Positions 1 through 34,051 of a DNA stretch of 34,051 nucleotides are shown piece by piece. This DNA is from a virus, in IMG/VR virus record IMGVR_UViG_3300049448_000589, positions 1-34,051 of that record. One strand, given 5' to 3'. The notes under the pieces were generated by a model, which searched no databases, had not been told where the DNA came from, and saw only the letters and a list, made by a program, of their open reading frames with translations. The translations under genes were made by a program, and so were the position numbers. Every line of letters begins with the position of its first letter. Position 1 is the first letter of the stretch.

Positions 1-186
1 TTCCAGTTCTTCAATACCCAGGATTTGCCAACGAAGTCAATCATTTCCTCGATCATCAACCCCCGTCCGATCATCCCGCAGGCTCACACCCTGAAGGACA
101 CGGTGACCCGGCTGGGAGGAGCAGTGAAGACAAACTCGGCTCTCTCGCTCAAGTTGCTCAACATCAGAAAGTCTACGCTCGAATAA
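1..186 (+). CDS. C-terminal fragment of an unidentified protein
   Basis: An open frame enters from the left edge in frame 1 and ends at TAA 184-186, leaving 61 residues. The visible part reads FQFFNTQDLPTKSI... and ends LKLLNIRKSTLE, with no cysteines and no clear domain. It precedes a run of same-strand virion-type genes, and the 29-nt gap after it carries a TATTTAGA element. The codon choice (C/G-ending codons) matches its neighbours, which supports it being coding. I do not recognise it; a tail or baseplate-associated protein would fit the context but that is a guess. Confidence 0.6.
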   Translation, partial: FQFFNTQDLPTKSIISSIINPRPIIPQAHTLKDTVTRLGGAVKTNSALSLKLLNIRKSTLE

Positions 187-200
187 ACCGAGGGTAGGCC

Positions 201-208
201 TATTTAGA
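201..208 (+). promoter_or_regulatory. TATTTAGA element before the 216 gene
   Basis: TATTTAGA lies in the 29-nt gap between two genes. The same octamer occurs at 23359, 27807 and 28721, always in a gap and always on the coding strand. It could act as a promoter -10. Here it ends only 7 nt before the ATG at 216, so a transcript started by it would be nearly leaderless; that weakens the promoter reading at this copy. Confidence 0.35.
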
Positions 209-215
209 AGGTAAG

Positions 216-902
216 ATGGCCGGATTCCTCGACAAGAACACACGGGTCGTAGACATGATCCTGACCATGGAAGGGAAGCGACTCCTTTCCACGGGGCAGC
301 TGCAATACGTCTACTTCGCTCTCTTCGACGATGAGGTCGACTACGACCCGTACATCAGTAAGAGCGGCTCGATGTCGGCAGAAGCACTGTCTGGAACGAA
401 GGCGGACCTGATCGAGATCCAGCCCGTCCGTGAGGCGGTTTCTGGCTACCGGATGGGGATGAACATGAGCGGGTCGGACTTCACCAACGTCCACCGCCCG
501 TTGTTCACCATGAAGCAGGGCGCCCAGTACCTGCCCCGGATGACGGCTTCGGACTCCCCACACGGCCCCGTGGACCTCGAGATCAAGCAGCAGAAGCACC
601 AGGTTCTCTACACGAAGACCGACCAGTACGGAAACATCGTGCAGCAGCAGGGGCCGATCGACCAGGGGTACGCGAGGTACGACTCGGAGGACATCCGGTT
701 CCTCATGGAGCTCCTTCCGCTCGAGGTGGCACCGGACAAGCGGCACCAGGAAGGCGTCCTGGTCCGGGTCTTCAGGACGGGAAGCGAAGGGATCGTGGAA
801 GTGAAGGACCGTCGGGACACGAACAACGACATGGCTTTCAACAATGACCTGATTTTCTATGTCGGCAGCAGGCCGAAGGTAAAGGCGCGTGGCGGTAAGT
901 AG
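216..902 (+). CDS. Virion-associated protein, related to the 9097-9813 protein
   Basis: This 228-residue protein opens MAGFLDKNTRVVDMILTMEG and continues with GKRLL and a DDEVDY motif near residues 38-43. The protein at 9097-9813 has the same layout: MGF.D, then an ID.vLT..GR..LA segment, then GDDEIDY. Both also carry QYLP after a pLvT/pLFT segment (about residue 107 here). I infer a shared N-terminal fold. The arrangement recalls small structural proteins of large marine phages, but I cannot name a family with certainty. An AGAAGGT sequence just before the ATG serves as a weak SD. Its last 14 bases overlap the GTG start of the next gene. A virion role is inferred from its position beside large FN3-type proteins. 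Confidence 0.75.
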   Translation: MAGFLDKNTRVVDMILTMEGKRLLSTGQLQYVYFALFDDEVDYDPYISKSGSMSAEALSGTKADLIEIQPVREAVSGYRMGMNMSGSDFTNVHRPLFTMKQGAQYLPRMTASDSPHGPVDLEIKQQKHQVLYTKTDQYGNIVQQQGPIDQGYARYDSEDIRFLMELLPLEVAPDKRHQEGVLVRVFRTGSEGIVEVKDRRDTNNDMAFNNDLIFYVGSRPKVKARGGK

Positions 903-3900
903 AAACAACTTCAGGGGACTCAGGACGTCAACGAACGTAAACGGGAAGCCCCGTGAGTCGTTGACGAACGGGTCGTCCACGCGCAAGTTCACGAGCAAGG
1001 ACCAGTTCGAGAACAACAATTCTCAGGACGGGAACGTCGTTTCCAACGCCGAGCACCTGGTCGATCATGCCTCCGGACTGAAGACGACTTCCATGGTCGT
1101 GGCCCAGGCCGCCCAGATCGGACTCTCCCAGCTCCAGGCCATGCGTGCCCAGCTCTCGGGAATCTCTCCTGACGCCAACGCCCAGGGAGTTAGGATTCCG
1201 GCCTTCGATGAACACGACCTGCAGGTCCAGCAGAACGCCTTCTCTAAGGAGATCGGGGCCGCGCTCGGCACCCACCCGGTCAATTCCATCCAGAGTCGGC
1301 TGGTGAGTCACACCGCAGACCTGGTCCAACACTCGGTCAACAACTTCCTCCCGATCTCCCTGAAGGGGCACGGAAAGTCCGTCAACACCTCCGTGGCCGA
1401 CATCGACCACATCACGGTGGAGATGCACCTGTACAAGGGAATCCTGGACCTGTTCTACTCGACGGTCCAGTTCACTGTTCCCCAGGGAGCAGTGGCCGAC
1501 GGGTCGCTCAAGGCCATCCGGATCTTCCGTGCGACCGTGGACAACCCTGACTTCTTCCAACGTCAGCCGGCCCGCTTGTCAGTGAACGCCATTGAGCGTC
1601 TCTGCGCCCATCCGCTGCGGAGCAAGCAGAAGAACCAGGACTACCTTGGGCAGTACGAGCGACAGCTTTCCGACATGTCGATCGACAACGCCCTGTCGGC
1701 GCTCAACCCGACCGACCCACTCCGGAACCTCCGAGTGCAGTCCCAGGACGAGCGCATCACCGCCACGGACCACCACTCCGCCGTCGACAAGGTGAGCTCG
1801 GAGGTGGGTGACGCCAACCTGGCTCCGTTCATCGATCCGACCAGTTTCAAGAACCTGGACCGTTCCGTGTCGCTCGACCTGAACGCCCTTCGGAACATGC
1901 AACACCAGAACCCGCACCTGGCAGCCACCGTCGCGGCTCCAGGAGTGCAGGTCGGTTCGGCGGCGATCATCGCCAACGCTTCAAAGCTCGGAAAGCAGGC
2001 GCTACGTCACAACAGGACCAACTTCGCCCAGGCCACTCGAAGCAACTTCATCATCGACAAGGCCAACAAGCTGGAGTTCAAGGAGATCGCTTTCATCTCT
2101 CCTGACAAGCTGTCGGGCCGGCTGATCGGTGACACCGTCGAGTACACTTTCGAAGACTACACGATCCACTACGCCAAGAGCTACCGTTACTACATCGTGA
2201 CGGTGGACAACAACATGGCGGAGAGCACGCGCTCGAAGATCGTGCAGATCAACGTGGACGGGCTCCGGATCCCGCAGTCGCCCTCCAAGGCGAGCGGGTA
2301 CATCCTCGGCAACGCCATCGCCATCAACATGTCGGTGGATGACCTCCTGGTCGAGAAGTTCGAGATCTATCGAAAGAACCTGACTGGGACTCCCAACACG
2401 AGCACCAAGAAGCTGACTGTCCACAACGGGTCCAAGGGCTACCACCTGAGTGAGGACACCCGTCCGCCGCTTCCGAACGGTTTCACCCAGATTGGTGAGG
2501 CTCTGAACAAGACGAACATCGGCGGCGTGTTCTACGACCGGGACACCAAGAAGGGTCACAAGTACGTGTACCGCATCTTCTCGGTGGACATCTTTGGAAA
2601 CAAGAGCGAGTCGCCCAAGGAGTTCCAGATCTTCTGGCCGGAAGACCAGAAGCACGTCGACCTGGCGACTCCACATATCCTGGCTGAGCTCGACGCATTC
2701 ACCGGTCAGATCAAGCTCACGTTCCAGTGTGAGGACACCAGAGTCACCCGGCTCATCCTCGCCCGTCGTGACACCAGCCTAGGCCAGTCGGCCTTCGTGC
2801 CTCCGGGACAGATCGAGCACATCAAGCTCGGCCTGACGGACCACCTGCGCGCCGGCCACCGTTTCGACGACGTCCGCTTCGGATACGATCCCGACCGGAA
2901 GAAGCTCTGGAACGGTCTCTTCGAGAGCAACGGGGAGCAGATCGTCTTCCAGGACGCCGCCGTCGTGACTGAGCACACGTACCAGTATCGGCTCCACGGC
3001 ATCGACAAGTTCGGAAACATGACCCCGAGCGCCATCTCACCGTCCCTCTTCGTAGCTGTTGCGGCCGCTGTCTACCAGCCGCAGAACCTGCAGGCGACCA
3101 TCGAGAACTCTGGTAGCCAGGTCACCGGCATCCAGGTCACGTGGCAGGACGGAAACATCGACATCGCCGCCGAGGACCAGGTCGGAAACCAGGAGCAGCT
3201 GCTGGAGACCGGCGTACGGACCCTCTTCCAGGTCAGCCGTCGTCACGTCGGAGATGACACCTGGTACGACTTCCCGTTGGTTTCGGAAAAGAGCTTCTTC
3301 GACGCGGCCGCACCTCCTGTGGCGAGCATCGTCTATCAGACTCCCGTGAATCTGATGACACCGCCGGGATTCGCAGAGCAGAGCTACCTCAGGCAGCTTG
3401 GCACCCAACAGTCGGCTTCGATCCCCAGCATGCTCGTTCCCGATCCGCAGTCCCCTCCGCAGATCGTGCAGAACGAGTCATACGCGTACCGCATCCAGGC
3501 GTTCCAGTCGGGAAACTTCGTTTCGAACTTCAGCAGCCCGATCGTCATCAACGCCTCGGTCCCGGTGAGCCAGGTCCTGAACTTCCGGATCAAGCCGACC
3601 GACAGCAAGTCCCGTCCGTTCTACGTGGCCCTGAACTGGGACACGTCAGTCGACTCGGGAGTCGTCGACCGGTGGGAGATCGAGCGTGCCGTCGTGAACA
3701 ACGTGGCCGCGGCCAAGTTCAACAACCTGAACGCCTCGGACTTCGCCAACCTGGAGTACAACCCGTTCAGGCAGGTCTACTCGGAGTCAAGCCGGTTCAG
3801 GGAGCGGACCGACGACGACGCTGCCCAGGCCGGATTCCTTGGAGGAGCAGGATCCCAGGGCCTTCTGTCGGGACAACACCACTACATTGATCAGAGCGTC

Positions 3901-4293
3901 GAGTTCGGGAACACCTACTTCTATCGGATCAGGTCTGTCTCGGTAGCCGGTGGACAGACTTCCGACTGGGTCTACCGCGCCGTCAAGGTGACCGATGATT
4001 CTTTCGAGAAGAAGGTCGATGTCATCCTGACTCCCAATGAGAAGAACCAACTGTCTACGACTCCCGCTCCCATGGTCTCGAAGCTCAATGTACTCGTACC
4101 TCTTGTGTCCGTGGCTCCGACCTCTCTGACCATTAGATCCTATTCCCCGCCGCCACCAATCGCGGTCCGTCCGCCTGTCCGTGCCATTCCCGCTCCGCCC
4201 CCGCCTGCGGCCCGGAAGTTCGCGCCACCACCGGCTCCGCCCGCTCTCGCGTCCAAGGTCTTCCTTTCGACGCTTAGCCGGAGGTTCTTCTAA
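889..4293 (+). CDS. Large virion protein with repeated fibronectin-III-like domains and proline-rich tail
   Basis: The 1134-residue protein starts at GTG 889, inside the end of the previous gene, with AAAGG just upstream. After an N-terminal part of about 390 residues come about five Ig/FN3-like beta modules, near residues 398-455, 458-583, 594-724, 728-889 and 891-1034. Each ends in the typical strand pattern, for example YRIFSVDIFGNKSESP, YRLHGIDKFGNMTPSA and FYRIRSVSVAGGQTSDW. Residues about 1086-1120 are proline-rich (PPPP, PAPPPP, PPPAPP). There is no signal peptide or membrane segment. FN3-like modules are common on phage tail and capsid surfaces, where they aid weak binding to cells or glycans. 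A fibre, baseplate or decoration role is inferred, not shown. It is followed directly, without a gap, by a second FN3-type gene. Confidence 0.8.
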   Translation: MAVSRNNFRGLRTSTNVNGKPRESLTNGSSTRKFTSKDQFENNNSQDGNVVSNAEHLVDHASGLKTTSMVVAQAAQIGLSQLQAMRAQLSGISPDANAQGVRIPAFDEHDLQVQQNAFSKEIGAALGTHPVNSIQSRLVSHTADLVQHSVNNFLPISLKGHGKSVNTSVADIDHITVEMHLYKGILDLFYSTVQFTVPQGAVADGSLKAIRIFRATVDNPDFFQRQPARLSVNAIERLCAHPLRSKQKNQDYLGQYERQLSDMSIDNALSALNPTDPLRNLRVQSQDERITATDHHSAVDKVSSEVGDANLAPFIDPTSFKNLDRSVSLDLNALRNMQHQNPHLAATVAAPGVQVGSAAIIANASKLGKQALRHNRTNFAQATRSNFIIDKANKLEFKEIAFISPDKLSGRLIGDTVEYTFEDYTIHYAKSYRYYIVTVDNNMAESTRSKIVQINVDGLRIPQSPSKASGYILGNAIAINMSVDDLLVEKFEIYRKNLTGTPNTSTKKLTVHNGSKGYHLSEDTRPPLPNGFTQIGEALNKTNIGGVFYDRDTKKGHKYVYRIFSVDIFGNKSESPKEFQIFWPEDQKHVDLATPHILAELDAFTGQIKLTFQCEDTRVTRLILARRDTSLGQSAFVPPGQIEHIKLGLTDHLRAGHRFDDVRFGYDPDRKKLWNGLFESNGEQIVFQDAAVVTEHTYQYRLHGIDKFGNMTPSAISPSLFVAVAAAVYQPQNLQATIENSGSQVTGIQVTWQDGNIDIAAEDQVGNQEQLLETGVRTLFQVSRRHVGDDTWYDFPLVSEKSFFDAAAPPVASIVYQTPVNLMTPPGFAEQSYLRQLGTQQSASIPSMLVPDPQSPPQIVQNESYAYRIQAFQSGNFVSNFSSPIVINASVPVSQVLNFRIKPTDSKSRPFYVALNWDTSVDSGVVDRWEIERAVVNNVAAAKFNNLNASDFANLEYNPFRQVYSESSRFRERTDDDAAQAGFLGGAGSQGLLSGQHHYIDQSVEFGNTYFYRIRSVSVAGGQTSDWVYRAVKVTDDSFEKKVDVILTPNEKNQLSTTPAPMVSKLNVLVPLVSVAPTSLTIRSYSPPPPIAVRPPVRAIPAPPPPAARKFAPPPAPPALASKVFLSTLSRRFF

Positions 4294-6576
4294 ATGATCA
4301 ACCTTGGAGGAGGTTCGAGGGGAGTCGTCGTTCCGCCACCGACCACGGTCCGGACCACTGTTGCTCCGCGCCCGGTGGCTTCGCCGCCGTCTCATGCCGT
4401 CATCGTCACGGCCCCGCCCGTGAACCACGCGGTCCTCATCCAGCCGCCGGTCATCCCTCCCAACCTCACGGCCAACCAGAAGACCGTCTGGGACTTCGCC
4501 GCCGTGATCGGGACCCCTCCGTCCTCCATAGGGCAGGATTACCTGGACCAGTGTAACAGGGTCGCAGAGCTCCTCGGAGTCCCTTCGGCGACTGCCCAAA
4601 AGATCCTGTCGATCGCGGCCATCTCTCAGTACCACACGGTCCAGCCGGCCGTCACGGTCTCTCGGGCGGTCGCGCCCCCGCCGGGCCTGTCCTTCCCGTA
4701 CATCAATGTGACGGCTCCGGCCTACTCGTTGGCCAGTTCTACCGACGTGAACGACACGGTCGCCATCCGGAACGCCGCCCTGCAGGCCCGGAACAACGTC
4801 TTCGACTTCATCAACAGGGTGAGCCAATTCGTCTCCCAGGCGTTCAACCAAGGGCTGGAGCCTCCGGACAACCCGTTCGTGGTCATTTCGAACATGCAGG
4901 CGGCTCGTGAGGCTCTCACCAAGAAGATCGGGAACTCTGGCCTGGGGCTGAGCGTCACTTCGACGGATGCCGACACGCTTGTCTTCAACATCGGGGCCTA
5001 CGTCTCGCTCCTGACCGCCCAGTCCCAGGGAAAGCTGGACCTCACGAAGGTCACCAACGTGGCCGCCCAGATCAACTCGTTCACGCTCTCGATGGACGGG
5101 TACGGCTCGGGCGGCAATCCGGCCACGGACCTGATGCGGTTCCTCCCGTCGGCCGACGAGATTCGAGCCCAGAAGGACCTCGAGCTGCTCTCGGCCTTCG
5201 ACTTCAGGAAGCGTCAGCCCAAGGTCGTCTTCACGGCGGACTTCCAGCCCGGAGACGAGCTCCAGGGCATGGTCATCGGTTGGAAGAAGATCCCGGACGC
5301 CAGCGGATACATCTTGAAGCGTCGTGGGATATTCGACCAGACCGAGAAGTCCATCCAGGTGAGCAACGTTGACCTGCAAACGTCCATGGACCACCTGCGG
5401 GACTACCTGAAGGCGCACATCCTGACCTTCTACGACACCATCGACGACACCCAGATCTGGGCGTACCTGGACAACTCCTGCTCGCCGGACCAGTACTACC
5501 TCTATACGGTGCAGGCGTACCAGATCCAGAACGACGCCAAGGACCAGCTCTTCCAGGTGTCGACCAACCCGCAGACGTTGTCCTCTCCGGCCCGCGCCAA
5601 GATCCAGTCCAGCATGCGGCAGTCGGCAGACTCTTACTTCGGCGGCGGAGCGACGTCCGACGACATCAACCCGTGGCCGTTCATCTCGCAACAGATCTAC
5701 GGCAACGACCAGTTCGACTGGATCCTGGCGGCAGTCAACGGTCGGGCCTCGGTCAACAGGAACGACAACAACCAGGACACCCGGCGGTTCTCGTACCTCG
5801 GTGCCCGTCTGTCCCACCTCCTGGAGTTCATGGACCGTGGGCTCTTCGTGGTTCCCAAGAACGTAAACGATGTGACCAAGGCCGTCACCGAGAGCGTGAA
5901 CAACTTTGGTGTAAGCCAGACGATCGCCGAGATCCTCCATGAGACCGGTATCCTCTACTATTTTGAGGGGACGGAACAGCCGAACCCGGCGGGACTGAAC
6001 CGCGCAGGAACGCTCCATGTCGGCGCCAGCCCGCTGCTCAGCGCCATCATCGCCACGGTCGACCCCGAGACGGCCACCATGGACGTCAGGACCCTGGGAT
6101 CCAACCTTCCGGCGCTCCTCCACAACTACAGCACGAACCCGTCTGTCGGCGCCGGTGGGCTTCGGCTGGGAAGCACGGCCGGAAACCAGAACGTTCACGC
6201 CACCCCGCAGGAGATCAACGTCCCCGATCCGAGTGTCACCAATGACACGGTCACGCAGGGAGATGTACAGTACCTGAACCAGCTGCCTCCGACCCAGAAC
6301 GGTGTGATCGACCTGACGACGTACGGCGGTCTCAGTGACCTGGTCCGGACGATCAGGTTGTTCGCAGATGAAGGTCCGAACCGTGGTGGCGGAGACACCA
6401 TCGCGCAAGGCGTCTACAAGCCCGCTCCCCTGGCGGAGAGGGTCTATGTTCCGCCTCCGCCGCCCTCGACGGTCTACGTTCCGCCGTCCCGTGTGTCGGG
6501 AATCCCAGTGGCGCCGCCAAGCAGGGTCACTGTGGGTCCACCGCCTCCACGGCCGCTCGGGAAGTTGATAAGATAA
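4294..6576 (+). CDS. Virion protein with proline-rich ends and a central FN3-like domain
   Basis: The 760-residue protein begins at ATG 4294, directly after the TAA of the previous gene. A strong SD (GGAGG, 4280-4284) lies in that gene's last codons. Residues about 13-56 are proline-rich (VVVPPP, VASPPS), and so are about 708-756 (YVPPPPPSTVYVPP, VGPPPPRP). The middle holds a helical region rich in Ala and Asn, then an FN3-like module near 309-435 (MVIGWKKIPDASGYILKRR to YYLYTVQAYQIQN). It has no cysteine cluster or membrane segment. It lies between two other large FN3-type proteins, which suggests one structure built from all three. The exact role (fibre, whisker or baseplate) is unknown. 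Confidence 0.78.
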   Translation: MINLGGGSRGVVVPPPTTVRTTVAPRPVASPPSHAVIVTAPPVNHAVLIQPPVIPPNLTANQKTVWDFAAVIGTPPSSIGQDYLDQCNRVAELLGVPSATAQKILSIAAISQYHTVQPAVTVSRAVAPPPGLSFPYINVTAPAYSLASSTDVNDTVAIRNAALQARNNVFDFINRVSQFVSQAFNQGLEPPDNPFVVISNMQAAREALTKKIGNSGLGLSVTSTDADTLVFNIGAYVSLLTAQSQGKLDLTKVTNVAAQINSFTLSMDGYGSGGNPATDLMRFLPSADEIRAQKDLELLSAFDFRKRQPKVVFTADFQPGDELQGMVIGWKKIPDASGYILKRRGIFDQTEKSIQVSNVDLQTSMDHLRDYLKAHILTFYDTIDDTQIWAYLDNSCSPDQYYLYTVQAYQIQNDAKDQLFQVSTNPQTLSSPARAKIQSSMRQSADSYFGGGATSDDINPWPFISQQIYGNDQFDWILAAVNGRASVNRNDNNQDTRRFSYLGARLSHLLEFMDRGLFVVPKNVNDVTKAVTESVNNFGVSQTIAEILHETGILYYFEGTEQPNPAGLNRAGTLHVGASPLLSAIIATVDPETATMDVRTLGSNLPALLHNYSTNPSVGAGGLRLGSTAGNQNVHATPQEINVPDPSVTNDTVTQGDVQYLNQLPPTQNGVIDLTTYGGLSDLVRTIRLFADEGPNRGGGDTIAQGVYKPAPLAERVYVPPPPPSTVYVPPSRVSGIPVAPPSRVTVGPPPPRPLGKLIR

Positions 6577-6579
6577 GCC

Positions 6580-9039
6580 ATGGCCATCAAGATCTTTTCA
6601 GGACTCGGACTGTTCAGCCACCCCTTCGACATCGAGGGGCAGGCGTCGTCCGCTGTCATCGAAGGCAGCGCGCTCTTCGGGACTTCGAACGCGACCATCC
6701 TGGTCGATCACGTCGCCACGCCTGTGCTCGGAAACATGGGAATCCCGAGCATGATCGATCGGGTCTTCCCGTCCGTCCCAAGCCAGTACAGTGTCGTGGC
6801 TCCGCCGCTTCGCCGGCCGGCCCCGCTGTCTTCCAATCCGAACCAGATCGGACCTGGAGCCCCGTCGTTCATCACGGTCGTTCCCCAGGTCCAGCCTGAA
6901 CTGATCTCCATGGAGTCCGGTCAGGCCACCTTCGAGACAATCTTCCACGATTTCGACATCGAGGTCTTCCCGACCTACAACTACTGGGTCCCGGACGAAC
7001 AGACCAACGACACCCAGGCCGCGGGCGACCGCCACCTCGACGACATCCCCCGCTTCAACCGGATCGTGTGGAACCCGGCTCCTGACCTGGCGAAGCAGTA
7101 CGCTGTCAAGCCGGCGACCAACAAGCCGGTCGACAGGAAGCCCGTCCAGTTTGGCACGGAGATGCAGCGCCCCATCGCCGTCACGACCAAGGGCATCAAG
7201 TTTACCCCGCAGCACCTGAACGACTTCGCCCTCATCAAGCAGAGCCTGGCGAACGGCCACATCTCCCCCGGGACCGTCCACGCCGTGGTCGACATGCCGG
7301 GAAACACCTCGGGGATCGCCAATCCGGTCGTTTCCACGGAGCCCTATGCCTACCTGGACGAGGACACGTTCCTCCAGCACCCAGACTTCCAGGGTCTGTC
7401 CTTCGAGGAGCTGAAGTCCAACATCCACTCCCTCACGAACGGTGTCATGTACGCCGGCCGGGTGAACAACGAGGCCATCTCTGCCGGCAGCAGCGACGAC
7501 AAGGCGAACCTGTTCTCAGGGAAGTTCGCCATCGAGAAGCCGCCGACCCAGGGCGGGTTCATGTTCATCCAAGGCGTGCACGCGTCGAGCCCGCCGCTGG
7601 GATTCCGCGCCCGCACGGCTATCTCGGGAGAATCCCGGGCCATCGCCATGGATCCGATCCTCGAGCAGGTGCAGAAGATCCAGGCTCCCGAGATCCAGAT
7701 CCCGACGGACACCTCATCCCAGATCCGGGCGAAGTTCATCCTGCCCAGCCTCGGCGGACTCCTCCAGACTGAGAAGGTCAACGCCATGCAGACTCCGGAA
7801 CACGCGGAGAACGCCATGGCCCTTGCCCAGTTCCTCCCGAACCTCGAGGTCATGAACCACGCCGGCCTGCAGAACTCCCCCCGGCAGATCGAGATCCCGG
7901 GCTTCGCCTCGCCCCCGGGCCTCTCTCACATCGAGTACATCGGGTACGTCCTTGAGAAGTACGAGCGGAACCAGAGCGGCGCCTTCGTCCTGAAGGAGAC
8001 GATCGACCTCGACAGCATCGACTTCAATACGTACATCGACGCAAAGATCAAGTACGCCCAGGTCTACCGGTACCGCATCCGGGCGCTCCTCCGTTGGACC
8101 CGTCCGAGCTACATGGGCGTCATGGGACCGGAACCCACCCTTCTGGCCGGACACACCAGCCAGACGCAGGCCATCGCCCCGTACCGCAGCTCCTACTTCA
8201 ACGGGGAGTGGAGCAAGACGTGGGCCTACGGCATCGTCATGGACACGGTCCCGCCCTCTCCTCCGGACGAGCTGACGGTCCGCCCCGACTCTGCCAGGAA
8301 GCAGATCGTGGTGAACTTCAAGTTGCCCCTGAACCAGCAGCGGGACATCTACTACATGCGCCTCTTCAGGAAGCTCCAGGACCAGAACGGGGCGGACCTG
8401 ACGGGATGGGTGGAGATCGGAAGCAAGTGGGGCCCCGAGAACGTCCTCTACTACGACACGGACGTGGACTTCTTCCAGAAGAACCACATCCGGTACGTGT
8501 ACGCGGCCCAGACCTTCACCAGGCACAATGAGTACAGCCCACTCTCAGACCAACTGGCGACCCGCCTGAACCAGGACTACGTCACCTATGGTGAGCATGG
8601 GGTCGACTTCGTCAGTCAGGCTGGAGTGAAGCTGGAGCTTCATGGGGCGTTCGCCACCTACCCGTTCCGGAGGTTCTACACGGAGACGGTGGTCCCGAAC
8701 GACACGGCCTTCACTTTCGCGGGCAGAGAGGCCAACGGAAACATCGCCCTGGACGATTCCCAGTACTTCGTACGTCTGGAGTCTCTGGACACGGGGGAGC
8801 AGAAGACCTTCCCCCTCAAGCTGGTCTACAACAACCAGAAGACCCGGGTAGACAACCAGAAGGTGGCGATCGTGGTCCCGGGAGTCAAGGCCCCGACAAA
8901 GACGCCCCAGCCGGTCGGAAAGAACCCTGCGCCACCGCCGGTCTTCCGGGATTGGGCACCGAAGACCGTCCTTCCGAGGACGGCCACGGCAGTGAAGGCT
9001 TCCCCGAAGAAGGTCTTTATGCCCCAGGGTATCAAGTAG
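6580..9039 (+). CDS. Third large FN3-like virion protein
   Basis: The 819-residue protein starts at ATG 6580, three bases after the preceding stop; the SD is weak (GGGAAG). At least two FN3-like modules are visible. One lies near residues 447-520 (IEYIGYVLEKYER to YRYRIRALLRW), the other near 557-667 (PPSPPDELTVRP to YVYAAQTFTRHNEYSPLSD). The PPSPP entry and the YxYxxxxF exit are standard for FN3 domains. Residues about 768-805 are rich in Pro, Lys and Ala, as in the two preceding proteins. No enzyme motif was seen. It probably assembles with the two upstream FN3 proteins on the virion surface; that is inferred from shared architecture and adjacency. Confidence 0.78.
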   Translation: MAIKIFSGLGLFSHPFDIEGQASSAVIEGSALFGTSNATILVDHVATPVLGNMGIPSMIDRVFPSVPSQYSVVAPPLRRPAPLSSNPNQIGPGAPSFITVVPQVQPELISMESGQATFETIFHDFDIEVFPTYNYWVPDEQTNDTQAAGDRHLDDIPRFNRIVWNPAPDLAKQYAVKPATNKPVDRKPVQFGTEMQRPIAVTTKGIKFTPQHLNDFALIKQSLANGHISPGTVHAVVDMPGNTSGIANPVVSTEPYAYLDEDTFLQHPDFQGLSFEELKSNIHSLTNGVMYAGRVNNEAISAGSSDDKANLFSGKFAIEKPPTQGGFMFIQGVHASSPPLGFRARTAISGESRAIAMDPILEQVQKIQAPEIQIPTDTSSQIRAKFILPSLGGLLQTEKVNAMQTPEHAENAMALAQFLPNLEVMNHAGLQNSPRQIEIPGFASPPGLSHIEYIGYVLEKYERNQSGAFVLKETIDLDSIDFNTYIDAKIKYAQVYRYRIRALLRWTRPSYMGVMGPEPTLLAGHTSQTQAIAPYRSSYFNGEWSKTWAYGIVMDTVPPSPPDELTVRPDSARKQIVVNFKLPLNQQRDIYYMRLFRKLQDQNGADLTGWVEIGSKWGPENVLYYDTDVDFFQKNHIRYVYAAQTFTRHNEYSPLSDQLATRLNQDYVTYGEHGVDFVSQAGVKLELHGAFATYPFRRFYTETVVPNDTAFTFAGREANGNIALDDSQYFVRLESLDTGEQKTFPLKLVYNNQKTRVDNQKVAIVVPGVKAPTKTPQPVGKNPAPPPVFRDWAPKTVLPRTATAVKASPKKVFMPQGIK

Positions 9040-9066
9040 TCTTAGTCGATTTTGGGCTGAGAAGAA

Positions 9067-9072
9067 TACTTA
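9067..9072 (+). promoter_or_regulatory. TACTTA element in the 9040-9096 gap
   Basis: The 57-nt gap between 9039 and 9097 is AT-rich for this genome and contains TACTTAATC 30 nt before the ATG. This resembles the TATTTAGA elements, and the spacing allows a short leader carrying the AAGGAG SD at 9083-9088. No -35 box is evident. A new transcript starting here is plausible. Confidence 0.3.
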
Positions 9073-9096
9073 ATCACAGTCCAAGGAGAAAAAGAG

Positions 9097-9813
9097 ATGG
9101 GATTTCAGGACAACAGTGGAGAGATTTTCATCGACGCGGTCCTCACAGACCTCGGTCGAGAGAAGCTGGCCCGAAACGATGGCAGCTTCGCGATCGTGCG
9201 GTGGCGCTGCGGAGACGATGAGATCGACTACCGCTTCTGGAACGAGCTGACCGGCTCGGATTCCAAGGATCGCAAGATCTTGGACACCCCCATCTTCGAG
9301 GCTTTCACCAACGAGAACTTCGCTCTGAAGTACCCGCTGGTGACCATCCGGAACGCGCGCCTCCAGTACCTTCCGGAGATGCAGTCGAAGCCGGCCTCGG
9401 TCACCCTCAAGGAGCAGACAGACTCGGTCGGCGGTGGCGCCTCGGTCATCGTCAGCCAGCAGATCGCCCGGTCCCAGACGATCCTCCCGGCTGAGATCGT
9501 AGACGTGAACTACTCCATCGAGCTGGACAACGACATCATCTTCGTCTCCGACCAGATCCCGGTCTCCATCACCCCCTTCGGAACCGCCAAGTACATCGTG
9601 CCGGCTGACTCGGGGATCCAGACCGCGGCCGGCGGGACGCAGTGCACGTTCAACCTCCGTGTCCAGACTCTGACTACAGAGATCTTCGACACGATGGTCG
9701 GAGCTCAGGTAGCGAAGCCTCGAACCATCACCACCACGGTCGTCGTCACCGGACAGCAGTCGGGCCTCTCGGTTCGCCTTCCGGTTTCGGTGGTCGAGTT
9801 CGCGACCTCCTAA
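9097..9813 (+). CDS. Virion-associated protein, related to the 216-902 protein
   Basis: This 238-residue protein has an ideal SD (AAGGAG, 9083-9088) eight bases before its ATG. It starts MGFQDNSGEIFIDAVLTDLG and contains CGDDEIDY near residues 42-49 and ARLQYLPEM near 87-95. Those features align with the 216-902 protein in the same order. The remainder is beta-rich with several SVTL/VSIT-type strands and ends in LPVSVVEFATS. The N-terminal LTxxGR and GDDEIDY pattern recurs in uncharacterised structural proteins of large phages, from memory. The two copies bracket the FN3 trio, so they may be adaptor proteins for it. The gene is 12 nt from the next one, with which it is probably co-transcribed. 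Confidence 0.78.
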   Translation: MGFQDNSGEIFIDAVLTDLGREKLARNDGSFAIVRWRCGDDEIDYRFWNELTGSDSKDRKILDTPIFEAFTNENFALKYPLVTIRNARLQYLPEMQSKPASVTLKEQTDSVGGGASVIVSQQIARSQTILPAEIVDVNYSIELDNDIIFVSDQIPVSITPFGTAKYIVPADSGIQTAAGGTQCTFNLRVQTLTTEIFDTMVGAQVAKPRTITTTVVVTGQQSGLSVRLPVSVVEFATS

Positions 9814-9825
9814 GGAGAAGACCCA

Positions 9826-10821
9826 GTGAGCTTCAAGACATTCGATCTAGCACACGACGTCGCCTCCGTCATCTCGGCAATCAACGAGGTGGTCTCGGTC
9901 TCGTCGTCGATCTACGCCAACGACCTGAACGTGAAGTTCTTCACGAACATCGCTTCAGCCTCGGCGGGTACGGACCTCGGCGGATACTGGGAGTCGGTCT
10001 ACGACTCCAGCCCCACCTCGTCTCTGTCCACCGCCCTGATGGACTTCACGTACGGCTACCACACCAGCTCGCTGTTCAACTTGCCGGTCACGGTCTCTTC
10101 GTCCCAGAACGAGAAGATCAAGATCTACCGCATGATGGCCAGCACGCTGCTCGGTGACCCCAACGCGCAGTTCGTCATCAACAACCAGTCCCGTCCCCAG
10201 TGCTTCTTCATCATGGTGAAGCGCAACATCTCGAAGGACGAGATCAAGAAGGGCGCGACCAGCCTGGTGTTCAACACCACCGCAGTCCCCGGCCAGTTCT
10301 CTGGCTCGGACGACGGCGCGGCCACCAGCTTCAAGCAGGGACCTGGCGGAGACTACGCCCCGCTGAAGTACAACGCCACCGGCTCGGAAATCGGCCAGGT
10401 GTGGTACAACGCGGGCGTCATCATCGTCCCCGATGCCACCTACCCGGCGTCCCAGACCTGGTCAGGAACGGTCAACCTGGCACAGGCCGAGTCGTCCTCC
10501 TCGATCAACCAGTTGGTCGACGGGTTCCGGAAGGTCATCGACAAGATCAACTTCCACAACCAGACCAACCTGTTCAGCACGGCGTACTTCTGCCGCGCAG
10601 AGAACACGGAGTTCAACTACTCCTCCAACCCCACCTTCGTGGACGACAACCAGCGCATCCGTGTCACGTCGGGCTCGAACATCCTGCAGACCAGGACGTA
10701 CATCACGACGATCGGTCTCTACGACGCGAACGACAACCTGCTGGCAGCTGCGAAGGTCAACAAGCCGATCACGAAGTCCCCGGACAACGAGGGCATCTTC
10801 CGCATCCGGTTGGACTACTAA
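9826..10821 (+). CDS. Probable virion structural protein
   Basis: The 331-residue product starts at GTG 9826 behind a strong AAGGAG SD that overlaps the previous stop. The N-terminal 100 residues are Ser/Thr-rich. Residues about 100-331 resemble the C-terminal part of the next protein. Shared landmarks are VWYNAGVIIVPD against VFYNEGLIVITD, AYFCRAENTEFNYSSNPTF against VFQCRVGAGQANGSNNPTF, and ITTIGLYDANDNLLAAAKV against ISAVGIYNEDHKLVAVAKL. Both end in an RIRLDY/RLRMDF strand. From memory this FxCRA...NPTF region occurs in structural proteins of large aquatic phages, with no known function. It has no signal peptide or enzymatic motif. Confidence 0.75.
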   Translation: MSFKTFDLAHDVASVISAINEVVSVSSSIYANDLNVKFFTNIASASAGTDLGGYWESVYDSSPTSSLSTALMDFTYGYHTSSLFNLPVTVSSSQNEKIKIYRMMASTLLGDPNAQFVINNQSRPQCFFIMVKRNISKDEIKKGATSLVFNTTAVPGQFSGSDDGAATSFKQGPGGDYAPLKYNATGSEIGQVWYNAGVIIVPDATYPASQTWSGTVNLAQAESSSSINQLVDGFRKVIDKINFHNQTNLFSTAYFCRAENTEFNYSSNPTFVDDNQRIRVTSGSNILQTRTYITTIGLYDANDNLLAAAKVNKPITKSPDNEGIFRIRLDY

Positions 10822-10822
10822 G

Positions 10823-10840
10823 CTCGGGAGGGCTCCCGAG
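10823..10840 (+). promoter_or_regulatory. Hairpin enclosing the SD and touching the GTG start of the next gene
   Basis: CTCGGGAG (10823-10830) and CTCCCGAG (10833-10840) are exact inverted repeats. Allowing a GGGC loop, seven base pairs form. The SD, GGGAGG (10826-10831), lies in the 5' arm and loop. The last base of the 3' arm is the G of the GTG start. Folding would hide the ribosome site of the LamG-domain gene. There is no T-run, so it is not an intrinsic terminator. Translational control or RNA processing is inferred. Confidence 0.5.
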
Positions 10841-12669
10841 TGAGCGTCTACTTCAAGTTCGAAGAGAAGGACATCCTTTGGGCGGTGATCACCACCACCC
10901 CGAGGATCGTCCTTGCCTCCGGTTCGGCAGGTTGGCACGGGAACGTCGGTCCGTCCAGCTCGCTGAGCCTGTACGAAGGAGTGCGCGCTCGTACTGACGT
11001 CGGTCCCCTCGCCGCATCTGGCCTCAACCTCTTCCCCATCGATCCGGTCGACACCAACTCCATCGACCGGACCATCTTCGTCTCCGGCAGCTACCCGAGC
11101 ACCGGATCGGTCCACTTCGTCAAGGCCCACAATCAGGACGTCAGCGGGATCGCCGGTGCCGCAGACTTCCTGATCACCCAGGACGACTGGTACGAGGAGC
11201 ACTTCAACCCGGTCGCCAACCTCTTCGACTACTACTCTACAGTCAACAGCGAGTACTTCACGGGGTCCTACGACTTCTACTCCCTGTTCTTCTGGCAGAA
11301 CCTCCCGCACAGCGGTTCCTACGTCAGCTTCCAGGGCCAGCTCCTTCCCACTGTCAGCTCGAGCTTCACCCTGGAAGTCCAGGCGAAGCCGATGCAGGTG
11401 ACCGGAACCGCGGACTTCGTCCTGCAGGCGCAGAAGGGTCGCTTCAAGTTCTACATCACCGGCTCCACCGGCCAGCTGGCCTTTACGGATGGGGCGACCA
11501 TCCTTACCTCCTCCGTGGCTTTGCAGCGGGGTGTATGGGCGGACTGCCTGTTCGTGGCCAACGGGTCCTCGGCGTCCTTCTACATCAACACCGGCAGCGC
11601 AGGTACGTACGCCTATACGGGCACGCTCGCGGTTCCTCTGACAGCGTCGGGGTTCCTCACGGTGGGTTCCGAGATCATCAACAGCTCGTCGATCAACGGC
11701 ATCGGCACCGCCTCCTTCACGGCATCGAACCTCATCCCGTTCAACTCCTACTTCGGGTACATGTACGACTCGAGGATCTGGAACCGGGCCCTCTCTGTCG
11801 GAGCGATCTCTGGCACCTGGAACCAGGTGAACACCACTTCCGGATCGGACCCGACCTTCGTCCACTACGCCCGATTCAATGACGGGCCCAAGGGACATGC
11901 CCATCCGTACGTCCAGGGATCTGGAGCGTTCGACTACGGCAATGGGGCGAGCTCTCTGCATGGGGACTTCCACAACTTCAACAACACCCTGCCCATTGCT
12001 CCCACCTGGCAGCCGGTGGACAACCCCAACGCCATCGGGACCTTGACCAGGATCAACGACAGGGTGGACTTTTTCAGGATCGTCCACGTTCCGTCCATGT
12101 TCTACGGCAGGCAGATCGCCACCGGCTCGGTGTACATGGTCTGCAATGCCTTTATGAACAAGGGCATCCAGCGCGTGATCCAGGACGACGGACACGGCCG
12201 CCTGTACGTTTCCGGCTCCATGTCTCGGCAGGTCTCCGGGGAGAACTTCTCTGGCCTGAAGTGGAACAAGGTCGGCAACGTGTTCTACAACGAGGGCCTG
12301 ATCGTCATCACGGATCCCGCCTTCGCCGACTTCGGGGACATCAACCAGGACGCCAGTCCGGCGTTCCCCGACACCCTGCAGATCGCCTTCTCTGGCCAGG
12401 AGAAGATCACTACCAAGGTCTTCCAGTGCCGGGTCGGTGCAGGGCAGGCGAACGGGTCCAACAACCCGACCTTCAGCTCCCTGAATCTGGACCCGAAGAG
12501 CCAGTTCTACAACAAGCGCATCGTGAAGAACTCTCCCCTCACGACTTGGATCTCCGCTGTAGGAATCTACAACGAGGACCACAAGCTCGTCGCCGTCGCC
12601 AAGCTCGCCTCTCCCATCCGCAAGCGCGAAAAGGACAAGCTCCTCATTCGTTTGCGTATGGACTTTTAG
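10840..12669 (+). CDS. Virion protein with LamG-like domain and C-terminal region shared with its neighbour
   Basis: The 609-residue protein starts at GTG 10840, whose SD sits inside a hairpin. Residues about 167-324 form a LamG/concanavalin-A-like jelly roll. The pattern FTLEVQAKP, then GRFKFYITGSTGQLAFTDG, then WADCLFVANGSSASFYIN and finally GYMYDSRIWNRALS is typical of the LamG_3 type. Such domains often bind glycans or decorate virion surfaces. Residues about 405-609 match the protein encoded just upstream, including the NPTF and VGIYNEDHKLVAVAKL landmarks and the final RLRMDF. It can be read as the upstream protein with a different N-terminus and an inserted LamG domain. A host-contact or fibre role is likely but inferred. 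Confidence 0.78.
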   Translation: MSVYFKFEEKDILWAVITTTPRIVLASGSAGWHGNVGPSSSLSLYEGVRARTDVGPLAASGLNLFPIDPVDTNSIDRTIFVSGSYPSTGSVHFVKAHNQDVSGIAGAADFLITQDDWYEEHFNPVANLFDYYSTVNSEYFTGSYDFYSLFFWQNLPHSGSYVSFQGQLLPTVSSSFTLEVQAKPMQVTGTADFVLQAQKGRFKFYITGSTGQLAFTDGATILTSSVALQRGVWADCLFVANGSSASFYINTGSAGTYAYTGTLAVPLTASGFLTVGSEIINSSSINGIGTASFTASNLIPFNSYFGYMYDSRIWNRALSVGAISGTWNQVNTTSGSDPTFVHYARFNDGPKGHAHPYVQGSGAFDYGNGASSLHGDFHNFNNTLPIAPTWQPVDNPNAIGTLTRINDRVDFFRIVHVPSMFYGRQIATGSVYMVCNAFMNKGIQRVIQDDGHGRLYVSGSMSRQVSGENFSGLKWNKVGNVFYNEGLIVITDPAFADFGDINQDASPAFPDTLQIAFSGQEKITTKVFQCRVGAGQANGSNNPTFSSLNLDPKSQFYNKRIVKNSPLTTWISAVGIYNEDHKLVAVAKLASPIRKREKDKLLIRLRMDF

Positions 12670-12684
12670 ACCAACAGAGACTCC

Positions 12685-12690
12685 TACTTA
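12685..12690 (+). promoter_or_regulatory. TACTTA element before the resolvase gene
   Basis: The 26-nt gap between 12669 and 12696 contains CCTACTTATC, a relative of the TATTTAGA elements elsewhere. It ends only 5 nt before the GTG start, and no SD is visible there. If it is a promoter -10, the message would be leaderless. It could instead be chance. Confidence 0.2.
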
Positions 12691-12695
12691 TCCCC

Positions 12696-13283
12696 GTGAT
12701 ATTCGGGTGGGATGTGTCTACAGCCATCGTCGGGTTTGCCGCGTTCACCAACGACGGCAAATACGTCGCGTCTCGTTACTGCGACCTGCGCAAGGCGGAC
12801 GATGTGTTCGAAGACAAGGCTTCCGTCCTGAACTACAAGGCGGATCGGGTCGCGGAGTTCGTCGAAGAGATGTTCGACAAGTACGCGGATCCAGACGGTG
12901 ACTGCCACTTCGTAGAAGACCGGCTCGCCGGATTCTCTGGCGGGGGATCGAACGCCGGCACCATCATGAGACTGGCCGCATTCAACGCCATGGTCTGCTG
13001 GATGATCTGGTGCAAGTGGCGAGGCTGTGGCCATATCGGCGCGATCCATCCTTCGACCGTGAAGGCCAACATGAAGACCCAGGGTCTTCTGGTTCCCAAG
13101 GGAGGGGACAAGAAGGAGATCACTCTGAAGTGGGTGATGTCCAAGGAGCCAGGCTTCCCGATCGTCAGGAACAAGAACGACAACCCGCAGCCCTACTGCT
13201 ACGACCAGGCAGACGCCTACATTACTGCAAGAGCAGGTTTCCTGCTCAGGAAGAAATTCTGCACCCATGCGCCAAGAAGTTAA
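12696..13283 (+). CDS. RuvC-like Holliday junction resolvase
   Basis: This 195-residue protein has the RNase H-like RuvC core. The first strand reads FGWDVSTAIVGFA with Asp6. The second acidic motif, HFVEDRLAGFSGGGSNAG, has Glu74. The last motif, YDQADAYITARAG, supplies Asp170 and Asp173. E. coli RuvC uses D7, E66, D138 and D141, so the full D-E-D-D set and the final three-residue spacing are kept. RuvC family members cut four-way DNA junctions symmetrically; a phage form would resolve branched DNA before packaging, as T4 endonuclease VII does. GTG 12696 is the only plausible start: the open frame continues upstream only as a shadow of the previous gene. No SD is visible. The 3' end overlaps the primase gene by 17 nt, implying coupled expression. 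Confidence 0.82.
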   Translation: MIFGWDVSTAIVGFAAFTNDGKYVASRYCDLRKADDVFEDKASVLNYKADRVAEFVEEMFDKYADPDGDCHFVEDRLAGFSGGGSNAGTIMRLAAFNAMVCWMIWCKWRGCGHIGAIHPSTVKANMKTQGLLVPKGGDKKEITLKWVMSKEPGFPIVRNKNDNPQPYCYDQADAYITARAGFLLRKKFCTHAPRS

Positions 13284-14232
13284 GCTCGCCGCCCTGAGGA
13301 CAGCCCTCCGTCAAGAGGGAGAAGTCAAGGGCGACGAGGCGGTCTTCTTTTGTCCGGACCCGCCGATCGGGCATGGGAACCCGCGCAACCGGCCCATGGG
13401 ACAGCTGAGTGTGAACCTGAAGACCGACTGGTTCAACTGCTGGAGCTGTGGGTTCAAGGGCCGGAACATCTACCGACTCCTGACGGTCCGCGGGAAGACC
13501 AAGGCTTCGCAGGAGTACTTGGAGGAGATCGAGGAAACCCGGCGCGGATCCAGCCGGTGTATGGTCATCGACGTACCGGAGAAGGTGTACGACCCTCCGG
13601 CTCTCCCACCTGAGTTCAAGTCCCTCTCCGTGACCTCCAGAAGCCCCTACTACAAGCAGGCCATGGCCTACATGGGGCGGAGGGGAATGGACCTCTCCGA
13701 TGTGCTCCGGTGGAAGTTGGGCTACTGTGAGAGCGGGGAGATGGCCGGACGCATCATCATCCCGAGCTTCGACGAATACGGCGAGCTGAACTTCTGCGTG
13801 GGCCGGACGTTCTACGAGCACGAGTCCTATCGCTACAAACCGTATCCGATGCACCAGTGCAAGGACATCGTTTGGAACGACTACCTAGTCGATTGGACCC
13901 AACCTGTGGTAATCACCGAGGGTCCGTTCGATGCCTTCGTCGCATCTGACAACGCGACGATCCTTCAAGGAACGATCCTGCCGGAGTCTCTCGTCCGGAA
14001 GATCGTCATCAGCGGTGTCGATGTCTACTTCGCCATGGACGCGGACGCCTTCAAGCGTCAGCTGCAGTACATAGAATTGTTCCTCTCATACGGAATCGGG
14101 TGTCGTTACATCAGCACCCGAGGGAAGAAGGACCTTGGAGCCATGACCAAGTCAGAATTTCAACAGCGTAAGCAGGCGGCGATGCTCGTCAGGAACGAGC
14201 TCGACATCCTGAAGATGAGGGTGTTGGCTTGA
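13267..14232 (+). CDS. DNA primase, DnaG/T4 gp61 type
   Basis: The 321-residue protein has a CHC2-type zinc site with Cys29, His36, Cys58 and Cys61 (FFCPDPPIGH and NCWSCGFKG). A TOPRIM catalytic domain follows, with Glu218 in VVITEGPFDAF and Asp258/Asp260 in YFAMDADAFK. These residues bind the metal ions needed for RNA primer synthesis. The length is near that of T4 gp61 (342 aa) and well below cellular DnaG; the C-terminal helicase-binding domain of DnaG appears absent. No replicative helicase gene is present in this window, so the partner must be elsewhere or come from the host. The ATG at 13267 lies inside the resolvase gene. The stop overlaps the TTG start of the next gene. Confidence 0.85.
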   Translation: MRQEVKLAALRTALRQEGEVKGDEAVFFCPDPPIGHGNPRNRPMGQLSVNLKTDWFNCWSCGFKGRNIYRLLTVRGKTKASQEYLEEIEETRRGSSRCMVIDVPEKVYDPPALPPEFKSLSVTSRSPYYKQAMAYMGRRGMDLSDVLRWKLGYCESGEMAGRIIIPSFDEYGELNFCVGRTFYEHESYRYKPYPMHQCKDIVWNDYLVDWTQPVVITEGPFDAFVASDNATILQGTILPESLVRKIVISGVDVYFAMDADAFKRQLQYIELFLSYGIGCRYISTRGKKDLGAMTKSEFQQRKQAAMLVRNELDILKMRVLA

Positions 14233-17200
14233 GAATTGCGCACATCAGCGACGTCCACATCAGAAACCTCAAGTTCCACAGCGACTACCGTCGTGTGTTC
14301 GAGAACTTGTACAAGAAGCTCGAGGAGCTCAAGCCTGACCTGGTGGTGAACACCGGAGACACTGCCCACACCAAGACACAGATCTCACCGGAGTTTGTGG
14401 AGATGACCTCGGAGCACATCCGTAGGGTCATCGAGATCGCGCCGTACCACATCATCCTTGGCAATCACGACCTCAACCTCATGAACTCCGACAGACAGGA
14501 CGCGATCACGCCGATCGTGGACTCCATCGGGAATGACCGCGTCCATCTCCACAAGAAGAGCGGGCTGGTCGAGGTGCAGCTGAAGTACGAGGACGACCCG
14601 TTCAACCTCTGGGTCTTCGGCATCGGGGACTCGGAGAATTATCCGACTCCCGAGCAGTGGGCAAAGTACAAGGAGCGCATCAACATCGGCCTGTTCCACG
14701 GGTCGATCTCTCGCTGCCTCACGGACTCGAACTGGCGGATGACGCACACGGAGCATGACCTGACCATCTTCGAGGGTCTGGATTACGTGCTCATGGGAGA
14801 CATCCACAAGCAGCAGTTCATGGACCAGGAGAAGCGGATCGGCTACGCCGGCTCGCTCGTCCAACAGAACTTCGGTGAGGACATCAACAAGGGCTTCCTG
14901 ATCTGGGACATCGAAGACAAGGTGACCCACAAGGTTTTCCCGGTCTTCCTCTCGGGATCCAGGAAGTTCTACACGGTCAAGCTGGACGAGGAGCTCAAGC
15001 TCCCCGAGATCGCTCTCGAAGAGAACGCCAGGATCCGTGTCAGCCCTCCCCGCCAGCTCACCCTGGTGGAACAGAAGGAGATCGAGCGCCAGGTCCGGAA
15101 GCGGTACAACCCGCACGACGTCATCACCCTGTCCGCCGGCCACGTGGCCATGGGGCAGACGCAGGTCGGCAAGAAGCTGATCGGTACGGAGAACCTGCGC
15201 CAGCTCGCGGTCCAGGAACGACTCCTCAGGGACTGGCTCAAGCGCCACGGTATCGGAGAGAAGCATACGGAGCTCTGCCTGGAGCTCAACCGGAAGTACC
15301 AGGTGTCTTTCGAACAGGAGGACGAGACGGCCAGGAACATCTCCTGGCGACTCAACGCCATCCTCTGGTCCAACATGTTCAACTACGGCGAGAACAACGT
15401 CGTGGACTTCAACAACATCAAGGGTCTGACGGGCATCTTCGCCGAGAACAGCAAGGGTAAGTCCTCCTTCATCGATGTCATCATGGAGGCGCTGTACGAC
15501 AAGGTCACGAAGAACATCGGCAAGAACCTCCACATGATCAATGACAACAAGGACGTCGCGTCCATGGTTGCCGACATCACGGCGGAGGACAAGAACTATA
15601 GCATCGAGCGCAAGATCGACCGGGTCAAGTACGGCAAGATGAAGTTCAACGGTGACGAGAAGGAGTGGGGCAAGACCTCCTGCGACTTCTATGTCACCGA
15701 TCCGCAGGGCGTGAAGGAGTCCCTGAACGCCGACCTGCGTCCGGGAACGGAGCGGAACATCCGCCAGCGGCTGGGCAACTTCGAAGACTTCATGCTCACC
15801 AGCCTGACCTCGCAGGTCAACACGATGGACATCATCTCCTGCAAGGAGACGGACCGGAAGAAGATCCTGTACAAGTTCCTCGATCTGGACATCTTCGAAC
15901 AGAAGGGGATGAAGGCCAAGGACGACTCCCGTGAGTGGTACACGAAGCTCGGCAACCTGGAAGACTCCGGGGTGCAGGAGCATGTCTCCAAGTACCGCTC
16001 ACGCGCAGCCACTATTTCAGGGGAGATCACGGTCCTGGAGGCGGAGCTGGAGCAGTCCAAGATCCAGCAGAAGGCCCTGAACGACCAGGTGATGTCGCTC
16101 AGCTCCCAAAAGATGAAGGTGGACCTACACCCCGAGACGCTCGCGCAGGCGCAGTCCAAGATCAAGGCGGCCGACGGGAGCATCACGCTTCTCCGAGAGA
16201 AGATCGGAAAGAAGCAGGCCGAGCTGCTGGACTACGAGACGAGGCTGTCCAAGATCTCGGAGGCCACGAACCTGGAGGAGCTCAAGGCCGCTTCGGATCG
16301 TTACCTGGACGTGCGGAACGAGCTGCAGCAGGTGGTCAGCCGTCGTGAGAAGGCGGAGCAGACCCTCCAGCTCCACAAGAAGAAGCTGCCGCTCCTGAAG
16401 GAAGTCCCGTGTGGGGACCAGTTCCCCGAGTGCAAGTTCCTAGTGGACGCCTTCAATTCTCAGAAGAAGATCCCCTCGTGGGAGGAAGAGCTCGGAATCA
16501 TCAAGTCGGAAGAAGCTACCCTCCGCTCTGAGCACCAGAAGGTAGAGCCGCTTTCCAAGCAGTACACAGAGGAGCTTCAGAAAATCCAGCGTCGCAGTTC
16601 TCTCGTGGCGGAACAGAAGAACGGGAAGCTCGAGCTGGAGAACTACCGACTGAAGGTGAAGGACTTCGAAGCGAAGAAGGTCAGCGCCCAGCTGGAGATC
16701 GACCGCGCAGCAGAGGCTCAAGCTTCTCTCCTCCGGAACCAGGAGCTGGACGAGCAGATCTCTCAGTTGGTCGAGGAGAAGGAGGCGGAGGAACGCTCCG
16801 GTTCCAAGATGCAGGGTCGGCTCAACGAGCTGAACCACGAGCGCGGCGGCCAGGAGACCATCCTGACGAAGCTGGAGGCGGAGCTCTCGATCCTGCAGGA
16901 CGTCAAGGACCGCTGCACGGCCTTCGAGCACTACGTCTCGGCCATGGGCAAGGACGGGATCGCGTACGACATCCTGACGCAGAAGCTGCCGGTCATCAAT
17001 GAGGAGATCAACAAGATCCTCGGGAACTCGGCGGACTTCGGAGTCGTCATCGAACACGATCCGGAAGAGCAGAGTATCCGTCTCTATCTCCAGTACGGGG
17101 AGTACAAGCCCCGCATCCTGGAACTTGGAGGCGGAGCGGAAAAGATGTTGGCCTCTGTGGCCATCAGGACCGCGCTGCTCTCGATCTCGAACCTGCCGAA

Positions 17201-17402
17201 GACCAACATGTTCATCATCGACGAGGGATTCGGGAAGCTCGACCCCAAGAATCTAGAGTCTGTAGGCCGTATGTTCGACTACCTAAGAACGGTATTCGAA
17301 CACGTCATCGTCATCAGCCACATCGAGTCGATGAAGGACATGGTCGACAACATCATCGAGATCACGACGGACGAGGAAGGTTACTCGCACATCGAGGTCT
17401 GA
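14229..17402 (+). CDS. Fused SbcD/Mre11 nuclease and SbcC/Rad50 ATPase (T4 gp47-gp46 equivalent)
   Basis: One 1057-residue frame holds both halves of the Mre11-Rad50 complex. Residues 1 to about 350 are the calcineurin-like nuclease: D8/H10 (ISDVHIRN), D44 (TGDTAH), N79-H80-D81 (LGNHDLN), H157 (FHGSI) and D191/H193 (MGDIHKQ). From about 373 the Rad50 head begins, with a Walker A at 405-412 (AENSKGKS, Lys411). Long coiled coils cover roughly 580-900. The hook at the coil apex is C728-X6-C735 rather than the usual CXXC. The signature is ELGGGAEK (965-972) and the Walker B is FIIDEGFGKLD with D998/E999. The complex resects and processes DNA ends for recombination. In T4 and bacteria these are two genes, so the fusion is unusual. 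It starts at TTG, overlapping the primase TGA (TTGA). Confidence 0.9.
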   Translation: MRIAHISDVHIRNLKFHSDYRRVFENLYKKLEELKPDLVVNTGDTAHTKTQISPEFVEMTSEHIRRVIEIAPYHIILGNHDLNLMNSDRQDAITPIVDSIGNDRVHLHKKSGLVEVQLKYEDDPFNLWVFGIGDSENYPTPEQWAKYKERINIGLFHGSISRCLTDSNWRMTHTEHDLTIFEGLDYVLMGDIHKQQFMDQEKRIGYAGSLVQQNFGEDINKGFLIWDIEDKVTHKVFPVFLSGSRKFYTVKLDEELKLPEIALEENARIRVSPPRQLTLVEQKEIERQVRKRYNPHDVITLSAGHVAMGQTQVGKKLIGTENLRQLAVQERLLRDWLKRHGIGEKHTELCLELNRKYQVSFEQEDETARNISWRLNAILWSNMFNYGENNVVDFNNIKGLTGIFAENSKGKSSFIDVIMEALYDKVTKNIGKNLHMINDNKDVASMVADITAEDKNYSIERKIDRVKYGKMKFNGDEKEWGKTSCDFYVTDPQGVKESLNADLRPGTERNIRQRLGNFEDFMLTSLTSQVNTMDIISCKETDRKKILYKFLDLDIFEQKGMKAKDDSREWYTKLGNLEDSGVQEHVSKYRSRAATISGEITVLEAELEQSKIQQKALNDQVMSLSSQKMKVDLHPETLAQAQSKIKAADGSITLLREKIGKKQAELLDYETRLSKISEATNLEELKAASDRYLDVRNELQQVVSRREKAEQTLQLHKKKLPLLKEVPCGDQFPECKFLVDAFNSQKKIPSWEEELGIIKSEEATLRSEHQKVEPLSKQYTEELQKIQRRSSLVAEQKNGKLELENYRLKVKDFEAKKVSAQLEIDRAAEAQASLLRNQELDEQISQLVEEKEAEERSGSKMQGRLNELNHERGGQETILTKLEAELSILQDVKDRCTAFEHYVSAMGKDGIAYDILTQKLPVINEEINKILGNSADFGVVIEHDPEEQSIRLYLQYGEYKPRILELGGGAEKMLASVAIRTALLSISNLPKTNMFIIDEGFGKLDPKNLESVGRMFDYLRTVFEHVIVISHIESMKDMVDNIIEITTDEEGYSHIEV

Positions 17403-17416
17403 AAGGGAATCGGAGA

Positions 17417-17698
17417 ATGTTTTGGATGCTGAAGAACTCATCGGGTAAGAAGGACGCGGTCCTTACCATGGCGGTCGTCGGATTCGCCTTCTGTCTCCTC
17501 AAGGTCCTCCTCGCGGGAGTGACCATCGCCATCGCCGGCAGGACGTTCGACTGCGGGACGATCGACGGGACGTCCATCGCGGCGATCCTGACGCCCACGC
17601 TCGGCGCGTACGTCGGTCGTCGCTACACCGACAGGAAGTACGGCGGGGACCCGGTCCCGGGAGTGGAGCCGGTCAAGCCCGACGACGGTCAGAAGTAG
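17417..17698 (+). CDS. Small two-helix membrane protein, possibly holin-like
   Basis: This 93-residue protein has a hydrophobic segment at about 14-40 (VLTMAVVGFAFCLLKVLLAG). A second, weaker one lies at about 50-68 (GTSIAAILTPTLGAYVGRR), followed by a charged, Pro-rich cytoplasm-like tail. The TPTLGAYVGRRYTDRK end resembles small membrane proteins common in large phages, which are often labelled hypothetical or holin. Size and two helices suit a holin, but no family is certain. It is followed without a gap by a membrane-anchored coiled-coil protein, so the pair could form a lysis unit. AAAGGG and GGAG lie upstream of the ATG. Confidence 0.6.
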   Translation: MFWMLKNSSGKKDAVLTMAVVGFAFCLLKVLLAGVTIAIAGRTFDCGTIDGTSIAAILTPTLGAYVGRRYTDRKYGGDPVPGVEPVKPDDGQK

Positions 17699-18535
17699 AT
17701 GGACGCCAGAGACAAGGTCCTCGTCACCCTCTTTGGGGTGCTGACGGCGGCCATCGTCGCCTTGGTGTTGGCCTTGGCCTGGCAGAACCATGTTCACCAG
17801 AAGGAAGTCACGGCCCTCCAGAACTCCCTGGCCGAGAAGGACAAGACCATCGAGGTCCAGAAGGGGCTCTACACCAAGCTGACGATCCAGACCCAGAACA
17901 TCCAGGGTACCCTCAACCAGAAGGACGTGCAGGTGAAGGAGCTGGAAGACCAGGTCCTGAAGCAAAAGCAGCAGCTCCTGGACGCCACCCAGCTGGTGCT
18001 CACCTGGAAGAAGAACTACGAGGGGCTGGCGAAGGCGACCCAGACTCCCGTTCCGATCGATCCCAAGAACCCGCCCACAAATCCCATCGAGATCGCCAAG
18101 GGTCGTGAGAAGGTGGACTTCCACGAGGACTTCGGCTACATCAAGGTGGATGGTTGGACACTCACCAATCCGCCCCAGGCATGGGTGCGCCTGACACAGG
18201 GGAGGCCCCTCAAGCTCACCCTGGCGCTATCCCAGGACAGTGACAAGGCCTGGCATACCTACGCCACCTCTTCCGAAGACAACATCGGGATCGACATCCA
18301 GGTCACGTCTGTCAACCCGTACGTCCTGCAGCCGCATTGGTACGAACACATCGGCGTGGCTGTCGATCTAGGAGCTGGATCGAACCAGTCCGGACTTGGT
18401 GCGCTCGTCGGACTCGGGGTCAACTACCAGTTCAAGCAGTTCACTCTCGGACCACACGTCTGGTTGGGCCTGAACAACGTCGTCGACAAGTACTACGGTC
18501 TCTCCTTCGAGTGGAGACCTTTCCAGAGGAACTGA
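17699..18535 (+). CDS. Membrane-anchored coiled-coil protein with beta-rich C-terminus, spanin-like candidate
   Basis: The 278-residue protein starts at ATG 17699, immediately after the previous TAG. Residues 7-29 form one N-terminal transmembrane helix with no lipobox. Residues about 35-110 are a predicted coiled coil (Gln/Lys/Glu/Leu-rich). A Pro-rich linker (PIDPKNPPTNP) follows. The last 80 residues alternate polar and hydrophobic residues in amphipathic strands (GVAVDLGAG, LVGLGVNYQF, GPHVWLGLN, YYGLSFEWRPF), with an aromatic-rich end as in outer-membrane beta proteins. An inner-membrane anchor, periplasmic coil and outer-membrane-like end together would suit a spanin that joins the two membranes at lysis. 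This is inference from layout; a structural or envelope protein is the alternative. Confidence 0.6.
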   Translation: MDARDKVLVTLFGVLTAAIVALVLALAWQNHVHQKEVTALQNSLAEKDKTIEVQKGLYTKLTIQTQNIQGTLNQKDVQVKELEDQVLKQKQQLLDATQLVLTWKKNYEGLAKATQTPVPIDPKNPPTNPIEIAKGREKVDFHEDFGYIKVDGWTLTNPPQAWVRLTQGRPLKLTLALSQDSDKAWHTYATSSEDNIGIDIQVTSVNPYVLQPHWYEHIGVAVDLGAGSNQSGLGALVGLGVNYQFKQFTLGPHVWLGLNNVVDKYYGLSFEWRPFQRN

Positions 18536-18846
18536 TGCCGACCAAGCCATCAGATCGCTTCGTCGTCTACAACCTCAGGGAAACCTACGCTGAGCTCGGG
18601 GAGTTCGAGTTCAAGGTGGTTCTCTCTCCTCGGCACTTCAAGAACAGTCATCCTTCGGAAATGACGCTCGTCGACTCGGACGGAAAGCCTATGCGCTTCG
18701 AACTGAAGAAGTGGGGCCGGAAGATGAACTGCGTCTTCTACGTGGACGAAGAAACCGCTGACGGTGTGGCCGCTGCCAGACTTCAGCTTCGGGACGACAG
18801 GGGCAACCAGCACCTGGGCCATCTTACATTCTGGGTGATCAAGTGA
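18535..18846 (+). CDS. Small beta-rich hypothetical protein
   Basis: The start is ATG 18535, sharing one base with the previous TGA (TGATG), with AGAGGA just upstream. The 103-residue product reads MPTKPSDRFVVYNLRETYAE and continues with alternating strands (EFEFKVVLSPRHF, MRFELKKWGRKMNCVFYV, ARLQLRDDRGNQHLGHLTFW). It resembles a single small beta-sandwich and has no catalytic motif. I do not recognise the family. Its position after the spanin-like gene and before a zinc-ribbon gene gives no clear role. Confidence 0.65.
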   Translation: MPTKPSDRFVVYNLRETYAELGEFEFKVVLSPRHFKNSHPSEMTLVDSDGKPMRFELKKWGRKMNCVFYVDEETADGVAAARLQLRDDRGNQHLGHLTFWVIK

Positions 18847-19052
18847 GCGACCATCACAGCCTCCGCGTACCCGCCTGGTGTCCCCAGTGCTCCCTTCCCA
18901 TGAAGGGACACAAGTCCACAATGTCCTTTTATGATTTCGGGGTCTGCATGAACTGCTTCATCGAGTTCATCGAGTTCCGGGAGCAAAGATGGAAGGACGG
19001 CTGGCGTCCCTCTCCCGAGCAGCTCAAGGCGTATTCCGAAAAGATATCGTAA
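18843..19052 (+). CDS. Small zinc-ribbon protein
   Basis: This 69-residue protein starts at GTG 18843, overlapping the previous stop by four bases (GTGA). It has two CXXC knuckles, WCPQCSLPM near residue 12 and GVCMNCF near residue 34, which form a likely zinc ribbon. The C-terminal half is helical (EFREQRWKDGWRPSPEQLKAY). The function is unknown; such tiny ribbons in phages may bind nucleic acid or a host protein. It is the last gene before an inverted repeat and a probable new transcription unit starting with the packaging genes. Confidence 0.65.
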   Translation: MSDHHSLRVPAWCPQCSLPMKGHKSTMSFYDFGVCMNCFIEFIEFREQRWKDGWRPSPEQLKAYSEKIS

Positions 19053-19090
19053 AGACTTCTCGAAAGTCCGCCCTTTTTTCTTGAAGTCTT
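19052..19090 (+). terminator. Possible terminator or attenuator before the packaging genes
   Basis: Two alternative hairpins are visible. GACTT (19054-19058) pairs with AAGTC (19064-19068) upstream of CGCCC and a T6 run (19074-19079). AAGACTTC (19052-19059) also pairs exactly with GAAGTCTT (19083-19090), which would loop out the T-run. The short stem is weak for an intrinsic terminator. The mutually exclusive folds could mean attenuation, or one could be chance. Confidence 0.35.
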
Positions 19091-19091
19091 C

Positions 19092-19097
19092 TACTTA
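19092..19097 (+). promoter_or_regulatory. TACTTA element upstream of the packaging genes
   Basis: CTACTTAGCTAGA begins directly after the inverted repeat and 45 nt before the ATG at 19137. It belongs to the TAYTTA family seen in other gaps. Behind it, AGATGC (19103-19108) and GCATCT (19115-19120) form a 6-bp hairpin in the presumed leader. The AGGAG SD at 19121-19125 follows immediately. A promoter for the terminase-portal unit is plausible. Confidence 0.35.
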
Positions 19098-19136
19098 GCT
19101 AGAGATGCACGTAAGCATCTAGGAGCATTCAAGAAA

Positions 19137-19532
19137 ATGGACAAGCCCGAGAGCTTCGAAGTCGCAGAATACAACGACGTCCGGGAGCCGATGCAGACTT
19201 TCCAGACGATCAAGCAGATCGCCGAAGATGAGCGGGTCGACGGCCGTCACCCCTCCTGCGCCTACAAGGTGGACTTCCTTGGCGATGTCCTGCGGATCCA
19301 GGTGACGATGTTCGAGATGCACCTGCCCCAGCGGATGGCCGAAGTCCAGGACACCGCCCACAAGCTTCAGAAGGCCTACGTCAGCTCGCTCAAGAAGGAA
19401 TTCAAGAAGCGGGCGAAGAAGGAACTGAAGCTCAAGGAAATCAAGGACAAGGCCGACTACACGGTGCAGAAGGTGTCGCTCAACGAGCGGTACTACTACA
19501 TCATGTGGCACCTCTACGAGCTCGACGTGTAA
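19137..19532 (+). CDS. Hypothetical protein upstream of the terminase
   Basis: This 131-residue protein has an AGGAG SD (19121-19125). Its first half is mixed (AYKVDFLGDVLRIQVTMFEM). The second is a charged helix with many lysines (KKEFKKRAKKELKLKEIKDK), ending YYYIMWHLYELDV. In T4 the small terminase gene 16 sits here, so a packaging role is possible. However, I see no helix-turn-helix or gp16-like coiled-coil pattern that would support that call. It is 12 nt from the terminase gene and surely co-expressed. Confidence 0.65.
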   Translation: MDKPESFEVAEYNDVREPMQTFQTIKQIAEDERVDGRHPSCAYKVDFLGDVLRIQVTMFEMHLPQRMAEVQDTAHKLQKAYVSSLKKEFKKRAKKELKLKEIKDKADYTVQKVSLNERYYYIMWHLYELDV

Positions 19533-19544
19533 CGGAGCTCGATC

Positions 19545-21221
19545 TTGGCGACCAAGTCGACAATCAGGGATGAGATCATCCGCTGCGGGCGGGATCCAGT
19601 CTACTTCATCAAGAAGTACGTCCGGATCCAGCACCCCGTTCGCGGACTGATCCCGTTTGCCCTGTTCGACTACCAGGAAGAGCTGATCCGGGACTACCTC
19701 AAGAACCGGTTCAACGTCATCCTGAAGGCTCGTCAGCTCGGCATCTCCGAAGTCACCGCCGCCTACGCCCTCTGGCTCATCCTTTTCCATCGCGACAAGA
19801 ACGTCGTCGTCATGGCCTCCAAGGACGAGACCGCCAAGAACATCGTCCGCAAGGTCCGTACCGCCTTCAAGAAGCTCCCCAAGTGGCTTGTCCTCGCAGA
19901 CCAGATCTCGGACAACGTCAAGTCGATCGAACTCACGAACGGTTCTCGAATCCACTCCATTGCGACCTCTGGCGACGCCGGCCGATCTGAAGCCGTCTCG
20001 CTGATGATCGTCGACGAAGCGGCCTTCATTCCGGGCTTCGACGATCTGTGGACCGGTATCTACCCGGTCGTCCAGGCGGGCGGTCGTGCCATCATCCTGT
20101 CGACCCCGAACGGCGTCGGCAACAAGTACCACCAGCTCTACACGGACGCCGAGACCGGCGAGAACGACTTCAACCCGACCCGTCTCATGTGGTGGCGGCA
20201 CCCGGAACACGTCGCCGACCTCGAGGACGACCCTCTCCGTCCCGGCTTCAAGACCTCTTCCTGGTTCAGGAAGGAAGTCAAGTCGGCGAACATGGGTCCC
20301 CGAGAAGTGGCCCAGGAGCTCGAGTGCAACTTCAACGCCTCGGGTGACACCGTCATCACGGGCGAGCGTCTCGAAGAGATCGAGAAGGGAATCCTCCCGC
20401 CCGTCAGCATGGAGCTGGAGGACCGGGCCCTTCACGTCTGGTGGCCGTACGACGCGGGCAACACCTACCTGATCACGGCCGACGTCGCCCGCGGCGACGG
20501 ACGGGACTATTCGGCCGCTCATATCTTCGAGCTCAGGAACATGAGCCAGGTGGCGGAATACTACGCCAAGGTTCCTCCTGACCAGTTCGCCAAGAGCCTC
20601 TGCAAGATGGGCGAGACCTATGGCAACGCCATGCTGGTGATCGAGAACAACCAGGTCGGTCTGGCCTGCCTGGAACACGTCCGCCTGGCATGCTACCCCA
20701 ACGTGTACTACAGCCGCCGCGGCGATCAGAAGCCCGGTGAGCCGGTGAACACCCTGTTCGGTGTACACGATCCTGACCTCATCCCGGGGTTCACCACCTC
20801 CCAGCGCACCCGCCCGCTCATCTGCAACAAGCTGGAGGAATACATCCGCACCCGGAGCATGATCATCCGGAGCAGGCGCTTCCTCCAGGAGCTCCGCACG
20901 TTCATCTGGAACAACGGTCGCCCTGAGGCCATGAAGGGCTACAACGACGACTTGGTGATGTCCGGGGCCATCGCGGCCTGGGTAAGGGATACCGTCATGG
21001 GTCCCAGCTTCGCCACCCAAGAGGTGAACAAGAAGCTGATGAACGCCATGAGCAAGACCACGACACTGAACTCTGACATTCCGGGAGCCAACAAGGATCC
21101 AAAGATCGCACGTCAGCAGGCCCTGGGAATCTTCGGCGGTGGACAGACAGACCCGCGTAAGATGAAGATCACCCTGCCGAATGGGATCGTCGAAGACTAT
21201 AGCTGGATTTTGAAGGGATAA
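19545..21221 (+). CDS. Terminase large subunit (gp17-like packaging ATPase-nuclease)
   Basis: The 558-residue protein has both terminase domains. In the ATPase, a deviant Walker A reads KARQLGIS (61-68), with the lysine at the front instead of before the final Ser/Thr. The Walker B is LMIVDEAAF with D157/E158, and a coupling STPNG motif follows. The RNase H-like nuclease has D313 (TADVARGDGRDYSA), E367 (VIENNQVG) and D468/D469 (GYNDDLVMSG). It pumps DNA into the prohead through the portal and cuts the concatemer. Its length is close to T4 gp17 (610 aa), and the match extends over IPGFDDLWTGIYPVVQAGGR. The start is TTG 19545 behind CGGAG. The portal gene begins 3 nt after its stop. Confidence 0.93.
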   Translation: MATKSTIRDEIIRCGRDPVYFIKKYVRIQHPVRGLIPFALFDYQEELIRDYLKNRFNVILKARQLGISEVTAAYALWLILFHRDKNVVVMASKDETAKNIVRKVRTAFKKLPKWLVLADQISDNVKSIELTNGSRIHSIATSGDAGRSEAVSLMIVDEAAFIPGFDDLWTGIYPVVQAGGRAIILSTPNGVGNKYHQLYTDAETGENDFNPTRLMWWRHPEHVADLEDDPLRPGFKTSSWFRKEVKSANMGPREVAQELECNFNASGDTVITGERLEEIEKGILPPVSMELEDRALHVWWPYDAGNTYLITADVARGDGRDYSAAHIFELRNMSQVAEYYAKVPPDQFAKSLCKMGETYGNAMLVIENNQVGLACLEHVRLACYPNVYYSRRGDQKPGEPVNTLFGVHDPDLIPGFTTSQRTRPLICNKLEEYIRTRSMIIRSRRFLQELRTFIWNNGRPEAMKGYNDDLVMSGAIAAWVRDTVMGPSFATQEVNKKLMNAMSKTTTLNSDIPGANKDPKIARQQALGIFGGGQTDPRKMKITLPNGIVEDYSWILKG

Positions 21222-21224
21222 TCG

Positions 21225-23342
21225 ATGCCTGAGCTGCAGACAAAGACGAGAGAGCCCGAGAACATGTGGAAGCGCCTCACCAGGCTCTTCCGCTCAGGCC
21301 CTGTCGTCCGTCACAAGATCGCCGCCGGTGAGAAGCTCAACGAACCGCGTGGTACGGCGAGGGCCTATAAGAAGGAGCTGAGCTCCCTCTACGTCCATTC
21401 GCTCGCCAGCTACGGCCAGTACGAGCGCCTCGCTCGTTACGCCGACTACTCCGAGATGGAGTTCACCCCCGAGATCGCCTCGGCCCTGGACATCTACGGT
21501 GACGAGGTCACGTCCTTCGACGAGCACGGGCAGACGGTCAAGATCATCAGCAAGAACCAGGAGATCAAGCAGACCCTGGAGACCCTGTTCTTCGACATCC
21601 TGAACTTCGAGTTCAACGCCTGGAGCTGGGTCCGCAACCTCTGCAAGTACGGAGACTTCGTCCTGTTCGTGGACGCCTCCGAGACCAACGGCATCCTGAA
21701 CCTGCTCCCCATCCCGATCAACGAGATTGAGCGTGAGGAAGGGTACGACAAGGAAGACCCGTTCGCCGTACGGTTCCGCTGGTTGACCCAGGGCAACATG
21801 ATCCTGGAGAACTGGCAGGTGGTGCACTTCCGCCTGCTGGGCAACGACAACTTCCTTCCCTATGGCGCCTCCATCATCGAGCCCGCCCGCCGCATCTGGC
21901 GGCAGCTGATCCTCATCGAGGACGCGATGCTGGTGTACCGCATCGTCCGTTCTCCTGAACGGCGCGTGTTCTATATCGACGTGGGCAACGTCGCTCCGGC
22001 CGACATCGAGTCGTTCATGGAGCAGATCAAGACCCGCCTCCGTCGGACCCAGGTCGTCGACCCCACCACCGGCCGCGTGGACCTGCGCTACAACCCGCTC
22101 TCGGTCGACGAGGACTACTTCATCCCGACCCGCGGCGACAAGAGCTCGAAGATCGAGACTCTCGCTGGCGGCCAGTTCACGGGTGATATCGACGACGTCC
22201 AGTACATCCAGAACAAGCTCTTCGCGGCCCTGAAGATCCCGAAGTCGTACCTCGGCTACGAGGGTGAGATCGGAAGCAAGGCCACACTGGCCCAGCAGGA
22301 CGTCCGGTTCGCCCGCACCATCGAGCGCATCCAGAAGATCATCATCTCCGAGCTGAACAAGATCGCCATCATCCACCTCTTCCTCCTCGGCTACTCCGGG
22401 GAAGACCTGGTGGACTTCGAGATCAAGATGGCGAATCCCTCCTCCATCGCCCTTCAGCAGAAGCTGGAGCTCTGGAGGACCAAGTTCGAGATCGCCGGCA
22501 CGGCCACGGAGGGCATGCTGGACCGCAAGACAGTCTACAAGAAGATCTTCGACCTCTCGGACGACGAGATCGAGGAGGTCATGGAAGGCAAGCGGGCCGA
22601 CAAGCTCGAGGATCTCACCCTGGAAGGCATGCAGCTTCCGGCCGAGGGTGGCGGAGCCGCTCCCGGTGGGGAAACTCCTCCGGAAGGCGGGGAAGAGACC
22701 ACTCCCGGTGAGCAGGAGCTTCCTACCACGCTCGGAGGGGAGCCAGGTGGGGGCGGAGGTGAGGAAGCACCAACGGAAGGGGCAAACCAGGCCGCCATCC
22801 GCACCAACCGCAGCGAGCCCTCCGACCTCTCTGGTGAGGAGGAGAAGGAAGTCCTCCCGGAGAAGAAGGACAAGGGATGGGGTCTGGAGTGCGCCACCTG
22901 CGGACACGTCTATCCCTGGAACAAGGGCTTCAATCCGGCCCAGGCCACCTGCTGCCAGAACCCGAAGATCGGCTTCAAGAAGCTGGAACCCCAGGACGAG
23001 AAGAGGAACAAGGGCTCCGAGGGGAACGACGCCATGATTTCTACGGGGAAGGGACACGATCTCTTCAACCCGAGCACCGATCTTCACGCTCATGTCTTCG
23101 GTCGGAAGAAGCAAACCGCCAGCGATCCTGGGGACATGAAGGCCTTCAAGCGGCTGATCAACCGGCCCTTCTCGGACAGCATCGCCCGCCAGATCGGCCA
23201 CCGGGTCTATCTAAATGAAGACGAGCGTTCGGAGTCGGTCATCGACAGGAAGCTCAAGGACTCCATCCAGAGGACCCAGAAGATCGACGAAGACCTTCGT
23301 CAGACCATGTCTCAGGCCCGAGAGTTGGAGAAGAAGAAGTAG
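21225..23342 (+). CDS. Portal protein (gp20-like) with a C-terminal zinc-knuckle extension
   Basis: Residues 1 to about 470 match the T4 gp20 type: YADYSEMEFTPEIASALDIY, WSWVRNLCKYGDFVLFVD, a VYRIVRSPERRVFYIDVGN core and DVQYIQNKLFAALKIPKSYL. The protein forms the dodecameric ring at the head vertex, through which DNA passes, and it docks the terminase and neck. It has 705 residues against 524 in T4. The extra C-terminal part begins with a Gly/Pro/Glu-rich linker (about 470-525). It then holds a possible zinc site with C556, C559, H561 and C576/C577 (CATCGH and ATCC), and ends in a charged helix. The role of this extension is unknown. A TATTTAGA-containing gap follows. Confidence 0.92.
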   Translation: MPELQTKTREPENMWKRLTRLFRSGPVVRHKIAAGEKLNEPRGTARAYKKELSSLYVHSLASYGQYERLARYADYSEMEFTPEIASALDIYGDEVTSFDEHGQTVKIISKNQEIKQTLETLFFDILNFEFNAWSWVRNLCKYGDFVLFVDASETNGILNLLPIPINEIEREEGYDKEDPFAVRFRWLTQGNMILENWQVVHFRLLGNDNFLPYGASIIEPARRIWRQLILIEDAMLVYRIVRSPERRVFYIDVGNVAPADIESFMEQIKTRLRRTQVVDPTTGRVDLRYNPLSVDEDYFIPTRGDKSSKIETLAGGQFTGDIDDVQYIQNKLFAALKIPKSYLGYEGEIGSKATLAQQDVRFARTIERIQKIIISELNKIAIIHLFLLGYSGEDLVDFEIKMANPSSIALQQKLELWRTKFEIAGTATEGMLDRKTVYKKIFDLSDDEIEEVMEGKRADKLEDLTLEGMQLPAEGGGAAPGGETPPEGGEETTPGEQELPTTLGGEPGGGGGEEAPTEGANQAAIRTNRSEPSDLSGEEEKEVLPEKKDKGWGLECATCGHVYPWNKGFNPAQATCCQNPKIGFKKLEPQDEKRNKGSEGNDAMISTGKGHDLFNPSTDLHAHVFGRKKQTASDPGDMKAFKRLINRPFSDSIARQIGHRVYLNEDERSESVIDRKLKDSIQRTQKIDEDLRQTMSQARELEKKK

Positions 23343-23358
23343 AACCGGCCGGGTCACC

Positions 23359-23366
23359 TATTTAGA
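23359..23366 (+). promoter_or_regulatory. TATTTAGA element downstream of the portal gene
   Basis: The octamer lies 30 nt before the ATG at 23397, in a 54-nt gap that also contains CCTAGACTTAGACC. Spacing suits a -10 box with a short leader carrying AGAGGA. No -35 is visible. Confidence 0.42.
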
Positions 23367-23396
23367 CCTAGACTTAGACCCAGAGGACATCAAAAT

Positions 23397-24248
23397 ATGG
23401 CCTTCAAGCACAACAAGAAGCGCAACTCCGGTTTGGTGTACGAGTTCCTCGTACGCCGGCTGGGATCACAGCTCGTCGATCAGGACAAGGAAGGGGCGAA
23501 CCAGACGGTGGAGATCACCGAACGGTACTTCTCTGACGGTGAACCCCTGGCCGAGGAGCTCGAGCTGTTCCGGGCGATCCGGGACACCCGCGGAGTCTCC
23601 AATGAGACCGCCCGTCGGATCCTCGGTGAGGTAGCCCGTCAGGCCGCCGACGCTGACTCCAAGAAGCTCGACTCCAAGAAGAGTAACCTCATCAAGGAGC
23701 TGAACTACACGTTCGGCCGGGACTTCTTCGACAAGCACCGGTTGCCCGAGTACCGGCTCCTCGCCAGCATCCAGCTCTACATCGACAGCCACCGCGGCAA
23801 GCGTCTCTCCGAGAACTTCCAGGCGATCCAGCTGGAAGACGGCATGGTGGCGTGGATGACCTCCACCCCGCCGAAGCCGGACCAGCCGTTCGAAGAGAAG
23901 GTCGACGACCTGGTGAACGCCATGGCTTCCCGCCGTTTCAACGAGAAGTACGGGAACTCTCTCTCTGGCGGGCAGAAGTCTCTTCTCGAGTCGTACGTTC
24001 GGGCGCTGGTCACGGAGCACTCCACCGACCTGAAGAAGAAGCTCGTCGAGGACAAGAACCAGATCGCCCAGGTCCTGGTCAAGTCCTACAAGATGAAGGA
24101 AGTCCAGGAAGACAAGGTCATGAAGCAACGCTACGTGGAGGCTGCCAAGAAGCTCTCTGAGCTCGACGTCTCCCGTCTCGACGAGTCCGTCATCGAAGAG
24201 ATGATGCTCTTCCACAAGCTGGCCGAGGAGCTTTCGAGCAATGAATAA
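23397..24248 (+). CDS. Hypothetical head-module protein
   Basis: This 283-residue, mostly helical protein starts MAFKHNKKRNSGLVYEFLVR and has no signal peptide, membrane helix or cysteine. Charged helices dominate (ADADSKKLDSKKSNLIKELN, KKKLVEDKNQIAQVLVKSYK). It lies between portal and protease, where T4 has no gene. A prohead-core or internal head protein is possible. I do not recognise the family. Its last eight bases overlap the next gene, whose GAGGAG SD is in this gene's last codons. Confidence 0.7.
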   Translation: MAFKHNKKRNSGLVYEFLVRRLGSQLVDQDKEGANQTVEITERYFSDGEPLAEELELFRAIRDTRGVSNETARRILGEVARQAADADSKKLDSKKSNLIKELNYTFGRDFFDKHRLPEYRLLASIQLYIDSHRGKRLSENFQAIQLEDGMVAWMTSTPPKPDQPFEEKVDDLVNAMASRRFNEKYGNSLSGGQKSLLESYVRALVTEHSTDLKKKLVEDKNQIAQVLVKSYKMKEVQEDKVMKQRYVEAAKKLSELDVSRLDESVIEEMMLFHKLAEELSSNE

Positions 24249-25677
24249 CTACGAGTTTGACGTGGCCCAGGAGCCGGGCAAGGCCCAGCAGTTCCTGAAG
24301 GACCTCGAGCGGAAGTTCGGTGCCAAGACCCAGATCATCAACCCGAAGGGTCCGGGCGGCGGTTGGCCGCAGTGCACCGCCACGGTTCCCGACGACAAGA
24401 AGGACGCCTTCGAGAAGCACATGAAGGACGTGGGCGGATACGAGCCCGACGACATCAGGATCGAAGAGATGGGTGTGGGTGGAGCTGGATCGATGGGCTA
24501 TCAGGTTCCTATGGGCATCAAGAAGCGGAAGGAAAAGGTTGACGAGGCCATGGCCCTCGATCCTGAGCTGACCCACGGCATGGTGCTCACCTACTTCAAC
24601 GGCATGGACGACGGCATCTCCGAGTCCACCTGCAAGCTCCTCGACGAGGGGAACTACGTGCAGTTTGGCGAGCAGGTCAAGGAACATGCCATCCGCGAGA
24701 TGGTCAAGAACAAGATGAAGGAAGTCGTCCGCAAGAAGGCGGGCGGCGGTGGCTTTGTGCTCTACTCGCCGAACCAGGGCAAGAAGAAGCCCAGCAAGGC
24801 CGTGGGCAACTTCCCGACCAAGGTGGGTGCCAAGAAGGCGGAGCTCAGCCGGTTCCCGCCGAAGGACCCGGGGAAGCTCAAGCGCCTGCGCAAGGAAGTC
24901 GATCGCCTCCTGAAGGACCCGAAGAAGCGGGCCGAGAAGGAGAAGTCGGCCTCCAAGGAGAAGGGCACCGACACCGGCAAGAAGAAGGCGCCGGCTCCCA
25001 AGAAGGAGTCCGTGTCTGTCACTATCGCCCCCGACTGCAAGGAGGTCGCCGCGGACGGACCGGAAGGTCTCGCTCTGCTTCAGGCCGCCATCGGGTTGCT
25101 GGTGAACGAGTCCCTCTTCCACGAGGAAAAGACCGGCTCCAACTGGGACGAGTACATCACCCGTCTCAGCAAGCAGGCCCTCTCCTCGGACAAGAAGTTC
25201 CAGGGGCTGCAGAAGAACATCGACAAGAAGACCGAGAAGGTCCTGAAGGACGCCCTCTCGGCCGTCCAGAAGGCGGTCGGCAAGAAGGTGAAGATCAAGG
25301 AGATGGGCGGGATCAAGCTGGCCGGTGGACCGGGCAAGACCTACCTCCCGTTCTCGGCGACCGTCGGCCAGGTGGCCGTGGAGCCGATGGCCCTCTACAT
25401 CGAACACGGCGTCCCGAAGATCGAGCTCTCGGACCAGGCCAAGGTGGCACTCACCAAGTGTGACCCGGCCGAGTCCAAGCTCTTCCGGGCGGAGCTCATC
25501 CAGGTGCAGGAACGGATCCTCGACCGGATGGACGAGCTCGAGAAGGCCGTCATGAACCGCGACCGCTACCTCGAGAAGCAGGAGGACGGTGTCGACGAGA
25601 TCGTCGCCGACCTCACCCCTCTCCAGATCAGCCTCCTCAAGCAGGTGCTGGTCAAGAAGTACAGGAAGATCTCCTAA
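24241..25677 (+). CDS. Hypothetical head-module protein with lysine-rich centre
   Basis: The 478-residue protein has three parts. Residues 1-75 look like a small alpha/beta domain (FKHMKD-type helices with CTATVPDDKKDAFEKH). Residues about 180-260 are extremely basic and low in complexity (KKKPSKAV, KLKRLRKEVDRLLKDPKKR, KEKGTDTGKKKAPAPKKE). The rest is helical with a beta element (GKTYLPFSATVGQVAVEPMA) and ends in KQVLVKKYRKIS. A basic centre could bind DNA or the acidic scaffold. There is no known family match from memory. The end overlaps the protease gene by one base (TAATG), so translation is probably coupled. Confidence 0.7.
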   Translation: MNNYEFDVAQEPGKAQQFLKDLERKFGAKTQIINPKGPGGGWPQCTATVPDDKKDAFEKHMKDVGGYEPDDIRIEEMGVGGAGSMGYQVPMGIKKRKEKVDEAMALDPELTHGMVLTYFNGMDDGISESTCKLLDEGNYVQFGEQVKEHAIREMVKNKMKEVVRKKAGGGGFVLYSPNQGKKKPSKAVGNFPTKVGAKKAELSRFPPKDPGKLKRLRKEVDRLLKDPKKRAEKEKSASKEKGTDTGKKKAPAPKKESVSVTIAPDCKEVAADGPEGLALLQAAIGLLVNESLFHEEKTGSNWDEYITRLSKQALSSDKKFQGLQKNIDKKTEKVLKDALSAVQKAVGKKVKIKEMGGIKLAGGPGKTYLPFSATVGQVAVEPMALYIEHGVPKIELSDQAKVALTKCDPAESKLFRAELIQVQERILDRMDELEKAVMNRDRYLEKQEDGVDEIVADLTPLQISLLKQVLVKKYRKIS

Positions 25678-26285
25678 TGCAGACCAAGCAACTACTCCGC
25701 GAGTGGATCGCCGTCGACTCGAACTCCGACATCATCAAGGAGTCCCGCGAGAAGAACGGTGGCAAGCTGATGCTCACCGGCATCATCCAGAAGGCGAACC
25801 AGCTCAACCAGAACAAGCGCATCTACCCGCGTGAGATCCTCCGCCGGGAGGTGGAGAACTACCAGAAGGCCGTGCGGGAGTCCCGCGCCGTCGGCGAGTG
25901 TGACCACCCGGAGAGCTCCTCGGTCAGCCTGAAGAACGTCAGTCACGTCGTCCGTGAGATGTGGTGGGACGGGGACAACGTCATGGGCCGGGTGGAGGTG
26001 CTGGATGGCCTGCCCTCCGGCAAGATCCTGGCGGGCCTGCTGGAGGCCGGTGTGAAGCTCGGCATCAGCAGCCGCGGCGTCGGTTCCACCGAGAAGACCA
26101 ACGAGGGCACCGACGTCGTCCAGGACGACTACCAGATCATCTGCTGGGACATGGTTTCCGAACCGTCGACCCCCGGCGCCTACCTCTTCGCGGAAGGGAA
26201 GAAGGTGGAGTTCGAGCCCCGTCGGGTCTTCAAGAAGGAAGACCGGATCTTCCGTGCACTCAACGACATCGTCTTGCCGAGGTGA
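25677..26285 (+). CDS. Prohead core protease (gp21-like)
   Basis: This 202-residue protein has the T4 gp21/herpesvirus assemblin-type serine protease pattern. The catalytic His is H77 in GECDHPESSSVSLKNVSHVV, and the Ser is in GISSRGVGS (S131 or S132). The ICWDMVSEPSTPGAYL segment matches the conserved core after it. It has about the length of T4 gp21 (212 aa). Such proteases sit in the immature head, cleave the scaffold and the N-terminal segment of the capsid protein, and then digest themselves. T4 cuts after (L/I)-X-E. The MCP here has a matching LLSE site. It starts at ATG 25677, sharing a base with the previous stop. It ends in two tandem stops, TGA TAG, directly before the next ATG. Confidence 0.88.
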   Translation: MQTKQLLREWIAVDSNSDIIKESREKNGGKLMLTGIIQKANQLNQNKRIYPREILRREVENYQKAVRESRAVGECDHPESSSVSLKNVSHVVREMWWDGDNVMGRVEVLDGLPSGKILAGLLEAGVKLGISSRGVGSTEKTNEGTDVVQDDYQIICWDMVSEPSTPGAYLFAEGKKVEFEPRRVFKKEDRIFRALNDIVLPR

Positions 26286-26288
26286 TAG

Positions 26289-27002
26289 ATGAAGATTTCG
26301 ATGAACGAGCTCCGCGGTGCCATCCGCATGATCATCAAGGAGGAGGTCACCAAGATCCTTCCCTCCCTGATCGCGGAGGCGCTTGCTGAGAAGTACCTGA
26401 AGAAGGTGATGGCTGAGGTAGCAGGTGCTGCGATCGCCCCGGCTTCACGTCCGAGGGCCGGACACGTTTCCAAGGGGAATCCTACCAACCTCCGAGAGCT
26501 CATGCAGGGCGACAACGAGGAGGACTGGGAGGAGGAGACCCCGAAGGCCATGGCCAACGACCACAAGGGCATCTACCACCAGAGCCCGCTGGTCCGCGGC
26601 AAGCAGTCCCAGACCGAGGCCATCCGCCGCAAGCAGCTGGCGGACGTCTACGGGGAAGATCCCGAGCAGGCTCTTCAGGACCCGCGTGTCGCTCAGCAGG
26701 AAGCCCAACGGCGAGCCATCGACCGTGTGTCAGGTGGAGACCCCAACCTGGCCATGATGTTCGAAGGGACCAGGCCCGCTCTTCCCGAGCAGGCAGCCGG
26801 CGGATCGGTCCAGGGCGAGACCCAGGCTCTCTACGGAGAGGAAGGCGTCCCGCTGGACATGCTCGGCAAGCTGGGCGTGAACTTCGGCAACATCAAGAAG
26901 AACCTGGACGGTGAGACACCGTCGGCCGCCAAGGAACAGATCGATGAGGCTCGCCTCAAGCAGCTCGAGGCGCAGAGAAAGGCGTTGGATCGCCGGGCGT
27001 AA
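26289..27002 (+). CDS. Hypothetical head protein with N-terminal amphipathic helix
   Basis: This 237-residue protein has a near-perfect SD (GAGGTG, 26279-26284). It begins MKISMNELRGAIRMIIKEEV, an amphipathic helix with regular Leu/Ile spacing. The protein at 27831 starts almost the same way (MKITVEQLRTMVTTAINEA). The rest is charged, Gln/Ala-rich and probably extended or helical (RVAQQEAQRRAIDR, QIDEARLKQLEAQRKALD). The N-terminus contains (I/L)XE sites (IKE, LIAE) that a gp21-like protease could cut, so it may be an internal head protein. That is inferred from motif and position. It ends in three consecutive in-frame stops (TAA TAA TAG, 27000-27008). Confidence 0.7.
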   Translation: MKISMNELRGAIRMIIKEEVTKILPSLIAEALAEKYLKKVMAEVAGAAIAPASRPRAGHVSKGNPTNLRELMQGDNEEDWEEETPKAMANDHKGIYHQSPLVRGKQSQTEAIRRKQLADVYGEDPEQALQDPRVAQQEAQRRAIDRVSGGDPNLAMMFEGTRPALPEQAAGGSVQGETQALYGEEGVPLDMLGKLGVNFGNIKKNLDGETPSAAKEQIDEARLKQLEAQRKALDRRA

Positions 27003-27008
27003 TAATAG

Positions 27009-27770
27009 GTGAGACTCGACGAATACATCGAAGGGTTGCACTCTCTCCTCGAGGCTCCGTACTCGGGGTACGTCGGCGCCATGGGTCGTCCAGACGCCGA
27101 CTACGTGGGCCGCGCCTACAAGTGGAAGCCCGAGACACAGCCAAAGGACTTCCCCTACGACCGTGACGACGACGGTGGTTCAGAGACTGCTCCTCGGTTT
27201 TCGGGCACCGGCCAGGGACGTGGTCAGGGAAGGATGCGTACCCTGGTCCGTCCCCTCACGGCAAAGGGCAAGGGTGTCACCGCCAAGTCTGGTTTCGAGG
27301 AAGCCTCGGGCACTCCGATGAACTTTACCCAGTCGGGGAAGGGTGGCCAACAGCTCGGCAACGTCGCCCCGGGCATGGGCGGAGACTGGGCCGTCAATCC
27401 CAAGAAGAAGACGGACGACGACGAGAGCTTCATGGACACTCTCTCGGACTACCACGAGGGCGCAGAAGTCGCCCCTCCCGTAGAAGAGCCGGCGGTCCTC
27501 GACGCGGACCACTGGGAAGACTCCTCGGACGAAGGTCTGGAATCTGAGATCCAGCGGGACATGGGCGAAGAACCGCCCTCGGAAGAGGAGCTGACGGACT
27601 TCGACAGTTTCCCCTCTGTCCTCATGCAGGTAGTAGGTTCTGGATTCGGCCAGGGTCTCGGCAAGACCAACCCTTCAGGCCGTGGCTACATGACCGGCTG
27701 GTCGGAAGACTACGACGTCTTGGCCAATGAGGGTGCCTGGGGCGCCATTTTGAAGATGCTTGGTCTCTAA
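27009..27770 (+). CDS. Hypothetical head-module protein
   Basis: The 253-residue product starts at GTG 27009, right after three tandem stops and in the same frame as the gene before. No good SD is visible, so the start is less sure; the next candidate is ATG 27081. It opens MRLDEYIEGLHSLLEAPYSG, which contains an LLE-A site resembling gp21-type cleavage points. The middle is acidic and Gly-rich, and the end reads GRGYMTGWSEDYDVLANEGA. A TAA TAA pair ends it. I do not recognise the family; an internal head protein is possible. Confidence 0.62.
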   Translation: MRLDEYIEGLHSLLEAPYSGYVGAMGRPDADYVGRAYKWKPETQPKDFPYDRDDDGGSETAPRFSGTGQGRGQGRMRTLVRPLTAKGKGVTAKSGFEEASGTPMNFTQSGKGGQQLGNVAPGMGGDWAVNPKKKTDDDESFMDTLSDYHEGAEVAPPVEEPAVLDADHWEDSSDEGLESEIQRDMGEEPPSEEELTDFDSFPSVLMQVVGSGFGQGLGKTNPSGRGYMTGWSEDYDVLANEGAWGAILKMLGL

Positions 27771-27806
27771 TAATTCCGAGAAAGAAGGAAGATTTCAAGC
27801 CTGGTC

Positions 27807-27814
27807 TATTTAGA
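27807..27814 (+). promoter_or_regulatory. TATTTAGA element before the 27831 gene
   Basis: The 60-nt gap after 27770 holds TCTATTTAGACA, followed by the AAGGAG SD (27816-27821) and an ATG 16 nt beyond the octamer. A transcript started 7 nt downstream of it would lose the SD, so as a promoter this copy would have to work with a very short leader. The gap shows no terminator hairpin. Confidence 0.35.
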
Positions 27815-27830
27815 CAAGGAGCCTCTGTAG

Positions 27831-28433
27831 ATGAAGATCACCGTAGAGCAGCTTCGGACCATGGTCACCACGGCCATCAACGAGGCAAAGAAGAAGAAGG
27901 CGAAGGTCGCTGAGGCGGAAACTCGTGCCGACGGTCAGATCGTCGACAAGAACCTCGACTTCGCTCCTCCTCTCGGCGCGTTCAACCTCTACCGCTCGCA
28001 GGGCGCCGCAAACTTCGGTCCCTACACCAACACCGCCCCAACCATCGACGACCGAGTCTATGGTACGAAGATGGAGTCTGCCCTTCGCCAGGTCATCGGA
28101 CAGATGATCTCCGAGGAGCTTCGGCCCGATCCCAGGTCGGCCTGGGCGTTCCTGACTCCGGCCCCTGCCGCCCCCGTCCCGAGCAACATCTGGGAAGCGG
28201 CCATGCACTACTATGACTTCCAACGTCGCGGCCTCGGCTCGATGAAGGAAGACGCCAAGCCCCTCCCGCCCAACACCGCAGTCGCTGAGAAGAAGGTCGG
28301 CTTCAAGAAGCTGAAGGGAAAGCTTTCCCACGAGAAGGGTGTCAAGGACGCCGGTGCTCTGGCTGCGTCGATCGGTCGCAACAAGTACGGTGCCAAGGGC
28401 ATGGCCAAGAAGGCCGCAGCTGGCCGAAAGTAA
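27831..28433 (+). CDS. Hypothetical head protein sharing the MKI..LR..I N-terminus
   Basis: The 200-residue protein has a strong AAGGAG SD. It starts MKITVEQLRTMVTTAINEAK, similar to the 26289 protein, and has an INE-A site inside this helix. The middle is Pro/Ala-rich (FLTPAPAAPVPSNIW). The C-terminus is basic (KKVGFKKLKGKLSHEKG, GAKGMAKKAAAGRK), as expected for a protein packed with DNA. An N-terminal helix that targets proteins to the prohead core and is then cut off is known in T4 (the capsid targeting sequence). That idea fits, but is inference here. The bS21 gene follows 8 nt later. Confidence 0.68.
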   Translation: MKITVEQLRTMVTTAINEAKKKKAKVAEAETRADGQIVDKNLDFAPPLGAFNLYRSQGAANFGPYTNTAPTIDDRVYGTKMESALRQVIGQMISEELRPDPRSAWAFLTPAPAAPVPSNIWEAAMHYYDFQRRGLGSMKEDAKPLPPNTAVAEKKVGFKKLKGKLSHEKGVKDAGALAASIGRNKYGAKGMAKKAAAGRK

Positions 28434-28441
28434 GTGATTTG

Positions 28442-28690
28442 ATGAAGAAGGGCAAGGATTCCTCGCACGACCCCGTCCGGGCCAAGTACACAGAAGTGGC
28501 TCCCCGGAAGGATGAATCGCCGGAAAGAATGATCAAGCGGTTCATGAAGAAGGTGAGGAATGAGGGCATCATACAGGAAGTCTACCAGCGTAGAGGCTAC
28601 GAGAAGCCTTCGGTGAAGAACCGGAGGAAGCGTGCCCGGGCGGACTTCAACAGACGACTCGAACTCCGTCGCTCGGAATCGAGAAACTAA
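28442..28690 (+). CDS. rpsU: Ribosomal protein bS21 homologue
   Basis: The 82-residue product matches bacterial bS21 across its core. MIKRFMKKVRNEGIIQEVYQ aligns with E. coli bS21 [20 protein letters not shown], and RGYEKPSVKNRRKRARADFN aligns with [20 protein letters not shown]. It is highly basic, with an N-terminal extension of about 25 residues. bS21 sits on the 30S platform near the anti-Shine-Dalgarno region and helps initiation. Phage-borne bS21 is known from some pelagiphages and huge phages, where it is thought to replace the host copy and favour phage messages. I chose ATG 28442; a TTG directly before it is possible. It lies between head genes, so it is probably made late. The SD is weak. 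Confidence 0.82.
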   Translation: MKKGKDSSHDPVRAKYTEVAPRKDESPERMIKRFMKKVRNEGIIQEVYQRRGYEKPSVKNRRKRARADFNRRLELRRSESRN

Positions 28691-28720
28691 AAAAAAGAGC
28701 GAAAATATTCTGGGCGTCTT

Positions 28721-28728
28721 TATTTAGA
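28721..28728 (+). promoter_or_regulatory. TATTTAGA element before the scaffold-MCP unit
   Basis: The octamer lies 36 nt before the ATG at 28765, in a 74-nt AT-rich gap that begins with an A8 run (28689-28696), a possible UP-like tract. AGGAAAGGA serves as the SD. It is a good candidate for the promoter driving the scaffold and major capsid genes, both needed in large amounts. Confidence 0.45.
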
Positions 28729-28764
28729 TGTAGAACGTTTCCGCCCCGAAGAGGAAAGGACGAC

Positions 28765-30015
28765 ATGGCCGCAAAGGAAGGACGAGAGCTCGTGAAGGAG
28801 GCAGTAAAGGACGCGAAGGCCCTGAAGGCTGCCGCGCTCGAAGCCGCCAAGAACGAGATCGTGGAGCAGATGGCTCCCGGCGTGAAGGCCCTTCTCGAAA
28901 AGCAGATCCGCTCCGCCCTTGCCGGCGAGAGCGTCGACCGTGTGAGCGATCAAGGGGCGGACTACTACTCCCCGGCTTCACGGGAGAAGCAGAAGAAGTA
29001 CCAAGAAGGCAAGCATAAGGGAGATGAAGAAATGGCCGACGAGAAGGACGACAAGGAGAAGGAGCTCGACCTCGAGTCGCTGGCCGGGTTCTTCCCCCAG
29101 CTTTCCGAAGACGGTGAAGAGCACATGGAGATGCCGGGCCAAGAAGGCGAGGATGAAAATCCTGAGTCTGCGGCCGGCGCCCATGAGCACGGAGTCGAAG
29201 AAGGCGAACACCTCGAGTGCCCCAAGTGCGGCCACGAGATGGAAGCCGGTGGCGACGAAGACAAGATGGAAGACGAGGGAATGGGCGGCATGTCCATCCC
29301 CCATCTCGGCGAAGATGCCGAGGCCGAGCCTGACATGAAGGAAGGCAAGGACAAGGAGAAGGACGAGATGGAAGAGGAAGTCGAGATCTCCGAGACGGAG
29401 CTCCACAAGGTCTACGAGGCTGCCCTCCAGACCGAAGCCCAGGTGTCCAAGGGATTCAAGGACATCGTCGGTGGCGGCGAGCTCGACCAGGCTCACAAGG
29501 AGACTGGCATCGCCGACAAGAAGACCGGCGAGAAGCACTGGGAGACCGAGGTTCCTCCGGACCACGTCGACTACCAGATCAAGGAAGCGCTCAAGGCTGG
29601 CCTCGCGGAGAACAACATGCTCCGTGCCAAGCTCAAGGAAGCGGTCACCCTGATCAAGCGCCTCGGCCAGACGCTGCACGAGACCAACCTGTTCAACAGC
29701 AAGGTCCTGCACGTCAACCGCATCCTGAACAGCAGCGTCCGCCTGACGAAGGAGCAGAAGCAGGTGGTGCTCGAATCGATCGACAAGGCAAAGTCGGTCG
29801 CACAAGTGAAGATGGTCTATGAGGCCATCGTGAGCTCCTTCAAGGCATCGGCTGGTCAGCTGAGCGAGTCCAAGTCTCGCAAGCCGGTCGGCAACGCCCA
29901 GCGCGCCCGCACATCGGGAGCGCCCAAGCCGGAAATCCTCCGTGAGTCGGTGGATCGGGCAGAGGGGCAGGGCAAGTACGACCGCATGCGTCAGCTTGCG
30001 GGCCTGCTCAAGTAA
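28765..30015 (+). CDS. Prohead core scaffold (gp22-like)
   Basis: The 416-residue protein lies directly upstream of the major capsid gene, as gene 22 does in T4. It is helical and very charged. An N-terminal Ala/Lys/Glu helix (1-60) is followed by a strongly acidic stretch (about 85-215), which holds a lone CPKCGH knuckle (C152, C155, H157). A C-terminal helical part follows (about 275-365), with ENNMLRAKLKEAVTLIKRLG and RLTKEQKQVVLESIDKAKSV then VAQVKMVYEAI. That last region is typical of gp22-like scaffolds, from memory. Scaffolds fill the prohead, shape the capsid and are digested by the gp21-type protease. The assignment rests on position, composition and the C-terminal pattern. Confidence 0.75.
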   Translation: MAAKEGRELVKEAVKDAKALKAAALEAAKNEIVEQMAPGVKALLEKQIRSALAGESVDRVSDQGADYYSPASREKQKKYQEGKHKGDEEMADEKDDKEKELDLESLAGFFPQLSEDGEEHMEMPGQEGEDENPESAAGAHEHGVEEGEHLECPKCGHEMEAGGDEDKMEDEGMGGMSIPHLGEDAEAEPDMKEGKDKEKDEMEEEVEISETELHKVYEAALQTEAQVSKGFKDIVGGGELDQAHKETGIADKKTGEKHWETEVPPDHVDYQIKEALKAGLAENNMLRAKLKEAVTLIKRLGQTLHETNLFNSKVLHVNRILNSSVRLTKEQKQVVLESIDKAKSVAQVKMVYEAIVSSFKASAGQLSESKSRKPVGNAQRARTSGAPKPEILRESVDRAEGQGKYDRMRQLAGLLK

Positions 30016-30046
30016 CCCAGACAACGACCACTAGGAGAAACAGAAA

Positions 30047-31747
30047 ATGGGATTCGATATGAAGGAACTGACGGAGGGCATCTCTCGGCAGGACATGCTG
30101 AAGGAGTCTGCCCGACTCGTCAAGAAGTGGGAGCGCACCGGGCTCCTCGAGGGCCTGAACGACTCGCCGCGCAACAAGGCGAAGTCGAACATGGCTCGCC
30201 TCCTGGAAAGCCAGGCGGCTCAGCTGCTCTCCGAGTCCAACTCGGTCGGTGGCGATCTCCAGGGCTTCCAGAACGTCGCCTTCCCGATCGTCCGTCGCGT
30301 GTTCGGTGGCCTCATCGCCAACGAGCTCGTCTCGGTGCAGCCGCTCTCGCTGCCGTCGGGTCTCTTGTTCTACCTCGACTACCAGTACGGTAACGTCAAG
30401 GCCGGCAACAAGAACGACGACTTCAGCGCGGGTGGTTCGCTCTTCGGCGACCAGACGGCTCCGGGAACCCAGAACCTGGCCACCAAGGGTATGTACAACC
30501 TTGGCACGTCGTACTCGGCTCGTGAAAAGGTCTCCACACAGACCTTCGCACAGGCGACCGGCCTGGCCACTCTGGCGGACGTCAACTACGATCCGGACCT
30601 CTCAGGTGCGATCGCGGTCGGCCAGCTCACCAAGCTGACCCTGACGAACGGCTTCTCGACCCTCTCGGCTCTCGGTGAGGCTCTCTCCGACGCCGCAGCT
30701 CTCAAGCAGTGGGTGCCGCTCTCGGGCTCGTCCACTTCGTGGAGCTCGACGACGGACGGCACCCCGGTGGCGGACGGAACGGGTCAGGGCACCGGCAACG
30801 CGGTGATCGTCTACCGCCGGCACACGGTGGCCAAGGGTAACGACCTCGTCTTCATCGTGTCGGGAACTGTCGACACGGGCGTGGCCGCCAAGGTCAGCTA
30901 CCTGGTTGGCTCGGTCATCCAGGGCTCGACCACGGGCACCCTGGTGCTGCCGAACTTCGAGTCGGACTTCGGTTCGACCCCGACGCCGGTCATCCCCGAG
31001 ATCAACCTCAAGATCCAGAGCACCGCGGTTGTCACCAACACCCGCAAGCTGCGCGCCAAGTGGACGCCGGAGCTCGCTCAGGATCTGGCCGCGTACCAGA
31101 ACCTGGACGCCGAGGTGGAGCTCACCCAGGTCCTTTCGGAGGCGATCGCACTCGAGATCGACCGTGAGATCCTGAGCGACCTGCTCTACTTCGCGACCGG
31201 AGCGAACTTCTTCTGGAGCCGCAAGCCCGGCAACTTCGTCGACAAGGCGACCGGCGCTGGCGTCTCGGGAGCGAGCTTCACCGGCACCGTCCGCGAGTGG
31301 TACGAGACCCTCATCGAGACCTGCATCGATGTGGCGAACAACATCCACCGCAAGACGCTGCGTGGTGCGGCCAACTTCATGGTGACCAGCCCGGACGTGG
31401 CCACCATCCTCGAGGCCTCGGTGCTCTACAAGCCGATCCTCTCGATGGACCCGAAGGAGACCATGTTCTCGGTCGGGACGGAGAAGGTCGGGACGCTGAA
31501 CAACCGGTTCACGATCTACAAGGATCCCTACTTCCCCCGCAACCGAGTCCTCATCGGGTTCAAGGGTGGTAGCTTCCTGGAGACCGGGTATGTGTACGCC
31601 CCGTACGTGCCGCTGATCGTCACCCCGACGATCTACGCTCCGGAGGACTTCACTCCCCGGAAGGGCGTCATGACCCGGTACGCGAAGAAGCTGGTCCGCA
31701 GCGACTTCTACGGGACCGTGACCGTCGAGGACATGAACGTCATCTAA
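30047..31747 (+). CDS. Major capsid protein (gp23-like, HK97 fold)
   Basis: The 566-residue protein aligns with T4 gp23 (521 aa). Matches are FPIVRRVFGGLIANELVSVQ, KLRAKWTPELAQDLAAYQNL, VLSEAIALEIDREILS, NFMVTSPDVATILEAS and GFKGGSFLETGYVYAPYVPL. The N-terminal residues 1-63 are charged and helical and end LLSE63-S64; T4 gp23 is cut at the equivalent FLTE65-A66. This is therefore the predicted maturation cleavage site. Residues about 190-310 are Ser/Thr/Gly-rich and correspond to an insertion region. It forms the hexamers of the head shell. An AGGAG SD (30033-30037) precedes the ATG. A strong intrinsic terminator follows, as expected for the most expressed gene. Confidence 0.94.
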   Translation: MGFDMKELTEGISRQDMLKESARLVKKWERTGLLEGLNDSPRNKAKSNMARLLESQAAQLLSESNSVGGDLQGFQNVAFPIVRRVFGGLIANELVSVQPLSLPSGLLFYLDYQYGNVKAGNKNDDFSAGGSLFGDQTAPGTQNLATKGMYNLGTSYSAREKVSTQTFAQATGLATLADVNYDPDLSGAIAVGQLTKLTLTNGFSTLSALGEALSDAAALKQWVPLSGSSTSWSSTTDGTPVADGTGQGTGNAVIVYRRHTVAKGNDLVFIVSGTVDTGVAAKVSYLVGSVIQGSTTGTLVLPNFESDFGSTPTPVIPEINLKIQSTAVVTNTRKLRAKWTPELAQDLAAYQNLDAEVELTQVLSEAIALEIDREILSDLLYFATGANFFWSRKPGNFVDKATGAGVSGASFTGTVREWYETLIETCIDVANNIHRKTLRGAANFMVTSPDVATILEASVLYKPILSMDPKETMFSVGTEKVGTLNNRFTIYKDPYFPRNRVLIGFKGGSFLETGYVYAPYVPLIVTPTIYAPEDFTPRKGVMTRYAKKLVRSDFYGTVTVEDMNVI

Positions 31748-31755
31748 CCCAAGAC

Positions 31756-31771
31756 CTTAGCCTAAGCTAAG
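31756..31771 (+). repeat. Small palindrome after the capsid gene
   Basis: CTTAGC (31756-31761) and GCTAAG (31766-31771) are exact inverted repeats around CTAA, just upstream of the terminator stem. It could be a protein-binding site or a 3'-end stabiliser, or simply extend the terminator structure. Confidence 0.4.
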
Positions 31772-31776
31772 ATGAG

Positions 31777-31806
31777 AAGGGGCCCTCACGGGCCCCTTTT
31801 CTTTTT
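31777..31806 (+). terminator. Intrinsic terminator after the major capsid gene
   Basis: AAGGGGCCC (31777-31785) pairs with GGGCCCCTT (31790-31798) around a TCAC loop. The 3' side runs into TTTTCTTTTT (31797-31806). This is a textbook intrinsic terminator, 30 nt after the MCP stop. Confidence 0.9.
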
Positions 31807-31849
31807 CCAGACACAGGTCACAATCTTTTCTACGGGAGCTAGTTACAAC

Positions 31850-32146
31850 ATGGCTACAAAGAACCTTGGAATCCAGAAGTTCGAGATCAGCGACCGGGCG
31901 CACGACCCTCGGCCCCAGGCAGAGCAGAACCAGGCTGGAGTCCAGCTTCGCGAAGCCATCGACGACGCCTTCCTCCTCGTGGACAATGCTGTCGGCAACC
32001 TCAGCGGTTCCGCAGGCGGTGCTGGGGCCTACGCACCGGTGAGCTCCAGTCACTGGCAGGCGCCTGCTCCGACCACGTTGGCGAACGCTCTCGACCGTCT
32101 GGCCGAAGCGGTCTTCGCCGGTCGCAGCGGCTCGATCCTGGTCTAA
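31850..32146 (+). CDS. Small hypothetical protein downstream of the capsid gene
   Basis: I place the start at ATG 31850, with GGGAG at 31834-31838. An in-frame upstream ATG at 31772 would run translation through the terminator stem, so it is rejected. The 98-residue product begins MATKNLGIQKFEISDRAHDP. It has a helical middle (QLREAIDDAFLLVDNAVGNL) and a Gly/Ser/Ala linker, and ends LDRLAEAVFAGRSGSILV. I do not recognise it. The position after the terminator implies its own or a read-through transcript. A small capsid or neck accessory protein is possible. Confidence 0.65.
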   Translation: MATKNLGIQKFEISDRAHDPRPQAEQNQAGVQLREAIDDAFLLVDNAVGNLSGSAGGAGAYAPVSSSHWQAPAPTTLANALDRLAEAVFAGRSGSILV

Positions 32147-32176
32147 CTTCCCTTCCTCTTAGATTCCTCTTTCTGG

Positions 32177-32213
32177 AGGCGCGTCTCTTAGGGCGCGCCT
32201 ACCTATCTGGTAG
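32177..32213 (+). promoter_or_regulatory. Paired hairpins in the 32147-32238 gap
   Basis: AGGCGCG (32177-32183) and CGCGCCT (32194-32200) form a GC-rich stem around a ten-base loop. CTACC (32199-32203) and GGTAG (32209-32213) form a second stem that overlaps the first by two bases. No long T-run follows, so a classical intrinsic terminator is not supported. A leader structure or processing site ahead of the 32239 gene is possible. The rest of this 92-nt gap shows only the AGGAG SD. Confidence 0.4.
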
Positions 32214-32238
32214 AGCCTTATTCTAGGAGACCAGAAAG

Positions 32239-32637
32239 ATGGCAAAGAAGCTCCCCTCACTCAACGAAGTCTTCCTCGTATCGGGCGCCCGCCCGATCAA
32301 CGTGGGTTCCGCCTACTCCCTCAAGCGTGAGGGTGGCTTCCCCAACAAGAAGAACCTCCAGGGCCGCACCTACGGCTCCAACATCGGTCGTGGCCGGATG
32401 AGCGAATCCGACATGAAGCCCGAGCTGGAGAAGATCGTCCAGAAGCATTCGAAGGGCGACCCCAAGGTGGCCGAGATGCTCCGGGCTTTCGCTCACGACA
32501 TGGAAGCCGGTGAGGGAGAAGACCCGGCCGAGCTCGACAAGGACGGCCCTCCGGCCGGCAGCACCGGCGGAAGCGCGGGTCCCGGTGAGGGGCAACGTGA
32601 TCCGACCAAGGGCTTCAATGGAGGCGGAGACCTGTAA
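32239..32637 (+). CDS. Small hypothetical protein, head or neck region
   Basis: This 132-residue protein has an AGGAG SD about 10 nt before its ATG. It begins MAKKLPSLNEVFLVSGARPI, continues with a Gly/Arg/Asn-rich part (NLQGRTYGSNIGRGRM) and a short helix (LEKIVQKHSKGDPKVAEMLR), and ends in a Gly/Pro/Asp-rich, probably disordered tail. No domain is recognised. Location between the capsid and a neck-like protein suggests a virion accessory role only. Confidence 0.65.
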   Translation: MAKKLPSLNEVFLVSGARPINVGSAYSLKREGGFPNKKNLQGRTYGSNIGRGRMSESDMKPELEKIVQKHSKGDPKVAEMLRAFAHDMEAGEGEDPAELDKDGPPAGSTGGSAGPGEGQRDPTKGFNGGGDL

Positions 32638-32639
32638 CC

Positions 32640-32996
32640 ATGGCACCCCTCCTCACAGAGGTGTTCCGGCTCCACGAGGCTTCGGACGTCTCCAAGAAGC
32701 GCGCCCTGGAACGTATCAAGGCATGGATCAAGGACTCTCCCAAGTGGAAGAACGAGGATGACCCGCCGTTGGATGTGTCCGAGATGGACCTACACCGGCT
32801 GGCCGCCAAGATCGGTGACATCTACGACAAGTCCAAGACCGCGAAGGGGAACGCCGAGCTGGTGAAGCTCCTCAGGGAGATCGAGAAGATCGTGCAGGAC
32901 TGGGTGGAGCAGGCCGACATATACGCCACAAGCGAAGACGAGGAAAAGCTCTGTCACGAGTACATCTGTGAGCGGGTCCCCCTCGGAGGAAAGTAG
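32640..32996 (+). CDS. Small helical hypothetical protein
   Basis: This 118-residue, mostly helical protein starts two bases after the previous stop, behind GGAGGCGGAG. It contains KRALERIKAWIKDSPKWKNE and LVKLLREIEKIVQDWVEQAD helices and ends CHEYICERVPLGGK, with a CX4C pair. No family is recognised. A GGAGGA at its end provides the SD for the next gene. The tight spacing with a neck-like gene suggests a head-completion context. Confidence 0.65.
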   Translation: MAPLLTEVFRLHEASDVSKKRALERIKAWIKDSPKWKNEDDPPLDVSEMDLHRLAAKIGDIYDKSKTAKGNAELVKLLREIEKIVQDWVEQADIYATSEDEEKLCHEYICERVPLGGK

Positions 32997-32999
32997 ACA

Positions 33000-34051
33000 G
33001 TGCCGTTCGTTCCCAACACCGGGCAGACCGCCTTCGGCATCTACGACCAGGACCCGCAGTTCCAGGTCGACGCCGACAAGATGCTGGACTTCGTTTTCCG
33101 GAAGCTGGGCGACCCTGTCATGCAGGTCGAGCTCACGCCGGACAACGTGTACGAGTCCTTCGAGGAAGCCGTCCTCGAGTACTCGGCCATCATCAACATG
33201 TACCAGGCCAAGAGCGTCCTCAGCACACTCCTAGGTACCCCCACGGGATCACTCACGGGTCACGAGAACCAGTACCCAAACAAGAGCCTAGAGCTGGCCA
33301 AGCGTCTGGCCGGACCGTTCTCCGACGAGGTCGGGGTGGGCGACGCCAACATCATGTCGGCCTCCATCATGGTGCAGACCGGTGTCTCCAAGTACGACCT
33401 GAACCCGCTCGTCAGCGGCACCGGCTCGTTCCACGGCGGCTCCAATCCGCAGGGACCTGCCAACTTCCCGACCGGTTCGGACGGGCAGCCGATGCGGATC
33501 TACATCAAGGAGATCTTCCACCCGGACCCGCTCTCGGCCTTCCGGTTCTTCGGCACGACCTCCGCCATCAACTACCTGAACAACGAGTTCAGCTTCGAGT
33601 CGTTCACCCCGGAGACCATCTTCTACCTGCTGCCCATCTGGGAGGACGTCCTCCGCGGCATGCAGTTCAAGATGAGCAACAAGGTCCGGCGTTCGAACTA
33701 CAGCTACGACCTGCACCACAACGAGCTGACGCTGTACCCGTCGCCGCAGATGAACATCCCGATCTTCTTCACCTACACGGTGGCGCAGGACCCGTACGCG
33801 CCGAGCGTTCCCGGTGACAAGACGGTGGACGGTGTGGCGAACATGTCGAACATCCCGTTCGACAACATCAAGTACTCGGCCCTGAACTCCATCGGCAAGC
33901 AGTGGATCAGGAAGATGACCGTGGCCCTCTCCAAGGAGGTCCTCGGGCGCGTCCGTGGAAAGATGCAGACCATCCCGATCCCAAACGGGGACCTCACCCT
34001 GGACGGGTCGGAGATCCTAAACGACACCAAAGCGGAGCAGGACAGCCTGCG
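33000..34051 (+). CDS. Probable neck/head-completion protein (partial, 3' end outside window)
   Basis: The frame starts at GTG 33000 behind a GGAGGA SD (32985-32990) and is open to the window edge, giving 350 codons. The product begins MPFVPNTGQTAFGIYDQDPQ. It includes NVYESFEEAVLEYSAIINMY, FHPDPLSAFRFFGTTSAINY, SFESFTPETIFYLLPIWEDV, a GMQFKMSNKVRRSNYSY segment and LHHNELTLYPSPQ. From memory, this set of motifs is shared by proteins of large T4-related phages annotated as neck or gp13-like. T4 gp13 is 309 residues and joins the filled head to the tail. The family call is from recollection and position after the capsid, so it is moderate. Confidence 0.7.
   Translation, partial: MPFVPNTGQTAFGIYDQDPQFQVDADKMLDFVFRKLGDPVMQVELTPDNVYESFEEAVLEYSAIINMYQAKSVLSTLLGTPTGSLTGHENQYPNKSLELAKRLAGPFSDEVGVGDANIMSASIMVQTGVSKYDLNPLVSGTGSFHGGSNPQGPANFPTGSDGQPMRIYIKEIFHPDPLSAFRFFGTTSAINYLNNEFSFESFTPETIFYLLPIWEDVLRGMQFKMSNKVRRSNYSYDLHHNELTLYPSPQMNIPIFFTYTVAQDPYAPSVPGDKTVDGVANMSNIPFDNIKYSALNSIGKQWIRKMTVALSKEVLGRVRGKMQTIPIPNGDLTLDGSEILNDTKAEQDSL

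Follow-up and report, generated by a model that had tools for sequence, protein, structure and literature searches.

A gene for a predicted single-chain Mre11–Rad50 (SbcDC) complex in a T4-type phage contig

The window (the whole stretch of DNA analysed, 34,051 nucleotides of IMG/VR record IMGVR_UViG_3300049448_000589) contains an uninterrupted frame of 1057 codons with zero internal stops that holds an Mre11/SbcD nuclease and a Rad50/SbcC ATPase, both complete (Table 1). Its TTG start codon overlaps the stop of the upstream primase-like gene (TTGA), an arrangement also present in two relatives (L003 and L007). Pfam Metallophos (calcineurin-like phosphoesterase) matches residues 1–194 (E 1.6e-13), SMC_N (RecF/RecN/SMC) matches residues 755–1053 (E 4.3e-8, under the curated cut-off), and PHROG 77 (SbcC-like) matches residues 304–1055 (E 6.4e-43); in PDB sequence searches the N-terminal part matches SbcD/Mre11 and the C-terminal part Rad50. 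The ORF reading, the Pfam, PHROG and PDB matches, and the structural model described below agree, upholding the claim of a preliminary description that nuclease and ATPase are fused in a single 1057-residue frame.

The window also encodes a T4-type terminase, a portal, a prohead protease and a major head protein, and the nearest named relatives are T4-like phages; as judged from its sequence, the window is a 34 kb fragment of a T4-type (T4-superfamily) myovirus. Two small genes downstream of the fusion (17417–17698 and 17699–18535) have, by eye, membrane-like segments; L003, L007 and L006 each carry an equivalent of the latter, of much the same length, after the fusion gene. Upstream of the primase-like gene, the C-terminus (DQADAYITARAGF) of an ORF at 12672–13283 resembles, by eye, a RuvC-like resolvase; this ORF had no match in Pfam or PHROG and no convincing match in the PDB. 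A large gene at 10840–12669 encodes a lectin domain of the concanavalin A type (Laminin_G_3, E 1.2e-11), and its product is probably a tail fibre or host-binding protein.

Table 1. Features of the fused gene and marker genes in the window
Feature	Position	Strand	Basis
Primase-like gene, conserved neighbour directly upstream of the fusion	13267..14232	+	PHROG 47 DNA primase, E 1.3e-29
Fused SbcD–SbcC (Mre11–Rad50) gene, 1057 aa, TTG start	14229..17402	+	ORF, Pfam, PHROG and PDB sequence matches
Mre11/SbcD phosphoesterase and capping region, residues 1–300	14229..15128	+	Pfam Metallophos, AlphaFold, Foldseek to SbcD/Mre11
Helix-loop-helix, residues 326–364	15204..15320	+	Two AlphaFold-predicted helices
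Linker of ~7 residues (365–371), Mre11 part to Rad50 part	15321..15341	+	AlphaFold model
Rad50 N-lobe (residues 372–560), including Walker A and the Q-loop	15342..15908	+	Model, alignment of relatives
Coiled coil with CGDQFPEC apex at 728–735, residues about 561–905	15909..16943	+	Model, alignment
Rad50 C-lobe (residues 906–1057), bearing the LGGGAEK signature, Walker B, D-loop and His switch	16944..17399	+	Pfam, PDB, alignment
T4-type terminase large subunit (phage-type marker, not part of the machine)	19545..21221	+	PHROG 2, E 7.4e-51

In an AlphaFold model of the fused protein (mean pLDDT 81, pTM 0.49), the phosphoesterase and capping region extend to approximately residue 300 and are followed by a weakly predicted loop (304–317) and two helices (326–339 and 344–364), positioned like the helix-loop-helix of Mre11; some seven residues then lead to the first Rad50 strand at residue 372. 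A capping region, helix-loop-helix and short linker ahead of Rad50 are a feature of fusion proteins, and all are present in the model. The two strands of the coil (554–725 and 736–906) are each approximately 170 residues long, with the CGDQFPEC apex between them. Because the pTM is 0.49, the model leaves the placement of the nuclease relative to the ATPase head unfixed. In the T. maritima complex, where Mre11 is a separate protein, its helix-loop-helix attaches to the Rad50 coil at the root (PMC3175470) and, by analogy, residues 326–364 may have the corresponding role; the segment spanning residues 345–390 is nearly constant in length across 188 distinct relatives. Foldseek aligned the model to both Mre11 (SbcD/Mre11) and Rad50 structures. 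In its viral library the best matches were giant-virus proteins of 969–1389 aa, with full-length matches of similar or greater length in the giant viruses Tupanvirus and Harvfovirus and, among phages, full-length matches in Tenacibaculum phage pT24 and Listeria phage LMTA-57.

The nuclease motifs comprise D8, H10, D44, N79-H80-D81, H157, D191 and H193; those of the ATPase are Walker A (AENSKGKS, 405–412), Q529, the signature LGGGAEK (966–972), Walker B (D998/E999), the D-loop (D1005) and H1031. Every phosphoesterase and Rad50 motif named in the preliminary description is therefore present, and nearly all catalytic-motif residues are invariant over 188 distinct relatives. Two further details that it had flagged as notable prove to be ordinary in the family: the CX6C hook (C728/C735) is one of two hook types among the fusion relatives, and most of the distinct relatives (111 of 188) share the Ala of Walker A. 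Its remark that LGGGAEK, in place of LSGGE, is unusual was well founded, since position 968 is Ser in 183 of the 188 and Gly in the window, where the canonical Ser signature is absent. Among the matches listed, Gly is restricted to the window, L002/L003, L015 and the diverged L094. On the aligned sequences, Gly968 is the sole unusual detail of the window protein within its family; it departs from the usual Rad50 motif, and the Ser signature is not defining for this kind of fusion.

The search for other single-chain SbcD–SbcC proteins that had been suggested for this locus was made by profile scans of IMG/VR, which yielded 580, 572 and 584 confirmed relatives in overlapping sets, each scan ending at 600 candidate stretches. 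All domains lie in a single frame in 221 of the 250 sources with a match (the window is counted among them, as are some duplicate retrievals of a single contig), corresponding to at least 188 distinct full-length proteins, nearly all from IMG/VR phage contigs; a further 20 are fused but run off the contig end ahead of the Rad50 C-lobe. The remaining nine are unfused. Eight of these run off the contig end and one, in a Bacteroidales MAG (RUG12352; L095, 5971–6822), is a closed stand-alone Mre11, the only unfused case among the matches listed with both ends inside its contig. When the Mre11 half and the Rad50 half were each used alone as a query for split relatives, none was found in viral contigs beyond contig-end cuts, in a search that ended at 600 candidate stretches, retained the best 80 and could be escaped by distant split forms. 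A plasmid search returned no fusion that aligned over the greater part of the query. Among environmental phages, fusion is common. In one relative (L011; LR756508.1, a 484 kb phage) the fused gene (2944–7166) is interrupted close to the GDIHK motif and lies in two frames, the break being an inserted Cys-rich ORF (3665–4579) that resembles a homing endonuclease; an Rfam search for a known intron found none at the break.

The preliminary description held the fusion to be remarkable because Mre11 and Rad50 are normally separate genes, a view that is out of date. Yoshida, Claverie and Ogata reported in 2011 that Mimivirus R555 and a further twelve proteins are such fusions, among them those of a Bacillus phage and plasmids, gave a structural argument that it is compatible with the complex, and described fusions as sporadic in viruses and abundant in aquatic viromes, with the aquatic homologues inferred to be viral and some probably phage (PMC3175470). 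The window protein belongs to these fusions, and the fusion as such is not new. The possibility raised beforehand, that fusion is widespread and has been characterised before, holds in that the fused form is common (at least 188 distinct proteins) and was described in 2011, but the papers searched contained neither fused-protein biochemistry nor any later characterisation of phage Mre11/Rad50 fusions. R555 and the other 2011 fusions share with the window protein the domain order, the capping region and helix-loop-helix, the short linker and the single chain (PMC3175470); relative to R555, the window protein comes from a T4-type phage, is encoded next to a primase-like gene, has Gly for Ser in the signature, and has a coil shorter than the length reported for R555, as compared by description. 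Microcystis phage Mel-JY01 (WWT39521.1; PP395634.1) likewise encodes a full-length fusion, 27–28% identical to the window protein, with a primase-like gene just upstream, but its signature is SGMEK and its apex differs; it is annotated just as ‘AAA domain containing protein’.

T4 itself is of the same phage type and has the same pair of activities as predicted for the window protein, but in two genes (gp47 and gp46) with small ORFs between them; Moorella phage MTATph1 also has SbcD-like and SbcC-like genes separately, and the Rad50 genes of S-CAM3, ACP17 and T4, all of the same broad phage group, are of ordinary unfused length. In a tree of Rad50 heads, which excludes Mimivirus R555 and Bacillus phage 0305phi8-36, the family of the window forms one clade (support 95/94 for the full set of rows and 100/100 once three on long branches are dropped), and the Rad50 half of the window, part of one gene and not two, falls outside the T4 gp46 clade. 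Xanthomonas phage XacN1 also has a one-gene fusion, of 1099 aa (ORF305), but in the tree its Rad50 half sits among the split Rad50s of T4 type, which suggests that this fusion arose separately, with long branches as a caveat. Constraining all fusions together was rejected (AU p 0.009 and 0.025). Separate events fit the 2011 proposal that such fusions arose repeatedly (PMC3175470). In this isolated phage, ORF305 (L252, 3515–6814) is annotated just as ‘recombination endonuclease subunit’.

A primase-like ORF lies upstream of the fusion in 224 of 228 eligible loci, at most 100 bases away in 169. A RecA-family gene (RecA/UvsX) is present in 11 of 15 large relatives; none was found in the other four, which may be fragments, nor was a RecA or polymerase found within the 34 kb window, itself a fragment. 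The fused protein is the sole metallophosphoesterase in 12 of these 15 records, and a second full Rad50, sought in all 15, was found in none. Since most large relatives have RecA/UvsX and no second full Rad50, the fusion most likely substitutes for T4 gp46/gp47 in recombination-dependent replication, a role that the context supports without proving. Taken with the domain content and the model, we consider it highly probable that the gene encodes a single-chain SbcDC (Mre11–Rad50) complex of a T4-superfamily myovirus, doing the job of T4 gp47 and gp46 together. It is reasonable to suppose that fusion imposes 1:1 stoichiometry and places each nuclease at its own ATPase head. Two chains would pair via their ATPase heads and nuclease domains into the M2R2 form typical of the complex, in which nuclease and ATPase would be held at 1:1; the access of DNA ends to the nuclease would be gated by the binding and hydrolysis of ATP, and the nuclease would resect those ends to 3′ tails onto which the phage RecA/UvsX would load for recombination-dependent replication. 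T4 gp46/gp47 are annotated as required for host-DNA degradation as well as recombination, and the fusion might instead be a host-DNA degradation or anti-defence nuclease; the fixed place behind the primase gene and the presence of RecA/UvsX in most large relatives favour replication and recombination and make this improbable as the sole function, although the two roles are compatible and not exclusive.

The signature bears on how the proposed complex would work. Gly968 could weaken ATP-driven head engagement in the clade of the window. A stronger proposal, that the exchange blocks productive head closure, leaving an impaired or regulatory ATPase in what would be mainly an ATP-independent endonuclease or end-tether, draws on the near-universal Ser of the relatives and the narrow distribution of Gly. 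We regard this as quite unlikely, since Walker A, Walker B, the Q-loop, the D-loop and H1031 are all preserved, and not one amino acid of the C-lobe differs between the window and L003 at a dS of 0.38, which indicates tight constraint.

The same pair of sequences bears on the joint, for which dN/dS is 0.08 (residues 301–371) against 0.11 overall. The intact joint is common to L002 and L003, which are 93% identical to the window, come from two metagenome samples and are 3 bases apart from one another, and it is also intact in L007 (52% identity), L013, L014 and many others spanning 31–52%. The check for a hidden stop or start at the junction, proposed at the outset, thus found it intact in independent assemblies. 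No evidence was found that a sequencing error merged adjacent genes near the junction; the idea is conceivable in that sbcD and sbcC adjoin in bacteria, but this artefact is ruled out, to near certainty, by the intact joint in two other samples and in at least 188 distinct proteins with identities down to about 31%, and by the dN/dS across it. The fusion is real, and the joint is under strongly purifying selection.

A broader and more tentative proposal, which we hold possible but rather doubtful, is that the single-chain form is the fixed and sole Mre11–Rad50 machine of a large uncultured branch of the T4 superfamily, coupled to the primase gene, and that the signature lacking Ser in the clade of the window implies that the covalently locked complex runs through a changed ATP cycle. 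The nuclease half is mostly missed in reference annotations, as in Mel-JY01, and the single-chain complex offers a handy construct for structural study of how Rad50 gates the Mre11 nuclease. The abundant aquatic fusions of 2011 are now tied to a concrete group of T4-type phages, in which the fused complex appears to be the fixed state.
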